This document shows, one piece after another, positions 1 through 64,000 of a stretch of 64,000 bases of DNA; within the stretch, counting starts at the first letter, position 1; every line of letters starts with the position of its first letter. Under the pieces are notes generated by a model. That model had not been told where the DNA came from and made no database searches. It saw only the letters and a program-made list of their open reading frames with translations. The position numbers were made by a program, and so were the translations under genes. This stretch comes from Longimicrobium sp. Lineage in GTDB: Bacteria > Gemmatimonadota > Gemmatimonadetes > Longimicrobiales > Longimicrobiaceae. The DNA lies in the NCBI GenBank assembly GCA_036377595.1, contig DASUYB010000145.1, forward strand, positions 1-64,000, read 5' to 3'.

Positions 1-501
1 CACCGGCACGTGAAAGAGCGCTCGACTCAGGCCGTTGTAGATGCCGGAGACGAACGCCTTCTCGTACTTCCCTTCCTTGAATCCCGTGACCATGTCCGCC
101 GAATCGGCGAGGATCGGCGCGACGAGGCGCGGGATGTCTTCCGGCTTGAACTGAAGGTCAGCGGGATAGAACACGAGCACCGAACCCGACGAGTTCAGGT
201 AGCCGGTGCGCAGCGCGTCCGCGATGCCGCGCTTCGCGCGGTGACGGACGGTGCGAAGGAAGGGATACTGTCCACGTAGGCGCTGCAGCACGGCCCACGT
301 GTCGTCAGCCGAGCCGTCGTCGATGACGACGACTTCGTAGGAGGTCTCCGGATGCGAGGCGAACGCTTCCGCCGCGAGCTGCATGAACAGCGGAAGGTTC
401 TCCGCCTCGTCCTTCGCCGGCACGAGCACCGACACCTCGGCGCGCCGCGGTTCGGCAAGCGGTGCATACGCCACGATTGCTTCGCGGCGCCCGGTCGTCA
501 T
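1..501 (-). CDS. GT2-family glycosyltransferase, C-terminus cut by window edge
   Basis: Reading the minus strand from an ATG at 501 gives an open frame of 167 codons that runs off the left edge without a stop. Residues 22 onward show the GT-A fold opening (VSVLVPAKDEAENLP), then EVVVIDDGSADDTW and FYPADLQFKPEDIPRLV, which is the layout of dolichyl-phosphate-mannose-synthase-like GT2 enzymes. The usual acidic pair before ADLQ is partly replaced (PADLQ). The start overlaps the rpoN stop as ATGA, so it is the last visible gene of the Kdo/LPS operon and is probably translationally coupled. Donor and acceptor cannot be read from this fragment; a polyprenyl-phosphate or envelope-glycan substrate is inference. 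Confidence 0.85.
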   Translation of the reverse strand, partial: MTTGRREAIVAYAPLAEPRRAEVSVLVPAKDEAENLPLFMQLAAEAFASHPETSYEVVVIDDGSADDTWAVLQRLRGQYPFLRTVRHRAKRGIADALRTGYLNSSGSVLVFYPADLQFKPEDIPRLVAPILADSADMVTGFKEGKYEKAFVSGIYNGLSRALFHVPV

Positions 502-1991
502 ACGCGCTTGCGCATGCGTGCCGACAGCACGCCCAGCTGGTCGCGGTACTTGGCGACGGTGCGCCGTGCGATCTGCACGCCGCCTTCCTTCAGGATGTTG
601 ACGATCGCCTGGTCGGTGAGGGGATGCTTCGGGTCCTCATCGGCGACGAGCTTCTGGATCTGCGCCTTGATGCCCCGGGCGGACACGTCCTCGCCGGCGG
701 TGGTGGAGAGGCCGGACGAGAAGAAGAACTTGAGCGGGAGCACGCCGCGCGGCGTCTGGACGAACTTCTCGGTCGTCACGCGGCTCACCGTGCTCTCGTG
801 CATGTTGATCACCTCGGCCACCTCGCGCAGGGTGAGCGGCTTGAGGTATTGCACGCCTTTCTCGAAGAACTCGCGCTGCCGCTCGACGATGTAGTTCATC
901 ACCTTGAGCATCGTCTGCCGGCGCTGCTCGATCGCCTGGATCATCCAGTTGGCCGAGTTCAGCTTGTTGGAGATGAACTCCTTGTTCTCGCCCTGGAACT
1001 TCTTCTTGTCCTTGGCGATGTCGCGGTATGTCCGCGACAGCTTCAGCCGCGGCAGCGACGTGTCGTTGAGGAAGACCAGGTACTCGCCCTCGATCTTCTC
1101 CACGATCAGGTCGGGGATGATGTAGTTGTCGCCGTGGCTCGCGTACTTGAGGCCCGGCTTGGGGTCGAGCTTGGCCACCTCGTCGGCCGCGTCCTGCACG
1201 TCGCGCGGGGTGATCGACAGCTCCTTGCTGATCTCGCTCCAGCGGTGGTTGATCAGCTGGTCGAAGTACTGGTCGACGATGCGGTAGGCCAGCGACCCGG
1301 CCAGGCGCTCCTCGACCTCGGCGTGCGCCGGCTCGCCCTCGCCCGTCTCCTTCACCAGCTCCTGGACGACGGAGTCGCGCAGCTGCAGCAGGATGCACTC
1401 GCGCAGGTCGCGCGCGCCGATCCCCGGCGGGTCGAAGAGCTGGATCACCTGCAGCATCCGCTCGGCCTCTTCCACGCTGAACGGCGTCTCGCGGTCCCAC
1501 CCGTCGGTGCCGTGCATGAAGTCGTTCAGCGACTGCACGATCTCGTCGAGCGGCGCCTCGAGGTATCCCTCGTCGTTGATGTTGCCGATGATCTCCTCGC
1601 CCAGCAGGAGCTCGCGGTCCGACAGGCGCAGGAGCGTGAGCTGGTCCTGCAGGTGATCGCCCAGCTCGGGGGTGTCCACCGACACGGGCTCGTAGTACTC
1701 GCGCTCCTCGTACTCCTCGCGGCGGCCGCCGGTCTCGAAGCCGTTCAGGAGGATCTCCTCCCAGTCGATCTCGTCGTCCTTCTCCTGCTCCTTCTCGTCC
1801 TTGGGCTGCTCCACCTGCTCCTCGACGTCGCCTTCCACCATCTCCAGGAAGGGGTTGTTCAGCAGCTCCTGCTTGAGGTGCTGCTGCAGATCCAGGAGCG
1901 GCATGTAGAGAAGATCCATCGCCTGGTACAGGCGAGGGTTGATCTTCATCTCCTGCTTGAGGGTTGTCCCCTGGTACAGGCCCGTCTTCAT
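498..1991 (-). CDS. rpoN: RNA polymerase sigma-54 factor RpoN
   Basis: This 497-residue protein has the full sigma-54 architecture. Region I at the N-terminus is Gln/Leu-rich ([20 protein letters not shown]). An acidic stretch follows at about 55-90, then the core-binding region, a helix-turn-helix near [18 protein letters not shown], and the diagnostic RpoN box ARRTVAKYR at about 475-483. Length is normal for the family. Sigma-54 directs core polymerase to -24/-12 promoters and needs an AAA+ activator; none is in this window. The gene overlaps lptB upstream and the glycosyltransferase downstream by stop-start overlaps. Linkage of rpoN to lptB is familiar from proteobacteria and is kept here. 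Confidence 0.97.
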
Positions 1992-3316
1992 ACCGCGTCT
2001 TCCGATTCAGGGTGATCGTACCGCTCGCGCATCCGGGCGGTCAGCGTGGGACCCAGGTAGATCTCCGCGACTTCGTCGTTCCAGACCAGCTCGCTGACCG
2101 TGCCGCTGACCCGCACGCGGCCCTCGTACATGATGTAGGCGCGATCGACGATGTCCAAGGTCTGCTCCACGTTGTGGTCGGAGATCAGCACTCCGATCCC
2201 GCGGCGGCGCAGGTCGCTCACGATCTGCTGGATGTCGTGCACGGCGATGGGGTCCACGCCGGCGAAAGGCTCGTCCAGCAGCATGAACTTGGGCTGCGAG
2301 ACCAGCGCGCGGGTGATCTCCAGCCGCCGCCGCTCGCCGCCCGAGAGCGCGTACGCCTTCGTCTTGCGGAGATGCTTGATCCCCAGCTCGTCGAGCAGCT
2401 CCTCGAGCCGCCGCTTTCGCTCGGCCTTGGTCAGCTTCATCATCTGCAGGATGGCCATCACGTTCTCCTCCACCGTCAGCCGGCGGAAGATGGACGGCTC
2501 CTGCGCCAGGTACCCGATCCCCGCGCGCGCCCGGCGGTACATCGGCACCCCGGTCAGCTCGCGCTGGCCGATGTACACCTTGCCGCGGTCGGGGCGGATC
2601 AGGCCGACGATCATGTAGAAGCTGGTGGTCTTCCCAGCCCCGTTCGGCCCCAGCAGCCCCACGATCTCGCCCTGCGCCACGTGGACGTCCACGTCGTTGA
2701 CCACCTTGCGGCCGCGGTAGGTCTTCACCAGCCCCTTGGCGGAGAGCGTCAGCCCGCCGGGGACGAGCATCGAGCGCCGCCGCTCGGGGTGCAGCACCTC
2801 CAAGTCGTGCTCCGACAGGGCGATGTCGGCGACGTCACCCTCCGCCTCCGCGGCGGCGACGGCGGCGCCGCCGTCGTGCCGGCTTCCGTGTGTCTCGTGC
2901 AGAATGGCCCGTATCCTCGTGTCGATGTGCTGCAGCATCTCCCCGGTCCCGGCGCCCTGCACCTCGCCCAGCGCCCAGGCGGGGAGGCGGACGAAGGCCC
3001 AGGGCGCGCCGCCGTTGGGCGACACGGGCTCGGCGTCGCCGTCGACCAGGAACTCGGCCACGCCGGCGGCGGAGAGCTGGCGGATCACCTGCTCGTCCAG
3101 GTAGCGCACCGTCTCGGGCGCGGGGAAGTTCTCCGGCGCCTGCCCGTCCCCAGCATACCAACGGTGGTACTCCTCGCGCACGCGGGTCAGCCAGCGGGCG
3201 CGGTCCACCGGGTGCGCGCCGTCGTCGGCCTCGATCAGCGCCCGCAGCGCGATCAGCGCCGAGAGCCCGCCCGCGCCGGTGGCGCTGACGATCCGTTCCA
3301 GCCTGGGCTCCGTCAA
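1988..3316 (-). CDS. lptB: LPS export ABC ATPase LptB with a ~180-residue N-terminal extension
   Basis: Residues from about 183 on are a complete LptB: Walker A GPNGAGKT near 223-230, Q-loop in [20 protein letters not shown], signature LSGGERRR, Walker [14 protein letters not shown] and switch His in [18 protein letters not shown]. LptB powers the LptBFG transporter that lifts LPS to the Lpt bridge. The family is usually about 240 residues. This frame has 442, because an extra domain ([10 protein letters not shown] onward) that I do not recognise precedes an internal Met-183. The frame is open throughout and its start overlaps the lptA-like stop (ATGA), so either a fusion or an internal second start is possible. 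The ATPase call is firm; the extension is of unknown function. Confidence 0.93.
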
Positions 3317-5001
3317 GGCGCGCCTCCCGCGGTCCCGTAACCCCGTCCGACCGTCGACGACGCCTGCGGCGTGGTGGGCGCCGGCGCCGGCGGAGGCGCG
3401 GGGGGATTGGCCGGAGGGCGGCTGTTCGGCGCCGTCCCCGAGCGCGGCCCGCTCCCCGTCGTCGTCGCGGGGCGCGACTGCGTCTGCGTCTGTCCCGGGC
3501 GCGCGGCTCCGCCCGGCGGCGCCTGCGCGCCCGGCCTCGCCGCGCGCGCGGTGTCGTTGGAGGCCGTGCGCGTCTCGGGGTCGAGGTAGACGCCCTGCTT
3601 CAGCCCGCGCACGTGGGCCACGTCGACCTCGCCCTCCTTGAAGGTCAGGTCGATGCGGTCGCCGATCAGGTAGTTCAGCGCCTGCTTCTGCCCCGGCTGC
3701 AGCGGGTGCGCGGAGTCGGGCTTCATCCGGTAGAGCGAGCGCGCGTCGCCGATGGCCAGCAGCCGCTCGATCTCCGTCTTCGTCGTATCCCCCCGCGCCG
3801 TGTCCGGCCGCGCGGGACGGCCGGCGAGGCGGACGCTGTCTCCCCGCGCGCTGCGGCCGCGCGCGCTGTCCGGGCGGACGGAGTCGGTCTTGAAGAAGGC
3901 GAAGATGGTGTCGGCCGTGAGGACGTCCTTCTCCGACAGCTCCTCGGGCGGCACCGTCATCGGCCGCGCGGGCGCCGTGGTGGCGATCGCCCCGCTGTCC
4001 GCCACCACGCTGCGCACGGGGATGGTGTCCCAGCTCTCCCCCCGCGCCTTCCCCACCGCGTTCACCTGGCGCAGCCGCTGGTCGGGGAGGATGGCCTCGA
4101 TCGAATCCGCCTCGATGCGGAAGCCCTTGGCCACGGCGATGGAGCGGCCGGTCGTCGTCGATCCCGGCACCTGGCCGCCGGTCATGCGCTGCAGCAGGTC
4201 GCGCTCGAAGAACATGCGCAGCAGCGGCCCGGTCACCGTCAGCCGCTCGCTCTCCAGCCGTGCGTTGTTCTGCGCGACGACGCGGGAGACCGAGCCGTTC
4301 TGCAGGTCGCTGGTGATCAGGTCGCCGGAGAGGTGGTACTTCTCGTTGTCGACCTTGGCCTGACGGCGCAGCTCCACGTGGTCGGCCACCTGGTCGTAGT
4401 ACGCCTCCTCGGCGGTCGAGCGGGTGCCGTTGTCGTTGATCACCACGTTCCCGGTCGCCGTCATGTACCGGTCGCCGACGGAGGTCACGCGGTCGGCGTC
4501 GATCTCCATCGGGTTGCGGCGATTGCTGCCGCCGCCGCTGTTCTTGGGGACGACGGTGACGTGCGGGCGCTGCGTCGCGGTCGTCTGCGACTCGGGGCGG
4601 CCCTGCATGGCGCGGAAGTACTCCAGCTCGGGCCCGCGCAGCGTGCTTCCCTTCTGCTTGTCGGTGAAGACCACGTTTCCCGTGGCGTACAGCCGCCCCG
4701 TCTGCGAGTTGTAGGTCGCGTTCTCGGAGGTCAGCGAGCGCGTGGGGTCCTGGAAGTCGACCTGGCGGAAGAGCTGCACCTCGTTCTGCGCCGAGTAGAT
4801 CACCGCGCTGTCGGCGCGCAGCTCCTCGCCGTTGCTGCAGCGCACCAGCAGCGGCCCCTGCGCGCTGATCACGCGGTTGCGCGGGTCGCCCACCGCCGTC
4901 CAGTTGCCGCGCTGGGACACCAGCTCGCAGGTGTTCTGCGCGGCGGCGGCCGTGGCCACCGTCGGCAGGAGCAGGGCGAGGGAGAGGAGGAGGCGCCTCA
5001 T
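3313..5001 (-). CDS. Large LptA/OstA-like periplasmic LPS-transport protein
   Basis: The start at 5001 overlaps the lptC stop and gives a clear Sec signal peptide ([21 protein letters not shown]). The mature part repeats the OstA/LptA beta-jellyroll pattern: [72 protein letters not shown]. LptA forms the bridge that carries LPS across the periplasm. At 562 residues it is about three times the usual LptA. It has more strand repeats and ends in a Pro/Thr/Ala-rich tail of about 100 residues. It could combine the LptA role with the N-terminal domain of LptD; no LptD barrel is present in the window. Position between lptC and lptB supports the role. Confidence 0.85.
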
Positions 5002-5573
5002 CAGAAGGTCAGCCCTCCGCTTCCCACCTTCACCCCCGTGGCCCGGCTGTTCTTCCCCTGCACGTTGGTGAAGGCCGAGTTCGAGGTGAAGCCGTCGGAG
5101 ATGAGCGTCTGCCCGTTCTCCTCGATGGTGGTCAGCTTCTCGCTCCACACGCGGTCGGCGCGCTGGTCCCAGTGCAGCTCCTCGCTCTTGATGGTGCGCA
5201 TCCCCTTGTCGCCCTGGGTGATCAGCACCACGTCGTCGCGCGCCGTCATCATCCCGTTCGACTGGTCGTACTCGCCCGTCTTCGAGGTCAGCTTGCTGGG
5301 CGCGCGGCCGGGCTCGAAGAAGGTCAGCCGCACGCGCCGCAGCTGCGAGCGCGTCTCGCCCTCGGGGGTGATGGCGGTGTCGGCGTCGAGGTCGGCCTTC
5401 AGCCGCCCCTCCTCGCTGATCTTCAGGTTCATCCCCACCGTCACCTGGTTGCTGTTGGCGTCGAGCGCCACGGCCGGCCCCGACGGCGCGCCGCCGCACG
5501 CGGCGAGGGCCACGAGGCCGAGCATCGGCAGCCAGCGAACGGATCGGGAGATACGCATCTGCTTCGGGTTCAT
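5001..5573 (-). CDS. lptC: LPS export protein LptC, lipoprotein form
   Basis: The 190-residue product begins with a lipoprotein signal (LGLVALAAC, lipobox Cys at 26) followed by a single LptC-like beta-jellyroll: [37 protein letters not shown] and [19 protein letters not shown] are typical of LptC/YrbK. LptC links the LptBFG membrane complex to LptA. The familiar LptC has a membrane-spanning N-terminus. A lipid anchor here is an apparent variation. The ATG at 5573 lies 5 nt after the kdsD stop, and the stop overlaps the start of the lptA-like gene. Confidence 0.88.
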
Positions 5574-5578
5574 GGAGA

Positions 5579-6586
5579 TCACACCGCCCCCGCGCGCATC
5601 AGGTCGTGCAGGTGCACCATCCCCACCACGCGACGGGTTTCGTCGAGCACCGGCAGCGCCATCACCCCGTGCCGCTCCATCACGCCCACGGCTGACGCGG
5701 CCAGCTGGTCGGGTTCGGCGGTGCGGGGCTGCCGGGTCATGATCCCGGATACGGCGATCGTAAAAAACTGTTCCTCGCGCTCCATCAGCCGCGTCAGGTC
5801 GCCGCTGGTGACCACGCCGAGGAGCTTCCCCTCCCCGTCCACGACGGCGACGGTGCCGCGGCGCTCGGCCAGGAGGACCACCGCTTCCCGCATCGTCGCC
5901 GCGGGTCCGAGGAGCGGGAGATCCTTCGTCACCATCACATCGGCGACGCGGAGGATGAGCCGCCGGCCGAGCGAGCCGCCCGGGTGCAGCCGGGCGAAGT
6001 CGTCGCGCCCGAAGCCGCGGCGCAGCAGCAGGGCGACCGCGAGCGCATCGCCCATCGCCAGCGCGGCCGTCGTCGACGATGTGGGGGCGAGATCGTGCGG
6101 GCAGGCCTCCTCGGCCACCGAGCAGTCGAGCACGAACTCCGACTGCCGCTCCAGCGACGAATCGCGTCGCCCCGTCATCGCGACGAGACGCACGCCCATC
6201 CGGCCGAGGTGCTCCACCAGCCCGCGCAGCTCCTCGCTCTCGCCGCTGCGGGAGAGGAGGATGGCCACGTCGCCCGTTCCCACGATCCCCAGGTCGCCGT
6301 GCAGCGCCTCCACCGGGTGGAGGAAGGTCGCCGGCGTGCCGGTGGACGTCAGCGTCGCCGCGATCTTGCGGGCGATGATCCCGCTCTTCCCCACGCCGGA
6401 GACGATCACGCGGCCGTCGGCGTCGAGGATAGCCTCCACCGCGCCGGCGAAGTCGTCGCCGATGCGCGCCTCGAGCGCGGCCACGGCGGCGGCTTCCTGG
6501 CGGATCACGCGGCGGGCGCGCTCCAGCGTCTCCTCCAGCGACAGCGCCACCATCCCCTCGGGCGCGGCGAGCGTCTCCACGCTCAT
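5579..6586 (-). CDS. kdsD: Arabinose-5-phosphate isomerase KdsD/KpsF
   Basis: The enzyme interconverts ribulose-5-phosphate and arabinose-5-phosphate, the first step of Kdo synthesis. The 335-residue protein has an N-terminal SIS domain (VIVSGVGKSGIIARKIAATL, ILLSRSGESEELRGLVEHL, SVAEEACPHDLAPTSSTTA) and two C-terminal CBS repeats (VADVMVTKDLPLL and VSGIMTRQPRTAEPDQL). Length matches the family. The start MSVETLAAPEG at 6586 is preferred over upstream in-frame codons because it overlaps the kdsC stop as ATGA and because the upstream extension is an Arg/Gly-rich shadow of kdsC. Confidence 0.96.
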   Translation of the reverse strand: MSVETLAAPEGMVALSLEETLERARRVIRQEAAAVAALEARIGDDFAGAVEAILDADGRVIVSGVGKSGIIARKIAATLTSTGTPATFLHPVEALHGDLGIVGTGDVAILLSRSGESEELRGLVEHLGRMGVRLVAMTGRRDSSLERQSEFVLDCSVAEEACPHDLAPTSSTTAALAMGDALAVALLLRRGFGRDDFARLHPGGSLGRRLILRVADVMVTKDLPLLGPAATMREAVVLLAERRGTVAVVDGEGKLLGVVTSGDLTRLMEREEQFFTIAVSGIMTRQPRTAEPDQLAASAVGVMERHGVMALPVLDETRRVVGMVHLHDLMRAGAV

Positions 6587-7161
6587 CCGGCCCTCCGCGC
6601 GACGGCGGCCTCGCGGTCGCGCACGTAGGCCTCCACCCGCTCGGCCCACTCTCCGCGCGCGCCCAGCAGCGCCTCGGCGAACTCGCGCACCGCGCCGCGC
6701 CCGCCCTCGCGCTCCGCGGCCCAGGCGGCGCACGCCCGCGCATCCGCCGTCGCGTTGCCGACCACGGCGGGGAAGCCGACGCGGCGGAGGATGGGAAGGT
6801 CGGGGAGGTCGTCGCCCACGAACGCGGTCTCCTCCCAGCCGATCCCCAGCCGCTCCAGCATCGCCTCGATGGTCTGCAGCTTGGCCGCCGTGCGGTCCTG
6901 GTGCACTTCGTCGATCTCCAGCTCCTCGGCGCGGATGCGCACGGCGTGCGATTCGCGGCCGGTGACGATGGCCACGTGGAGGCCGGCTTCCTTCATCAGC
7001 CGGATCCCCAGCCCGTCCTGGATGTCGAAGCGCTTCAGCTCCACGGGTTCCCCGCTCTCGGTGGCGCCGAGGTAGATGCCGCCGTCGGTCATCACCCCGT
7101 CCACGTCCAGGATCACCAGCCGGATGCGCCGCGCCAGCGCCGGATCGATGCGCTCAGCCAC
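6583..7161 (-). CDS. kdsC: Kdo-8-phosphate phosphatase KdsC
   Basis: This is a 192-residue HAD-superfamily C0 phosphatase that removes phosphate from Kdo-8-P. Motif I is LVILDVDGVMTDGGIYLG with both catalytic Asp residues. HVAIVTGRES provides motif II, and VGDDLPDLPILRRVGFPAVV gives motif IV. The start is GTG at 7161, overlapping the kdsA stop by 8 nt. It is flanked by kdsA and kdsD, so three consecutive Kdo steps are adjacent. Confidence 0.96.
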   Translation of the reverse strand: MAERIDPALARRIRLVILDVDGVMTDGGIYLGATESGEPVELKRFDIQDGLGIRLMKEAGLHVAIVTGRESHAVRIRAEELEIDEVHQDRTAAKLQTIEAMLERLGIGWEETAFVGDDLPDLPILRRVGFPAVVGNATADARACAAWAAEREGGRGAVREFAEALLGARGEWAERVEAYVRDREAAVARRAG

Positions 7162-8038
7162 GCGGCGCCGCCTCCCAGTCGAGCACGCGCGCGGCGGCGC
7201 GGATCTCCAGCACCTGCTCCAGCAGCGGGCGAAGGCGGGCCAGCGGGAGCATGTTGGTGGTGTCGCTCAGCCCCTTCGCGGGGTCGGGATGCGTCTCCAG
7301 GAAGAGCGCGTCCGCGCCCGCCGCCACCGCCGCCCGCACCAGCGCGGGGATGTGCCGCGGCTCGCCGCCGCTGACGCCCGCGCCCTCGCCGGGGCGCTGC
7401 ACCGAGTGGGTGCCGTCGAACACCGCCGGCGCGCCCGTGGCCTCGCGCATCAGCGCGAACGAGCGCATGTCGACGACGAGGTTGCCGTAGCCGAAGAAGG
7501 TGCCGCGCTCCGTCACCGCCACGCCGGGCGCGCCCGCGCCGCGCACCTTGGCCGCGGCGCCCTTCATCTCCGCGGGCCCCATCCACTGCCCCTTCTTCAC
7601 GTTCACCGGCTTCCCCGTCGCCCCGGCGGCGACGAGCAGGTCCGTCTGCCGGCAGAGGAAGGCGGGGATCTGCAGCGCGTCCACCACGTCGGCGACGGGT
7701 CCACACTGCTCGGGGAGATGGACGTCGGTGATCAGCGGCAGCCCCGTCTCCGCGCGCACCTTCGCCAGCTTCTCCAGCCCCTCGTCCACCCCCGGCCCGC
7801 GGGGAGAGCCGGGGGACGAGCGGTTGGCCTTGTCGAAGCTGGCCTTGAACACGATCGGCACCCCCAGGTCGTCCGCGATCCGCGCCAGCGCCTCGCCCAC
7901 GCAGACGTTCAGCGCGTCGCTCTCCAGCACGCACGGCCCCGCGATCACCCAGAACGGCGCGCCCAGGCGGAAGAGCGCCCGAATGTCATTCGTCGGTCTC
8001 GCTTGTACCGCCTGCGCGTGGGTAGAAACGACACTCAT
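7154..8038 (-). CDS. kdsA: Kdo-8-phosphate synthase KdsA, metal-dependent type
   Basis: KdsA condenses phosphoenolpyruvate with arabinose-5-phosphate. The 294 residues contain WVIAGPCVLES near 30-40, VFKASFDKANRSS, LITDVHLPEQC, CRQTDLL, VNVKKGQWM and TERGTFFGYGNLVVDMRSF, all standard for the family. Cys-36 in IAGPC is the residue that distinguishes metal-requiring KdsA from the E. coli type, which has Asn there. The Met start overlaps the stop of the preceding small gene (ATGA). Confidence 0.96.
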   Translation of the reverse strand: MSVVSTHAQAVQARPTNDIRALFRLGAPFWVIAGPCVLESDALNVCVGEALARIADDLGVPIVFKASFDKANRSSPGSPRGPGVDEGLEKLAKVRAETGLPLITDVHLPEQCGPVADVVDALQIPAFLCRQTDLLVAAGATGKPVNVKKGQWMGPAEMKGAAAKVRGAGAPGVAVTERGTFFGYGNLVVDMRSFALMREATGAPAVFDGTHSVQRPGEGAGVSGGEPRHIPALVRAAVAAGADALFLETHPDPAKGLSDTTNMLPLARLRPLLEQVLEIRAAARVLDWEAAPRG

Positions 8039-8388
8039 CCAGCAGCTCCAAGCACGGCGCGGATATCGTCTCGAATCTGTGCCAACGCCCCACCCACCCG
8101 TTCGTCTTCTTGCACAGCGGAACGAATTCGCTGGTGCTCACTATCCCGCAGGTCTCCCGCACGCCGGAGCATCACCTTGGCGTGCTCGTTGAGGAGTTCC
8201 ACGTCCCTTTGGACAAAACTCACATCATCGCCGCGGATGAGTGCCTGATATCTACGAGCGATGTCGCCCAATGCCTTCCCTTCGCTCTCGAGGAAACGAG
8301 TCATCGACTCAGCGTATTCCTCCAGTAAACCGTACCGGATCACGGCCTCTGTCATATCACCGGCTCCGGTCCGTATCGGGGAACGCAT
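8035..8388 (-). CDS. Small helical protein of unknown function inside the Kdo operon
   Basis: The product has 117 residues, or 106 if Met-12 at 8355 is used, and no signal peptide or membrane segment. It is predicted largely alpha-helical with heptad-like spacing (LLNEHAKVMLRRAGDLRDSEHQRI). GGGAG lies just upstream of the ATG at 8388. Coding is supported by position: it begins 2 nt after the pyrG stop and its stop overlaps the kdsA start. Base composition is visibly less GC-rich than its neighbours, suggesting later insertion. The pattern is faintly reminiscent of FlgN/helical-chaperone proteins, but I do not assign a function. Confidence 0.7.
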   Translation of the reverse strand: MRSPIRTGAGDMTEAVIRYGLLEEYAESMTRFLESEGKALGDIARRYQALIRGDDVSFVQRDVELLNEHAKVMLRRAGDLRDSEHQRIRSAVQEDERVGGALAQIRDDIRAVLGAAG

Positions 8389-8389
8389 C

Positions 8390-10854
<2,465 letters not shown>

Positions 10855-10917
10855 CGGCTTGCCGGCCCCTGTGGGGCGGTGAGAGCGCGGCGGGCGATTG
10901 CAATAATCACGCCATCC

Positions 10918-10946
10918 AACCTAACTCGCGCTCGTCCGATTGTCAA
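10918..10946 (-). promoter_or_regulatory. Candidate sigma-70-type promoter of the Kdo/LPT operon
   Basis: On the minus strand TTGACA (10946-10941) is separated by exactly 17 nt from TAGGTT (10923-10918). The predicted start site near 10911 leaves a leader of roughly 57 nt before the kdsB ATG. The -35 box is a perfect consensus; the -10 box is weak by E. coli standards. Confidence 0.5.
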
Positions 10947-11348
10947 AGCACGGATTTTCGTCCTCATCCGCCGCTCATCCGCGGCGGCTCCGATCCGCCG
11001 CTGGCGCGTTCGGCGCGGGCCGTCCGCGGACCCGGATCACGATCCCATTCCCGGGCAAACGGGACGCCGCCGACGCGACCGAACGCGGCCGCGGCGCATC
11101 CGATCGCGCCGGAACGCGTACACCGTCCGACCCGCCGCGATCACGACGAAGCGGGCGTGAGGAGACGGCGTAGCAGAAATGCTTCGTCCGAAACGCAGCC
11201 GCCGGATTCCGTCCTGCACAGGCGGAGACGCGGTGCAGATCTCCCAAGTATCACCACTGCAACGGGTTGGAAGAAGATGGAATCGATGGCGCCGTCGCGT
11301 TGTCCAATCTCCCGTCCATGCTTTGTAGCGCGTGTACCACGCGAACTG

Positions 11349-11377
11349 TTGTGCGAAGCTGTAGCAGGGGTTATCAT
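11349..11377 (+). promoter_or_regulatory. Candidate promoter of the first S74 fibre gene
   Basis: TTGTGC (11349-11354), a 17-nt spacer and TATCAT (11372-11377, five of six consensus positions) point toward the gene at 11560. This would give a leader of about 175 nt. The C-run that follows (11381-11390) is unusual for a leader. Confidence 0.4.
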
Positions 11378-11559
11378 ACCGCACCCCCCCGTGACGAGCT
11401 CTGTCACACCCCTGCACCAGACACGCACGACCGCCTCCACGGACCCTTCGCCGGGTCCGCGCTTCGTTCGCGCGCGTCCGACGATCCACCCTGCTCCGGC
11501 CCGGGTATCCACCCGGAGCCCCTGACCCGAACAACATCCGGACTCCGCCCCGCCCGCAC

Positions 11560-12765
11560 ATGCCCAGGACCCTGCGTTCCACCGCCCTTGCCGCCGCGCT
11601 GGTGCTCGGCGGCACCGTCTCGCTGCACGCCCAGGCCGACAGCGCGCTGTACGTGTCGAGCGGCGGCACCCAGCTCTTCCGCGTGAACGTTGACGCCGGC
11701 CTGGTGGCCAACGGCACCTCCGGCACGGGCAGCATTCCCGCGACGGGCGCCGGCGTGCGCATGATGTGGTTCCCCAACAAGTACGCCTTTCGTGCCGGAT
11801 CGGTGTCCAGCTTCGGCGCCACCTACTGGGACCTGGGCAGCGTCGGGACCGGCTCGGCCGCGTTCGGCGAGAACACGCGCGCCAGCGGCGCCGGCTCGTT
11901 CGCCGCCGGCCTGGCCACCACCGCGAGCGGCGCCCAGTCGGCGGCCCTGGGGAACAACTCCACCGCCAGCGGCGACCGGTCGTTCGCCGTGGTCGCCGCC
12001 ACCGCGTCGGGAGCGGGCGCCGTGGCCCTTGGCGACGGCGCGCAGGCCACCGGCGACGAGTCCGCCGCCATCGGCCAGAGCTCCATCGCCGGCGGGCTGG
12101 GCGCGACGGTGATCGGCCCCAGCATCGCCAACGGCAGCTACGCCGTGGCCATGGGGCTGCAGAACAGCGCCAGCGGCAACTTCTCCATCGCCATCGGCAA
12201 GAACGCGCGCACCGCCAACCGGCAGGGCTCCGTCGTGCTGGGCGACGGCTGCGCCGGCTTCTCGTCGGACTCGGTCTACGCCACGGCCAACAACCAGTTC
12301 GTCGCGCGCGGTTGCGGCGGGATCAGGTTCTTCACCTCGCAGAACCTGTCGTCGGGCGTGGAGGTGGCGGCCGGCGGCGGCTCGTGGAGCAGCATCTCGG
12401 ACCGCAACCGCAAGGAGAACTTCCTGGGGGTGGACGGCGAGGAGCTGCTGGCGCGGCTGCGGAACGTGCCCGTGAGCACCTGGAACTACAAGACGCAGGA
12501 CCGCTCGATCCGCCACATGGGCCCGATGGCGCAGGACCTGTTCGCCGCCTTCGGCCTGGGCGAGAGCAACCTGATGATCAACTCGGTCGACATCGACGGG
12601 GTGAACCTGGCCGGCGTGCAGGCGGTGGCCGCCCGCACCGACGCGCTGCGCGCCCAGGTGCACACGCTGACGGAAGAGAACACCGAGCTGCGCGGACGCG
12701 TGACCGACCTCGAGGCACGGCTGCAGCGCCTGGAGGCGCTGGTCGCCGCGCAGGCGAAGCCCTGA
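11560..12765 (+). CDS. Secreted YadA-head-like protein with C-terminal S74 chaperone domain (paralogue A)
   Basis: The 401 residues start with a Sec signal (ALAAALVLGGTVSLHAQA). A short beta motif (ADSALYVSSGGTQLFRVNVD) and the island-specific module GAGVRMMWFPNKYAFRAG at about 64-81 follow. Then comes a run of YadA/Hia head-type repeats at about 93-190 (GSAAFGENTRASGAGSFAAG, SAALGNNSTASGDRSFA). The end is a peptidase S74 / chaperone-of-endosialidase domain with S280-D-R-N-R-K285, RLRNVPVSTWNY and [17 protein letters not shown], plus a coiled coil. S74 domains fold trimeric fibres and cut themselves off at the Ser of SDxxxK. There is no YadA membrane anchor, so the mature product is probably a released or otherwise attached trimeric fibre. 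Its target is unknown. Confidence 0.88.
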   Translation: MPRTLRSTALAAALVLGGTVSLHAQADSALYVSSGGTQLFRVNVDAGLVANGTSGTGSIPATGAGVRMMWFPNKYAFRAGSVSSFGATYWDLGSVGTGSAAFGENTRASGAGSFAAGLATTASGAQSAALGNNSTASGDRSFAVVAATASGAGAVALGDGAQATGDESAAIGQSSIAGGLGATVIGPSIANGSYAVAMGLQNSASGNFSIAIGKNARTANRQGSVVLGDGCAGFSSDSVYATANNQFVARGCGGIRFFTSQNLSSGVEVAAGGGSWSSISDRNRKENFLGVDGEELLARLRNVPVSTWNYKTQDRSIRHMGPMAQDLFAAFGLGESNLMINSVDIDGVNLAGVQAVAARTDALRAQVHTLTEENTELRGRVTDLEARLQRLEALVAAQAKP

Positions 12766-12773
12766 TCCGAACC

Positions 12774-12808
12774 GGCGCCCCGGCCCCGCGCGACAGAGCC
12801 GGGGCGCC
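12774..12808 (+). terminator. Hairpin after S74 paralogue A
   Basis: An 11-bp perfect stem (GGCGCCCCGGC / GCCGGGGCGCC) starts 8 nt after the stop codon. There is no T-run, so it may act as a transcript-end stabiliser or a weak terminator. Confidence 0.5.
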
Positions 12809-12871
12809 CGCAGCACCTTCGTGCGTCCCCTCGCGGGCCGCTCAACCCGCAACGACCCGACCCATCCCATC

Positions 12872-13897
12872 ATGCATTACCGGCAACTGATCGCCCGCGC
12901 CGGGTGCGGCGCCGCGCTGGTGCTGCTGGCCGCCTGCAGCGACCAGACGACCCTTCCGCCCGCGGTGGCGCCGGCGGGGACGATGGCGCAGATGCGGTGC
13001 ACCGTGGACGTGCCGTCGGCCACCCTGGCGTGCGCCGCGGTGAAGCCCGCGGGCCCGGCCGGCGTGAACGCCGACCGCATCATCGGCAACCAGGATGTCT
13101 ACGTGAAGCTGTCGAGCTCGGGAACGAGCTGGGACTCGGATACCGAGATCCTGCAGAGCAACGTGACGGTGCAGAACCTCGGGCAGCAGTCGATGGGTAC
13201 CGCCAACGGCAGCGCCGTCACCGGCGTGAAGGTGTTCTTCAACTCCGGCCCCACGGTCACCGCGGGGTCGGGGTCGGTGACGCTGGCCAACGCCGACGGG
13301 ATGGACACCTTCCTGTCGTCGAACCAGTCGTACTTCCTGTACAACGAGATCCTGGCGCCCTACCAGATCTCCACCGCGCGCAACTGGCAGTTCAACGTCC
13401 CCTCCACCGTCACCTCCTTCTCCTTCACCGTCTACGTGTGGACGCAGATGGTGAACGAGGCGCTGCCGATCGTCGACAAGGTGTGGACGGGCGCGGTCAG
13501 CACGGCGTGGGAGACGGCCGGCAACTGGCAGGGCGGCGTGGTGCCGGATTCGACCAGCGTCGTCGCCATCCCACCCGACTCGCTCCTTTCCGGCGCGCAC
13601 AACCAGCCGGTGCTGACCGCCGACGCCGACGTGGCGCACCTGCGCGTGGGCTACGGCAGCTCGCTGGGGCTGGCCGGCCACCAGATGCGCGTCCGGGGCA
13701 ACGTCGACGCGGTGGGTACCATCTCCGGCGGCAACGTGTGGAACAGCGGCACCGGCACGCTGCTGCGCGGCAACGTGGGCGCGCTGCAGGTGTCCGGCGG
13801 CGCGAAGATGCAGGGCGCGGTGAAGGCGTCGGCCGCGGTGTCGGTCAGCGGCTCGCTGAACACCGCCGGCCAGACGCTCACCATCTCCATCCCCTGA
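12872..13897 (+). CDS. Lipoprotein with beta-rich passenger
   Basis: The 341-residue product has a lipoprotein signal (AALVLLAAC, Cys-22). Residues about 60-200 form a Ser/Thr/Asn-rich beta domain. The C-terminal third has the WTGAVSTAWETAGNWQGGVV motif that commonly precedes beta-helical autotransporter or adhesin repeats, followed by short Gly/Val repeats (QMRVRGNVDAVGTISGGNVW). I infer a surface or periplasmic beta-helix lipoprotein. It sits between two S74 genes on the same strand, with a hairpin on each side. The ATG at 12872 is chosen because it gives the signal peptide directly; an upstream in-frame start would bury it. Function is unknown. Confidence 0.8.
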   Translation: MHYRQLIARAGCGAALVLLAACSDQTTLPPAVAPAGTMAQMRCTVDVPSATLACAAVKPAGPAGVNADRIIGNQDVYVKLSSSGTSWDSDTEILQSNVTVQNLGQQSMGTANGSAVTGVKVFFNSGPTVTAGSGSVTLANADGMDTFLSSNQSYFLYNEILAPYQISTARNWQFNVPSTVTSFSFTVYVWTQMVNEALPIVDKVWTGAVSTAWETAGNWQGGVVPDSTSVVAIPPDSLLSGAHNQPVLTADADVAHLRVGYGSSLGLAGHQMRVRGNVDAVGTISGGNVWNSGTGTLLRGNVGALQVSGGAKMQGAVKASAAVSVSGSLNTAGQTLTISIP

Positions 13898-13920
13898 GCG
13901 ACGCCGGGTGATGGATCTCC

Positions 13921-13969
13921 GCCGCTCCGGGTGATCCCCGGGGCGGCGCGCGCTCCGGCCGGCCGGAGC
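13921..13969 (+). terminator. Paired hairpins after the lipoprotein gene
   Basis: The first is a 10-bp stem (GCCGCTCCGG / CCGGGGCGGC with one G-T pair) at 13921-13947. It is followed by an 18-nt perfect palindrome GCTCCGGCCGGCCGGAGC at 13952-13969. There is no T-run. Confidence 0.45.
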
Positions 13970-14029
13970 AACGAACCCGCCTCGTGAGGGCGGACGCATG
14001 ATCGGAAACCCCTGAATCACCGCCTGACG

Positions 14030-15730
14030 ATGAAGCTCCTGTTCCGCGCCATCCTCCCCGCCCTGCTCTGCGCGGCCGCCGTTCCCGCGGCGGCCCGGGC
14101 GCAGGTGGTTCCCGATTCCGTCGTCGCCGTCACCAAGAACGGCGAGACGCTCCTCCGGGTGAACGTCGACGGCCGCGTGGGGATCGGCACCAGCACGCCC
14201 GACCGCAAACTGACGGTGAACGGCAGCGTCGGCGCCGACAGCGTCGTGGCCGCCTCGGGCTTCAAGTTTCCCGACGGTACGGTGCAGACCACCGCCGCCG
14301 TCGCCGCCAGCGGCACCAGCAGCAACGTCCCCAACACGCTGGTCAAGCGCGACAGCACCGGGAGCTTCGCCGCGGGGAAGGCGACGCTCGACAGCCTGGC
14401 CGTCGCCGGGCGCAGCGCGCTGGGCGCCACGAGCACGGGGCGGCTGAGCGCCTCCGACACCGTCTCCACCTCCGTCGGCATCAAGTTCGGCGACGGCTCG
14501 GTGCAGACCACGGCGGCGACCTCCGCGACGGGGACGAGCGCCAACACGCCGAACACGCTCGTACAGCGCGACGCCAACGGGAGCTTCGCGGCCGGGAAGG
14601 CCACGCTCGACAGCCTGGCCGTGGCGGGGAGGACGACGCTGGGGAGCGGCGACGTGATCGTCGAGCGCGTGAGCAGCCTCGCGAACGACGCGGACTCGAT
14701 CCTCACCGTCCGCAACGGCAGCAACCGCTTCCGCGTGACGCGCAACGCCGGCGTGCTGGCGGTCGGCACCTTCGACAGCGGCTCCTCCAACTCCGTGCCC
14801 ATCGAGGGCGCGGGGACGCGGATGATGTGGTATCCGGGGAAGGCGGCGTTCCGCGCGGGGGCCATCAACGGCACGCAGTGGGACGACGCCAACATCGGCA
14901 GCTATTCCGTGGCGATGGGCACGGACGTCCGCGCGCTGGGCGACTACGCGTTCGCGGGAGGTGCCCGGGCCGTGGCGGCCAACAGCGGCACCTTCGCCTT
15001 CGGCGAGGACGTGACCGCCACCGGCGCCAACTCGGTGGTGATGGGCTACAAGGCCAGCAGCAGCACGGGCGCCGGAAGCCCGCGCCTGGGCACCTTCGTG
15101 TTCGGCGACCGCTCCACCAGCGCCACCGGCGACACCGTCCACCCCACCATCACCAACTCGGCCACCTGGCGCGTGGCGAACGGCTTCTACATCTACACCG
15201 CGTCGAACCTGGCCAGCGGGGTGAGCTTCCAGTCGGGGAGCAGCACCACCAGCCCCTGGTGCTCGATCGCCAACGCGATGATCAGCGCCAGCAACTGCGC
15301 CTACCTGTCGAGCGGCGGGACGTGGACCAACAGCTCGGACGTGAACCGCAAGCACGGCTTCGCCGCGGTGTCGGGCGAGGACGTGCTGGCGCGGCTGCGG
15401 TCGGTGCCCATCTCCACCTGGACGTACAACGGCGAGGCAGACCGGGTGCGGCACCTGGGGCCGATGGCGCAGGACTTCCACGCCGCGTTCGGGCTGGGCG
15501 GCTCGGACGACACGCACATCGCCACCGTGGACGCCGACGGCGTGGCGCTGGCGGCGGCGCAGGCGCTGGACGCGCGCACCACCGGGCAGGCGTGGACGAT
15601 CGCCCGGCAGCAGGAGACGATCGCCGCGCAGCAGCGGACCATCGACGCGCAGGGACGCGAGCTGGCCGAGCTGCGCGCGCGGCTGGACCGGCTCGAGGCC
15701 GCGGTGACGGCTGCCGCGCCGAAGCCCTGA
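14030..15730 (+). CDS. Secreted tail-fibre-like protein with S74 chaperone domain (paralogue B)
   Basis: The 566-residue protein has a Sec signal (LPALLCAAAVPAAARAQ). The start GVGIGTSTPDRKLTVNGSV is a sequence style common in phage-type fibres. An internal duplication of about 70 residues follows (FKFPDGTVQTTAAVAASGTS near 76 and IKFGDGSVQTTAATSATGTS near 149, each followed by NTLV-RD-GSFAAGKATLDSL). Then come the module GAGTRMMWYPGKAAFRAG (about 261-278) and YadA-head-like repeats. A Cys pair (SPWCSIANAMISASNCAYL) precedes the S74 domain with dyad S436/K441 and RHLGPMAQDFHAAFGLG. A coiled coil ends the chain. The cleavable chaperone is inferred from family knowledge. The gene follows the lipoprotein by about 130 nt. 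Confidence 0.88.
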   Translation: MKLLFRAILPALLCAAAVPAAARAQVVPDSVVAVTKNGETLLRVNVDGRVGIGTSTPDRKLTVNGSVGADSVVAASGFKFPDGTVQTTAAVAASGTSSNVPNTLVKRDSTGSFAAGKATLDSLAVAGRSALGATSTGRLSASDTVSTSVGIKFGDGSVQTTAATSATGTSANTPNTLVQRDANGSFAAGKATLDSLAVAGRTTLGSGDVIVERVSSLANDADSILTVRNGSNRFRVTRNAGVLAVGTFDSGSSNSVPIEGAGTRMMWYPGKAAFRAGAINGTQWDDANIGSYSVAMGTDVRALGDYAFAGGARAVAANSGTFAFGEDVTATGANSVVMGYKASSSTGAGSPRLGTFVFGDRSTSATGDTVHPTITNSATWRVANGFYIYTASNLASGVSFQSGSSTTSPWCSIANAMISASNCAYLSSGGTWTNSSDVNRKHGFAAVSGEDVLARLRSVPISTWTYNGEADRVRHLGPMAQDFHAAFGLGGSDDTHIATVDADGVALAAAQALDARTTGQAWTIARQQETIAAQQRTIDAQGRELAELRARLDRLEAAVTAAAPKP

Positions 15731-15737
15731 GATCTCC

Positions 15738-15770
15738 GGCCCGCCGCGCACGCACCTCGCGCGGCGGGCC
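15738..15770 (+). terminator. Strong hairpin after S74 paralogue B
   Basis: A 12-bp perfect stem GGCCCGCCGCGC / GCGCGGCGGGCC with a 9-nt loop begins 7 nt after the stop codon. Confidence 0.55.
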
Positions 15771-15841
15771 GCTCCACTCGCTCCATCTTCACACCCCGGG
15801 CGCGGGTGCTGGCGCCCTCCATCAAAACCGGTTCGGTCCCC

Positions 15842-16912
15842 ATGCATCGCATCCTGACCCGCAGCATTCCGATGGCCGCGGCGGCACTGGTCGCCGCGCT
15901 CCCCGCCGCGGCGCAGGTCGCCGACTCGGCGTTCGCCGTCAACTACTCCGGCAGCAGCCTGATGCGCGTGAACGTCGACGGGGGCGCTTCGTGGAGGGGG
16001 ACCTACGACGGCACCACCACCCCCGGCGTGGCGCCGGTGGAGGGCGCCGGCGCACGGATGATGTGGTATCCGCAGAAGGCCGCCTTCCGCGCCGGGTACG
16101 TCAGCGGCACCTTCTGGGACGAGGCGAACATCGGCTTCTGGTCGTTCGCCGCCGGAGACGACGCCAGGGCCCAGGGGAGCTACTCCGTGGCGCTGGGGCT
16201 GCGGCCCTGGGCGTTCGCGCAGGCGTCGTTCGCGGCGGGCGAGGACGTGAGCGCGACCGGCGCGTCGTCGGTGGCGCTGGGCTACCACGCGCACACCAAC
16301 GCGCGGTTGGGCTCGTTCGTGTTCAGCGACCGCTCGTCGGTCGACACGCTGCGCGCGGGGGTGAACCACTCGGCCAACTGGCGCGTGTCGGGCGGGTTCC
16401 GGATCTTCACCTCGAGCAACCTGAGCACCGGCGTCACCATCCAGTCAGGCGCGTCGGTCAGCAACTGGGGGCAGTCGAACGCGGTGATCAGCACCAGCAC
16501 CGGCGCGTACCTGGGCACGGACGGCGTCTGGCACGATGTCTCGGACGTCAACCGCAAGCACCTGTTCGCCGACGTCTCGGGCGAGGACGTGCTGTCGCGG
16601 CTGCGGACGCTACCGGTCCGGAGTTGGAGCTACCGCGTAGACCCCGACTACGTGCGGCACATCGGCCCCACCGCGCAGGACTTCCGCGCCGCGTTCGGGC
16701 TGGGCTCGGACTCCACCACCATCGCGCCGATCGACGAAGGCGGCGTGGCGCTGGCCGGCATCCAGGCGCTGGACGCGCGCACCACGTCGCAGCTGACCCG
16801 CATCGAGGCGCTGGAGCGCGACAACGCCGCGCTGCGCAACGAGAACGCGGAGCTGCGCGCGCGGCTGGAGCGTATCGAGGCCCTGCTGCAGGCGCAGGCC
16901 GCGAAGCCCTGA
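15842..16912 (+). CDS. Secreted S74-chaperone fibre protein (paralogue C)
   Basis: This is the shortest paralogue, 356 residues. ATG 15842 gives the signal MAAAALVAALPAAAQ; an in-frame codon 12 residues upstream would only add a tail. The mature protein has SAFAVNYSGSSLMRVNVDGG, the module [18 protein letters not shown] at about 69-86, head-like repeats (SFAAGEDVSATGASSVALGY) and VFSDRSSVDTLRAG. The S74 domain follows with dyad S234/K239, RSWSYRVDPDYVRHIGPTAQ and a C-terminal coiled coil. It differs from B and D in lacking the long N-terminal region, as if it were the minimal unit of the family. Confidence 0.87.
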   Translation: MHRILTRSIPMAAAALVAALPAAAQVADSAFAVNYSGSSLMRVNVDGGASWRGTYDGTTTPGVAPVEGAGARMMWYPQKAAFRAGYVSGTFWDEANIGFWSFAAGDDARAQGSYSVALGLRPWAFAQASFAAGEDVSATGASSVALGYHAHTNARLGSFVFSDRSSVDTLRAGVNHSANWRVSGGFRIFTSSNLSTGVTIQSGASVSNWGQSNAVISTSTGAYLGTDGVWHDVSDVNRKHLFADVSGEDVLSRLRTLPVRSWSYRVDPDYVRHIGPTAQDFRAAFGLGSDSTTIAPIDEGGVALAGIQALDARTTSQLTRIEALERDNAALRNENAELRARLERIEALLQAQAAKP

Positions 16913-16932
16913 CCGAAGTCTCACGCGGAGAC

Positions 16933-16981
16933 GCGGAGCCGCGGAGGAGATCGCTCTCCTTCGCGGCTTCCGTGTTTTTCA
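16933..16981 (+). terminator. Rho-independent terminator after S74 paralogue C
   Basis: An imperfect GC-rich stem (GGAGCCGCGGAGGAG pairing with CTCTCCTTCGCGGCTTCC) is followed directly by TGTTTTTC. The upstream arm lies in an ACGCGGAG-type low-complexity word that recurs near 41843 and 60844. Confidence 0.6.
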
Positions 16982-17012
16982 TGATATGGGATGATCAAAA
17001 ACAGACAGAGAC

Positions 17013-17226
17013 GTCATCCTGAGGCCGGCCACGCCTGAATCACGTCGGCACCATTGGTTGCAGGCCGAAGGATCTGTAACCGACGCCGCGCCACAGTCGG
17101 GGTAACGCATCGGAGCGTGACGGATTCGTTTGTATCCAACGATGGTGCAACGTCGAATATAGATCCTTCGGCCTGCAAGCTGTTGCGCATACGCTGGTTA
17201 CGGTCTGGCCGGCCTCAGGATGACGT
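17013..17226. repeat. Palindromic intergenic repeat, GTCATCCTGAGG family, full unit
   Basis: GTCATCCTGAGGCCGGCC at 17013 runs to GCAGGCCGAAGGATCT ending at 17075. After a spacer, AGATCCTTCGGCCTGC at 17161 runs to GGCCTCAGGATGAC ending at 17226. The two halves are inverted copies of each other, about 65 bp each. Other copies: full units at 24337 and 60604, halves at 38740 and 41969. The 339-nt gap 16913-17251 holds this unit and the terminator only. Confidence 0.8.
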
Positions 17227-17251
17227 CCCCACGGTCGGCGTGTGACCTCAC

Positions 17252-18451
17252 CTATTGGTCGCGGAGATGGCGCTCGTGGACGGTCGCGGCGAAGACGGCG
17301 GTGCCGGCCAGGCCGATGCCGCAGGCCACGGCGAACGGCAGCTGCGGGCTCACGCGCCAGAGCAGCCCGCCGACCAGCGACGCGGGGGTGATGGCCACGC
17401 TGCGGACGAGGTAGTACAGCCCCACCGTCCGCGCGCGGAGCCCCGGCTCGGCCAGGTCCACGATCAGCGCCTTGCGCGACGGCTCGCCCACCTCGCGCAG
17501 CCCGCCGACCACGAACGCCAGCGCCAGCGCGGCCCAGCTCCGCGACAGCACGACGGCCAGCGGGAAGAGGGAGAACATCAGGAAGGTGGCGATGACGAAC
17601 GGCTTCTGCCCCGTCCGCTCCGCCATCCGCGCGGCGGGGAGATAGCAGAGGATCGCCGCCGCCATCTCCACCGTCACCAGCAGCCCGTACCGCGGCGCGG
17701 AGATGCCGACGACGTTGGTGGCGTAGAGGACGAGGAAGACCTCCACCATCCCCTCGCAGGTGCGCACGAACACGTCGGAGACCAGCAGCCAGCGCAGCGC
17801 GGCGGGCAGCCGGCGCCACACGTCCGCCATCCGCACCGGCGCCGCGTCCGCCGCGACGGGGATGCGCACGCGCGACACCACCGCGAGCGTCGCCAGCGCC
17901 AGCGCCAGGGAGACGGCGAGGCCCGCGCGCACGCCGCCGCGGACGCCGTACGCCGCGATCGCCAGTCCCCCCAGCGCGGGGGCCACGGCGATGGGCACGC
18001 GCCGGAGAAGCGACTGCACGGCGAAGCCCACGGCGCGGCGGCCGCGCGGGAGCGAGTCGCCGATGGCGGCGAAGAGCGCGGGGCTGGCCATGCTCGCCCA
18101 CGCGGCCGACAGCGCCAGCCCGGCGAACAGCCACGGCCACGACGGCGCCAGCGCGTACACCGCGTACCCCGCCCCGGCCAGGGCGACGAAGAGCGTGAGC
18201 GCGCGGCGGCGCCCCCACCGGTCCGCGATCCACCCGCCGGGATACTGGTAGACGCCGTCCAGGAAGTCGCCCGCCGCGCCGTAGCCGCCGATGGCCAGCA
18301 CCGGCGCGCCCATCGCCTCCAGGTACTTGGGCACGAAGCGCTTCCACAGCTGCTCGCCCAGCCCCATCAGGAACACCGCCGCGGCCACCGCGCCGGTGTT
18401 GCGGTCCAGCCCCAGCCCGCGCGCGAGCCTCGTTCCCGCCGCGGCGTCCAC
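17252..18451 (-). CDS. MFS transporter
   Basis: About 400 residues with 12 predicted membrane helices. The MFS loop motif is GGWIADRWGRRRALTLFVAL after TM2, and LPAARMAERTGQKPFVIATF is the equivalent in the second half. The start is placed at GTG 18451, 2 nt after the upstream stop. An in-frame ATG at 18496 would overlap the neighbour by 43 nt. It follows a ChrB-C-like gene, an arrangement seen in chromate-resistance contexts, but the protein is not a ChrA-type (CHR family) chromate transporter. The substrate is unknown. Confidence 0.85.
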   Translation of the reverse strand: MDAAAGTRLARGLGLDRNTGAVAAAVFLMGLGEQLWKRFVPKYLEAMGAPVLAIGGYGAAGDFLDGVYQYPGGWIADRWGRRRALTLFVALAGAGYAVYALAPSWPWLFAGLALSAAWASMASPALFAAIGDSLPRGRRAVGFAVQSLLRRVPIAVAPALGGLAIAAYGVRGGVRAGLAVSLALALATLAVVSRVRIPVAADAAPVRMADVWRRLPAALRWLLVSDVFVRTCEGMVEVFLVLYATNVVGISAPRYGLLVTVEMAAAILCYLPAARMAERTGQKPFVIATFLMFSLFPLAVVLSRSWAALALAFVVGGLREVGEPSRKALIVDLAEPGLRARTVGLYYLVRSVAITPASLVGGLLWRVSPQLPFAVACGIGLAGTAVFAATVHERHLRDQ

Positions 18452-18453
18452 GC

Positions 18454-18903
18454 TCAGGCGGCCGCCGGCGCGGCGGCGGCCACGCGCTCCTGGCACCAGG
18501 CGTACAGCGCGTCGTACATCGGCGACTCCAGCGCGATCTTCCCGTGGTCGTCATCGCCGTGCAGCGTGGCGAAGCCGTAGGCGATGGCGCGCAGTCCGTA
18601 CGCCTCCGGCGGCGCCGACGGCAGCTCGGCGGGGATGTCGGCGCCGTGCACGATCTCGCCCAGCAGCCGCAGCGCGGGGGCGTCGAGGCCGTACCTCATC
18701 AGGATCGACTCGAAGCTGCACCGCCCGTCCACGTGCCCCAGCTCCACGCCCGGCATGTCGTACGGGATGGCGTCGGGAATGGACGACGGAACGGTGCCCG
18801 GCGGCACGTACAGGAACTCGGCGTCGGGATCCACGAAGCGGCGGATCAGCCACGGGCAGGCGATCCGGTCCACGTTCGCGTTTCGGCGGGTGACCCAGCG
18901 CAT
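18454..18903 (-). CDS. Chromate-resistance ChrB C-terminal-domain-like protein
   Basis: The 149-residue protein matches the ChrB C-terminal pattern: MRWVTRRNANVDRIACPWLI, RFVDPDAEFLYVPPGTV, GVELGHVDGRCSFESILMRY, LLGEIVHGADI and YDALYAWCQERV. In full ChrB a regulatory N-terminal domain precedes this; here only the C-terminal domain is present, as in many stand-alone homologues. The start is set at 18903 because GAGGAG stands 6 nt before the ATG and the family motif begins at residue 2. It is probably co-transcribed with the downstream MFS gene. A link to chromate specifically is family inference. Confidence 0.82.
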   Translation of the reverse strand: MRWVTRRNANVDRIACPWLIRRFVDPDAEFLYVPPGTVPSSIPDAIPYDMPGVELGHVDGRCSFESILMRYGLDAPALRLLGEIVHGADIPAELPSAPPEAYGLRAIAYGFATLHGDDDHGKIALESPMYDALYAWCQERVAAAAPAAA

Positions 18904-19408
18904 GGCGATCTCCTCGGATGAGGGAGCGGAGATGCAGATCGGATACAGCATACGGTCTTCGCCGATGCGGGGAAGGATTTCGTTACGGTCATCCCCCGAT
19001 GTGGTTGAGCAAGTGCGAAAGTGCGAAGGTGCGAAAGTGCGAAAGTGAGGCGGAGCCAGGCGAAACCACTCTCACACTCTCGCACTCGTCCGGGCTGCAT
19101 CTCACCTCAGATGGCGGCTTTCACGCGGGGAACAAAGAAACAATTGCCCCCACCCATCTCCCTTCGTATCCTCTGATCAACACTTCTGCTGTTACTCTTT
19201 TCCGTATCACCTCGCCATCTGTTCATCCGCGCTCGTCTTGGGCCGCGGAGATCCCATCTTCCGGCCAACCACTTGGGGAGAAGTGAGTTACGGCAGATGG
19301 AATGAGATCCATCTTCCGGTTGTCTGATCACGCGTCCCACCTGCAGTTCCCCGCCCGCCCATCCAAGCTCCGGCGGGCATCATCCCCCCTCACACGAGGA
19401 CGAGGCCT
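18904..19408. other. Intergenic region with a GTGCGAAA tandem/inverted repeat and an AT-richer half
   Basis: Positions 19010-19085 hold tandem GTGCGAAAGTGCGAAGG words followed, after a short spacer, by an imperfect inverted copy (CTCTCACACTCTCGCACTC). The stretch 19100-19300 is noticeably less GC-rich than anything nearby and holds one promoter candidate. No conserved ORF was found. Confidence 0.6.
19144..19172 (+). promoter_or_regulatory. Candidate promoter upstream of the second island segment
   Basis: TTGCCC (19144-19149), 17-nt spacer and TATCCT (19167-19172). The same pair of hexamers with the same spacer occurs before the TetR gene at 32953, which raises its credibility. It would drive the lipoprotein at 19409 and the collagen-like gene at 19936. 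Confidence 0.35.
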
Positions 19409-19855
19409 ATGAGACCAACCGCGCTGGTCACCCTTGCGCTTCCCATCGGCATGGCGGCGTGCGCCGACGCGCCGACGGCGGCCAGGGAAGCCCACCCCAC
19501 CGAGCTGGCGGCCGACGTGGTGCCCGCGTCGACCGTGCTGCTCCTGGCGCAGGAGCGGATCGACGCGCTGAACGCATCGCTCGCCGACGCGCAGCTGCGC
19601 CTGGTGCCCGCGGTCACGGGCAACGACGTCGGCGTGGCGGGCTCGCTGCCGGTCGCGCTGCAGCGGCTGGCGGACGGCATCGCCGCAAGCGACGCGGCCG
19701 CGATCCTGGCCGCCGCGGCCGACGCCGAGAGCGCGCTGGCCACGATCCCGGCGGACCGCGCCGAGCCCATCCTGCCCGACATCGACGCGGTGCGGCTCAC
19801 GCTCGACGAGGCCAGGCTGGCCGCGGCGGAGCTCACCGGCTCCACGCAGCAGTAG
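19409..19855 (+). CDS. Small Ala-rich helical lipoprotein
   Basis: The 148-residue product has a lipoprotein signal ending MAAC (Cys-18), preceded by GAGGACGAGG as ribosome binding site. The mature part is Ala/Asp/Leu-rich and helical ([38 protein letters not shown]), without recognisable motifs. It lies 80 nt upstream of the collagen-like S74 gene on the same strand, so the two are likely co-transcribed. It may be an envelope partner for the fibre, but this rests on position only. Confidence 0.75.
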
Positions 19856-19935
19856 CCCGATCTCCTCTCCTACCAACCACATGGGACCGCGCGCGGCCAC
19901 TGCCCGCGTGCCGCGTCCATACCACCGGAGTGACA

Positions 19936-21855
19936 ATGACTCGCATTGCCGCAACCCCGGCGCGCGCCCGCGCGCTGGCGCTGCTCGCCGCCGTTCCGCT
20001 CGCGCTGGCCGCCGTCTCCGCGAAGGCGCACGCCCAGACGACCACCGGCGTGATCCACGCCTGTTACGTCCCCGCCTCGGGAACGGTGTACCGCATCAAG
20101 GAGCCGGGGCTGAAGCAGTCCTGCAACTCGCCGCAGCACGTGGAGTTCAGCTTCAACGAGCAGGGCCCCGCCGGCGCCACCGGTCCCGCCGGCCCGGCCG
20201 GCCCCCAAGGCCCGCAGGGGGAGACGGGCCCCGCCGGCCCCGCGGGTCCCCAGGGTGAGACAGGTCCCGCTGGCCCCACCGGGCCCCAAGGTCCTCAGGG
20301 TGAAACTGGCCCCGCCGGACCTGCCGGTGCGACGGGCGCAATGGGTCCTGCCGGGCCGCAGGGTGAGACGGGGCCCGCCGGACCCCAAGGGCCTGCTGGT
20401 GCTACGGGCCCCGCCGGTCCTAAGGGCGAGGCCGGTCCCGTGGGTCCAGCCGGCGCGACGGGACCTGCCGGACCACAGGGAGAGACTGGTCCTGCTGGTC
20501 CTGCCGGTGCGCAGGGTGAAACGGGTCCGGCCGGTGCCACGGGTCCCGCCGGGCCGCAGGGAGAGACCGGCCCCGCTGGTCCTGCCGGCGCGCAAGGTCC
20601 GCAGGGTGAGACGGGTGCGACTGGGCCTGCTGGTCCTCAAGGCGAAACTGGCCCCGCGGGTCCCGCAGGCGCGCAGGGTGAGACCGGCCCCGCAGGTCCT
20701 CAGGGTCCGCAGGGCGAGACGGGTCCGGCTGGTCCTCAGGGCCCGCAGGGCGAGACCGGCCCCGCCGGCGCGACGGGCGCCACCGGTGCGCAGGGCGCCG
20801 CCGGGCTGTCGTGCTGGGACACCAACGGCAACGGCACGCAGGACAGCGGCGAGGACACCAACGGCGACGGCAGCTTCACCGCGGCGGACTGCAAGGGTGC
20901 CGACGGCGCCACGGGCGCGACGGGCGCTACCGGTCCGCAGGGCCCCACCGGCCCGGCGGGCGCCAACGGCGTGGTGTCCACCAACTCGGCCGGCTCGTAC
21001 GACCTGACCAACAACAACGGCTTCGTCGCCGTAGGCAGCTTCGGCTCCGGCAACATTCCGGTCGACGGCGCGGGGACGCGGTTGATGTGGTATCCGCAGA
21101 AGGCGGCGTTCCGCGCAGGGTCGATCAGCGGCACGCAGTGGGACGACGCGAACATCGGCCTCTATTCCGTGGCCATGGGACAGGACGTCCGCGCGCTGGG
21201 CGACTACTCGCTCGCGGGAGGTGCCCGGGCCGTGGCGGCGAACACCGGCACCTTCGCCTTCGGCGAAGACGTGACCGCCACCGGCGCCAACTCGGTCGTG
21301 CTGGGCTACCACGCCAGCAGCAGCACCAGCGCCGGAAGCCCGCGCCAGGGCACGTTCGTGTTCGGCGACCGCTCCACCGCCACCAACGTGAATCCCCTCG
21401 CGAACAACACCGCTACCTGGCGCGTGTCGGGCGGCTTCTACATCTACACCTCCAGCACGCTGACCACCGGCGTGAACGTGACGGCCGGGGGCGGCAGCTG
21501 GAACACGGTGTCGGACCGCAACCGCAAGCAGAACTTCCTGGCAGTCGACGGAGAGGACCTGCTGGCGCGGCTGCGCAACGTGCCGGTAACGACCTGGAAC
21601 TACATCGCCGAGGGGCGGCAGGTGCGGCACATGGGCCCCATGGCGCAGGACTGGCACCAGGCGTTCGGCTTCAGCGCCGATTCGCTCACCATCAACACGG
21701 GTGACATCGACGGCGTGAACCTGGCCGCGGTGAAGGCGCTGGAGGCCCGCACCGCCGCCCAGCAGGCCCGCATCGACGCACTGGAGACGGAGAACGCCGA
21801 GCTCCGCCGCCGCCTGGACCGCATCGAGGCGATGGTTGCCGCCCCGCGCCGGTAA
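19936..21855 (+). CDS. Secreted collagen-like fibre with Ca-loop insert and S74 chaperone (paralogue D)
   Basis: The 639-residue protein has a signal peptide ending near AKAHAQ and an N-terminal cap with two Cys ([20 protein letters not shown]). Then come roughly 70 Gly-X-Y triplets at about 77-290, mostly [10 protein letters not shown] variants. A Cys-bracketed Asp/Asn loop with EF-hand-like spacing follows ([20 protein letters not shown]), then a short second collagen stretch. The island module [18 protein letters not shown] is at about 378-395, then YadA-head-like repeats. The S74 domain has dyad S526/K531 and [18 protein letters not shown] triple-helical stalk matured by a trimerising, self-cleaving chaperone is inferred. 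It shares near-identical stretches with paralogue B ([24 protein letters not shown]). Confidence 0.9.
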
Positions 21856-21883
21856 CAATCAACGCAGGGGGATGGCGATGGAC

Positions 21884-21916
21884 GAAGCCCCGCGCCGACT
21901 GCCGGCGCGGGGCTTC
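21884..21916 (+). terminator. Terminator hairpin of the collagen-like gene
   Basis: A 14-bp perfect stem GAAGCCCCGCGCCG / CGGCGCGGGGCTTC with a 5-nt loop lies 28 nt after the stop, followed by TGCTGT. It closes the surface-protein island. Confidence 0.65.
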
Positions 21917-21960
21917 TGCTGTCGATCGTTGGTGATCGTTGGTGATGGTTATTGTGCGAC

Positions 21961-22107
21961 GATGCGAGTGAACTCGCGGCTACAACCACACCCAGTCCGC
22001 CTTCGCGGACTTCATTTCGTTGCGTGCACCGTCATCGCGTCGGAACCGTGGCCCGTAGTCCGCGAAGGCGGACTTCGTGTAGTTGTAGCCGCGACTTCAG
22101 TCGCATC
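21961..22107. repeat. Inverted repeat, AGTCCGC...TAGCCGCGACTTCAG family, full unit
   Basis: GATGCGAGTGAACTCGCGGC with CAGTCCGCCTTCGCGGACT forms the left half. The right half is its near-perfect inverse (AGTCCGCGAAGGCGGACT then GTAGCCGCGACTTCAGTCGC). A nested short palindrome TCCGCCTTCGCGGA sits in each half. Related copies: 26675, 34770, 38850, 49397. The gap 21856-22191 contains this unit and the terminator. Confidence 0.8.
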
Positions 22108-22191
22108 GTCCCCCCCGCGGATACGTGCAAGCCTCGATTCTCGTCCGCTCCGTATCCTGCTCCTCATCCTCTATCCCCATCCCCCACCGCT

Positions 22192-23694
22192 TCACAGCTG
22201 CGGGATCGCGAGCGTGAACACCAGCCGCGACTTGTCGAGCCCGCGCGTGGGATCGGCGTACAGCAGCAGCGTGGCGAAGCGGAAGGCCAGCCCCGCGCCG
22301 ATGTTCTGCGTCCACGGCGGCGCGTGGGTGCCGGTCCACGCCGCGCCCGCCACGTACGCCGCCTGCAGGCTCGGCGCGCCGACGAACGGCACCTGCAGCG
22401 GCAGGGGGATCCCGTAGCGCGCGTCCACGAACGCCAGGTGGTCGCCGCGATACTCGCCCACCGCCAGCGTGGGGATGGTCGCCGGGCCGCCGAGGATCTG
22501 GTAGCGCTGCGGCGGCGCGTCCGACTCGATCGTCATCGCCCCGCGCAGGTAGACGCTCAGCGTGTGCGTGCGGAACGTCGTCGCCGTGTACGTCGCCTGC
22601 CCCACCAGCTGCGTGAAGTCCGCGTCCGACGAGCCGGGGAACGACCGCTCCACCTGCGCGCCGGCGAACAGCTGCGACAGGCGCCCCACGATCCGCACCT
22701 CCGCGCCCGCGAAGGCGGAGAGGATGTGCCCCTCCAGCACCGGCGGGTTCGGGCGGCCCTCGTCGAGCGACTCCCAGACCGAGAACACCTCCTTCGCGCG
22801 CAGCGAGCGGTCGCTGCTCCACTGCAAGCCGGCGATGGGGTTCAGCCAGCTCTCCCCCGCGATGAGCGGCTTGCCGACGGGTCGGAACACCGTCAGCCGC
22901 AGCACGTCGGCGTCCCAGTAGTCGCGGTAGTCGCGCCCGGAGATCAGCACCGACAGCGAGTTGGAGAGGTCGGCGCGCTGCCACGCGTCGTTGGTCCGCG
23001 TCGCGCGCGACCCCTCGAGCGACGCGCGCACGTTCTGGAAGCCGAGCGGGACGGTGACCCGCACGCCGCCGCCCGCGCGGTCCGGGTTCTCGAAGCGGTA
23101 CGCCGCCCACGCGTCGATGCGCGGCCCGCTGTCGTTGCGGGCGAGGAGCACGCGCAGCGGCAGAGTGAGCGTGAGCCCGTTCACCCGGTCGTACGTCGGC
23201 AGCGGGCGCAGCGAGAAGCCGAACATCGCCGGCTGCGGCGGCGGGATGATGCGCGCGGCGTAGGCCGACGTGTCCTCCACCGCGCTGTCGCCGGCGATGG
23301 CGACCTGCGCGCCCGGCGTCGTCTCCAGGATCCGTCCCGTCGTGGCCAGCGCGGAGGTGTACACGCCGCCGCCCAGGTTCGCGATGTCGCCGCGGATCAC
23401 CGCGCGCGGGCGGATGAAGAAGTCGCCGCCGATCACCGCCACGCTGCCGTCGATCGTCCCCTCCAGCCGCACGTCGGCGTCGTAGACCACCACGTCGCCC
23501 GGGGCGCGGAAGGTGGCGGGGAGGACGGTGTCGCGGTCGAAGCGGAGGTAGTTGCCGCGCGCCAGGATCTCGCGCGCGAGCTGCGCGGCGGGCGAGTGGT
23601 CGTCGCCGGAGATGGTGATCTCCTGCGCGGCCAGCGGGCGCGCGAGCAGCGCCAGGAGCGCGGCCGCGGCCAGCGCGGTCGGGCGGAAGGTCAT
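22192..23694 (-). CDS. Outer-membrane beta-barrel protein with N-terminal polymer-like domain
   Basis: The 500-residue protein has a Sec signal (ALAAAALLALLARPLAAQ). Residues about 20-135 contain short-strand repeats resembling bactofilin-type beta-helices (VVVYDADVRLEGTIDGSVAV, GGDFFIRPRAVIRGDIANLG). The remaining 350 residues alternate hydrophobic and polar positions like a 16-or-so-strand barrel (GGGVRVTVPLGFQNVRASLE, THTLSVYLRGAMTIE) and end in a hydrophobic residue. The C-terminal half resembles the Omp85/BamA barrel, but no POTRA repeats are evident. It is the gene just downstream of trpG, 1 nt after its stop. Function unknown. Confidence 0.78.
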   Translation of the reverse strand: MTFRPTALAAAALLALLARPLAAQEITISGDDHSPAAQLAREILARGNYLRFDRDTVLPATFRAPGDVVVYDADVRLEGTIDGSVAVIGGDFFIRPRAVIRGDIANLGGGVYTSALATTGRILETTPGAQVAIAGDSAVEDTSAYAARIIPPPQPAMFGFSLRPLPTYDRVNGLTLTLPLRVLLARNDSGPRIDAWAAYRFENPDRAGGGVRVTVPLGFQNVRASLEGSRATRTNDAWQRADLSNSLSVLISGRDYRDYWDADVLRLTVFRPVGKPLIAGESWLNPIAGLQWSSDRSLRAKEVFSVWESLDEGRPNPPVLEGHILSAFAGAEVRIVGRLSQLFAGAQVERSFPGSSDADFTQLVGQATYTATTFRTHTLSVYLRGAMTIESDAPPQRYQILGGPATIPTLAVGEYRGDHLAFVDARYGIPLPLQVPFVGAPSLQAAYVAGAAWTGTHAPPWTQNIGAGLAFRFATLLLYADPTRGLDKSRLVFTLAIPQL

Positions 23695-23695
23695 C

Positions 23696-24271
23696 TCACA
23701 GCTCCAGGAAGTTGCGCAGGATGTCCTTCCCCGCCTCGCTGGCGATGGACTCGGGGTGGAACTGCACGCCCCACACCGGGTGCTCGCGGTGCCGCACGGC
23801 CTGGATCTCGGTCTCGAACCCCGGCTCGTCGGTCCACGCCACCGCCTCGAGCTCGGCCGGCAGCGTCGTCGGCTCGATCACCAGAGAGTGGTAGCGCGCC
23901 ACGGTGAGCGGGCTCGGCACCCCCGCGAAGATCCCCGCGCCGGTGTGGCGGATGGGCGAGGTCTTGCCGTGCATCACCCGGTCGGCGCGCACCACGTCGC
24001 CGCCGTACGCGGCGCCGATGGACTGGTGACCCAGGCACACGCCCAGGATCGGCGTCGTCGGTCCCAGCCGGCGGATGACGTCGACGGAGACGCCCGCCTC
24101 GTTGGGCGTGCACGGCCCGGGGGAGATCACGATCCGCTCCGGCGCCATCCGCTCGATCTCGTCCACGGAAAGCTCATCGTTGCGGCGCACCTCCATCTCC
24201 GCCCCGAGCTCGCCCAGGTACTGCACGAGATTCCACGTGAAGGAATCGTAGTTATCGATCACCAGGATCAT
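23696..24271 (-). CDS. trpG: Anthranilate / aminodeoxychorismate synthase glutamine amidotransferase
   Basis: This 191-residue class I glutamine amidotransferase releases ammonia for chorismate amination. It shows [34 protein letters not shown], nucleophile Cys-79 in [15 protein letters not shown], and the His/Glu pair in GVQFHPES. TrpG and PabA cannot be told apart from sequence alone, and no trpE or pabB is in the window, so it may serve both tryptophan and folate synthesis. Confidence 0.93.
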
Positions 24272-24336
24272 CGTTTGCCTCGTCTCGTCGCATCACTCTC
24301 GCCGGCCACGATCCTCCAGCGTCGACCTGCCTCGAG

Positions 24337-24526
24337 GTCATCCTGAGGCCGGCGCCGCGCCGTCATCGCGTCCGCACCAGTACCCGGGCGCCGGCCGAAG
24401 GATCTTGCCTGCCCGGCCGCAATGCTCGCTCTCCGCACCGCTTTCGACGCGGGGTCGAGTAGATCCTTCGGCCGCGCCAACCGCTGGTGCGGACGCAGCT
24501 TGCGTGCTGCGCGGCCTCAGGATGAC
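24337..24526. repeat. Palindromic intergenic repeat, GTCATCCTGAGG family, full unit
   Basis: GTCATCCTGAGGCCGGCG at the left is inversely repeated as CGCGGCCTCAGGATGAC at the right, and the inner pair CCGAAGGATCTTG / AGATCCTTCGG is at about 24398 and 24461. It separates trpG from xerD and takes up most of that 294-nt gap. Confidence 0.8.
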
Positions 24527-24565
24527 ACCCCTCGGGGTGTCGCGCGTCTCCGCGAATCCCACGCC

Positions 24566-25501
24566 TCACGCCCGCGGGTGGTGGGCGCGGTGCTCCTGCG
24601 CCAGGTAGTTGCGGTCCACGTGCGTGTAGATCTGCGTCGTCGACACGTCCGCGTGGCCGAGCATCTCCTGCACGGCGAGCAGGTCCGCGCCGCCCTCCAG
24701 CAGGTGCGTGGCGAACGAGTGCCGCAGCGTGTGCGGCGTCACCCGCTTCTCGATCCCCGCGGCCTCCACGTGCTCGCGCAGGATCTTCCACACGCCCATC
24801 CGCGTCAGCGGCGCGCCGCGCGCGTTCAGGAACACGCGTCCCTCGCCCCTGCCGCGATCGAGCCGCGGCCGCGTCTCGCGCAGGTAGATGGAGACGGTGC
24901 CGATCGCCCGCGCGCCGATGGGCACCAGCCGCTCCTTCGAGCCCTTGCCGAACACGCTCACGAACTGCTCGTCCAGGTGCAGGTCGCGGATGCGCACGCC
25001 GATCAGCTCCGAGACGCGCACGCCGGTCGCGTACGCGAACTCCAGCATCGCGCGGTCGCGCCAGGCCAGCGGGTGCAGCAGGTCGGGCGTCTCCAGCAGC
25101 TTTTCGATCTCCGCCACCGACAGCGCCTCCGGCAGCCGCCGCCACTGCTTGGGCATGGAGATGCGGTCGCTGGGGTCCGCGGTCACCTCCCCTTCCCCCA
25201 GCAGGAAGCGGAAGTAGGTGCGGATGGACGACAGGTTGCGGGCGATGGACGACGGCGCCAGCCCCAGGTCCTTCAGCTCCATCAGCAGCCCGCGCAGGTC
25301 CGCCGTGGTGACGTCGCCCGGAGACGACCGTCCCGCCTGGCGCGCGAAGGCGGCCATTCGCACCACGTCGTGGCGGTACGCGTCGAGCGTGTTCCCCGCC
25401 AGCCCGCGCTCGAACCGCAGGTGATCGAGGAACGGCTCCACCAGGAAGCGCCGCGCGGTGGCGTCCTCCGCCTGCTCCGGCTCCGCGGCGCGCGCGCTCA
25501 C
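24566..25501 (-). CDS. xerD: Site-specific tyrosine recombinase XerD/XerC
   Basis: The 311-residue protein has an N-terminal SAM-like domain (FLDHLRFERGLAGNTLDAYR) and a catalytic domain. It carries all expected residues: Arg-162 in YATGVRVSELIGV, Lys in GKGSKERLVP, His-257/Arg-260 in HTLRHSFATHLLEGG, His-283 in EMLGHADVSTTQIYTHV and nucleophile Tyr-292. The start is GTG 25501, overlapping the DedA stop as GTGA. The usual role is chromosome dimer resolution at dif. Its location among housekeeping genes, without mobile-element partners, favours Xer over a phage integrase. Confidence 0.93.
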   Translation of the reverse strand: MSARAAEPEQAEDATARRFLVEPFLDHLRFERGLAGNTLDAYRHDVVRMAAFARQAGRSSPGDVTTADLRGLLMELKDLGLAPSSIARNLSSIRTYFRFLLGEGEVTADPSDRISMPKQWRRLPEALSVAEIEKLLETPDLLHPLAWRDRAMLEFAYATGVRVSELIGVRIRDLHLDEQFVSVFGKGSKERLVPIGARAIGTVSIYLRETRPRLDRGRGEGRVFLNARGAPLTRMGVWKILREHVEAAGIEKRVTPHTLRHSFATHLLEGGADLLAVQEMLGHADVSTTQIYTHVDRNYLAQEHRAHHPRA

Positions 25502-26118
25502 GTCTCGTCCTTCGCGTGACGGCGCGTCTTCCACCACCACCAGCCCACGCCGATCGCCAGCACCGCCGCGGCGATGGCCAGCCACTTCCCCGACGCCTCG
25601 ACGGCGGAGCGGATCTCCTCCCAGTTCTCGCCCGCGGTGGCGCCGAGGTACACGATCAGCCCGTACCACGCCGCGGATGCGAGCGCCATGGGGATGGAGG
25701 CACGCCAGAAGCCCACGTCGCTGGTGCCGGCGAAGATCGGCACCACCGCGCGGAACATCGGCAGGAAGCGGGAGATGAAGATCACGATGGTGCCGCGCCG
25801 CTGGTAGAAGCGCGAGAGCTTCTCCATCTGCTTCGGCTGCAGGATCATCCGCCCGATGCGGCCCTGGAAGAACGCCGTACCCTTCTTCCGCCCCACCCAG
25901 TACATCAGGATGGCGGTGGAGAGGTTGCCGAGCCAGACGACGAGGAACATCAGCCACGGATTCCCCGTCCCCTGCCCCGCCAGGAAGCCGCCGAAGAGCG
26001 CCACCACGTCGGCGGGGACGGGCGGAAAGACGTTCTCCACCGCGGCAATCCCGCCCACCACGACGTAGACCAGGAGCGGCGGGAGCCCCTTCAGCCACTC
26101 GAGCAGCGAGTCGATCAC
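25498..26118 (-). CDS. DedA-family membrane protein
   Basis: The 206-residue protein (GTG start) has about five to six hydrophobic segments and the DedA/SNARE-associated pattern: IAAVENVFPPVPADVVALFG, FFQGRIGRMILQPKQMEKLS and ISRFLPMFRAVVPIFAGTSD. DedA proteins are envelope membrane proteins linked to membrane homeostasis and lipid carrier recycling. It overlaps xerD and lies 3 nt from ispF. Confidence 0.92.
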   Translation of the reverse strand: MIDSLLEWLKGLPPLLVYVVVGGIAAVENVFPPVPADVVALFGGFLAGQGTGNPWLMFLVVWLGNLSTAILMYWVGRKKGTAFFQGRIGRMILQPKQMEKLSRFYQRRGTIVIFISRFLPMFRAVVPIFAGTSDVGFWRASIPMALASAAWYGLIVYLGATAGENWEEIRSAVEASGKWLAIAAAVLAIGVGWWWWKTRRHAKDET

Positions 26119-26121
26119 GCG

Positions 26122-26643
26122 TCAGAGCCCCGCGTCGCGGCGATGGCGCGCGTGGACCTCGTCAACCCCCTCCATGTCGTCGATCAGGGCGACGGCGAAG
26201 CAGGCCACGCCCTCGCCGCGGCCGATCCAGCCGAGGCCCTCGTTGGTCTTTCCCTTGATGGACACGTGGTCGGGCGCGATCCCCAGGACCTGCGCGATGC
26301 GCTGCTGCATGGCGGACGCGTGCGGGCCGATCTTCGGCTGTTCGGCGACGACGGTGATGTCGACGTTCACCGCCTGGTAGTTGCGGCCCTCCAGCAGGCG
26401 CACGACCCGCGCCAGCAGCTGCATCGAGTCGGCGTCCTTCCACTCCGCGTCGGAGGGCGGAAAGTGGCGGCCGATGTCGCCCAGCCCGGCCGCGCCCAGC
26501 AGCGCGTCGGTCACCGCGTGGGCCACGGCGTCCGCGTCGGAGTGCCCGTCGAGCCCGCGCTCGTGCGGGATCTCGACGCCGCCCAGGATCAGCCTGCGCC
26601 CCGCGGCGAAGCGGTGGGAATCGTAGCCGTGGCCGATGCGCAT
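26122..26643 (-). CDS. ispF: 2-C-methyl-D-erythritol 2,4-cyclodiphosphate synthase IspF
   Basis: IspF forms the cyclodiphosphate in the MEP isoprenoid pathway. The 173 residues begin MRIGHGYDSHRF with metal ligands Asp-8 and His-10, continue GLDGHSDADAVAHAVTDALL (third metal His-34) and GDIGRHFPPSDAEW, and end with the IKGKTNEGLGWIGRGEGVAC loop. The ATG at 26643 is chosen because it matches the family N-terminus; the upstream extension is repeat DNA. No ispD is adjacent. Confidence 0.96.
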   Translation of the reverse strand: MRIGHGYDSHRFAAGRRLILGGVEIPHERGLDGHSDADAVAHAVTDALLGAAGLGDIGRHFPPSDAEWKDADSMQLLARVVRLLEGRNYQAVNVDITVVAEQPKIGPHASAMQQRIAQVLGIAPDHVSIKGKTNEGLGWIGRGEGVACFAVALIDDMEGVDEVHARHRRDAGL

Positions 26644-26674
26644 GTGGTTGCGGTGGATCGTCTTGAGTGGATGG

Positions 26675-26880
26675 GGCGGCTGAAGCCGCGGCAACAACCA
26701 CACGAAGTCCGCCTGCGCGGACTACGGCCTGTGGTGTGGGCGAGGTTTCGGTGCGCGCGACAGGCATCCGTCCGCCGAGACTCGTCGAATGCTGGCCGCG
26801 CGCTTGAAAGCCCCGGCTGCGCCGACGCCGGTAGTCCGCGAAGGCGGACTTCGTGTCGTTGTTGCCGCGAATTTATTCGC
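26675..26880. repeat. Inverted repeat, AGTCCGC family, full unit
   Basis: GCGGCTGAAGCCGCGGCAAC with GAAGTCCGCCTGCGCGGACT forms the left half, and AGTCCGCGAAGGCGGACTTC with GTTGTTGCCGCGAATTTATT the right half. It accounts for most of the 381-nt space between ispF and the peptide gene. The remainder (26881-27024) carries the peptide gene leader, with no clear promoter hexamers. Confidence 0.75.
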
Positions 26881-27024
26881 CCTCCCAACCCGCCAGCAAC
26901 CACGCAGCATGATCGTCACGACGTGAGTCATCGCCCTGAAAAGATCCTTGTGTGATGAGGAACGCACGCCAAGCTTGCAAGGGATCGCGCGCGGTCCCTC
27001 TCCCCCCTGCCGGAGGACGTCGCC

Positions 27025-27300
27025 ATGCAACGCAGGAAGCTGCTGCTCGAAACGCTCGAGGTCGATTCGTTCGTGGTCGGGCCGGCGTCGCCGCGGATCG
27101 GCACCGTGCGGGCCTTCGCCGACGCGATCGCCCTGGATGGCGACTTCGCCGACCAGCCGGTCGCGGAGCCGAAGTACACGGAGGAGGGCTATCCCGCCCA
27201 CACCTGCACCGGCCCGATCGCGTGCACCCTCCCCGGCGTGTGCACCTGCCTGGTATCCTGCGAACCTGTGCCCTGCACCACCGACGCGCGCTGCGTCTGA
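27025..27300 (+). CDS. Lanthipeptide-like (pinensin-type leader) Cys/Thr-rich precursor peptide
   Basis: The 91-residue product is preceded by GGAGGA 7 nt before the ATG. The N-terminal half looks like a leader: LLLETLEVDSFVV followed by GTVRAFADA, resembling the L-x-V-x-SF type leaders I know from pinensin-like precursors of Bacteroidota and Longimicrobium. Residues 59-91 form a core with seven Cys (61, 67, 73, 75, 79, 84, 90) among Thr, Ser and Pro (HTCTGPIACTLPGVCTCLV). There is no signal peptide. It is its own transcription unit, with a terminator 27 nt downstream. No LanB, LanC or transporter lies next to it. The only lanthionine-type enzyme in the window is 34 kb away. RiPP status is inferred from composition and leader. 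Confidence 0.72.
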   Translation: MQRRKLLLETLEVDSFVVGPASPRIGTVRAFADAIALDGDFADQPVAEPKYTEEGYPAHTCTGPIACTLPGVCTCLVSCEPVPCTTDARCV

Positions 27301-27326
27301 CGAAGCTGACCCGAGCGTCATCCATC

Positions 27327-27356
27327 GCGCGGCACCCTGGAGACGGGGTGCCGCGC
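27327..27356 (+). terminator. Terminator of the precursor-peptide gene
   Basis: A 10-bp perfect stem GCGCGGCACC / GGTGCCGCGC with a 10-nt loop, followed by GTATTTGC. Confidence 0.6.
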
Positions 27357-27369
27357 GTATTTGCATCTC

Positions 27370-27429
27370 GAACGCTCGTTCAATTGCGCGCGCCATCTCG
27401 ATTCTCCATTTTTGAGACCGAACGGTCTC
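27370..27429 (+). promoter_or_regulatory. Two palindromic operator candidates upstream of the thiolase gene
   Basis: GAACGCTCGTTC (27370-27381) and GAGACCGAACGGTCTC (27414-27429, arms of 7 bp with a 2-nt centre) precede the thiolase ATG by 38-97 nt. The second has the size and spacing of TetR/AcrR-family operators, as used by fatty-acid-degradation repressors. Which regulator binds is unknown; the TetR gene at 33005 has a differently sequenced palindrome at its own start. Confidence 0.5.
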
Positions 27430-27466
27430 TTGAGATCGGGAGAACACCTTCAGGGGAGATGGGACG

Positions 27467-28702
27467 ATGGGAGAGGCATACATCCTCGACGCGGTGCGGA
27501 CGCCGCGCGGGCGCGGGAAGAAGGGAAAGGGCTCGCTGACGGAGATTCACCCGCAGGAGCTGCTGGCGCAGACGCTCAACCGGCTGGCCGAGCGCGCCGG
27601 GATCGACCGCGGCGAGGTGGACGACGTCGTCGTCGGCTGCGTGAGCCAGGCCGGCGAGCAGGGCGCCAACATCGCGCGGCAGGCGGTGCTCGCGGCCGAC
27701 TGGCCGGTGCACGTGGGCGGCGTGGCGCTCAACCGCTTCTGCGGCAGCGGGTTGCAGGCGGTGAACTTCGCCGCGATGGGGGTGATGAGCGGCGTGCAGG
27801 ACCTGGTCGTCGGCGGCGGCGTGGAGAGCATGTCGCGCCAGCCGATGGGAAGCGACGGCGCCGGGCCCGACGGGCACAACCTCCGCCTCCGCGCGAAGCA
27901 TCCGCAGGTCCCGCAGGGGATCAGCGCCGACCTGATCGCCACGCTGGAGGGTTTCACCCGCGAGGAGCTGGACCGCTTCGCGTTCGAGTCGCAGATGAAG
28001 GCGGCGCAGGCGCAGCGCGAGTGCCGCTTCGGGCGCGCCCTCTTCCCCGTCGTCGACCCGGCGACGGGCGCGGTGGCGCTGGAGAAGGACGAGTATCTCC
28101 GGCCAGAGACGACGCTGGAGGGCCTGGCCGCGCTGGCGCCGGCGTTCACCGAGGTCGGCGCGACCGCGGTGGGGCCGAACGGCGAGACGCTGGACCAGAT
28201 CGCCCTCTCGCGCTACCCGCAGGCGGGCGAGATCCGGCACCTGCACACGGCGGGGAACGCCAGCGGCATCGTGGACGGCGCGGCGGCGGTTCTCCTCGCG
28301 TCCGCCGACTACGTGCGCACGCGCGGGGTGAAGCCGCGCGCCCGCATCCGCGCGCTGGCCACGCACGCCGAGGAGCCGCTGATCATGCTCACCGCGCCGG
28401 CGGAGACCAGCCGCAAGGCGCTGCGCAAGGCGGGGATGCAAGTGGGCGACATCGACCTGTGGGAGATCAACGAGGCGTTCGCCGCCATTCCCCTGCAGGT
28501 GATGCGGCGGCTCGAGCTCGATCCCGCGAAGGTGAACGTGAACGGCGGCGCCATCGCGCTCGGCCATCCCCTGGGCGCGACGGGAGCGATCCTGCTCGGC
28601 ACCGCGCTGGACGAGCTGGAGCGGCGCGGCCTCGCCACGGCGCTGGTCACGCTCTGCATCGCCGGCGGCCAGGGGATCGCCACCATCATCGAGCGCGTGT
28701 GA
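27467..28702 (+). CDS. Acetyl-CoA C-acyltransferase (thiolase)
   Basis: The 411-residue thiolase has the active Cys-92 in [27 protein letters not shown], the covalent/base region [33 protein letters not shown] with catalytic His, and the second Cys in LCIAGGQG (CxGGxG-type motif slightly altered to CIAGGQG). FadA-type degradative thiolases and acetyl-CoA acetyltransferases share these. Length and the [20 protein letters not shown] opening suit beta-oxidation thiolases. AGGGGAGA is the ribosome binding site. It is followed 14 nt later by a thioesterase gene, and both probably sit behind the palindromic operator. Confidence 0.94.
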
Positions 28703-28715
28703 GGGGGGGACGAGG

Positions 28716-29219
28716 ATGACGACGACCGAGGCAGCCGTGCGCGAGCGCGCCGTGGCGTGGGAGGATCCGCTGGTCGGCGCGCGCGCCGCGCGGACGATGA
28801 GCGGGATGGAGTACCTGCACGCCATGCTGCGCGGCGAGTACCCGCCGCCGCCCATCGCCATGACGCTCGGCTTCACGCTGGAGATGGCGGAGGAGGGGCG
28901 CGCGGTGTTCGTGATGGAGCCGGCCGAGCATCACTACAACCCGATCGGGATGGTGCACGGCGGCGTTACGGCCACCCTGCTGGATTCGGCGATGGGATGC
29001 GCGGTGCACACCCGCCTTCCCGCCGGCGTGGGCTACACCACGCTGGAGATGAAGGTCAACCTGCTGCGCGCCATCACCATGGACACCGGCCCGGTGCGCT
29101 GCGAGGGCACGCTGATCCACATCGGCCGCACCACCGCGCTGGCCGAAGCGCGCCTCACCGACGCCGCCGGCCGCCTCCTGGCCCACGCGACGAGCACCTG
29201 CCTGCTCGTGAAGCCGTAG
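28716..29219 (+). CDS. PaaI-family hotdog acyl-CoA thioesterase
   Basis: The 167-residue single hotdog domain has the PaaI signature [20 protein letters not shown] followed by [13 protein letters not shown], and [20 protein letters not shown]. Such enzymes hydrolyse aryl- or medium-chain acyl-CoA. It begins 14 nt after the thiolase stop with GAGG upstream, so the two form an operon for acyl-CoA turnover. Substrate is not deducible. Confidence 0.92.
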
Positions 29220-29246
29220 CCATCGCGCGATGCCGGGCAGACCAGC

Positions 29247-29272
29247 GGGGCGGACCGATGCCGGTCCGCCCC
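29247..29272 (+). terminator. Hairpin after the thioesterase gene
   Basis: A 10-bp stem GGGGCGGACC / GGTCCGCCCC with loop GATGCC, then GTTC. A nearly identical hairpin (one mismatch) occurs at 30600-30625 beside the second copy of the neighbouring repeat, so it may belong to the repeat rather than to the gene. Confidence 0.5.
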
Positions 29273-29284
29273 GTTCGCCATGAT

Positions 29285-29463
29285 GTCATTCCGAAGGCGC
29301 CGCGCTCCTGACCTCCGTCCGCACCGAATTCTGTGGCGCCTGAGGAATCTGTGGCCAGCGTCCGGGCAATCGGCGGCCTGTCGCTCGGCAACAGGCTATA
29401 AATTACTCGGGCGCAACGACTTGGGAGCATTTCGACAGCTCGGCGCAACGCCCTCGGAATGAC
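29285..29463. repeat. 179-bp intergenic repeat, copy 1 (GTCATTCCGAAGG family)
   Basis: It starts GTCATTCCGAAGGCGCCGCG, has an inner GCGCCTGAGGAATCT and a TATAAATTACTCGGGCGC centre, and ends GCCCTCGGAATGAC. It is internally symmetrical and homologous along its length to 30656-30834, in the same orientation. The ends are also related in design to the GTCATCCTGAGG family. Confidence 0.8.
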
Positions 29464-29496
29464 AGATTGTCCTTCCGTCACCCTTATCGCTCCCCG

Positions 29497-30471
29497 TCAC
29501 AGCCAGCCGAGGATCCTGGAGTGGATGAAGCCCCAGGCCACCATGCACAGGAGGAACGCGACGACGACGAAGAAGCCCCAGTACGACTCGCCGGGCGGAA
29601 AGAGGTGCGTGAAGTTCATCCCGTAGATCCCGGCCACGAAGTTCGGGACCATGATGATGACGGTGACCGCCGTCAGCCGCTTCATGATCAGGCCCAGGCG
29701 GTTGAACGCGTAGAAGACGTGCACGTCCAGCGCGGTGCCCAGCAGGTCGCGGTAGGTGTCGAGCTCGGCCAGCAGGTGCTCGGCGTGGTCCTGTACGTCC
29801 TCGAAGTACGGCCGCAGCGCGTCGGGCACGGCACGTTCGCGGCGGAGCACCTCGCCGAGCACGTGTCCCGTGGGCGCCAGCAGGCGGGGGACGCGCAGGA
29901 GTTCCTCGCGCAGCCGGAAGAGGTCGGCGGCCGCGCCTTCCGCGCCGGTGAAGATCTCCTCGCGGATCCGCTCGATCCGCTCGCGGACGCGGTCCTCCAC
30001 GGTGAAGTAGCCGTCCACCAGGCTTTCGAAGAGCGTGTACACCAGCGACGCCACGCCCAGGCCATGCCGCCCCTCGTGCTGCTCCCACCGCCGGCGCGAC
30101 TGCTCCAGCACATCCAGGATCGCGGGCGAGCGGCGGTGGATAGTCACCAGGTAGCGCTCGCCCCAGAACAGGTTCAGCTCGCGCGGCGCGAAGCCCACGC
30201 CGCTCTGCTCCGCGGCGTAGACGACAATGAAGTAGTAGCCGGGGAAGGCGCTGCACCGGGGGCGCTCGTGCGGCCGCGTCACCTCCTCCAGCGCGAGCTC
30301 GTGCAGGCCGAGTTCGCGCCGCAGCAGCTCCACCTCGGCGGGGCCCGGATCGGCGATGTCGAGCCACACCCGGTTGCCGGGCTCCGCCAGCAGCTCGCCG
30401 AGCCGCCCCGAGTCAGCTTCCGCCGGGACTTCCCGCTCACCCGCATCGACCACCAGCCGCATCGTCCCCAT
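29497..30471 (-). CDS. corA: CorA-family divalent-cation transporter
   Basis: The 324-residue protein has a large cytoplasmic N-terminal domain (LNLFWGERYLVTIHRRSPAI) and a long helix (ALRPYFEDVQDHAEHLLAEL). Two C-terminal membrane helices follow, with the selectivity motif in GIYGMNFTHLF between them. This is the CorA Mg2+/Co2+ channel layout; the Thr/Asn following GMN is YGMNF in common with CorA. Both flanks carry the same 179-bp repeat in direct orientation. Confidence 0.92.
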   Translation of the reverse strand: MGTMRLVVDAGEREVPAEADSGRLGELLAEPGNRVWLDIADPGPAEVELLRRELGLHELALEEVTRPHERPRCSAFPGYYFIVVYAAEQSGVGFAPRELNLFWGERYLVTIHRRSPAILDVLEQSRRRWEQHEGRHGLGVASLVYTLFESLVDGYFTVEDRVRERIERIREEIFTGAEGAAADLFRLREELLRVPRLLAPTGHVLGEVLRRERAVPDALRPYFEDVQDHAEHLLAELDTYRDLLGTALDVHVFYAFNRLGLIMKRLTAVTVIIMVPNFVAGIYGMNFTHLFPPGESYWGFFVVVAFLLCMVAWGFIHSRILGWL

Positions 30472-30599
30472 GGTGCCTCCTCCGCGTAGCGGTGCGCGTT
30501 CACCGGGATGTCGCGAGACCGGACTGCGGGAAGATGATACGGCGCGCCTTCGCCAGATCCAACCGGATGCCGCGGCGCAGTCGGCGAAGGGATGCGAAC

Positions 30600-30834
30600 G
30601 GGGCGAACCGATGCCGGTCCGCCCCGCTTGTTGTCACACACTGACCTCAACGGCTGTCATTCCGAAGGCGCCGCGCTCCGTATTCGCGTCCGCGCTGAAT
30701 ACTGCGGCGCCTGAGGAATCTATAGACGGGGCCCGCGCAGACCTCAGACTTTCTCGCGGAAACCGGCTATAGATTCCTCGGGCGCAACAACTTGGGAGGA
30801 CTTCGACGGTTCGGGGCAGCGCCCTCGGAATGAC
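30600..30834. repeat. Repeat copy 2 with associated hairpin
   Basis: The hairpin GGGGCGAACC / GGTCCGCCCC (30600-30625) is followed by a 179-bp unit (30656-30834) homologous to 29285-29463, beginning GTCATTCCGAAGGCGCCGCG and ending GCCCTCGGAATGAC. The 402-nt gap 30472-30873 contains nothing else recognisable apart from short leader sequence of corA. Confidence 0.8.
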
Positions 30835-30873
30835 AGATTGGGTAACCGCGCGCGGTTCACCATCACCGCCCTC

Positions 30874-32364
30874 TCAGTGCCCCGCAACGAATCCCATGAT
30901 CGCCCTCGCGACGCGCTGGGCGGCGGGGGCGTCGTAGTTCCCCATCACCGCCACGGTCCAGCTCCCGTCGGCGAGCCAGTACAGGTCCGAGTTGATGCCG
31001 GACGAGCCGCCACCGCCGTCGTGGCCCACCACGCCCTCTCCATCGACCTCGAACACCTGGAAGCCGTAGCCGTAGTTGCGCAGCCCGCCTTCCTTCACCG
31101 TCGTCAGCCGCTCCACCATCGCGGCGCTCACGAGCTTCCCGCCGCGCAGCGCCTGGGCGAAGCGAGCCATGTCGCCTGCGGTGGAGTAGAAGCCGCCGGC
31201 CGGCGTGCCGCGCAGCCCCAGGAACGCCCAGTTCGGCCGCCGCGGGTTCATCCCCAGCGGGTCGTCGTCGAAGCGGCCGTATCCCACCGCCAGGTTCTCC
31301 ACCGGATCGTTGATGGCGTACGCGTCGGTGCGCGTCATCCCCGCGGGCGCCCAGACGTGGCGGCGGACGTACTCGTAGTAGTTCTCCCCCGACACCCGCT
31401 CGACGACCGCGCCGAGGACCACGAAGCCCTCGTTGCTGTACTCGGCGCGCGTCCCCGGCTCGTACGCCAGCGGCTCGCGCGCGAACACCTCCAGCAGTGA
31501 CGCGGCGGTGGGATAGTCCTTCCGCCGGTCGTAGCCCGGACGCTCGAAGAAGGGGCCCAGCCCGGCCGAGTGCGTCAGCAGCTGGTGGATGGTGATCTTC
31601 CGCGCCGCCTCGGCGTTCGGGTAGTCGGGGAGCACCTTCGCCAGCGTGTCGTCGAAGCTCAGCTTCCCCGCCTCCACCAGCTGCGCGATGGCCACGGCGG
31701 TGAACATCTTCCCCATCGAGGCGATGTTGAAGCGCGTCTCCACGTTGTTGGGCACGTGGAAGCCGCGCTCCGCCTCGCCCCACGCCTGCTCCAGCACCAC
31801 GCGGTCGCCCTTCATCACCCGCACCACCCCCGAGAACTCGTCGCGCGCCACGGCGGCCGCCACCCGCGCGGCGATGGTGTCGCGGATCTCCGCCTCGGAG
31901 AAGCGCCCGCGCGTCCACGGCTCCATCGGCGGCGCGGCGGCGAACACACCCACGCCCTCGGCGCGGTTGGGCTCGCCCCGGCCGGTGCCCAGCAGCAGGT
32001 GCGCGGGGCGGCCGGTGCGGCGCACGCGCACGTCGAAGCGCAGCGGGTCGGCCGCGCGAGAGATGCCGGTGACGTCGAGCCCGCCGCTCTGCGCCTGCAC
32101 GCGCTGGAGGAAGGCCACCTGGCCCTCGATCGGCTCGCGGCGCCGCGCCGACTCGGAGAGCGAGGTGTCGGCCCAGCGGCGCACGCGCGCGCTGTCTCCG
32201 CTGTTGATCGCGTCGAGCAGCGCCTGCGCGATGCGCCCGATCGCCGACGCGGGGAGCGCGGCCGGCGCGCCGGAGGACGGGACCACGTTCGCCGGCGCCT
32301 GCGCTACGGCCGGCGCGGCGGACAGGACGAGCGCCGCCGCGGCGAGGGTGCTGTATCGTTTCAT
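30874..32364 (-). CDS. Secreted serine hydrolase, class C beta-lactamase-like fold
   Basis: The 496-residue protein has a signal peptide (LAAAALVLSAAPAVAQA), then a domain of about 120 residues (IAQALLDAINSGDSARVRRW) of the type seen before such hydrolases. The beta-lactamase/transpeptidase domain follows, with the nucleophile Ser-216 and Lys-219 in FNIASMGKMF, Tyr-309 in EYSNEGF and HDGGGGSSG as the third motif. Family members are DD-peptidases, esterases or D-amino-acid amidases; the activity cannot be fixed from sequence. It has no operon partner. Confidence 0.9.
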   Translation of the reverse strand: MKRYSTLAAAALVLSAAPAVAQAPANVVPSSGAPAALPASAIGRIAQALLDAINSGDSARVRRWADTSLSESARRREPIEGQVAFLQRVQAQSGGLDVTGISRAADPLRFDVRVRRTGRPAHLLLGTGRGEPNRAEGVGVFAAAPPMEPWTRGRFSEAEIRDTIAARVAAAVARDEFSGVVRVMKGDRVVLEQAWGEAERGFHVPNNVETRFNIASMGKMFTAVAIAQLVEAGKLSFDDTLAKVLPDYPNAEAARKITIHQLLTHSAGLGPFFERPGYDRRKDYPTAASLLEVFAREPLAYEPGTRAEYSNEGFVVLGAVVERVSGENYYEYVRRHVWAPAGMTRTDAYAINDPVENLAVGYGRFDDDPLGMNPRRPNWAFLGLRGTPAGGFYSTAGDMARFAQALRGGKLVSAAMVERLTTVKEGGLRNYGYGFQVFEVDGEGVVGHDGGGGSSGINSDLYWLADGSWTVAVMGNYDAPAAQRVARAIMGFVAGH

Positions 32365-32462
32365 CGGTCGATTTCGGGATGGGGATACGAGAAGAGCCGC
32401 GGCCCGGTGCCGCGGCTCTGCGTTCGACGGATGGTTCGCCCGGAACGTTGGAATCCGGCTCG

Positions 32463-32855
32463 CTACACGTATTGGCTGACGAACCGGAGATAACCCTGCC
32501 GCCCGCCTTCCTTTGTCCAGCGCCGCACCGACTTCTGGATCCGCTTCAGGCAGGAGACGATTTCCTCGGCCGTCTTCGCGCCGTCCACGACAGAGGGCAT
32601 TCCCTCCGCGTCACGACCCAGCCGCCACTCGCAGATCGCGCGAATCGCGTGGTAGACGTCGCCGCGGAGATCGGTGAGCTGGCGCTCAGGGGGCGTGCGC
32701 CCGCGCAGCTCCGCCGAGTAGTCGCCGACCAACGCCTCGAGCGCGCCGTCGACGTCGTAGTCGAGGAGCGCGGGATTCCGGCGGTGCACTGAGACGATGG
32801 CGGCTTCGATGTTCTGGAGAACGTCCTCGTACTGCTCCACGACCCGGTCGCGCAT
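32463..32855 (-). CDS. Small helical hypothetical protein
   Basis: The 130-residue product starts at 32855, with AGGAGGAG about 8 nt upstream, which decides this start against longer frames. It is mostly helical and charged (VVEQYEDVLQNIEAAIVSVH, EEIVSCLKRIQKSVRRWTKE) and has no signal or membrane segment. A promoter candidate lies 50 nt upstream and is divergent from the TetR promoter. I do not recognise the family. Confidence 0.8.
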   Translation of the reverse strand: MRDRVVEQYEDVLQNIEAAIVSVHRRNPALLDYDVDGALEALVGDYSAELRGRTPPERQLTDLRGDVYHAIRAICEWRLGRDAEGMPSVVDGAKTAEEIVSCLKRIQKSVRRWTKEGGRQGYLRFVSQYV

Positions 32856-32904
32856 CGGTGTAACTCCTCCTGATTCCAGGATCGATCGATGTTCGGGACG
32901 GAGA

Positions 32905-32932
32905 AGTATACGCCGTAAACGCCGGATCGCAA
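32905..32932 (-). promoter_or_regulatory. Candidate promoter for the helical hypothetical gene
   Basis: On the minus strand TTGCGA (32932-32927), a 16-nt spacer and TATACT (32910-32905). It stands back to back with the TetR promoter about 20 nt away, so one regulator could control both. Confidence 0.45.
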
Positions 32933-32952
32933 TCCGCCGCGAACCCGATCCG

Positions 32953-33005
32953 TTGCCCAGCTCGACAGATGCGGATATCCTGACCGGAGTCACTGACCAG
33001 GGTCA
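32953..33005 (+). promoter_or_regulatory. TetR promoter candidate with tandem operator palindromes
   Basis: TTGCCC (32953-32958), 17-nt spacer and TATCCT (32976-32981). It is followed at once by two 12-bp palindromes TGACCGGAGTCA (32981-32992) and TGACCAGGGTCA (32994-33005), each TGAC-N4-GTCA, one nucleotide apart. The last base is the A of the TetR start codon. The arrangement suits autorepression. Confidence 0.5.
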
Positions 33006-33598
33006 TGAAGATGAAGAAAGTTCGGCAGGAACGCAGCTTCGAGACTCGCGACCGCATCGTCGCGGCGGCGCGGGAGCTGTTCCGCGAGCGGGGATTCGCC
33101 GCCACCTCGGCCGAGCAGATCGCCGCGCGCGCGGGCGTCGCCAAGGGGACGGTGTTCCTGCACGGCGGCTCGAAGGAGCGGCTGCTGCTGATGGCCTACG
33201 AGGCCGAGGTGGTGGAGACGGCGACGGCCGCGCTCGCCGCCGTGGACCCCGCGCTGCCGATGGCGCGCACGCTCGAGGAGATCTTCGGCCACTTCTTCCA
33301 GCTCTACGAGCGCGACGTGACGCTGGCGCGGAAGTTCGTGAAGGAGCAGATCGTCGCCACGCACCCCGAGAACCCGCTGGCGCCGCTCACGCTCGATTTC
33401 GTCGCGCGCCTGGCCGAGCTCATCGCGCGCCGCCAGGCCGATGGCGAGGTGCACCCCGAGGTCAACCCGGCCCTGGCCGCGCAGAGCTCGTACGCGCTGT
33501 ACAGCGGCGTGCTGGTCGGCTGGCTCAGCGGCTGGATTCCCGACCCCACCACGCGCGACCGCATCCTCGCGGGCATCCTGCACCTCCACTGGCATTGA
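33005..33598 (+). CDS. TetR/AcrR-family transcriptional regulator
   Basis: The 197-residue regulator has the TetR helix-turn-helix: TRDRIVAAARELFRERGFAA, TSAEQIAARAGVAKGTVFLH, though FLHGGSKERLL replaces the usual F-YF-SKE-L. The ligand domain (residues 60-197) is family-variable. ATG 33005 lies within the tandem palindromes; a second Met two codons later (33011) is possible. It overlaps or abuts the FAD monooxygenase gene, which is probably its target. Confidence 0.93.
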   Translation: MKMKKVRQERSFETRDRIVAAARELFRERGFAATSAEQIAARAGVAKGTVFLHGGSKERLLLMAYEAEVVETATAALAAVDPALPMARTLEEIFGHFFQLYERDVTLARKFVKEQIVATHPENPLAPLTLDFVARLAELIARRQADGEVHPEVNPALAAQSSYALYSGVLVGWLSGWIPDPTTRDRILAGILHLHWH

Positions 33599-33600
33599 GC

Positions 33601-34749
33601 GTGGCGGCCGGCGTGGTGATCGTCGGCGGCGGGATCGGCGGGCTGACGGCCGCCATCGCGCTGCGCCGCCGCGGTTTCGAGCCGCGGCTGTACGAGGCCG
33701 CGCCCGAGCTGCGCGAGGTCGGCGCGGGGATCGGCGTGCCTCCGAACGCGGTGCAGGTGCTCGACCGCCTCGGCCTCGCCGAAGCCGTTGCCGCGGAGGG
33801 CCAGCCGACGCGCATCGCCGAGCTGCGCGACGCCCGCGCCGGCCTTCTCCGCCGCGCCGACATGTCGTACGCCACGGATGGCCGCATCTGGCCGACGATC
33901 GCTATCCACCGCGGCCGCCTGCAGCGCATCCTGGCCAAGCAGCTTCCGCCGGCGTCCATCCACACCGGCAAGCAGTGCACGGGCGTGGAGCTGGATGGAG
34001 ATCGCGCCATCGTCCGCTTCGTCGATGGATCGAGCACGGACGCGGACCTCGTCATCGGCGCGGACGGCCTGCGCTCGGTCGTGCGCGCCTCGATCGTCCC
34101 CGGCGCGCGGCTGCGCTACTCCGGCCAGACGTCGTGGCGCGGCGTCGCGAAGTACCATCTCCCCGCAGAGATGGACGCCGTGGGATGGGAGGTGTGGTCG
34201 GCGGGCGCCCGCGTCGGCTTCTCCGCCATCGGCCACGGCGAAGTCTACTGGTACGCGACGATGGACGCGCCCGAGGGCGGCACCGACGCGCCGGGGACGC
34301 TCGCCGCGAACTTGGCCGCGCTCGCGGAGCCCTTCCCCGCCCCGATCCCGCAGCTCATCGGGGCGACTGAGGAGGCGCGGATCACGCGCACCGACCTCGT
34401 CGACCTGGCGCCGATCGCGACCTGGCACCGCGGCCGCGTGGTCCTGCTCGGCGACGCTGCCCACGCCACCACGCCCAACCTCGGCCAGGGCGGCGCCCAG
34501 GCCATCGAGGACGCATGGGTGCTGGCCGACCGCCTGGCCGCGCACCAGCGGATCGAGCCCGCGCTGGCCGAGTACGAGCGCATCCGCATGCCGAAGGCGC
34601 GGATGGTGGTGAACCTCTCCTGGCGCTTCGGGAAGATGATGCACCTCGCCAACCCGATCGCCCGCGCGGCGCGCAACCTCCTCTTCCGCGCGATGCCCGA
34701 GCGCCTCGCCCGCCGCCAGTACGACGCGCTGTATCGCCTGAACTGCTGA
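33601..34749 (+). CDS. FAD-dependent aromatic-type monooxygenase
   Basis: The 382-residue protein has the Rossmann GVVIVGGGIGGLTAAIALRR at residues 4-22, the second FAD motif DLVIGADGLRSVVR (DG motif) and the GD motif VVLLGDAAHATTPNLGQGG. That is the arrangement of salicylate/PHBH-type class A flavin hydroxylases that use NAD(P)H. The start is taken as GTG 33601. A TTG at 33595 overlaps the TetR stop and is an alternative. Substrate unknown; detoxification of an aromatic sensed by the TetR protein is inference. Confidence 0.9.
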   Translation: MAAGVVIVGGGIGGLTAAIALRRRGFEPRLYEAAPELREVGAGIGVPPNAVQVLDRLGLAEAVAAEGQPTRIAELRDARAGLLRRADMSYATDGRIWPTIAIHRGRLQRILAKQLPPASIHTGKQCTGVELDGDRAIVRFVDGSSTDADLVIGADGLRSVVRASIVPGARLRYSGQTSWRGVAKYHLPAEMDAVGWEVWSAGARVGFSAIGHGEVYWYATMDAPEGGTDAPGTLAANLAALAEPFPAPIPQLIGATEEARITRTDLVDLAPIATWHRGRVVLLGDAAHATTPNLGQGGAQAIEDAWVLADRLAAHQRIEPALAEYERIRMPKARMVVNLSWRFGKMMHLANPIARAARNLLFRAMPERLARRQYDALYRLNC

Positions 34750-34769
34750 CGCCGCGCGGTTTGCGGTTG

Positions 34770-34820
34770 ATGTCCGTGAAGGCGGACAGCGTGTAGTTGT
34801 AGCCGCGACTTCAGTCGCAT
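34770..34820. repeat. Half unit of the AGTCCGC family
   Basis: TGTCCGTGAAGGCGGACAG followed by GTAGTTGTAGCCGCGACTTC and AGTCGCAT. Only the right half of the full palindromic unit is present. Confidence 0.7.
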
Positions 34821-34923
34821 ACCTCCCCATCCCCGCGCACTCGCCCTCTCGCAGGCTCTCGCAGACGAAAACGGCGGCGGAGCCGAAGCCCCGCCGCCGC
34901 TCTGCGTCACCCTGCACGCTGTC

Positions 34924-36171
34924 CTACGCCTCGTAGCGCTTCACCGCCAGGCACACGTTATGGCCACCGAAGCCGAACGAGTTGCTGAGGGCCAGCCGCA
35001 CCGGCCGCTCCACCATCCCGTTCGTCGCGTAGTCCAGGTCGCAGTCGGGGTCGCGCTCGTGGAAGTTGATGGTCGGCGGGATCTTCCCCTCGCGGCAGAC
35101 GAGCGCGCTGATCACCGCCTCCACCCCGCCCGCGGCGCCCAGCGTGTGCCCCGTCATCGACTTGGTCGATCCCACGATGATGTGGCAGGCGCGCTCGCCC
35201 AGCGCCGTCTTGATCGCCGCCGTCTCGTTCTTGTCGTTGGCCGGCGTGCTGGTGCCGTGCGCGTTCACGTAATCCACGTCCTCCGGCGTCGCCCCCGCCT
35301 CCTTCAGCGCGAGCTGGATCGCGCGCACCGCCCCTTCCCCGCCCTCGGCCGGCGCGGTGATGTGGTACGCGTCGGCCGTCTGCCCGTAGCCGACCACCTC
35401 GGCCACGATCTTCGCCCCGCGCGCCCGGGCGTGCTCCAGCTCCTCCAGGATCACCATCCCCGACCCCTCGCCCAGCACGAAGCCGTCGCGGGTCGCGTCG
35501 AAGGGGCGGCTGGCGGTCTCGGGAGAATCGTTGCGCTCCGAGAGCGCGGTCATCGACGCGAAGCCGGCGATCGTCTGCGGGCTCACCGTGGCCTCCGTGC
35601 CCCCGGCCACCATCAGGTCCGCCTCGCCGTACTTGATCGACCGGAAGGCGTTCCCCACCGCGTGGGCGGACGAGGCGCAGGCCGAGACGGTGCAGTAGTT
35701 CGGCCCCTTCAGCCCGTAGCGGATCGAGACGAGACCCGCGGCGATGTCGCCGATGAACATGGGGACGAAGAAGGGCGAGACGCGGCGAGGTCCCGCCTCG
35801 ATGAGCTTGCGGTGCTGCTCCTCGAAGGTCCAGATCCCGCCGATGCCGGTGCCGATGATCACCCCGAAGCGCGTGGGGTCGATCTCGCCCAGGCTCTCAT
35901 CGAGCCCCGCCTCGCGCATGGCCTGCACGCTGGAGGCGATGGCGAACTGGGCGAAGCGGTCGGTGCGCTTCACCTCCTTGCGGTCGATGTACTGCTCCGG
36001 CTCGAACCCCTTCACCTCGCAGGCGAAGCGGACCTTGAAGTCGGTGGCGTCGAACTGGGTGATCGGGCCCGCGCCGCTGGTGCCGCCCAGCAGGGCCTCC
36101 CACGTGGACGCCACGTCCAGCCCCACGGGCGTCAGCAGCCCGGTGCCCGTGATCACGACTCGGCGATTCAT
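34924..36171 (-). CDS. fabF: 3-oxoacyl-ACP synthase II FabF
   Basis: The elongating condensing enzyme of type II fatty-acid synthesis. The 415 residues carry Cys-165 in VSACASSAHAVG, His in VNAHGTSTPANDKNE and the second His in STKSMTGHTLGAAGG. ATG 36171 is chosen over TTG 36174 one codon earlier; GGAG lies about 9 nt upstream. It is downstream of acpP, but an intrinsic terminator candidate stands between the two. Confidence 0.97.
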   Translation of the reverse strand: MNRRVVITGTGLLTPVGLDVASTWEALLGGTSGAGPITQFDATDFKVRFACEVKGFEPEQYIDRKEVKRTDRFAQFAIASSVQAMREAGLDESLGEIDPTRFGVIIGTGIGGIWTFEEQHRKLIEAGPRRVSPFFVPMFIGDIAAGLVSIRYGLKGPNYCTVSACASSAHAVGNAFRSIKYGEADLMVAGGTEATVSPQTIAGFASMTALSERNDSPETASRPFDATRDGFVLGEGSGMVILEELEHARARGAKIVAEVVGYGQTADAYHITAPAEGGEGAVRAIQLALKEAGATPEDVDYVNAHGTSTPANDKNETAAIKTALGERACHIIVGSTKSMTGHTLGAAGGVEAVISALVCREGKIPPTINFHERDPDCDLDYATNGMVERPVRLALSNSFGFGGHNVCLAVKRYEA

Positions 36172-36257
36172 CAACCGCTCCGTTTCCCGAATCTCGCGGT
36201 CTCCGGACCATCAGCCTGGAGACCGCCGTCAGCGCCGTCCAGCGGGGGACGGCGGCG

Positions 36258-36301
36258 AAAAAACGCGTGCCGCGAGCCCGGGGTGCGGGAGCGCGGCACG
36301 C
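36258..36301 (-). terminator. Intrinsic terminator between acpP and fabF
   Basis: On the minus strand a 10-bp perfect stem GCGTGCCGCG / CGCGGCACGC is followed by G and six T. A further 9-bp hairpin GCGGTCTCC / GGAGACCGC lies closer to fabF. This allows acpP to be made in excess over FabF. Confidence 0.7.
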
Positions 36302-36316
36302 GGAAGAGACCCGCGC

Positions 36317-36559
36317 TCAGGAAGCCTGGGCGTGGCTCTGGATGTACTTGATGGCGTCGCCGACGGTCTGGAGCTTCTCGGCCTCCTCGTCCGGGATCTC
36401 CATCCCGAACTCCTCCTCGAACGCCATCACCAGCTCCACCGTGTCGAGCGAGTCGGCGCCCAGGTCCTCCACGAACGAGGCCTCCGGGGTCACCTTCTCG
36501 GGCTCCACGCCCAGCTCGTTGATGATGATGTCCTTGACCTTCTGCTCGATGTCCGCCAT
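36317..36559 (-). CDS. acpP: Acyl carrier protein
   Basis: An 80-residue acidic carrier with the phosphopantetheine site Ser-37 in [20 protein letters not shown]. It carries growing acyl chains for the Fab enzymes encoded on both sides. AGGAGCAGATCGCA precedes the ATG, and a terminator follows the stop. Confidence 0.98.
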
Positions 36560-36648
36560 TGCGATCTGCTCCTGAAAGGGTTCTTCGCGTCCGTCGCTTT
36601 GCGTTTCTCTCGGGGCCTTCGCATCAGTCCGGGGGCCGCCCGCCCGCC

Positions 36649-37383
36649 CTACATCACCATCCCGCCGTCCACCACCAGCACCTGCCCGGTGATGTACGAC
36701 GCCCCCGGCCCCGCCAGGAAGCGGACGGCCGGAGCGATGTCCTGCGGCCGGCCCAGCCGGCCCAGCGCGATCTGCTGCATCAGCGCGTCGCGCGCCGCCT
36801 CGGGGAGCTCGGCGGTCATGTCGGTCTCAATGTACCCCGGGGCCACGGCGTTGACCAGAACCCCCCGGCTGGCCAGCTCTTTCGCCACGCTCTTGGTCAG
36901 GCCGATGAGCCCGGCCTTGCTGGCGGCGTAGTTCGACTGCCCCTTGTTGCCGGTGATCCCCACCACGCTGGTGATGTTGATCACCCGCCCGTGGCGGCGC
37001 TTCATCATCCCGCGGCTGGCCGCGCGGATGGTGTTGAAGGCCCCGCGCAGGTTGGTGTCGACCACCGCGTCCCAGTCCTCGTCCTTCACCCGCATCAGCA
37101 CGTTGTCGCGCGTCACGCCGGCGTTGTTGACCAGCACGTCGAGGCTGCCCATCTCCTCCTCGACCCGCTTGACCAGCGCGTTCACGGCCTCGGAGTCGGC
37201 CACGTCGCAGCCGTAGCCGCGGTGCCCCTCGCCGGAAAGACCCTGGGCCGCCTGCTGCGCGCGCGCCTCGTCGCGGGCCACGACGGCCACCTTCGCGCCG
37301 GCGCCGGCCAGCTCCTCCGCGATCGCCAGCCCGATCCCGCGCGAGCCCCCCGTCACCAGCGCCACCTGCCCCTGTAGCTCCAC
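36649..37383 (-). CDS. fabG: 3-oxoacyl-ACP reductase FabG
   Basis: This NADPH-dependent short-chain dehydrogenase reduces 3-oxoacyl-ACP. Taking GTG 37383 as start gives 244 residues, the usual FabG length, with GGAGA about 9 nt upstream. An ATG at 37419 would add 12 residues. Motifs: [20 protein letters not shown] at 11-30, NNAG, catalytic Ser-139, Tyr-152 and Lys-156 in [17 protein letters not shown], and [10 protein letters not shown]. Confidence 0.95.
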
Positions 37384-37716
37384 CGTGCTCGTCTCCGGTT
37401 CTCGTTCTTCAGACAGCATCTGCAACGGCAACTTCAACTGCGCGATGCGGGCGTGTCCCCCGCTGCGCGGGGGCCGGGCTGCGCGCGCCGTAGGCAACGA
37501 TACTGCTGTTGCCAACGGCGCCGGGCCCCCGGCGCGCCCGTCATTCCCGCGATTCCGCCAGCGTCTGTGCGAGCGCGCCGGTGTCCCGGCCCTCCGGGCG
37601 CGCATCCCTCACGCAACTCAGCGCCGCCACGGCTTTTTTCATCTCCCCTCCCCTGCGCAGCGGGGGAGGGGGCCAGCCCGCGGCCGCGCCGATGCCCGCC
37701 GTCCGTGCCTCCCGCC
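37384..37716. other. Gap between fabD and fabG with one palindromic GC repeat
   Basis: Positions 37643-37690 hold CCCCTCCCCTGCGCAGCGGG with its following GGAGG and GCCCGCGGCC, a hairpin also found at 55029-55088. The remainder has no recognisable gene; the open frames through it are Arg/Ala-rich shadows. It interrupts the otherwise compact fatty-acid cluster. Confidence 0.6.
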
Positions 37717-38679
37717 TCACCCCTGCCCCACCCCCGCGGCCGTCTCCATGAAGGCGCGCACCTGGGCGGCGGTGCCGAGCTCGGTGCCCATCTCGGTGGC
37801 GGCGGGGTCGATGCGCTTCAGCATCCCCCGCAGCACCTTGCCGGTGCCCACCTCCAGGAAGCGCGTCACGCCCAGCTCCAGCATCGTGCGCACGGCGTAC
37901 GACCAGCGGACGGCGCTGGTCAGCTGCTCGATCAGCAGCCGCCGCGCCTCGTCGGCGTCGCTCACCGCGCGCGCCGTCACGTTGCTGATCACGGGAAAGG
38001 CCGGCGCGCGGAACTCCACCGACTCCAGCTGCGCCTGCAAGCCCGCCTCGGCCACCGCCATCAGCGGCGAGTGGAACGCGCCGGAGACGTTCAGCGGCTG
38101 CACCTTCTTGGCGCCCGCCTCCTTCAGCATGCTGGCGGCGCGGTGCACCGCGTCGGCGTCGCCGCTGATCACCACCTGGCCGGGCGTGTTGAAGTTGGCG
38201 GGCACGACGACCGAGGCGTCCGCCGATGCCTCGCGGCAGACGCCCTCGACCACGTCGTCGTCCAGCCCCAGCACCGCGGCCATCGCCCCCGGCCGCTGCC
38301 TGCCGCTCTCGAACATCAGCTCGCCGCGCAGGCGCACGGTGCGCAGCGCGTCGCCCAGGCTCAGCGACCCGGCGGCGTGGTAGGCGCTGAACTCGCCCAG
38401 CGAGTGCCCCGCTGCGCAGACCACGTCCAGGTCGACGGCGCGGATCACCGTCCACACGGCGGCGCTGTGCGCCAGCAGCGCGGGCTGCGCGTTGCGGGTG
38501 AGCGTCAGCTCGTCCTCGGGGCCCTCCCAGCACAGCCTGGAGAGCGAGAAGCCGAGCGCGTCGTCGGCCTCCTCCCACACGTGGCGCGCCTCGGGAAAGG
38601 CATCCGCCAGGTCCTTCCCCATTCCCACCGCCTGCGACCCCTGCCCGGGGAACAGCAGGCCGATCCGCTCTCCCGTCAT
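37717..38679 (-). CDS. fabD: Malonyl-CoA:ACP transacylase FabD
   Basis: FabD loads malonyl onto ACP. The 320-residue protein shows LLFPGQGSQAVGMGKDLADA, nucleophile Ser-93 in AAGHSLGEFSAYHAAGSL, the His in SGAFHSPLM and the expected Arg/Gln positions. ATG 38679 is preferred over an in-frame GTG 38685, because AAGG stands 6 nt before that ATG. Confidence 0.97.
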   Translation of the reverse strand: MTGERIGLLFPGQGSQAVGMGKDLADAFPEARHVWEEADDALGFSLSRLCWEGPEDELTLTRNAQPALLAHSAAVWTVIRAVDLDVVCAAGHSLGEFSAYHAAGSLSLGDALRTVRLRGELMFESGRQRPGAMAAVLGLDDDVVEGVCREASADASVVVPANFNTPGQVVISGDADAVHRAASMLKEAGAKKVQPLNVSGAFHSPLMAVAEAGLQAQLESVEFRAPAFPVISNVTARAVSDADEARRLLIEQLTSAVRWSYAVRTMLELGVTRFLEVGTGKVLRGMLKRIDPAATEMGTELGTAAQVRAFMETAAGVGQG

Positions 38680-38739
38680 CCCCACCCTTGTCGTCTGAAT
38701 GATCGTGCGCGATTCGAGCTATCGTGCCGCGTCGGCAAT

Positions 38740-38803
38740 AGATCCTTCGGCCTGCAACCCACGGTGAAGACGCTTACTTCGATCTGACCGGCCTCAGGAC
38801 GAC
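38740..38803. repeat. Half unit of the GTCATCCTGAGG family
   Basis: AGATCCTTCGGCCTGCAACC to GGCCTCAGGACGAC, the inverted half only. It lies between fabH and fabD with a different repeat half just after it. Confidence 0.75.
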
Positions 38804-38849
38804 GTCCCGGAGGGATTCGCCACCCGCTGAAGAGACCGCGGCCACGCGA

Positions 38850-38898
38850 AGTCCGCGAAGGCGGGCTGTGCGTCGTCGTAGCCGCGACTTCAGTCGCA
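38850..38898. repeat. Half unit of the AGTCCGC family
   Basis: AGTCCGCGAAGGCGGGCTG followed by GTCGTAGCCGCGACTTCAG and TCGC. With the preceding repeat it fills the 259-nt gap between fabH and fabD. Confidence 0.7.
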
Positions 38899-38938
38899 AA
38901 CGTCTCCCCCGCCGAGTGCCGACCGACCGTCGCCGTCC

Positions 38939-39940
38939 CTACATCCGCACCACGTTGGCGGCCCAGGTGAAGCCGGCGCCGAAGGCCACCATCAGCACCA
39001 GCGACCCCTCGCCCACGCGCCCCTGCTCCACCGCCTCGTCGAGCGCCACGGGGATCGATGCGCTGCTCATGTTCCCGTAGCGGTCCACGTTGACGAAGAC
39101 CTTCTCCTGCGGGATGCGCGCGTACTTGGCGGTCGCGTCGATGATGCGGACGTTGGCCTGGTGCGGCACCAGCAGGTCCACGTCGTCGCCGGTGACGCCG
39201 GCGCGCTCCAGCGCGTGCCCGGCCGCGTCGCACATCGAGCGCACGGCGCTCTTGAAGACCTCGGCGCCCGCCATCTTCACGTAGTGGCTGCGCTCGTCCA
39301 GCACCGCGATGTCCAGCGGGATCTTCGCGCCGCCACCCGGGCGGTAGAGGAGCTCGGCCAGCGTCCCGTCGCTCTTGAAGTAGCCGGACAGGATCCCGCG
39401 CCCGTCGCCGTCGGCCGCCCGGATCACCGCCGCGCCCGCGCCGTCGCCGAAGAGCACGCAGGTGGCGCGGTCGGTCCAGTCGATGATCGACGACATCTTC
39501 TCGGTGCAGATCAGCAGCACCGTCTCGGCCTGCCCGGCGGCGATGTGCGCTTCCGCGAGAGAGAGGCCGTAGAGGAAGCCGGAGCAGGCGCTGGCGTAGT
39601 CGTAGGCCGCGGCGTTGGCGGCGCCCAGCAGCGCCTGGATGTCGCACGCGGTGGAGGGGAGGAGCCGGTCGGGAGTGGCGGTGGAGACCAGGAGGATGTC
39701 GACGTCGCCGGCGGTGATCCCCGCCCGCTCCATGGCGATGCGGGCCGCGGCGGCGCCCATGTCGGCCGCGCCGGTGTCCTTGTCGGCGATGCGGCGCTCG
39801 CTGATGCCGGTGCGCGAGCGGATCCACTCGTCGCTCGTCTCCACCATCGACTCCAGGTCGTGGTTGGTGACGACGCGCGGCGGGCTCCACCGGCCGGTGC
39901 TGACGATGCGGGCCCGGGCGGGCCGTGCTGCCTGGATCAT
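38939..39940 (-). CDS. fabH: 3-oxoacyl-ACP synthase III FabH
   Basis: FabH starts fatty-acid synthesis from acyl-CoA and malonyl-ACP. The 333 residues carry Cys-119 in YASACSGFLYGLSLA, His in VPHQANVRIIDATAKY and Asn in VDRYGNMSSASIPVAL. It overlaps plsX by ATGA. Confidence 0.97.
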   Translation of the reverse strand: MIQAARPARARIVSTGRWSPPRVVTNHDLESMVETSDEWIRSRTGISERRIADKDTGAADMGAAAARIAMERAGITAGDVDILLVSTATPDRLLPSTACDIQALLGAANAAAYDYASACSGFLYGLSLAEAHIAAGQAETVLLICTEKMSSIIDWTDRATCVLFGDGAGAAVIRAADGDGRGILSGYFKSDGTLAELLYRPGGGAKIPLDIAVLDERSHYVKMAGAEVFKSAVRSMCDAAGHALERAGVTGDDVDLLVPHQANVRIIDATAKYARIPQEKVFVNVDRYGNMSSASIPVALDEAVEQGRVGEGSLVLMVAFGAGFTWAANVVRM

Positions 39941-40932
39941 CTCTCTTCACCCGTCCCGGCCAGGTCTCCCAGCCGCTTGGCGATGTGTTCCACCATCCTG
40001 CGCTCCACGCCCCGCGCGGCAACCCCGATGCCGTTGCGGATGGCCTGCGGCGGACTGCCGCCGTGCGCGATCACCACCACCCCGTTCACGCCAAGAAGGG
40101 GCGCCCCCCCGTAGGTCGAGTAGTCGAGCCGCGCGTACAGCCGCTTGAGGTCCAGCCGCACCCCCTGCTGCTCCATCTCGCGCTTCAGCTCCTCGGCCAT
40201 GAAGCCCGCGATCGACTCGTAGAACTTGAGCAGCACGTTCCCCACGAAGCCGTCGCACACCAGCACGTCGCAGGCGCCGCGGATCACCTCGCGCCCTTCC
40301 ACGTTGCCCACGAAGTTGAGCGTGGGCGAGTCGGCCAGGAGGCCGTAGGTCTCCAGTGTCTGCTCGTTCCCCTTCCCCGGCTCGGTGCCGATGTTGAGCA
40401 GCCCCACGCGCGGGTCGTCCACGCCCATCAGGTCCTGGGCGTAGATGGTGCCGAGGTGCGCGAACTGGAGGAGGTGCTGGGGGCGCGTGTCGACGTTGGC
40501 GCCCATGTCGATGAGGAAGACGGTGCCCACCGCGCTGGGGATGGGCGAGCCCACGGCGGGGCGGTCGACCCCGGCGATGGGGCGCAGCATGAGCACCGCG
40601 GCGGCCATCACCGCCCCGGTGGACCCCGCGCTCAGGAAGGCGTCGGCCTCGCCGCGCTTGACCAGGCGGGTGCCGACCACGATGGAGGAGTTCTGCTTGC
40701 GGCGCACGGCCGTGGTGGGCGCCTCGCCGGGGTCGATGACCTCGGGGGCGTGCACCACCTCGATCCGCGAGCGGTCGGCGTCGGGGTGGCGGGCCAGCTC
40801 GGCCTCGACCACCGCGCGGTCGCCCACCAGCACGACGGTGATGTCGGGCCGGTCGTGCAAAGCTCCGACCGCGCCTTCGACCTCGATGGCCGGGGCACGG
40901 TCGGAGCCCATCGCGTCTACCGCGATCCGCAT
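39937..40932 (-). CDS. plsX: Phosphate acyltransferase PlsX
   Basis: PlsX makes acyl-phosphate from acyl-ACP for phosphatidate synthesis. The 331-residue protein begins MRIAVDAMGSDRAPAIEVEG and contains SFIVVGT-type RRKQNSSIVVGTRLVKRGEA, SAGSTGAVMAAAV, LNIGTEPGKGNEQ and NFVGNVEGREV, all typical. The rpmF-plsX-fabH order is a widely conserved gene string. Confidence 0.97.
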   Translation of the reverse strand: MRIAVDAMGSDRAPAIEVEGAVGALHDRPDITVVLVGDRAVVEAELARHPDADRSRIEVVHAPEVIDPGEAPTTAVRRKQNSSIVVGTRLVKRGEADAFLSAGSTGAVMAAAVLMLRPIAGVDRPAVGSPIPSAVGTVFLIDMGANVDTRPQHLLQFAHLGTIYAQDLMGVDDPRVGLLNIGTEPGKGNEQTLETYGLLADSPTLNFVGNVEGREVIRGACDVLVCDGFVGNVLLKFYESIAGFMAEELKREMEQQGVRLDLKRLYARLDYSTYGGAPLLGVNGVVVIAHGGSPPQAIRNGIGVAARGVERRMVEHIAKRLGDLAGTGEER

Positions 40933-40955
40933 CTTTACCTGTGTGGGAGGTTCGC

Positions 40956-41138
40956 TCAGAACTCTTCCACTTCAACGCGCTGCTGCTTCCGGTAGTACCC
41001 GCAGTTGGGGCACACGCGGTGCGGCTGGTGCGGGTCGCCGCACTGGGGGCACGCGTTCACGGTCGGCATGGCGGCCTTCACGTGCGTGCGGCGCTTGCGC
41101 TGGCGCTGCTTGCTCTGGCGTCTCTTCGGTACGGCCAT
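40956..41138 (-). CDS. rpmF: 50S ribosomal protein L32
   Basis: A 60-residue basic protein: MAVPKRRQSKQRQRKRRTH, then a zinc ribbon with two CxxC pairs (ACPQCGDPHQPHRVCPNCGY). Both Cys pairs are intact, so it is the zinc-binding form. It lies 34 nt from the DUF177 gene and 23 nt from plsX. Confidence 0.98.
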   Translation of the reverse strand: MAVPKRRQSKQRQRKRRTHVKAAMPTVNACPQCGDPHQPHRVCPNCGYYRKQQRVEVEEF

Positions 41139-41172
41139 CTGTCGCCTCTATCCCGGCTGGGCTCTGAAAGGT

Positions 41173-41682
41173 TCAGTCGAACTTGACGTTCTTCAGCGCG
41201 TTCCACGGGCTCTCGGCCGCTTCGGGAACACACTCGCACGCCCCCTCGTTGAGGTCCTTGCCGCAGGTGGGGCACAGCCCCGGGCAGTCCTCCCGGCAGA
41301 GCGTGAACTCCGGCGCCTGCAGCAGCACCTGCTCGCGGACGGCGCCCGTCAGGTCCAGGTCGTCGCCGCGCGCGGGAAGCGGGTAGACCTCGCCGTCGTC
41401 CACGTCTTCCGCGTCCTCCTCGGGCGGGGCGAACAGCAGGTCGACGTGCTCGTCCACCTCCTGCTCGACGGGCGCAAGGCAGCGGCGGCAGGCCTGCCGC
41501 ACCCGCGTGCGGAGGGTGCCGCGCACCAGCACGCCGTCGCCCACCGACCTCGCCGACAGGTCCACGTCCAGCGGCTCCACCAGCTCCACCCCGGTGTCGT
41601 TCCACATCGGGTGGTCGGCCGGAACCTGCTCCCGCAGATAGACTTCTCCGCGGTCCACGCCCGCGAGGTTCAGATGCAGCAT
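41173..41682 (-). CDS. DUF177 (YceD-like) protein
   Basis: The 169-residue protein belongs to the family usually encoded just before rpmF and thought to act in 23S rRNA or ribosome maturation. It shows LVRGTLRTRVRQACRRCLAP (typical CxRC pair), an acidic patch, and the C-terminal Cys motif EDCPGLCPTCGKDLNEGACE. The ATG at 41682 gives the family start (MLHLNLAGV) and has no Shine-Dalgarno motif. The promoter candidate ends only a few nucleotides before it, so the message may be leaderless. Confidence 0.9.
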   Translation of the reverse strand: MLHLNLAGVDRGEVYLREQVPADHPMWNDTGVELVEPLDVDLSARSVGDGVLVRGTLRTRVRQACRRCLAPVEQEVDEHVDLLFAPPEEDAEDVDDGEVYPLPARGDDLDLTGAVREQVLLQAPEFTLCREDCPGLCPTCGKDLNEGACECVPEAAESPWNALKNVKFD

Positions 41683-41690
41683 AAACCAGA

Positions 41691-41719
41691 AAACTATCCC
41701 GAAAACCGCCCTTTGTCAA
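41691..41719 (-). promoter_or_regulatory. Candidate promoter of the yceD-rpmF-plsX-fab cluster
   Basis: On the minus strand TTGACA (41719-41714), a 17-nt spacer and TAGTTT (41696-41691). The expected start site is about 41685-41684, next to the ATG at 41682. It has the same layout as the kdsB promoter (perfect TTGACA, 17 nt, TAGxTT). Confidence 0.5.
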
Positions 41720-41968
41720 CCAAGGGCCGGGGTTCCGGGAGGATGATACCCCGCGTCGGCGCGTCCGTGCGCTCCGTCCGCTGAACGGCGCTCACAACCT
41801 CGCGCTCTCCGCGCTTTGTCGCAAGCCTCCGACCATCTCTGTCTCACGCGGAGACGCGGAGGCGCGGAGGAAAAGACGAGGGCTCTCACGGAGGGCACAG
41901 AGGTCACGGAGAGATCATTCCAGCTCAGGGAACCTGGTCGACACATCCCATGCCGATCCCAAGCTGAC

Positions 41969-42032
41969 GTCATCCTGAGGCCGGCCAGACCGTAATCAGC
42001 GTCTGCGCAATCGCTTGCAGGCCGAAGGATCT
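41969..42032. repeat. Half unit of the GTCATCCTGAGG family
   Basis: GTCATCCTGAGGCCGGCCAG to TTGCAGGCCGAAGGATCT, matching the left half of 17013-17075 closely. Confidence 0.78.
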
Positions 42033-42106
42033 ATCACCGCGGCAGCACGCGATTCGGTCGGACGCACCAATATTCTACCCCGGGTCGGTATTACAGGGGA
42101 TTCGGA

Positions 42107-42568
42107 TCAGGTGAACCAGGGGCGGCGGGCGCTGCGGGAGATCCACTCGCTGTAGCGGCGCCAGGCGTGCGTGGCCGCGAAGCCCCAGAGGATCGCGCCG
42201 GACAGCATCCCGATCGCGCGCTCCGCGGTGTCCATCGGCAGGAGCATCAGCACGGCGGCGGCGGCCAGGGGGACGAGGAAGAGGGAGACGGGATCGAGCT
42301 CCAGCTCCACCCGCAACTCCGTCCTGGTCCCCACCGTCGAGATGCGGCCGCCGCGCACCAGCCACGTGGTGGAGCCGCCGCTGGGAAGGAGCGCGCGAGC
42401 CACGCCGGGGCCGCGGAAGACGTACTCGTCCGGCGTCATCCGCAGCGTGCTGTTGCCGCGCCAGATCAGCTCCGTCTCGATCCCGCGCAGCACCGCCTGC
42501 GAGTCGGGGACGAGCGCGGGCTGGAACTCCACCACGCGCGAGATGCGGATCGGCTGCATCTCGGTCAC
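42107..42568 (-). CDS. Small two-helix membrane protein, paralogue 1 of 3
   Basis: About 153 residues from GTG 42568, which overlaps the upstream stop as GTGA (an internal ATG at 42559 is possible). A soluble N-terminal half (MQPIRISRVVEFQPALVPDS) and two close hydrophobic helices (LFLVPLAAAAVLMLLP, GMLSGAILWGFAATHAW) are followed by YSEWISRSARR. It shares order and style with the next two genes: IRI motif, about 90 residues, two TMs, a basic tail. I do not recognise the family. Confidence 0.72.
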   Translation of the reverse strand: MTEMQPIRISRVVEFQPALVPDSQAVLRGIETELIWRGNSTLRMTPDEYVFRGPGVARALLPSGGSTTWLVRGGRISTVGTRTELRVELELDPVSLFLVPLAAAAVLMLLPMDTAERAIGMLSGAILWGFAATHAWRRYSEWISRSARRPWFT

Positions 42569-43080
42569 CCTGCGGAGGCGCGGCGGGCGGCGGCGGCGAT
42601 CCGCGCCCTGTAGCCCTGCCACGCGCCCCAGAAGTGCATCCCCGTGAGCCCCAGGAAGATGGTGAGCAGCACGGCCTTCGTAAGCGGCAGCATCGGGGCG
42701 ACCAGAATGATCAGCGTGAGGATGAGCGGCTCGAGATAGACGCGCGGCGGCATCCAGATCTCCATCTGCAGCCGCGCGGCGGGAGATTCGCCGCCGAGCG
42801 AGAGGACGCCCCCGTCCACCGGAAGGCGCTCGCCGCCGCGCAGCTCGAACAGGAAGCTGGGCGGATCGTCGTCGTAGAACTCCACGCAGTCGTCGCGGAC
42901 GTGCACCACGTCGTTGCCGGCGCGGAGCATCTCGTTCCCCACGGCGGCGAGGATCGCGTCGGCGGGCGCGTCCACGGGTGGGTCGAGCGTGAGCTCGCGG
43001 GTGACGTGGATCCGCGGCAGCACGCCGCGATTGCCGTTCTGGGCCGCGATGGCGCTCATTCTCCGATCCTGCCGCGTCAT
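42565..43080 (-). CDS. Small two-helix membrane protein, paralogue 2 of 3
   Basis: The 171-residue product starts at ATG 43080, overlapping the upstream stop as ATGA. The N-terminal soluble part includes RIHVTRELTLDPPVDAPADA and a polar domain with FYDDDPPSFLFELRGGERLP; two membrane helices (PLILTLIILVAPMLPL, AVLLTIFLGLTGMHFW) follow. The pattern corresponds to its neighbours, suggesting local duplication and divergence. Function unknown. Confidence 0.72.
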   Translation of the reverse strand: MTRQDRRMSAIAAQNGNRGVLPRIHVTRELTLDPPVDAPADAILAAVGNEMLRAGNDVVHVRDDCVEFYDDDPPSFLFELRGGERLPVDGGVLSLGGESPAARLQMEIWMPPRVYLEPLILTLIILVAPMLPLTKAVLLTIFLGLTGMHFWGAWQGYRARIAAAARRASAG

Positions 43081-43568
43081 GGCCGCTCGGCGCGGCGCGC
43101 CGCCTCGGCCACCAGCGCCTCGTACGACTGGTGCGCGTGGACGTACAGGAGCCAGGCGCCGCTCGCGAGCGAGAGGAGTCCGGTGATGCGCAGCCACGCC
43201 GGGATCGCCGCGACGCAGAGGATCGCGGCGAGGCCGAGCGCCGCCAGGAACCACGCCGCGCTCATCCAGAGCTCCAGCCGGATGCCGCCCTGCGCGTCGA
43301 ACGTCACCGTCCCGCCGACGATCAGCGGGCTGAGCCGCCGTTCGCCGTACGTCGCGGGAGTGAACCAGTCCGCGCCGGCGAACTGCACCCGTCCGGGCGT
43401 CTGGCTGATGGAGGCGCTCCCGCATCTCCGCAGCGCGCTTGCCACCTCGTCGAGCACCCGCTCCGGCGCGGCGGCCAGGGGCGGCGAGAAGGCGAACGCG
43501 CGGACGATGCGGATCGGGCTCCCGTCGGGGAGGCCGAGCTGCGCCTGCAGCGACTTACCGGCGCTCAT
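43077..43568 (-). CDS. Small two-helix membrane protein, paralogue 3 of 3
   Basis: The 163-residue product has a soluble part (SPIRIVRAFAFSPPLAAAPE, FAGADWFTPATYGERRLSPL) and two C-terminal helices (AAWFLAALGLAAILCVAAIP, ITGLLSLASGAWLLYVHAH). The ATG at 43568 overlaps the stop of the YvlD-like gene by 14 nt. All three paralogues and the YvlD-like gene form one coupled unit. Confidence 0.72.
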   Translation of the reverse strand: MSAGKSLQAQLGLPDGSPIRIVRAFAFSPPLAAAPERVLDEVASALRRCGSASISQTPGRVQFAGADWFTPATYGERRLSPLIVGGTVTFDAQGGIRLELWMSAAWFLAALGLAAILCVAAIPAWLRITGLLSLASGAWLLYVHAHQSYEALVAEAARRAERP

Positions 43569-43926
43569 CGTCGTCGTCCACCAGCACCATCGACAGCACC
43601 CAGGAGACCAGGCTGATCACCACGGAGCCGACCAGCGCGGGGACGAAGCCGTCGACGGTGAAGTCGTAGCCGAAATGGCGCGACAGGAAGCTGGTGAGCA
43701 GCAGCATCAGCGCGTTGATGATGAAGATCGCCAGCCCGAGCGTCAGCACGATCACACCGCACGCCAGCCCCTTGACGATGGGGCGGACGAGCGCGTTCAC
43801 CAGCCCGAAGATGAGCGCCACCACCAGCAGCGTCTTGAACCCACCGGAGTAGTGGATACCGGGGACGAAGTGCGCCGCGGCCCACACGGCGGCGGCGGTG
43901 ATCAGCCAGCGGAGGATGAGTTTCAC
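43555..43926 (-). CDS. Phage-holin-IV / YvlD-like membrane protein
   Basis: The 123-residue protein (GTG start) has three to four hydrophobic helices and the YvlD-family pattern: FKTLLVVALIFGLVNALVRP, LTLGLAIFIINALMLLLTSF, FVPALVGSVVISLVSWVLSM. Members are small envelope membrane proteins of unclear function, named after a holin family but widely chromosomal. It is first in the four-gene membrane-protein unit. Confidence 0.88.
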   Translation of the reverse strand: MKLILRWLITAAAVWAAAHFVPGIHYSGGFKTLLVVALIFGLVNALVRPIVKGLACGVIVLTLGLAIFIINALMLLLTSFLSRHFGYDFTVDGFVPALVGSVVISLVSWVLSMVLVDDDDERR

Positions 43927-44042
43927 GGCACGGACGCGGGTCCAGGTGATCGGGACGGCATGCGGGTCGAAGTAAATCTACGAAACCGAACGTCTGCGAG
44001 TTGCACAAGCCCTCGCGCGGACAAGCCTATCCTAACTGCAAT

Positions 44043-44121
44043 CTCACGCAGAGTCAGCAGAGTCAGCAGAGGAACTCAGTACCGGGGTTGGTTCTCTGCT
44101 GACTCTGCTGACTCTGCGTGA
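44043..44121. repeat. Perfect 29-bp inverted repeat of CAGAGT words
   Basis: The left arm starts CTCACGCAGAGTCAGCAGAG and the right arm ends CTGACTCTGCGTGAG. The 29-bp arms are perfectly complementary around a 21-nt loop. Each arm is itself made of tandem AGTCAGCAG units. It stands between the YvlD-like gene and ndk, next to the ndk terminator. Confidence 0.85.
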
Positions 44122-44133
44122 GCCAACAAGACA

Positions 44134-44170
44134 ATCGGCCCCGCCTCCGATGCCTGGAAGCGGGGCCGAT
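44134..44170 (-). terminator. ndk terminator hairpin
   Basis: An 11-bp perfect stem ATCGGCCCCGC / GCGGGGCCGAT, 18 nt beyond the ndk stop on the minus strand, followed by TGTCTTGTT. Confidence 0.6.
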
Positions 44171-44188
44171 GCATGGCGGCGCGTAAGA

Positions 44189-44605
44189 TCAGCCGACCAG
44201 CTCGAGGCCGCTGAAGAAGAAGGCGATCTCGATCTCCGCGTTCTCGTCGCTGTCGGAGCCGTGGACGGCGTTCCGGCCCTTGCTCTCCGCGTAGAGCTTG
44301 CGGATGGTGCCGTCGGCCGCCTCGGCGGGGTCGGTGGCGCCGATGGTGTCGCGCCACTTCTGCACCGCGTTCTCCGCCTCCAGCGCCAGCACGACGGACG
44401 GGCCGCTGGACATGAACTCGGTCAGCTCGCCGTAGAACGGCCGCTGCGCGTGCACCTCGTAGAACTTGCGCGCCTGCGGCATGGAGACCTGCGTGAGCTT
44501 CATCCCCAGGATGCGGAAGCCGGCGTCCTGGAGGTGGGCGATGATCTTCCCGGCATGGCCGTTCTGCACGGCGTCGGGCTTGATGATGGCGAAGGTACGG
44601 GACAT
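44189..44605 (-). CDS. ndk: Nucleoside-diphosphate kinase
   Basis: Ndk balances nucleoside triphosphates by phosphate transfer through a His. The 138-residue protein has FAIIKPDAV at the start, the catalytic His-115 in [20 protein letters not shown] and the Kpn-loop region. Length matches the family. Confidence 0.98.
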
Positions 44606-44636
44606 CGGATGGTTCGTCTCGGTTGAAAGTTGGGAA

Positions 44637-44718
44637 GAGAAGTCCTAAGTCCTGGGTCCTAAGTCCTAAGTTGAAAAGCACTTCACTTAGGACTCAGGAC
44701 TTGGGACTCAGGACTTCT
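44637..44718. repeat. Inverted repeat of AGTCCTAAGTCCTGGG words, copy 1
   Basis: GAGAAGTCCTAAGTCCTGGG plus TCCTAAGTCCTAAG, then after 16 nt CTTAGGACTCAGGACTTGGG plus ACTCAGGACTTCTC. The arms are 32-34 bp with a few mismatches. It ends 2 nt from the stop codon of the CBS gene and is matched by a second copy at 47671-47787. Confidence 0.85.
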
Positions 44719-44720
44719 CT

Positions 44721-45635
44721 TCATGGGAACGCGAACAGCTTGCGCAGGATGTCGCCCCGCGTGAGGAAGCCGGTGAGCTTGCCCTCGCTCACGACGGGCA
44801 GGCGCTCGATGTCCTTGCTGACCATGATCGACATCACCTCGGTGAGCGCCTGGTCCTCGCTCACGCAGATCACCGAGCGGCTCATCACCTCGCGCACGGG
44901 GGTGTCCTTGAGCGACGCCGGGCTCTCCCCCGTGGTCTTCTGCACCACCGGGAGGAAGAAGCGCATCAGGTCGCGGTCGGTCACCATCCCCAGCACGCCG
45001 CGCTCGTCGTCGACCACCGGCACCGCGCGCAGCTTGTGGTCGGCGACCAGGTCGAGCACCTCGCGCACCGTGGCCGTGGGGCCCACGCGGTGCACGCGCT
45101 GCGTCATCACGTCGCGCACGGTCAGGCGCGGCTGGATGGTGATCTCGCGCACCCCGGGGATGGCCAGGATCTCCTCCGCCGAGCGCGCCGCCAGCATCGC
45201 GTCGACCACTTCGTCGCTGCGCAGCACCCGCGCGAGCGCCGCCACCGTCTGCAGGTACACCCCCGTCGCCGAGGGCGGGGCCAGGACGAGGACCACCACC
45301 TGCGCCGCCGGCTCGTCCCCCGCCGTCGCGGTCGCCAGCGGGACGGAGGCCACGCCGAGCGCGACCACCAGCTCGCGCACGGCGTCGGTGCGCACGTGCG
45401 GGAGGAGCACCCGGTCGCCCACGTGGATCAGGTCGCGAATGCGGCTCTCGGAGAACAGCCTGGCCAGCCGCTCGGGGTCGGCCACCGCGCCGGTGTCGAT
45501 CAGCCGCTGCGCGAGCGCCGACACCGCGGCCTGCACGGTGTCGGCGGGAAGGGGAGCCACCACGTGCTCCGCGCGGAGGACCTCCGTCAGCCGGATCTCG
45601 CGCCCCCGCGGGGGAGGACCGCCGCCCTCGCTCAG
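44721..45635 (-). CDS. PTS-IIA-like plus twin-CBS regulatory protein
   Basis: About 300 residues. The N-terminal 150 resemble PTS EIIA type-2 / NtrN domains ([40 protein letters not shown], with His in LPHVRT). The C-terminal half has two CBS motifs ([40 protein letters not shown]) and [20 protein letters not shown]. The start is uncertain: no ATG fits. CTG 45635 overlaps the sucD stop and has AGGAGG 4 nt upstream, while CTG 45590 or GTG 45563 would trim the tail. It follows sucD, so an energy- or carbon-sensing role is plausible but unproven. Confidence 0.82.
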
Positions 45636-46501
45636 AGTGCCTCCTGGATCAGCCCCACGACGTCCAGCGGCCGGCGCGCCACGCCGATGCCGTTGTCGCG
45701 GAAGGCCTGCATCTTCTCCTCCGCCGTTCCCGCGCTGCCGGAGATGATGGCGCCGGCGTGGCCCATCCGCCGCCCCGGGGGCGCCGTCTGCCCGGCGATG
45801 AAGCCGACCACGGGCTTGCTCAGGTTCTCCTTCACGTAGCGCGCCGCGTCCTGCTCGTCGGTCCCCCCGATCTCGCCGATCATCACGACGGCCTTCGTCT
45901 CGGGATCGGCCTCGAACGCGGCCAGGCAGTCGATGAAGTTGGTGCCGTTGATCGGGTCGCCGCCGATCCCCACGCACGTGGTGGTGCCGATCCCCGCCTG
46001 CTTGAGCTTGAAGACGACTTCGTAGGTGAGCGTCCCCGAGCGCGAGACCAGACCGACGGGGCCGGGCTCGGTGATGTGGCCGGGGATGATCCCCACCTTG
46101 CTCTTGCCGGGGGAGATGAGGCCCGGACAGTTGGGGCCCAGCAGCCGCGCGCCCTTCTCCATCACGTACGGGCGGACGCGCGTCATGTCGAGCACGGGCA
46201 CGCCCTCGGTGATGGCCACGATGAAGTCCACCCCCGCGTCGGCCGCCTCGTACATCGCGTCGGCCGCGAAGGCGGGGGGAACGTAGATGACGGAGGTGTT
46301 GGCGCCGGTGGCCTTCACCGCGTCGGCCACGGTGTCGAAGATCGGCACCTGCCCCTCGAACGTCTGCCCGCCCTTCCCCGGGGTGACGCCCGCGACCACC
46401 TGCGTGCCGTACTCGATCATCTGCTTCGCGTGGAACGAGCCGTCGCGGCCCGTGATCCCCTGCACCACCAGCTTCGTGGAGTTGTCGATGAAGATGCTCA
46501 C
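45632..46501 (-). CDS. sucD: Succinyl-CoA synthetase alpha subunit
   Basis: The alpha subunit forms the phosphohistidine intermediate of the TCA-cycle enzyme. The 289 residues from GTG 46501 (GTGA overlap with sucC) include [72 protein letters not shown] and the active His in [13 protein letters not shown]. Confidence 0.97.
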
Positions 46502-47643
46502 GAGGCGCGCGCTCCCTTCGCCAGTTCGACGGCCTTCTCCACCGCCTCGTCCATGTCGGTCAGCGCGGTGAAGCCCGCGTCGGCCAGGATCTTCACCGCG
46601 ATCTCCTCGTTGGTCCCCGTCAGCCGGATGACGATGGGCACGTCGATGTGGATCTGCCCCATCGCCGTCACGATCCCGTTGGCCACGTCGTCCGTCCGCG
46701 TGATCCCCCCGAAGATGTTGAACAGGATCACCTTCACGTTGGGGTCGCCGGTGATGATGCGGAGCGCGTTGACCACCTTCTCGGGGTTCGACGAGCCGCC
46801 GATGTCCAGGAAGTTGGCCGGCTCGCCGCCGTAGTACTTCACCAGGTCCATGGTGGCCATCGCCAGCCCGGCGCCGTTCACCACGCACCCCACGTCGCCG
46901 TCGAGCTTGATGAAGGTGAGCCCAGCGTCGCGCGCCATCACCTCGGCCGGCGGATCGGAGCTCTCGTCGCGCAGCGCCTCGATGGCCGGCTTCCGGAAGA
47001 GCTCGTTGTCGTCGATGTTGAACTTGGCGTCGATCGCCTTCACCTCGCCCGCGGGGGTGGTGATGAGCGGGTTGATCTCGGCCAGCGAGCCGCCGGCCTC
47101 CACGAACGCCTTGTAGAGCTGCTGCAGGATCTGCGCGGCGGCGCGCTGCTGCCTGGCGTCGTCGTACAGCCGCGTGGCGAGATAGTAGGCCTGGTGCGGG
47201 AGGAAGCCGAAGCGCGGGTCGACCGCCAGCTTGGTGATCTTCTCCGGCTCCTTGGCCGCCACCTCCTCGATGTCGATGCCGCCGGCGGCCGACACCATCC
47301 ACACCGGCGCCTTGGTGGCGCGGTCGAGGATGATGCCGACGTAGGCCTCGGAGGCGATCTCCTCGGCGGGGGCGACCAGCACCTTGTGGACGGTGAGCCC
47401 CTTGATCTGCATGCCGAGGATGGCGGCGGCCTTCTCCTTCGCCTCCTCGGGGCTCCTGGCCAGCTTGACGCCGCCGGCCTTGCCGCGGCCGCCGGCGTGC
47501 ACCTGCGCCTTGATGACGACGGTGCCGCCCAGCCTGCGGGCGGCGGCCTCGGCCTCTTCGGGCGTGGTGGCCACCTCGCCCATGGGGACGGGGATCCCCT
47601 GGGCGACGAGCAGCTCCTTCGCCTGGTATTCGTGGATGTTCAC
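46498..47643 (-). CDS. sucC: Succinyl-CoA synthetase beta subunit
   Basis: The 381-residue ATP-grasp subunit starts at GTG 47643 with [19 protein letters not shown]. It shows [40 protein letters not shown] and [20 protein letters not shown], typical of SucC. It precedes sucD with a GTGA overlap. The usual length is about 388 residues. Confidence 0.97.
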
Positions 47644-47670
47644 GCGATTCTGCGTCCGCGCTGAAAGTGA

Positions 47671-47787
47671 AGTGAAGTCCTAAGTCCTGGGTCCTAAGTC
47701 CTAAGTGGTTTCGGTCCGTCCGCCGCGCTGGTGCGCTTTGGCATGCGCCGAACCAACTCAGGACTTGGGACTTAGGACTCAGGACTG
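47671..47787. repeat. Inverted repeat of AGTCCTAAGTCCTGGG words, copy 2, entering the arcC stop
   Basis: AAGTCCTAAGTCCTGGGTCC plus TAAGTCCTAAG at the left; ACTCAGGACTTGGGACTTAG plus GACTCAGGACTG at the right, about 60 nt apart. The right arm overlaps positions 47772-47787, which encode the last residues and the TAA stop of the carbamate kinase gene on the minus strand. Confidence 0.85.
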
Positions 47788-48731
47788 TAAATCTCCGTCC
47801 CCGCCTCCCCCGCCACCGCTTCCCGCCCCTGGTCCAGCCGCGCGATCACGGCGCGGCGGCCGCCGCTGCGCACGAACGCAGCCGCGGCCTCGACCTTGGG
47901 CGCCATGCTCCCCTCGCCCAGCTCGCCGGCGCGGAGCAGCTCCTCCGCCTCGTCCACGGTGAGACGGCGGAGGGCGCGCTGGCGCTCCGTCCCCCAGCCG
48001 GCGTAGACCGCGTCGACGTCGGTGAGGATCACCAGCACCGCGGCGCCGATGTCGCGGCCCAGGATGGCGGCGGCGCGGTCCTTGTCGACCACCGCGTCCA
48101 CCCCCTCCAGCCCCCCGCCCCACCGCGGGTCGGCGTAGACGGGGCATCCCCCGCCGCCGGCCGCGATGACGAGATGACCTTCGGCGACGAGCGAGCGGAT
48201 CATCGGCCGCTCCACGATCTCCAGCGGCCGCGGGCTGGGAACCACGCGCCGCCAGCCGCCCTTCACCTCCGCCACGTCGCCGCCCATCTCGGCGGCCAGC
48301 GCGCGCGCCGTCTCCTCGTCCATCGTGCGGCCGATGGGCTTGGTCGGCCGCTCCAACTCGGGGTCCCGCGGGTCGACCAGAACCTGGGTGACGATGCTCA
48401 CCACCTGGCGGTCGACGCCGGCGCGGCGCAGCGCGTTTTGCAGCGACTGCTGGATCATGTAGCCGATCCACCCCTCGGTCGCCGCCACCAGCACGCCCAG
48501 TGGGAGCGGCGGAACGAGGTGGCGCGCGTGCTCGTTGCGGATCAGCGCGTTCCCTACCTGCGGCCCGTTGCCGTGCACGATGGCGATGCGCCACCCGTCG
48601 CGCGCCAGCTCCACCACCGCGCCCAGGCTCTCGCGCGTGTGCCGGAACTGCTGGGTGATGGTCCCTTCCTCTCCCGGCTGCGCCAGCGCGTTGCCGCCCA
48701 GCGCGATCACGATGGTGTGCTCGTCCGCCAC
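47772..48731 (-). CDS. arcC: Carbamate kinase
   Basis: The enzyme interconverts carbamoyl phosphate plus ADP with ATP plus carbamate and ammonia. The 319 residues start at GTG 48731 with [19 protein letters not shown] and contain [39 protein letters not shown] and [18 protein letters not shown]. No arginine-deiminase-pathway genes are adjacent. The C-terminal codons (YSPES and stop) lie in an inverted repeat arm. Confidence 0.95.
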
Positions 48732-48903
48732 GGATCTCCGGGTGAAAATGAGGGCGACATTCTAAGCCGCCCCCGCGAGGGCGGCAAGCCGAATTCGTAG
48801 CAAGCGCTTAGCCCATGCGCCCGATGTGTCATAGGCCCCGCGCGCGGAACGTTTCCAGTGCACGTACCGACGTCCGGTCACCCCGCAGCGTGAGGATGAA
48901 CCC

Positions 48904-49296
48904 ATGACCCTGAAGCGTCTGACCTGTCGTGCCGGGTTGGTGCTGCTCCCGCTGGCCGCGGCGGCGTGCGCCGACCGCATGACCGCCGCCGACTCCAAGC
49001 CGCGGCCCTCGTCCATCGCCGAACTGCTGCAGGCGCGCGTGTCCTCGGTACAGGTGAGGGAACAGGCGAAGGGTTCGGGTGCGCGCATCCGGATCTGCAA
49101 CTACGTCCAGATGGTGCCCGAGCACCCGCCCCTGTACGTGGTGAACGGCCGCAAGGTCTCGCACAACGACATCCACGCCATGGCGATCGATCCCGCGAAG
49201 ATCGAGAACATGGAGATCATCAAGGGTCCCTCCGCGACGGAACGCTACGGCATCGAGGCGGTCAACGGCGTGGTGCTGATCACGCTCAGGCCCTGA
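48904..49296 (+). CDS. Lipoprotein with a free-standing TonB-receptor plug-like domain
   Basis: The 130-residue protein has a lipoprotein signal (LLPLAAAAC, Cys-22). Its second half matches the plug domain of SusC/TonB-dependent receptors: PLYVVNGRKV, then IDPAKIENMEIIKGPSATER and YGIEAVNGVVLITL. In receptors the plug fills a 22-strand barrel; here no barrel follows, and a terminator is next. GAGGA stands 7 nt before the ATG. Stand-alone plug proteins may act as periplasmic or outer-membrane accessory proteins; the role is unknown. Confidence 0.85.
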   Translation: MTLKRLTCRAGLVLLPLAAAACADRMTAADSKPRPSSIAELLQARVSSVQVREQAKGSGARIRICNYVQMVPEHPPLYVVNGRKVSHNDIHAMAIDPAKIENMEIIKGPSATERYGIEAVNGVVLITLRP

Positions 49297-49325
49297 TCTG
49301 AGCCAATCTCCATCTCCATTCCAAC

Positions 49326-49362
49326 GCGAACCCCTCGCCCGGCCTCGGCGCGAGGGGTTCGC
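49326..49362 (+). terminator. Terminator of the plug lipoprotein gene
   Basis: A 13-bp perfect stem GCGAACCCCTCGC / GCGAGGGGTTCGC beginning 29 nt after the stop, then AAACG. Confidence 0.65.
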
Positions 49363-49396
49363 AAACGAACGGGTCGGACCCGTCGGCGGGGTCGGG

Positions 49397-49556
49397 CGAA
49401 TGGAATTCGCGGCAACCACGGCCCGAAGTCCGCCTTCGCGGACTCCCAGGAGAGATCTGCGCGAGAACCGAAATCTACCCGCGCCGACTGAGGTCCCCGG
49501 GTTGAAACCCGGGGCTGGAACTTCGGGAAGTCCGCCTTCGCGGACTCCGGGCCCAG
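49397..49556. repeat. Two AGTCCGC-family fragments with a CCCGGGTTGAAACCCGGG hairpin
   Basis: The first fragment is GAATTCGCGGCAACCACGGC plus CGAAGTCCGCCTTCGCGGACT (49402-49445). The second is GACTGAGGTCCCCGGGTTGA plus AACCCGGGGCTGGAACTTCG plus AGTCCGCCTTCGCGGACT (about 49487-49550). Both are partial copies. Confidence 0.7.
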
Positions 49557-49571
49557 TCATCCTGCCGCGAT

Positions 49572-50405
49572 TCACACCTCGTCGTGATCGACGATGCCGC
49601 TTCTGAGCTCGTCGCAGATGCGGCGCGCGTCGGCTTCGCGGGCGCGGGAGACGGGGACGCGGATGACGCCTGCCATCGCGCGACGGCTGCCGTTTCGCTC
49701 GTAACGCACGCTGCTCACCGTCAGTTCCATCACGGGGAGCGGGAGATCGGTCAACATCCTCGCGCCGGTCAGCCACCCCTTGTCGCTCCCCAGCTGCCGC
49801 ACGTCGCCGTCGATCTCCACCGCGTTGCGGCGGACGATGACGCGGCCGCCCGCCTGCGGCACGCGCTTCCGCATCCGCGCGGCCAGGACCAGCGCCACCG
49901 CGAACGCGATCGCGGCGATCAGCGGCGCGCCGATCAGCGAGTAGCGCCACGATCCTGTGAAGATCCACGGGACCACGCCGCCGAACGCCGCGCCGAGCAG
50001 CGCCGGCTCCCACGCGCCGCGCCTGCGGCGGTCGGCCTCCTGCTCCACGAACGCGCGCCACTCGTCGGGCGCCAGCGTCCACTCGCCGAGCAGCGCGTCG
50101 GCGCGGATGGGGGCGTGCTTCTTCGGCTTCCGCGCGACCTTCGGCGCCGTGGCCTCCTGCCCGGCGAGCGCGCGCTTCTCGTCCGCCCGCAGCTGGCGCT
50201 CGATGGCGACGGTGAGCGCGATCGAGGCGGCCATCAGCACCGCGCCCGCGGTGATGAAGCCCGCGGTCACGCGCAGCGGCTCGTCGTAGCCGATGGCGAA
50301 GAAGCCGAACAGCGCCGTCCCCGCGCCCGCCACGAACAGCGCGATGCAGAACAGCACCACCAGCGCGGGAACGCGGCGGACCAGCGTCTTCAACGCCTCA
50401 CTCAT
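49572..50405 (-). CDS. Membrane protein with LAPDEWRAF motif, paralogue 1 of 2
   Basis: The 277-residue protein has two N-terminal helices (ALVVLFCIALFVAGAGTALF, TAGAVLMAASIALTVAI), a cytoplasmic loop with GEWTLAPDEWRAFVEQEADR, two more helices (FGGVVPWIFTGSW, IGAPLIAAIAFAVALVLA) and a C-terminal PH-like beta domain (VIVRRNAVEIDGDVRQLGSD). It starts at ATG 50405, overlapping the upstream stop. The paralogue next door has the same order. Function unknown. Confidence 0.8.
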   Translation of the reverse strand: MSEALKTLVRRVPALVVLFCIALFVAGAGTALFGFFAIGYDEPLRVTAGFITAGAVLMAASIALTVAIERQLRADEKRALAGQEATAPKVARKPKKHAPIRADALLGEWTLAPDEWRAFVEQEADRRRRGAWEPALLGAAFGGVVPWIFTGSWRYSLIGAPLIAAIAFAVALVLAARMRKRVPQAGGRVIVRRNAVEIDGDVRQLGSDKGWLTGARMLTDLPLPVMELTVSSVRYERNGSRRAMAGVIRVPVSRAREADARRICDELRSGIVDHDEV

Positions 50406-51204
50406 CCTCGCCCTTTTCATCGTGCGCGCCCAGCGCCCGCGGCGCCTCCTCACCCTTGTTCGGCACCTTGCGAACCAGCGCTTCCGCCACCTGCAGCGCC
50501 TCGGCCTCGCGGCCGCGCGCGACGGGGACGTGGATGCGGTGGTCGATCGTGCTCGTCTTGCCCTGCACGGTCCACGCGGTCCGCCGCACGAGCTCCAACT
50601 CGGGGACCGGCAGGTCGTCGCGCAGGCGCGCGGCGGTGAGCCAGCTCCCGTCACCGTTCAGCGCGCGCGTCGCGCCGTCGACCTGCACCGCGCCGTGGCG
50701 GATGACGACGTGCGCGCCGCTTCGCGGGACCCGCGTCTGCCAGCGGCGCGCGTCGACCAGCGTCCACACGCAGGCGATCAGGCCCAGCAGCGCGCCGCTG
50801 GCGATCGAGATCTTCCATGGCACCTGCAGGAGATACGGGAGCAGCCCTGCGAGGGTCGCGGCGACGAGCGTGTTGTATCCCGCCCTGGACCGCATGAACC
50901 TCGCGCCGTGGTCGTTGTACGCGCGCCACTCGTCCGGCGCGAGCGTCCACTCCGCCAGCACCGGGCCCGCGTTGCGGGGCGGCTCGCGGCTCGGGGGCTC
51001 CGGCGAAAGGTTGATGGACAGCGAGCCAATCACGATGCCGAAGACCGCCATCATGATCCCCAGGCTGTCGTCCACCGTGACGTCTCCGGGCGCGCGGGGG
51101 CCGCCGATCACCCCGAAGCCGTACAGGGCCCGGCCCACGCCCGCGACGAAGAACGCCACGGCGAAGACCAGGCCGGCGCCGCCCAGCGGCGTCAGCCGTC
51201 TCAT
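50398..51204 (-). CDS. Membrane protein with LAPDEWRAY motif, paralogue 2 of 2
   Basis: The 268-residue product starts at ATG 51204, overlapping the stop of the small upstream ORF as ATGA. It shares with its neighbour the layout 2 TM - AEWTLAPDEWRAYNDHGARF - 2 TM - beta domain (HVVIRHGAVQVDGATRALNG, LRDDLPVPELELVRRTAW). The two are tandem paralogues of an unrecognised family. Confidence 0.8.
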   Translation of the reverse strand: MRRLTPLGGAGLVFAVAFFVAGVGRALYGFGVIGGPRAPGDVTVDDSLGIMMAVFGIVIGSLSINLSPEPPSREPPRNAGPVLAEWTLAPDEWRAYNDHGARFMRSRAGYNTLVAATLAGLLPYLLQVPWKISIASGALLGLIACVWTLVDARRWQTRVPRSGAHVVIRHGAVQVDGATRALNGDGSWLTAARLRDDLPVPELELVRRTAWTVQGKTSTIDHRIHVPVARGREAEALQVAEALVRKVPNKGEEAPRALGAHDEKGEDE

Positions 51205-51395
51205 GACGCACCCGCCGTCGCCACGGCCGCGCCCCACCTCCCCGCCGCGAACGACGCCGCCAGTGTGCGCGCCTCGTCCAGGATGCGCATGTCCCAGCTG
51301 CTGGTGAGCTTCCCCGGGAAGGCGATGGTGTTCAGCGGGAGGACCAGGAGGATGGACCCGAGGACGTTGTGGAGGCTGCTGGCGGGAGATCGCAT
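51201..51395 (-). CDS. Small ORF translationally coupled to the paralogue pair
   Basis: A 64-residue product (SILLVLPLNTIAFPG hydrophobic, then SWDMRILDEARTLAASFAAG). The support is the ATGA overlap with the next gene; there is no strong ribosome binding site. It could be a true small membrane peptide or a leader. Low confidence. Confidence 0.4.
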   Translation of the reverse strand: MRSPASSLHNVLGSILLVLPLNTIAFPGKLTSSWDMRILDEARTLAASFAAGRWGAAVATAGAS

Positions 51396-51569
51396 CGCTC
51401 GGCCGGTGGCGGTGGGCGGCGTGGAACGGATGGCGATGGGAATCTAACGCGATCCGCCACCCGCGTGCTCACCTCCGCGTCGACAGACGGAAATGTGCTC
51501 GCGGAACAGATGATGCTATCAGGGGCCGCGGAAATCACAGACTGGTTACCCTGAAGGAAGGAGTTTTCG

Positions 51570-52775
51570 ATGCGAGCCAGACCAACCTCGGCCGCGTGGC
51601 GATGCCTGGGCGCCCTGGTATTGGCGGCGCTCCCGGCGACCACCCTCGCTGCGCAGGTACGCGCCGTCCTCCCCGCGGGCAGCGTCATCATCGTCCGGAC
51701 GACTTCGCCGCTGGAATCGGGCACGGCGCGGGTCGGAAACACGTTCGAGACGGTGGTGGCCGACTCCGTCGGCGTCGACAACTACACCGTGATCCCGGCG
51801 GGAAGCCGGATCCGCGGGGTGGTGACCTTCACCCAGGCCGCGGACGCGCAGCGCTCGGGCGTCATGGAGGTCGACTTCGACCGGCTGACCCTGCCGAACG
51901 GAACGGTGTACGCCCTGCGCGGGAAGCTGACCAGCACCGACCCCGCCGAGCGGCGCCAGATCGAGGCGCAGGGCGACCCGCGGGTGGTGCTGGTGGGCGG
52001 GCGCGGCGGCGTGGGCGCGGCGATCGCCGGCGCCGGCTCCGAGCGGAGCCCCGCCTCGGGGATCCTGGCGGCGCTGGGCACGATGCTCTCGCAGGGCCGC
52101 GACGTCCGGGTGCCGGCCGGCACTCCGCTGGCGGTGCAGCTGGAACAGCAGCTGGTGCTGAATCGCCGCGGTGCCGCGCGGGCGCCCGACGCCTTTACCC
52201 TCTATACCGCGGCCGACCGGATCCGCGCGGCCCAGCAGGCGCTCGCGCGGCTGAACTACTACCGCGGCCCGCTCACCGGCCAGCTCGACGACGCCACGCA
52301 GCGCGCCCTGTTCGAGTTCCAGGTCGACCGGGGGATCATGGCCACCGGGAACCTCGACGGCAGGACCGCGGAGGCGCTCGGCATCTCCGGCGGGGCGGGC
52401 GCCGCGGACGGCGCGGTCCTCTCGGCCGAGGAAGCGTCTCTCCTGCGCCGGGCGGCGCAGGCCCTGGTGGGGCGCTACCGCCAGGAGCTGGCGGTCGGCG
52501 CCACCGGGCGGCTCGACGCGCGGCGGAGCTACGGCGCGGACGAGATCGAGCTGTGGTTCGCGCTTTCCGGCTTCGCGGACAACGCCTCGCTGTACGAGCA
52601 GCTCGTCCGCGTCTCCGGGAACGCCGAGGCGTCCGAGGCGGCGGGGGCGGCGCTGGTCTCGGCGGCGCGGCGGGTCGACGCCGCCATGCAGCGCTCGCGC
52701 ACCTCGCAGCAGGTCCAGGGCGCCTGGTCGTCGATGCGCGCCCCGCTCTCGCGCCTGGACCCCGCCTACCGGTAG
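51570..52775 (+). CDS. Secreted peptidoglycan-binding-like protein
   Basis: The 401-residue protein has AAGGAAGGAG as a strong ribosome binding site and a signal peptide (ALVLAALPATTLAAQ). The first half is beta-rich (VIIVRTTSPLESGTARVGNT, TVIPAGSRIRGVVTF), similar to BON/TrbI-type or cell-wall-associated beta folds. The middle has a PG_binding_1-like module (AQQALARLNYYRGPLTGQLD, FQVDRGIMATGNLDGRTAEA). The C-terminal part is helical. It is probably periplasmic and binds peptidoglycan; a catalytic motif is not visible. Confidence 0.82.
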   Translation: MRARPTSAAWRCLGALVLAALPATTLAAQVRAVLPAGSVIIVRTTSPLESGTARVGNTFETVVADSVGVDNYTVIPAGSRIRGVVTFTQAADAQRSGVMEVDFDRLTLPNGTVYALRGKLTSTDPAERRQIEAQGDPRVVLVGGRGGVGAAIAGAGSERSPASGILAALGTMLSQGRDVRVPAGTPLAVQLEQQLVLNRRGAARAPDAFTLYTAADRIRAAQQALARLNYYRGPLTGQLDDATQRALFEFQVDRGIMATGNLDGRTAEALGISGGAGAADGAVLSAEEASLLRRAAQALVGRYRQELAVGATGRLDARRSYGADEIELWFALSGFADNASLYEQLVRVSGNAEASEAAGAALVSAARRVDAAMQRSRTSQQVQGAWSSMRAPLSRLDPAYR

Positions 52776-52803
52776 CGGCGTCCCCGCGTCACGCGGCGCA
52801 GGA

Positions 52804-52833
52804 CGCGCCGGGCGGCCCTCGCCGCCCGGCGCG
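52804..52833 (+). terminator. Hairpin after the PG-binding-like gene
   Basis: CGCGCCGGGCGG / CCGCCCGGCGCG, 12 bp, 6-nt loop, followed by CTTCGTTCG. Confidence 0.6.
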
Positions 52834-52920
52834 CTTCGTTCGCGTCCCGCGCGAGCCGCCGGGCCCGCGTCTCATATCATACGAATGGCTGTGCGCTCGA
52901 TTGGATCTGATGAGAACAGT

Positions 52921-52992
52921 CTCACACGGAGGGAACGGAGGAAACGGAGGATTTGCTCATCATCTCCGTTTCCTCCGTTCCCTCCGTGTGAG
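52921..52992. repeat. Perfect 29-bp inverted repeat of GGAGGGAAC words
   Basis: The left arm starts CTCACACGGAGGGAACGGAG and the right arm ends TTCCCTCCGTGTGAG. The 29-bp arms are perfectly complementary with a 14-nt loop. It sits between convergent genes (PG-binding-like and phosphomannomutase). It has the same CTCACx(C)GGAG / GTGAG termini as the repeats near 16920, 41843, 44043 and 60844. Confidence 0.85.
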
Positions 52993-53036
52993 TCATTCTG
53001 TTGGTCCGATTGCACAACCAATCCGCGGATTCGGTC

Positions 53037-54425
53037 TCAATGCCCCACGCTGGCTCCGCCGATCCCCTGCGACTGCAGCCACCCCTCCATCTCCGCGCGG
53101 ATCTGCTGGAGACGCTCGGGGGTGCGCGCCTCGTAGCGGGCGACGAGGACGGGCTCGGTGTTCGACGCGCGGATCAGCCCCCAGCCGTCGCCGAACAGCA
53201 CGCGCGCGCCGTCGACGTCGATCACCTCGTGCCCCTGGCGGAAGTGCTCCACCGCGCGCGCCACGATCGGGAACTTGGTCTCCTCCGTGGCCGGATAGCG
53301 CAGCTCGCTGGTGGAGACGAACTTCGGGAAGGTGTCGACCCACTCCGAAAGCGTCCCCTGCCGCCGCGCCACCATGTCGATCAGCAGAAGGGCGCCGTAC
53401 AGCGCGTCGTCGAAGCCGTAGTAGTTGTCGCCGAACATGATGTGGCCGGAGAGCTCGCCGGCCAGCAGCGCGTGCTCCTCCTTCATCCGCTTCTTGATCA
53501 GCGAGTGCCCGGTCGCGTTGAGGACGGGGACGCCGCCGTGCGCCTCCAGCACCTCGGGAAGCGCCTGCGTGCACTTCACGTCGAACACCACCTTCTGCCC
53601 CGCCCCGCGCTTCTCCAGCAGGTCCAGCCCGTACAGCAGCAGCAGCGTGTCGCCGCGCACGATGCGGCCCCGGTCGTCGATGGCGCCGATGCGGTCGGCG
53701 TCGCCGTCGAACGCCACGCCCAGGTCCGCGCCCGTCTCCTTCACCTTCGCGATGATGTCGGCGAGGTTCTTGTCGACCACGGGGTCGGGGTGGTGGTTCG
53801 GGAACGTCCCGTCGCTCTCGCAGAAGATGGGGACCACCTCGACGTTCTCGCCCAGCGCGCGCAGAAGGTCTACGGCGACGACGGCGCCGGTGCCGTTGCC
53901 GCAGTCGACCACCACCTTCACCGGCCGGGCGATCCGGAACTTCGCGGCGAGCTCGCGCACGTACGTCTCCAGCACGGCGCGGTTCTCGGCGCGCCCCTCG
54001 CCCGTCTCGTAGTCGTCCTGCTGGATGATCCGCAGCACCTCCTGGATCATCTCGCCGTAGATGGAGCCGCCGCGGATGGCCATCTTGAACCCGTTGTACT
54101 GCGGCGGGTTGTGCGAGCCCGTCACCTGCAGCCCGCCGTCGGTCTCCCAGTGCGCCATGGCGAACGAGTGCGCGGGCGTGGGGACGAGCCCGACGTCGAT
54201 GACCTGCGCGCCGGCGGCAATCATCCCGCGGCGGACGGCGTCGGCCAGCTCGTTGCTGCTCAGGCGGTTGTCGCGGCCGAGGGCGAGGACCGGCGAATCC
54301 GTCCCCAGCTTGCGCCGCACCAGCGTGGTGAAGCCGCGGCCGATGGACTCGGCCACCTCGGGCGTGACGTCGGTGCCCACCACGCCGCGGATGTCGTACT
54401 GCCGGAAGATGTGCGGATTGACCAT
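53037..54425 (-). CDS. Phosphomannomutase / phosphoglucomutase
   Basis: The enzyme moves phosphate between C1 and C6 of mannose or glucose for sugar-nucleotide supply. The 462-residue protein has the phosphoserine Ser-104 in VTGSHNPPQYNGFKMA, metal-binding AFDGDADRIGAI, sugar loop GELSGHIMF and phosphate-binding RASNTEPVLVARYEA. ATG 54425 (MVNPHIFRQYDIRG) is the family start. An intrinsic terminator candidate stands 18 nt upstream. Confidence 0.96.
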   Translation of the reverse strand: MVNPHIFRQYDIRGVVGTDVTPEVAESIGRGFTTLVRRKLGTDSPVLALGRDNRLSSNELADAVRRGMIAAGAQVIDVGLVPTPAHSFAMAHWETDGGLQVTGSHNPPQYNGFKMAIRGGSIYGEMIQEVLRIIQQDDYETGEGRAENRAVLETYVRELAAKFRIARPVKVVVDCGNGTGAVVAVDLLRALGENVEVVPIFCESDGTFPNHHPDPVVDKNLADIIAKVKETGADLGVAFDGDADRIGAIDDRGRIVRGDTLLLLYGLDLLEKRGAGQKVVFDVKCTQALPEVLEAHGGVPVLNATGHSLIKKRMKEEHALLAGELSGHIMFGDNYYGFDDALYGALLLIDMVARRQGTLSEWVDTFPKFVSTSELRYPATEETKFPIVARAVEHFRQGHEVIDVDGARVLFGDGWGLIRASNTEPVLVARYEARTPERLQQIRAEMEGWLQSQGIGGASVGH

Positions 54426-54442
54426 CCCAGGTTCCAATCTCG

Positions 54443-54487
54443 AAAGAAAAAAGCAAGGGGCGCCCTCCCGGCGGCGGGAAGGCGCCC
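54443..54487 (-). terminator. Intrinsic terminator between ridA and phosphomannomutase
   Basis: On the minus strand GGGCGCCTTCCC / GGGAGGGCGCCC (12 bp with one wobble) is followed by CTTGCTTTTTTCTTTC. It lies between the ridA stop and the ATG 54425, so it may act as attenuator for the downstream gene. Confidence 0.7.
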
Positions 54488-54501
54488 GTCTCGTCGCCGG
54501 G

Positions 54502-54897
54502 CTAGCTGTTGCGCACCACGGCGATGGCCTCGATCTCCACCGCCACGTCGCGCGGGAGGCGGGCGGCCTGCACGGTGGAGCGCGCCGGCTTGTGGTCGCC
54601 GAAGTGGCGGCCGTAGACCTCGTTCATGGCCGCGAAGTCGTCCATGTCGCGCAGGAACACCGTCGTCTTTACCACGGTGGAGAGGTCGGCGCCCGCGGCC
54701 CGCAGCACCGCGGCCACGTTCTGCATCACCCGCTCCGTCTGCGCGGCGATGTCGCCGTCCTCCAGCTGCATGGTGGCCGGATCGAGGGGGATCTGCCCCG
54801 CGGTGAACACCAGCCCGCCGGCGATCATCCCCTGGCTGTAGGGGCCGATGGCCGCGGGCGCCTGGTCGGTCTGGACCTGCTCGAGATACGATGCCAT
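54502..54897 (-). CDS. ridA: RidA-family enamine/imine deaminase
   Basis: The 131-residue protein hydrolyses reactive 2-aminoacrylate-type enamines. It shows AIGPYSQGMIAGGLVFTAGQ, ERVMQNVAAVLRAAGADL, VVKTTVFLRDMDDFAAMN and RSTVQAARLPRDVAVEIEAI with the substrate-binding Arg. ATG 54897 is the family start. The upstream extension consists of repeat DNA. Confidence 0.95.
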   Translation of the reverse strand: MASYLEQVQTDQAPAAIGPYSQGMIAGGLVFTAGQIPLDPATMQLEDGDIAAQTERVMQNVAAVLRAAGADLSTVVKTTVFLRDMDDFAAMNEVYGRHFGDHKPARSTVQAARLPRDVAVEIEAIAVVRNS

Positions 54898-55242
54898 GAC
54901 GGAGATTTCCCCGGGTTGATGGACGTCTGCTGATCCTGCATCCGCGCGGAGGCCCTCACCCCGCGCCTTGGAGCTCGCCCTCTCCCGATAACGGGAGAGG
55001 GTGGGAGATCCGCTCCCCGCGCTGTGTGCTCCCCTCCCCTGCGCAGCGGGGGAGGGGCCGGGGGAGGGGGCCTGCCCGCGGCCACGCAAATCTTCGCGAG
55101 CCGGGCGGATTCACCCCCGGCAGTCGCGGTTTTGCTGCTACTCCGCCACCATCGCGCCCTCTCCGGCTCGCTTAGGCTCGCCACCTCTCCCGTACCGGGA
55201 GAGGTAGCCGACGCGGCATTCGCGTGAGCCCGCGACGTTGGT
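54898..55242. repeat. Intergenic repeat cluster of CTCTCCCG palindromes
   Basis: It holds the palindromes CCCTCTCCCGATAACGGGAG plus AGGG (54978-55001), CCCCTCCCCTGCGCAGCGGG plus GGAGG (55029-55060) and CACCTCTCCCGTACCGGGAG plus AGGT (55186-55207). The middle one is the second copy of the 37643 repeat. The rest of the gap between rfaE1 and ridA has no recognisable gene. Confidence 0.7.
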
Positions 55243-56232
55243 TCAATCCGCCACCATCGCGCGGAGCTCGTCGGGGGTGACGACGGCGACGCCGGGCTTG
55301 GCGACCTCGATCCCCGCGGCGAGGTTGGCGAGCACGGCGGCTTCCTCGATGCTCGCGCCCGCGGCCAGGGCGACGGCGACGAAGGCCGTCACCGTGTCGC
55401 CCGCGCCGCTGACGTCGAACACCTCGCGGGCCACGGTGGGGATGCGGAAGGTGGCGGGCGCGCCCTCGGAGCGCAGCGCCATCCCCTCCTCGCCCAGCGT
55501 CAGCAGCAGGTGGCGCGCGCCGACGCGGCGGCGGGCGTCCTCCAGCCACGCGTCGTCGTCCGGCCGCACCCGCGCGCCCAGCGCGGCGCCCAGCTCCAGC
55601 GCGTTGGGCTTGAACACCGTGGCCCCGCCGAATTCCATGAAGTTGCGGAACTTGGGGTCGACCACGCTGGGAACGCCCCGCTCCGACGCGGCGGCGAGCG
55701 CGGCGCGGATCACCGCCGGCGCCAGCACGCCCTTGTTGTAGTCTTCCAGCACCAGCGCGTCACTCGCCTCGACCGCCGCGCGCACCGCGTCGCAGAGCTC
55801 GCCCGCGCAGTCGTCCGGCAGCTCGTCGGCGTGCTCGCGGTCGAAGCGAACCACCTGCTGGTGCTTGGCGACCACGCGCGTCTTGGTCGTGGTCGGCCGG
55901 TCGCCGCGCTCCACCAGGCGCGCGTGGATCGCGCCGCCGTCCATCTCCGCCAGCGCGCGGCGGATCTGCCGGCCGCTCTCGTCCGCGCCCACGTAGCCCA
56001 CGAGATGGACCTCCGCGCCGAGCGCGGCCACGTTGGCGGCGACGTTGGCCGCGCCGCCCAGCGCGAACCGCTCCTCGGTGACGTGGACCACGGGGACGGG
56101 CGCCTCGGGGGAGATGCGCGAGACGGCGCCGACCAGGTACACGTCGAGCATCACGTCGCCGGCCACGGCCACGCGCAGGCCGCGCGCCCGCTCCAGGATG
56201 TCGTCCAGCCGCGCGCGTGTGAGCCGTTCCAT
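55243..56232 (-). CDS. rfaE1: D-glycero-beta-D-manno-heptose-7-phosphate kinase
   Basis: The 329-residue PfkB-type kinase phosphorylates heptose-7-phosphate for LPS inner-core ADP-heptose synthesis. It contains VAVAGDVMLDVYLVGAVSRI, the RfaE-type ISPEAPVPVVHVTEERFALG, GGAANVAANVAALGAEVHLV, TTTKTRVVAKHQQVVRFDRE and the catalytic Asp in DVSGAGDTVTAFV. It is the kinase domain only, lacking the fused adenylyltransferase of E. coli HldE, so a separate rfaE2/hldC must exist elsewhere. Confidence 0.95.
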   Translation of the reverse strand: MERLTRARLDDILERARGLRVAVAGDVMLDVYLVGAVSRISPEAPVPVVHVTEERFALGGAANVAANVAALGAEVHLVGYVGADESGRQIRRALAEMDGGAIHARLVERGDRPTTTKTRVVAKHQQVVRFDREHADELPDDCAGELCDAVRAAVEASDALVLEDYNKGVLAPAVIRAALAAASERGVPSVVDPKFRNFMEFGGATVFKPNALELGAALGARVRPDDDAWLEDARRRVGARHLLLTLGEEGMALRSEGAPATFRIPTVAREVFDVSGAGDTVTAFVAVALAAGASIEEAAVLANLAAGIEVAKPGVAVVTPDELRAMVAD

Positions 56233-56418
56233 CTCCCCCTGAAGTGCCGGTGCCGCCCGGCTGCCCGGCCGGGAAAGAGGGCGCGGAATCTACCCGCGGC
56301 GGCGGGGGGTGTAAAGAAGCCGTCCGCTCCGCGCGGGACTCCCCGCCGCCCGCGCGCGGCGCTACCTTTCACGCGTTCCGCATCGCCCCACCGCAGTCCC
56401 ATCTCCCTCGTCTCCTTC

Positions 56419-57240
56419 ATGCGCAGAACGCTCGACCTGGTCGTGGCGGCCGTGATCGTGGTCGGCGGCGGCGTGCTGGCCGCCTCGGGCACGCTGTCGC
56501 GCCTCTTCCGCCGCGACGAGCCCGTGGCCGCCGCGCCCACCACCTCCGCGCCGCTCGGGGCGATGGAGGAGCTGTTCGGCGCCGCCCCGCCGCCCGCGTT
56601 CCGCACCATGCGCCGCGACGAGATCCTGGAGATGTCGGGCGAGGTGATGCGCCGGCACGCGTACACCGTCGGCCAGATGGACCGGTGGCGCTCCGTCGTA
56701 AGCGACAGCGTGGTGATGAACGTGCCGCAGCCGCCGGGCCCGGGCGCGGCGCAGTCGCAGCTCGGCGAGTTCCGCCTGCGCGGCGCGATGGACCTGTTCC
56801 GCGACGCGTGGGGATACCGGCTGATGGTGAGCGGCCCGGCCGCCCGCGCCGAAGCCTCGACCCGCGTGGTGGAAATCACCGGCGTGCAGGGCCGGCTCTT
56901 TCCGCTCGCCGTGGGGAACCGGCTGCGCTTCCGGGCGGTGGAGCACGGCAGCGTGGAGCTCGCCGGCCGCGTCCGCCCGGAGGCGAAGGTGGTGACGTAC
57001 GAGATGCGCGTGACCGGCATGGACCGGCAGGCGTACTCCGCGTCGACGCCCGCCGTCCCCGGCCCCGTCTACGTGATCGACCTGCAGGCGTCGGCCGGCG
57101 CGCCCGACGAGAGCCGGCACGTGCAGGTGCACTACGCGCCCGCGCTGGGCGCCGCCGTGCGCATCCGCACCCTGGGCGAGGGGCCGGCGACGGAGGAGCG
57201 GCTGGTGTCGTGGGAGCCCGCGGCACGCACCGGGCCCTGA
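56419..57240 (+). CDS. Membrane-anchored hypothetical protein
   Basis: The 273-residue product starts with one N-terminal helix (LVVAAVIVVGGGVLAASG) after MRRTLD, then a Pro/Ala-rich linker and a soluble domain (FGAAPPPAFRTMRRDEILEM, VVEITGVQGRLFPLAVGNRL, VTYEMRVTGMDRQAYSASTP). It is probably anchored facing the periplasm. I do not recognise the family. The next gene follows after 10 nt. Confidence 0.8.
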   Translation: MRRTLDLVVAAVIVVGGGVLAASGTLSRLFRRDEPVAAAPTTSAPLGAMEELFGAAPPPAFRTMRRDEILEMSGEVMRRHAYTVGQMDRWRSVVSDSVVMNVPQPPGPGAAQSQLGEFRLRGAMDLFRDAWGYRLMVSGPAARAEASTRVVEITGVQGRLFPLAVGNRLRFRAVEHGSVELAGRVRPEAKVVTYEMRVTGMDRQAYSASTPAVPGPVYVIDLQASAGAPDESRHVQVHYAPALGAAVRIRTLGEGPATEERLVSWEPAARTGP

Positions 57241-57250
57241 CGAGCCCCGA

Positions 57251-57841
57251 ATGCGCGCGATCCATCCCCACCCGCGGTCGCTCGGCAGCCGCGAGCTGCT
57301 GGCCATCCGCTGTCCGCGCTGCGGCCGCGAGGCGCGGCTCGAACCGCCGTCGTACGTGCTGGTGCGCGACGACGCGAAGGCGGCCGCCGCGGACCCGTCG
57401 CTCGCCGGCGTCTGGCGCGGTGGCGTGTACGAGGTGCTGCGCTACCCCGAGCTGGTCGGCTGGGCCGATCTCGTCCGCCTGCGGCGCCAGGCGAGGCCGT
57501 TCGGGATCTGCCGCTGCGGCAACTGCGGCTACCTGAACCGCCACCTGCTCGACTGGCCGCGCGAGGCCTTCTATGCCGTCTCCATCCGCGGCCGCACGCT
57601 GTGGATGCGCTCGCGCGAGCATGCCATCGCCCTGCGCGACTACGTCGCCGCGGAAGACCGGAACTCCGTCCCCGGCGCGCGCTTCATCTCCCGCGTGCCC
57701 AAGGAGTTCCTGGCCGCGCGCAACCGCGCCGAGCTGGTGAAACGCCTCGACAAACTGCTGGCCGAGGGCCCCGAGCCCCGCGCCGTCGCCTCGCGGCCGC
57801 GGCCGCGGCCGCGACCCGGGGACGAGACGCCGCGGCGGTGA
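57251..57841 (+). CDS. Zinc-ribbon-like hypothetical protein
   Basis: The 196-residue protein has two Cys-pair zinc motifs, IRCPRCGREARLEPP near residue 20 and ICRCGNCGYLNRHLLDWPRE near 90. The central part contains YEVLRYPELVGWADLVRLRR, and the C-terminus is Arg/Pro-rich. It is probably a small metal-binding protein. It is in an operon with the preceding gene. Confidence 0.78.
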   Translation: MRAIHPHPRSLGSRELLAIRCPRCGREARLEPPSYVLVRDDAKAAAADPSLAGVWRGGVYEVLRYPELVGWADLVRLRRQARPFGICRCGNCGYLNRHLLDWPREAFYAVSIRGRTLWMRSREHAIALRDYVAAEDRNSVPGARFISRVPKEFLAARNRAELVKRLDKLLAEGPEPRAVASRPRPRPRPGDETPRR

Positions 57842-57864
57842 GCGTCGCCGCCGGGCCCCGTGAC

Positions 57865-58032
57865 GGGCGGGTAAACCCACGGCTGGAACGTTGGAAAGCC
57901 TCGCAAACCGCGCGAGGCTTCAACTGCTCGCTGGCGCGCCGGCGGCGCGGGTGGTTGCCGATCGCGCGATTGCCGGACCCGCAGCCTGCGCAGCAGGCTT
58001 CCCAATGTTCCAGCCGCGGGTTCACCCGCCCG
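57865..58032. repeat. Inverted repeat around GGCTGGAAC / GTTCCAGCC
   Basis: GGGCGGGTAAACCCACGGCT plus GGAACGTTGGAAAGCC at the left and CCCAATGTTCCAGCCGCGGG plus TTCACCCGCCCG at the right form the outer palindrome. Inside are CTCGCAAACCGCGCGAGG and GCCTGCGCAGCAGGC. The ends resemble the CCCGGGTTGAAACCC element at 49487. Confidence 0.75.
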
Positions 58033-58137
58033 TGCTGATCTCCGGCCTTCCGCAGCCGCCGGCCCTCGCATCCACGCGGGGCCGGCGGTATCGTTTCGGA
58101 GCGAAGCCGCTTCGGACCTCAGCCCACCGCCGGACCA

Positions 58138-58854
58138 ATGGCCGAAACCACGCACTCGTTCCGTCCGTTGGGGTTCCAGCGCCTCCCCGTGGACGAGATG
58201 CTGGCGCGCGCCCGCGACTTCCACGCGGAGATGGACCGCCGCCGCAGCACCCGCGCCTTCTCGCGCGACCCCGTGCCGCGCGAGCTGATCGAGCTGGCCA
58301 TCCGCACCGCGTCGACCGGGCCCTCCGGCGCGCACCAGCAGCCGTGGACCTTCGTCGTGGTGGGCGACCCGGAGCTGAAGCGGCGGATTCGCGAAGCGGC
58401 CGAGGCCGAGGAGCGCGTGAACTACGGCGGCCGCATGCCCCCCGAGTGGATCGAGGCGCTGGCGCCGATGGGCACCGACCTGGTGAAGACCCACATCACC
58501 GACGCGCCGTACGTGGTCGTGCTCTTCCGCCAGATCTACGGCCTGGGCCCCGCGGGCGAGCACGTGACGCACTACTACACCACCGAGAGCTGCGGCATCG
58601 CGGCGGGGCTGTTCATCGCCGCCGTGCACCACATGGGGCTGGTGACGCTCACCCATACGCCCTCGCCCATGGGCTTCCTGGGGCAGCTGCTCGGGCGGCC
58701 GGAGAACGAGAAGGCGTTCCTCCTCCTTCCCGTGGGCTACCCCGCCGCCGACGCCTCCGTCCCCGACCTGCACCGCAAGCCGCTGGAGGCCGTCTCCGCC
58801 TGGTTCGAGAGAGATGGCGATGCGGCGGCCCCCGGTTTGCCTGAGGCGGGGTGA
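58138..58854 (+). CDS. Nitroreductase-family flavoprotein resembling iodotyrosine deiodinase
   Basis: The 238-residue protein has the FMN-binding MDRRRSTRAFSRDPVPRELI and TASTGPSGAHQQPWTFVVVG. The lid region has Glu-92, Tyr-96 and Lys-117, spaced exactly as the substrate-binding Glu/Tyr/Lys triad of iodotyrosine deiodinase (E157/Y161/K182 in human). THTPSPMGFLGQLLGRPENE and LLPVGYPAADASVPDLHRKP are also IYD-like. Reductive dehalogenation of halotyrosines or halophenols is inference from the family; other nitroreductase activities remain possible. Confidence 0.88.
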   Translation: MAETTHSFRPLGFQRLPVDEMLARARDFHAEMDRRRSTRAFSRDPVPRELIELAIRTASTGPSGAHQQPWTFVVVGDPELKRRIREAAEAEERVNYGGRMPPEWIEALAPMGTDLVKTHITDAPYVVVLFRQIYGLGPAGEHVTHYYTTESCGIAAGLFIAAVHHMGLVTLTHTPSPMGFLGQLLGRPENEKAFLLLPVGYPAADASVPDLHRKPLEAVSAWFERDGDAAAPGLPEAG

Positions 58855-58921
58855 CCACGATCCCGCGACGGACCAGCCGCGGGCGGGTGCCCGGCCCCCG
58901 CCCGCGTTTTCACGGAAAACG

Positions 58922-60568
58922 ATGAGCAGCAGCGAGATCGAGCGCGACGACGACGAAACGCTGATGATGGCGCGCCCCGAGGCCGGCGACACCCAGTCGC
59001 CGCTGCAGGGAGGCGCGCCCGGGGCGCCGGCGGCGGGCGCGGGGTTCGCCTCCAAGCTCCGCCGGCTGGGGAGCGAGTCGCTGATCTACGGGCTCAGCTC
59101 GGTGCTCGGCCGCTTCCTCAGCTACGTGATGCAGTTCATGTACGTGGGCTACTTCAGCACGGCCGACAACGGGGTGCAGAGCGCCGTGTACACCTACTCG
59201 CCCATCCTCGGCATCGTGTTCCTGCTGGGGATGGACGTGGCCTACATGCGCAGCGCCGCGCAGGTGAAGGACCGCCCGCTCGAGGAGCGGCAGCGCGCGT
59301 TCAGCATGACCTTCGCCATTGTCGCCGGCGCCGGCGCGGTGGCGATGGTGCTCGCCGCGCTGGCGGCGCGGCCGCTGGCCGACGCGTTCAAACTTCCCGT
59401 CACCGGCTTCCTCTACCTGCTGGCGATCGTCTACACCGACTCGCTGATCGCCGTCCCCTACGCGCACCTGCGCATGACCGGGCGGGCGATGCGCTACGCC
59501 GTGCTGCGCCTGCTCTTCGTGGGCGTCAGCGTGGCGCTCAACATCGTGCTGATCGCGGTGCTGCGCTGGGGGGTCGACGCCGTCTTCCTCTCCAACCTGA
59601 TCGCCAACCTCGTGGTCCTGGCACTGTTCACGGGGGAGATCGCGAAGCTCTTCCGCCCGCGGCTGCTGCGCGGGGCCGAGTGGAAGCCGCTCTGGCACTA
59701 CGCGCTGCCCATCATGCCCGCCATGTTCGCGGTGATGGTGGTGGAGAACGGCGACCGGATGGTGCTGAACTGGCTTCCCGAGCGCGTGTCCAAGGCGGTG
59801 TACCACATGTCCACCAAGGACGTGTTGGGGATCTACAACTTCAACTACAAGCTGGGCGTGGCGATGCTGCTCGTCGCCCAGATGTTCCGCATGGCGTGGA
59901 CGCCGTTCTCGCTGCAGCACGGGCGCGACCCCGACGCCCCGCGCCTGTTCTCGCGCGTGCTGACGGCGGTGATGCTGGTGTGCTCGGTGGCCTTCCTGGG
60001 GCTGGCGCTCTTCGTCCCCTCGCTGGTCGGCATCCCCGCCATCTACCGCTGGCCCACGTCGCCGGCGTACTGGCTGGGGCTGTCTATCATGCCGGTGATC
60101 CTGCTGGGCTACGTGTTCAGCGCCATCTACGCGGTGGTCACGGCGGGGCTGTACATCGAGAAGAAGACGGGCGTGCTCCCGTGGATCGCCGGCGCGGGCG
60201 CGGCCATCAACGTGGCCATCTGCGTCGTGGCCGCGCGGCACTCGATGGTGGCCGTGGCGTGGGCCACGCCGGCGAGCTACGCGCTGATGGCGGCGCTGGG
60301 CGCGTGGCAGGGGAACCGCGTCTATCCCGTGCCGTGGGAGTGGCTGCGGCTGGCGCACGTGGGCGCCATCGTGACCGCCATCTTCTTCGCGGACCGGTGG
60401 CTGGCGGGGCACGGGTGGGGCGCGACGGAGTGGCGGTCGGTGGGGGTGAAGCTGCTGCTCCTGCTGGCCTTCCCCGCCCTGCTGGCGCTCACCCGCTTCT
60501 TCCGCCCCGGCGAGCTCAAGGCCATGCGCCGCCTGGTCCCCATCGGCCGCAAGCCCGCCGCCGCCTGA
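58922..60568 (+). CDS. Polysaccharide/oligosaccharide flippase (MATE/MVF-like)
   Basis: The 548-residue protein starts with a polar N-terminus of about 50 residues, followed by about 12-14 membrane helices (SLIYGLSSVLGRFLSYVMQF, YVGYFSTADNGVQSAVYTYS, LWHYALPIMPAMFAVMVVEN). These carry the Wzx-like pattern of lipid-linked glycan export proteins; ENGDRMVLNWLP is characteristic of polysaccharide-biosynthesis family members. It lies 68 nt after the IYD-like gene. Substrate glycan unknown. Confidence 0.9.
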   Translation: MSSSEIERDDDETLMMARPEAGDTQSPLQGGAPGAPAAGAGFASKLRRLGSESLIYGLSSVLGRFLSYVMQFMYVGYFSTADNGVQSAVYTYSPILGIVFLLGMDVAYMRSAAQVKDRPLEERQRAFSMTFAIVAGAGAVAMVLAALAARPLADAFKLPVTGFLYLLAIVYTDSLIAVPYAHLRMTGRAMRYAVLRLLFVGVSVALNIVLIAVLRWGVDAVFLSNLIANLVVLALFTGEIAKLFRPRLLRGAEWKPLWHYALPIMPAMFAVMVVENGDRMVLNWLPERVSKAVYHMSTKDVLGIYNFNYKLGVAMLLVAQMFRMAWTPFSLQHGRDPDAPRLFSRVLTAVMLVCSVAFLGLALFVPSLVGIPAIYRWPTSPAYWLGLSIMPVILLGYVFSAIYAVVTAGLYIEKKTGVLPWIAGAGAAINVAICVVAARHSMVAVAWATPASYALMAALGAWQGNRVYPVPWEWLRLAHVGAIVTAIFFADRWLAGHGWGATEWRSVGVKLLLLLAFPALLALTRFFRPGELKAMRRLVPIGRKPAAA

Positions 60569-60603
60569 GACGGTGTTGTCGGGGATCCCGGGACACACCG
60601 GAT

Positions 60604-60791
60604 GTCATCCTGAGGGAGGCGCCGCGCCGAACTTTCCATCGCGTCACTGGTCGGCGCCGACCGAAGGATCTACTCGCGCCCGCGCACAGGCCTGCGCGTT
60701 CGAGCCGACATCCAGCCGGCCATGCAAGATCCTTCGGGCGCGCAGGGGTTCGCGCGAACGCAATCACGGTGCTCCGCGCCCTCAGGATGAC
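60604..60791. repeat. Palindromic intergenic repeat, GTCATCCTGAGG family, full unit
   Basis: GTCATCCTGAGGGAGGCGCC to GCGCCGACCGAAGGATCT, then AAGATCCTTCGGGCGCGCAG to GCGCCCTCAGGATGAC, about 188 bp in all. Confidence 0.8.
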
Positions 60792-60843
60792 ATCCGACGA
60801 GCGCGGCTCGTCGGTTCAGCAACATCCTCAAATATCCACGAGT

Positions 60844-60901
60844 TCACGCGGAGACGCGGAGGAAAGCACATCTCCTCCGCGTCTCCGCGTCTCCGCGTGA
60901 G
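60844..60901. repeat. ACGCGGAG tandem words with inverted copy
   Basis: TTCACGCGGAGACGCGGAGG at the left and TCCTCCGCGTCTCCGCG plus TCTCCGCGTGA at the right; the inner 14 bp pair perfectly across a 9-nt loop. Same termini as the repeats at 44043 and 52921. Between 60902 and 61179 I find no gene that I can support; this is the LanKC leader. Confidence 0.75.
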
Positions 60902-61179
60902 CTTTCGTTCCAGGCGTTCATCGACGATTCCGCTGCAGGCCTGTAACGGACGGATGATCTCCATCTTGAAGCGAAAGATCGGGAGAGTGTCAGCATCGGC
61001 AACCGGCTGCCGAAAGCCATCATTGATGAAGATTGTCGGATAACGTAATCCTCCTCTCACGCACTCCAATCCAGAGCCAGCGCCGCCCGTCCCCGGGTCC
61101 GCGACGGCTGGCCCGACCCCGGCACTCGCCGGAGCGCATCCCGATCCTCCCGGCGCTGACGCAGAAGGCTCGCGTTCCC

Positions 61180-63897
61180 ATGAGAAGCGACCAGCCCCAG
61201 TTCTTCTTCGCGCTGCTCGACGCGGAGTTCTTCGAGAGCTTCGACCGCTACCGCCCGGGCGACGAGTACGAGCGGGTCGTCCGCGAGCACCTGGACGACG
61301 GCTGGGTGATCGCCCGCGGCGGGTTCTGGTCGAACTGCCAGCCCATCGGCGCCGAGTACCGGACGCAGGGGTGGAAGATCCACCTCTCCGCCGCCACGGA
61401 GACCGCGCCCGAGGTGCTGGCGCGCGCGCTTCCCGTGCTGGCCGAGGCGCGCGTGCCGTTCAAGTTCTGCTCCGACGCGCGGATGCTGGAGCTCTCCACC
61501 AGCAAGAACTGGCCGCGCACCGGGGCGGCCAAGTTCATCACCGTCTATCCCGAGTCCGACGAAGACTTCCCCGCGCTGGCCGCCCGGCTGCACGAGGCCA
61601 CGGAAGACCTGCGCGGGCCGTACATCCTCTCCGACCGGTCGTATCCCGGCAGCCGCGTGGTCTTCTACCGCTACGGCGAGCACCGCGGCGTCCCCTATCT
61701 CGACGCCGAGGGGCACCAGCACCGCGCCATCCTCACCCCCGAGGGCGAGCGCTACTCCGACCAGCGGCAGGCCATCTACCGCGTCCCGCCGTGGGTCGCC
61801 GACCCGTTCGGCGCGCCGTCGAAGGAGCGGCGACAGGAGGTGTGGCTGCGCGACCGCTACCGCGTGACCGGCGCGCTGCGCTACTCGAGCGTGGGCGGGA
61901 TCTACCTGGCCGACGACACGGAGACGGGCGAGAAGGTGGTGATCCGCGAGGCGCGCCCGCTCCTCAGCCAGCGCGGCGACGCCACCGACGCGCTGGGGCT
62001 GCTGGAGAAGGAGGCGCGCATCCTCCGCAGGCTCGGCCCCACCGGGCTCCTCCCCCGCTTCGTCGACCTGTTCCAGGAGTGGGAGCACAGGTTCCTGGTG
62101 CAGGAGCGGCTGCAGGCCGAGTCGCTGTGGGGATACGCGATCGGCTTCCTGTACGCCGAAGATCGCGACCGCACCCCGGCCGAGGCGTTCGGGATGCTGC
62201 GCGACACGCTGCGCGGGCTGATCGAGGGGCTGCGCACGATCCACGCGCACGGCGTGGTGCTGCGCGACATGACCAAGACCAACGTCTTCATCACCCCCGA
62301 GGGGAAGCCAAAGTTCATCGACTTCGAGCTGGCGTACGAGACCGACCGCGACGACCCGCCGCTCCCCGGGTGGACGGTGGGCTACGCCTCGCCCGACCAG
62401 CTGGCCAACCAGCGCCCGCGCCCCGAGGACGACTACTACGCGCTGGGCTCGCTCCTCCTCGACATGCTGGCCTTCACCGCCTCGGGGCTGCCGCTGAACC
62501 GCGGCGGGATCCTGCAGGCGCTGGAGATGGTGCTGCGCGAGCAGAGGCTGCCCCCGGTGCTGAAGGACGTGGTGGTCGGCCTCACCGACCCCGATCCCGC
62601 GCGCCGCTGGGGGCCGGACCGGGTGCTTGCCACGCTCGACGCGGTGCGGATGCCCGCGAGCCGGCCGCGCCCCGCCTCCGCGCACCCCGCGCCGCCGCCG
62701 CGCCGCGCGCCATCCCCCGCGCACGTGCGGGCCATCGAGGAGACGGTCGCCGGCGTCGCACGCTACATCGAGGCCAGGCTCGACTTCCGCCGCGGCGACC
62801 GGCTGTGGCCCGCGTCGGGCGAGCTCTTCGTCACCAACCCCGTCTCCCTGCAGCACGGCGCCGCCGGCACCGCCGCCTTCCTCCTGCGCGCCACCGGCCG
62901 CGTCCCCGAGGGCGTGCTGGACTGGATCGTGGCCCGCGCGCGCCCGAAGACCTGTCCCCCCGGGCTGTGGGCGGGGCTGGCGGGGGTGGCCACCTTCCTC
63001 TTCGACGCGGGGAGGGACGAGGACGCGAAAGCGCTGCTGGAGGCGTCGCGCGGGTCGCCGCTCATCCACGAGCAGCCGGGGCTCTACTACGGCGCGGCGG
63101 GATGGGGATTGGCCAACCTGTACGCCTGGCTGCGCACGGGTGAGGAGGCGTGGCTCGACGAGGCGCTGGAGACGGGCGAGCGGTTGGTGGAGTCCGCCCG
63201 CGAGGTGCCCGCGGGGGTGTGCTGGGACTTCAACGGCGTGGCGCACCTGGGCCTCGGCTACGGGACCAGCGGCGTGTGCCTGTTCCTGACCTCGCTGAAC
63301 GCCGCGGCGCCCGGCTTCCGCTTCCTGGACGCGGCCGAGAAGGGGCTGGACTTCGAGATCTCCGAGGTCCGCATGGTGGCGGGGCGGCCCTTCTGGTTCC
63401 CCAACGTCGACGCGCGCGTGGACGCGCCCAAGAGCCCGCACATGCGCTTCGGCTCGGCGGGCGTGGGCAGCGCGCTGCTGCGCTTCTGGGCGGCCACCGG
63501 CGAGCCGCGCTTCCGCCGCTGGGCCGACGCCTGCGCCTGGGCCACCTGCGACCGGCTGACCAACAAGACGTGGCACGACTACGGCCTGGCGGGCTACATC
63601 GAGTACCTGCTCGACATGCACCGCTTCGCCGGCGGCGAGCGCTACCTCCACAACGCCTTCCGCGTGGCCGAGGCGCTCCTGCCGCACCGCATCGCCCGCC
63701 CCGAAGGGATCGCCTTCGCGGGGCCGGAGCTGATGCGCATCTCCTGCGACTTCGGCATGGGCGCGGCGGGGATCGGCACGGTGCTGCACCGGCTGCTGAA
63801 CCCCGCCGCGCCGCGTGCCTTCTTCCCCGACGAGCTCCTCCTGGCCGACGCCGCCGTGGCCGCGCCCGTGCGCCGCGAGCCGGCGCTGGCGGGATGA
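61180..63897 (+). CDS. Class III lanthionine synthetase (LanKC-like)
   Basis: The 905-residue protein (start MRSDQPQFFFALLD at 61180; a 49-residue upstream extension is Arg/Pro-rich) has three parts. Residues 1-220 form the lyase-like N-terminal domain with GWKIHLSAATETAPEVLARA, VPFKFCSDARMLELSTSKNW and GPYILSDRSYPGSRVVFYRY, diagnostic of LanKC. Residues about 227-500 form a Ser/Thr kinase (SSVGGIYLADDTETGEKVVI, catalytic VLRDMTKTNV with Asp-363/Asn-368, DFE rather than DFG at 381). The rest is a LanC-like cyclase (SLQHGAAGTAAFLL, AHLGLGYGTSGV) in which the Zn Cys/Cys/His motifs WCxG and CHG are absent. Class III enzymes phosphorylate and dehydrate Ser/Thr and cyclise. No precursor gene is adjacent. 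Confidence 0.88.
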   Translation: MRSDQPQFFFALLDAEFFESFDRYRPGDEYERVVREHLDDGWVIARGGFWSNCQPIGAEYRTQGWKIHLSAATETAPEVLARALPVLAEARVPFKFCSDARMLELSTSKNWPRTGAAKFITVYPESDEDFPALAARLHEATEDLRGPYILSDRSYPGSRVVFYRYGEHRGVPYLDAEGHQHRAILTPEGERYSDQRQAIYRVPPWVADPFGAPSKERRQEVWLRDRYRVTGALRYSSVGGIYLADDTETGEKVVIREARPLLSQRGDATDALGLLEKEARILRRLGPTGLLPRFVDLFQEWEHRFLVQERLQAESLWGYAIGFLYAEDRDRTPAEAFGMLRDTLRGLIEGLRTIHAHGVVLRDMTKTNVFITPEGKPKFIDFELAYETDRDDPPLPGWTVGYASPDQLANQRPRPEDDYYALGSLLLDMLAFTASGLPLNRGGILQALEMVLREQRLPPVLKDVVVGLTDPDPARRWGPDRVLATLDAVRMPASRPRPASAHPAPPPRRAPSPAHVRAIEETVAGVARYIEARLDFRRGDRLWPASGELFVTNPVSLQHGAAGTAAFLLRATGRVPEGVLDWIVARARPKTCPPGLWAGLAGVATFLFDAGRDEDAKALLEASRGSPLIHEQPGLYYGAAGWGLANLYAWLRTGEEAWLDEALETGERLVESAREVPAGVCWDFNGVAHLGLGYGTSGVCLFLTSLNAAAPGFRFLDAAEKGLDFEISEVRMVAGRPFWFPNVDARVDAPKSPHMRFGSAGVGSALLRFWAATGEPRFRRWADACAWATCDRLTNKTWHDYGLAGYIEYLLDMHRFAGGERYLHNAFRVAEALLPHRIARPEGIAFAGPELMRISCDFGMGAAGIGTVLHRLLNPAAPRAFFPDELLLADAAVAAPVRREPALAG

Positions 63898-64000
63898 CCG
63901 GCGGATCCATCACCGCGGAAGATCTCCCTCTCCCCCGCGAAAGGAGGCGTCCCGGGCACCGGGCCCGGGGCAGCGGAGTGCGGAAGACCGGCGGAGCCGG
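63898..64000. other. Right-edge sequence after LanKC
   Basis: About 100 nt with CCCGGGCACCGGGCCCGGGG, a GC hairpin that may terminate the LanKC gene. No further gene is visible. Confidence 0.4.

Follow-up and report, generated by a model that had tools for sequence, protein, structure and literature searches.

Massive one-enzyme, many-substrates biosynthesis has been documented in marine cyanobacteria, for class II synthetases; its purpose there is unsettled. Prochlorosin-type precursors number 29, 79 to 83 or at most 143 per strain (PMC10783134). A split LanB has been described for pinensin, and LanM-like LanC proteins have been described for the pinensin family (PMC7268733). For Gemmatimonadota, the genome note on Longimicrobium terrae lists three lanthipeptide clusters only, and no report of a large precursor expansion in this phylum was found in the open-access literature.

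Here we analyzed a stretch of 64,000 nucleotides of Longimicrobium sp. DNA (the window), the 7.2-Mb genome from which it comes and the genomes of relatives. From sequence comparisons, we put at roughly three in four the probability that one small gene in the window encodes a single precursor of a genome-wide, pinensin-type class I lanthipeptide system whose members are modified in trans.

The window gene and its surroundings

The features of the gene are collected in Table 1. GC contents at the three codon positions of the open reading frame (ORF) are 0.65, 0.54 and 0.90. Translation confirmed the leader half and the 33-residue core with seven Cys that had been described previously; the C-terminal 33 residues are HTCTGPIACTLPGVCTCLVSCEPVPCTTDARCV and also hold seven Ser/Thr. 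When a leader profile lacking any row from the own genome was run against all six frames of the window, this ORF was the sole match (E = 5.5e-8). Several overlapping, overly long ORFs of the window were dismissed as wrong frames in GC-rich DNA. The only Pfam match of the ORF, to Planc_extracel (E = 0.039, below the cut-off and touching the leader), was judged to be due to chance. The preliminary description had also noted a ribosome binding site and a clean terminator. The ribosome binding site stands, while the terminator does so only in part: the downstream hairpin is perfect, but it has a weak T tract and went unscored in a terminator scan.

Table 1. Features of the precursor gene and its flanks, in window coordinates
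Feature	Position	Strand	Basis
Precursor peptide gene, 91 aa, stop included	27025..27300	+	ORF; GC3 0.90; ATG after GGAGG; leader profile E 5.5e-8
Conserved leader	27025..27120	+	25 aligned family leaders; 200 or more copies in the genome
Variable spacer, leader to Cys-rich part	27121..27198	+	sequence; no GG site; unconserved in other members
Putative core, 33 residues, 7 Cys and 7 Ser/Thr	27199..27297	+	translation
Shine-Dalgarno GGAGG	27012..27016	+	sequence; 8 bases 5' of ATG
Perfect 12-bp GC-rich hairpin, possible terminator, weak T tract	27326..27357	+	

The gene is flanked by ispF (minus strand) and a thiolase gene (acetyl-CoA C-acetyltransferase; plus strand), and, as stated previously, no modification enzyme adjoins it. 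Upstream of the ORF, at 26674-26882, lies a 97-nt imperfect inverted repeat, apparently an REP-like interspersed element. The core of this repeat, GTAGTCCGC/GCGGACTT, is found again near 22005-22075, and parts of the repeat have matches in the ispF-thiolase region in several relatives.

In one relative, G003, ispF and the thiolase gene are kept (90% and 83% identity), and the gap between them is about 320 bases without a precursor versus 763 bases in the window; the window gene was therefore either gained in one of the two lineages or lost from the other. A lone gene in an interval that is empty in G003 could be a stranded, nonfunctional paralog left behind by family turnover. We regard this as very unlikely, as the ORF is intact with a GC3 of 0.90, a good Shine-Dalgarno site, a conserved leader and a Cys-rich core, and 54 of the 87 groups of family members in the genome likewise consist of one gene.

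The leader family within the genome

A protein search within the own genome returned a string of weak matches on other contigs. On inspection, these shared the same N-terminal half and had differing Cys-rich second halves. Alignment of 25 such family leaders gave the consensus M-x-K-L-x-L-x-L-D-x-L-x-V-E/D-S-F-x-T...GTVRA, and with a profile built from them all 150 candidates scored in the genome had E < 1e-6, setting a first lower bound of 150. Within 865 kb of own-genome DNA, 185 members scored at least 20 bits, and no two were alike. Reversed or Markov versions of the same 865 kb yielded no leader-profile matches at this threshold, and a profile made from other genomes' rows only still recovered 181 own-genome members at 20 bits or more. 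At the DNA level, the pattern for LxV[DE]SF had 98 matches in the whole genome and its reverse had none; about 79 of the 98 sites fell within the 865 kb, and the remaining sites added 15 members. The copy number, which rests on the profile, the DNA pattern and targeted stretches, is at least 200 verified precursors, and simple scaling gives an estimate of about 230. The first ~31 residues of the window ORF are thus common to at least 200 ORFs, whose variable second halves each hold two or more Cys.

The composition of the 185 members differs sharply between their two halves. Cys accounts for 0.2% of leader residues versus 16.1% of core residues, and Thr, at 13.3%, is the second commonest core residue. 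All members have at least two Cys and 181 have at least three, while the leader profile itself contains no Cys; in every member a Ser or Thr sits a few residues before a Cys. The median member is 72 aa long with six Cys. A Shine-Dalgarno-like site precedes 170 of the 185, and upstream of first genes k-mer enrichment gave weak signals at most for a shared promoter motif besides that site. The members form 87 groups, and the largest array comprises 21 genes on an 11.7-kb contig.

Two members (G000:C83:17564 and 18072; L173) have 21 and 25 Cys, some of them in runs such as CCCCCCPCCC, and are unlike ordinary lanthipeptide cores. In another (G000:C6:8021; L213), the core is a block like GAGCDKVSAGPVTQCGGVETC repeated several times.

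The family is reached by the leader profile alone. A related-locus search with the single window peptide as the query gave no match because the cores are too variable, and tblastn against plasmids likewise gave none. The leader had been called pinensin-like, which fits some paralogs better than the window ORF: paralogs in the own genome match the NCBIfam model NF038180 (leader_pinensin) with up to 39 to 41 bits, with 11 matches at E ≤ 0.001, but the window ORF gave no match at the 24-bit cut-off. Because only some paralogs pass leader_pinensin, the window ORF is termed pinensin-like rather than a member of the model.

Enzyme sets and their co-occurrence with the precursors

Two PF14028 proteins are encoded in the genome, each next to a PF04738 protein. 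The genome also encodes three LanC-domain proteins, namely two stand-alone LanCs (PF05147) and one LanKC. Two complete split class I sets, each with a LanB glutamylation part, a separate elimination part and a LanC, are located on contigs C103 and C98. The genome search proposed in the preliminary description, for copies with the same leader and for LanB/LanC, has thus returned both, and the gene can no longer be called an orphan. On C103, LanB-N, LanB-C and LanC are followed in turn by nine or more precursors, an ABC exporter that has no C39 domain, and an HlyD adaptor; on C98, the second set is accompanied by an ABC exporter of its own. The C98 LanB domain match (hmmscan) was obtained from an ORF trimmed to an internal ATG. 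LanC zinc motifs of the form WCHG/LCHG were seen. The C103 LanC has CHG, and its best NCBIfam and PDB matches are the LanM C-terminus and LicM2, respectively. The stand-alone LanC on C98 (G000:C98 L132:4743-5978) has the zinc motif CCG, as in ProcM-like enzymes, where the motif is a proposed contributor to promiscuity (PMC10783134).

Neither split set adjoins the window ORF, and 12 of the 185 precursors (about 7%) lie near either set. Because the other ~93% are remote from any enzyme, the pairing of enzymes and precursors rests on leader homology and co-occurrence. Among 21 family genomes, leader ORFs were found in 10 of 10 with PF04738 (LanB) and in 0 of 11 without it (p = 2.8e-6, ignoring phylogeny, for related genomes that include some incomplete drafts). 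Precursor counts in the 10 LanB-bearing genomes ranged from 1 to at least 150. G001 and G003 each have at least 130 leader-bearing ORFs (130 of 130 scored in each), and G009, G014 and G015 have 82, 72 and 52, respectively. The one precursor of G007 lies inside its LanB/LanC locus, and the closest relative of the window ORF outside its own genome lies in the LanB/LanC cluster of G003. LanC alone did not track the precursors: genomes G004, G005 and G006 lack precursors despite a LANC match.

In a scan of named genomes, leaders of this type stood next to an elimination protein in the Gemmatimonadota MAG RYN_364, in Acidobacteriota and in Bacteroidota; several of the Bacteroidota leaders end in GG. 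In the Acidobacteriota MAG OFTM328 (L252, L253), where the neighbor of this leader type is likewise a LanB elimination protein, a CGST repeat forms one of the cores.

The LanKC that the preliminary description had placed 34 kb away is indeed at 61180-63897 of the window. It is a class III protein with a RamC-type N-terminus, a kinase domain and a LanC domain. As the sole lanthionine synthetase in the window, and one that exceeds the NCBIfam LanKC cut-off, it might be expected to modify the window peptide. The distribution across genomes makes this extremely unlikely, and LanKC was rejected as the partner on that basis: a weak LanKC-like LANC match is missing in the precursor-rich G001 and G009 and present in the precursor-free G005. 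Moreover, the leader is common to precursors beside split LanB/LanC sets and not to class III precursors. The earlier preference for a remote enzyme over LanKC is therefore upheld, now with two remote split sets as candidates.

The family could instead consist of unmodified Cys-rich proteins, small and either secreted or cytoplasmic, which form disulfides or bind metal, as Cys counts of up to 25 and runs of consecutive Cys might suggest. Strict co-occurrence and adjacency with LanB argue against this, as does a leader that is kept while the cores vary widely and are rich in Thr. A match to a known metal-binding family, which the preliminary description had named as evidence against a lanthipeptide, was found for the window ORF in neither Pfam nor NCBIfam, and a single-sequence structure model made with no alignment, which is weak evidence, had a mean pLDDT of 50 and no confident fold. 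We consider an unmodified family unlikely.

PF04738 proteins have several known chemistries. The leader might thus recruit LanB homologs for tRNA-dependent amino acid ligation, as for pearlins, or for dehydration without full cyclization. A partnerless LanB-N-like protein in the genome is compatible with such chemistry, but both main LanB sets include a LanC with a zinc motif as well as a separate elimination protein (PF14028/TIGR03891), neither of which peptide ligases need, and the likelihood of this alternative is small. The partnerless protein (G000:C1 L136:4644-7271) is solitary, with neither an elimination protein nor a LanC, and neighbors an exporter of the cyclic-peptide type; it possibly carries out a different tRNA-dependent chemistry.

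Taken together, the leader family, the split LanB/LanC sets and their co-occurrence support the reading of the window gene as encoding a lanthipeptide-like precursor. In the system that we propose, the shared leader, KLxLxxLxVxSF...GTVxA, would be read by the split dehydratase; the large LanB-N would glutamylate Ser and Thr residues of the core, the separate LanB-C would eliminate glutamate, and LanC would add Cys thiols to the dehydro residues, giving (methyl)lanthionine rings. The C103 and C98 sets would modify 200 or more substrates in trans, the majority encoded at a distance as single or tandem genes, and probably all of these precursors are modified by these two remote lanthionine-forming sets. 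The products probably leave the cell through the ABC exporter with the HlyD adaptor encoded next to the C103 set. The leader would be removed by a protease; no cleavage motif was found in the window precursor, which lacks GG, nor was a protease for leader removal, the C103 exporter having no C39 domain. The window peptide itself would be expressed, recognized, dehydrated, cyclized and exported, with a C103-type set as the favored enzyme. The variable cores suggest many products, perhaps acting in competition or signaling.

Comparison with known lanthipeptide systems

The preliminary description had suggested a dispersed-substrate RiPP system, which agrees with our data, although it did not foresee the scale. 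The arrangement comprises at least 200 precursors in 87 groups, mostly remote from the two enzyme sets. Because they are encoded far from the enzymes, the majority of these precursors escape cluster-based genome mining. We favor, if by a modest margin over even odds, the view that some Gemmatimonadota hold the largest single-genome lanthipeptide repertoire known, with more than 200 single-gene or tandem precursor cassettes turning over between housekeeping genes and all relying on one or two promiscuous class I split LanB/LanC sets that act in trans, as an independently evolved class I counterpart of the prochlorosins. If so, this larger class I system in a soil phylum would mean that the one-enzyme, many-substrates mode arose twice, and it would open a second setting in which to study the purpose of such libraries. 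Hundreds of natural substrates would also be at hand for exploring the tolerance of a tRNA-dependent dehydratase for variable cores.

Of class III LanKC systems, a LanKC is present in the same window, but their leader and core types are other than those found here, and there is no co-occurrence with these precursors. With the pinensins, class I products of Bacteroidota, the present system has in common the KLxLxxLxVxSF leader type, a split LanB with a separate elimination protein (here on C103 and C98; PMC7268733 for pinensin) and a stand-alone LanC close to LanM C-termini, here a PF05147 protein with the LanM and LicM2 matches noted for C103. A class I assignment of the precursors is consistent with their leader and Ser/Thr-Cys cores, with leader homology and co-occurrence as the link to LanB/LanC. 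The pinensins differ in phylum; here the leader is followed by GTVxA/G and not GG, the cores are richer in Cys, and at least 200 dispersed precursors occur per genome.

In organization, the system resembles the prochlorosins and synechococsins (ProcA/SyncA with ProcM/SyncM), which likewise combine a conserved leader with highly variable cores and have scattered single or tandem substrates served by few enzymes in trans. Prochlorosins depend on a class II LanM, a Nif11-type leader and GG cleavage, whereas the leader here is different and the enzymes are a class I split LanB and a LanC. With at least 200 precursors, the repertoire in this genome exceeds the biggest published one found, which has 143 (PMC10783134).
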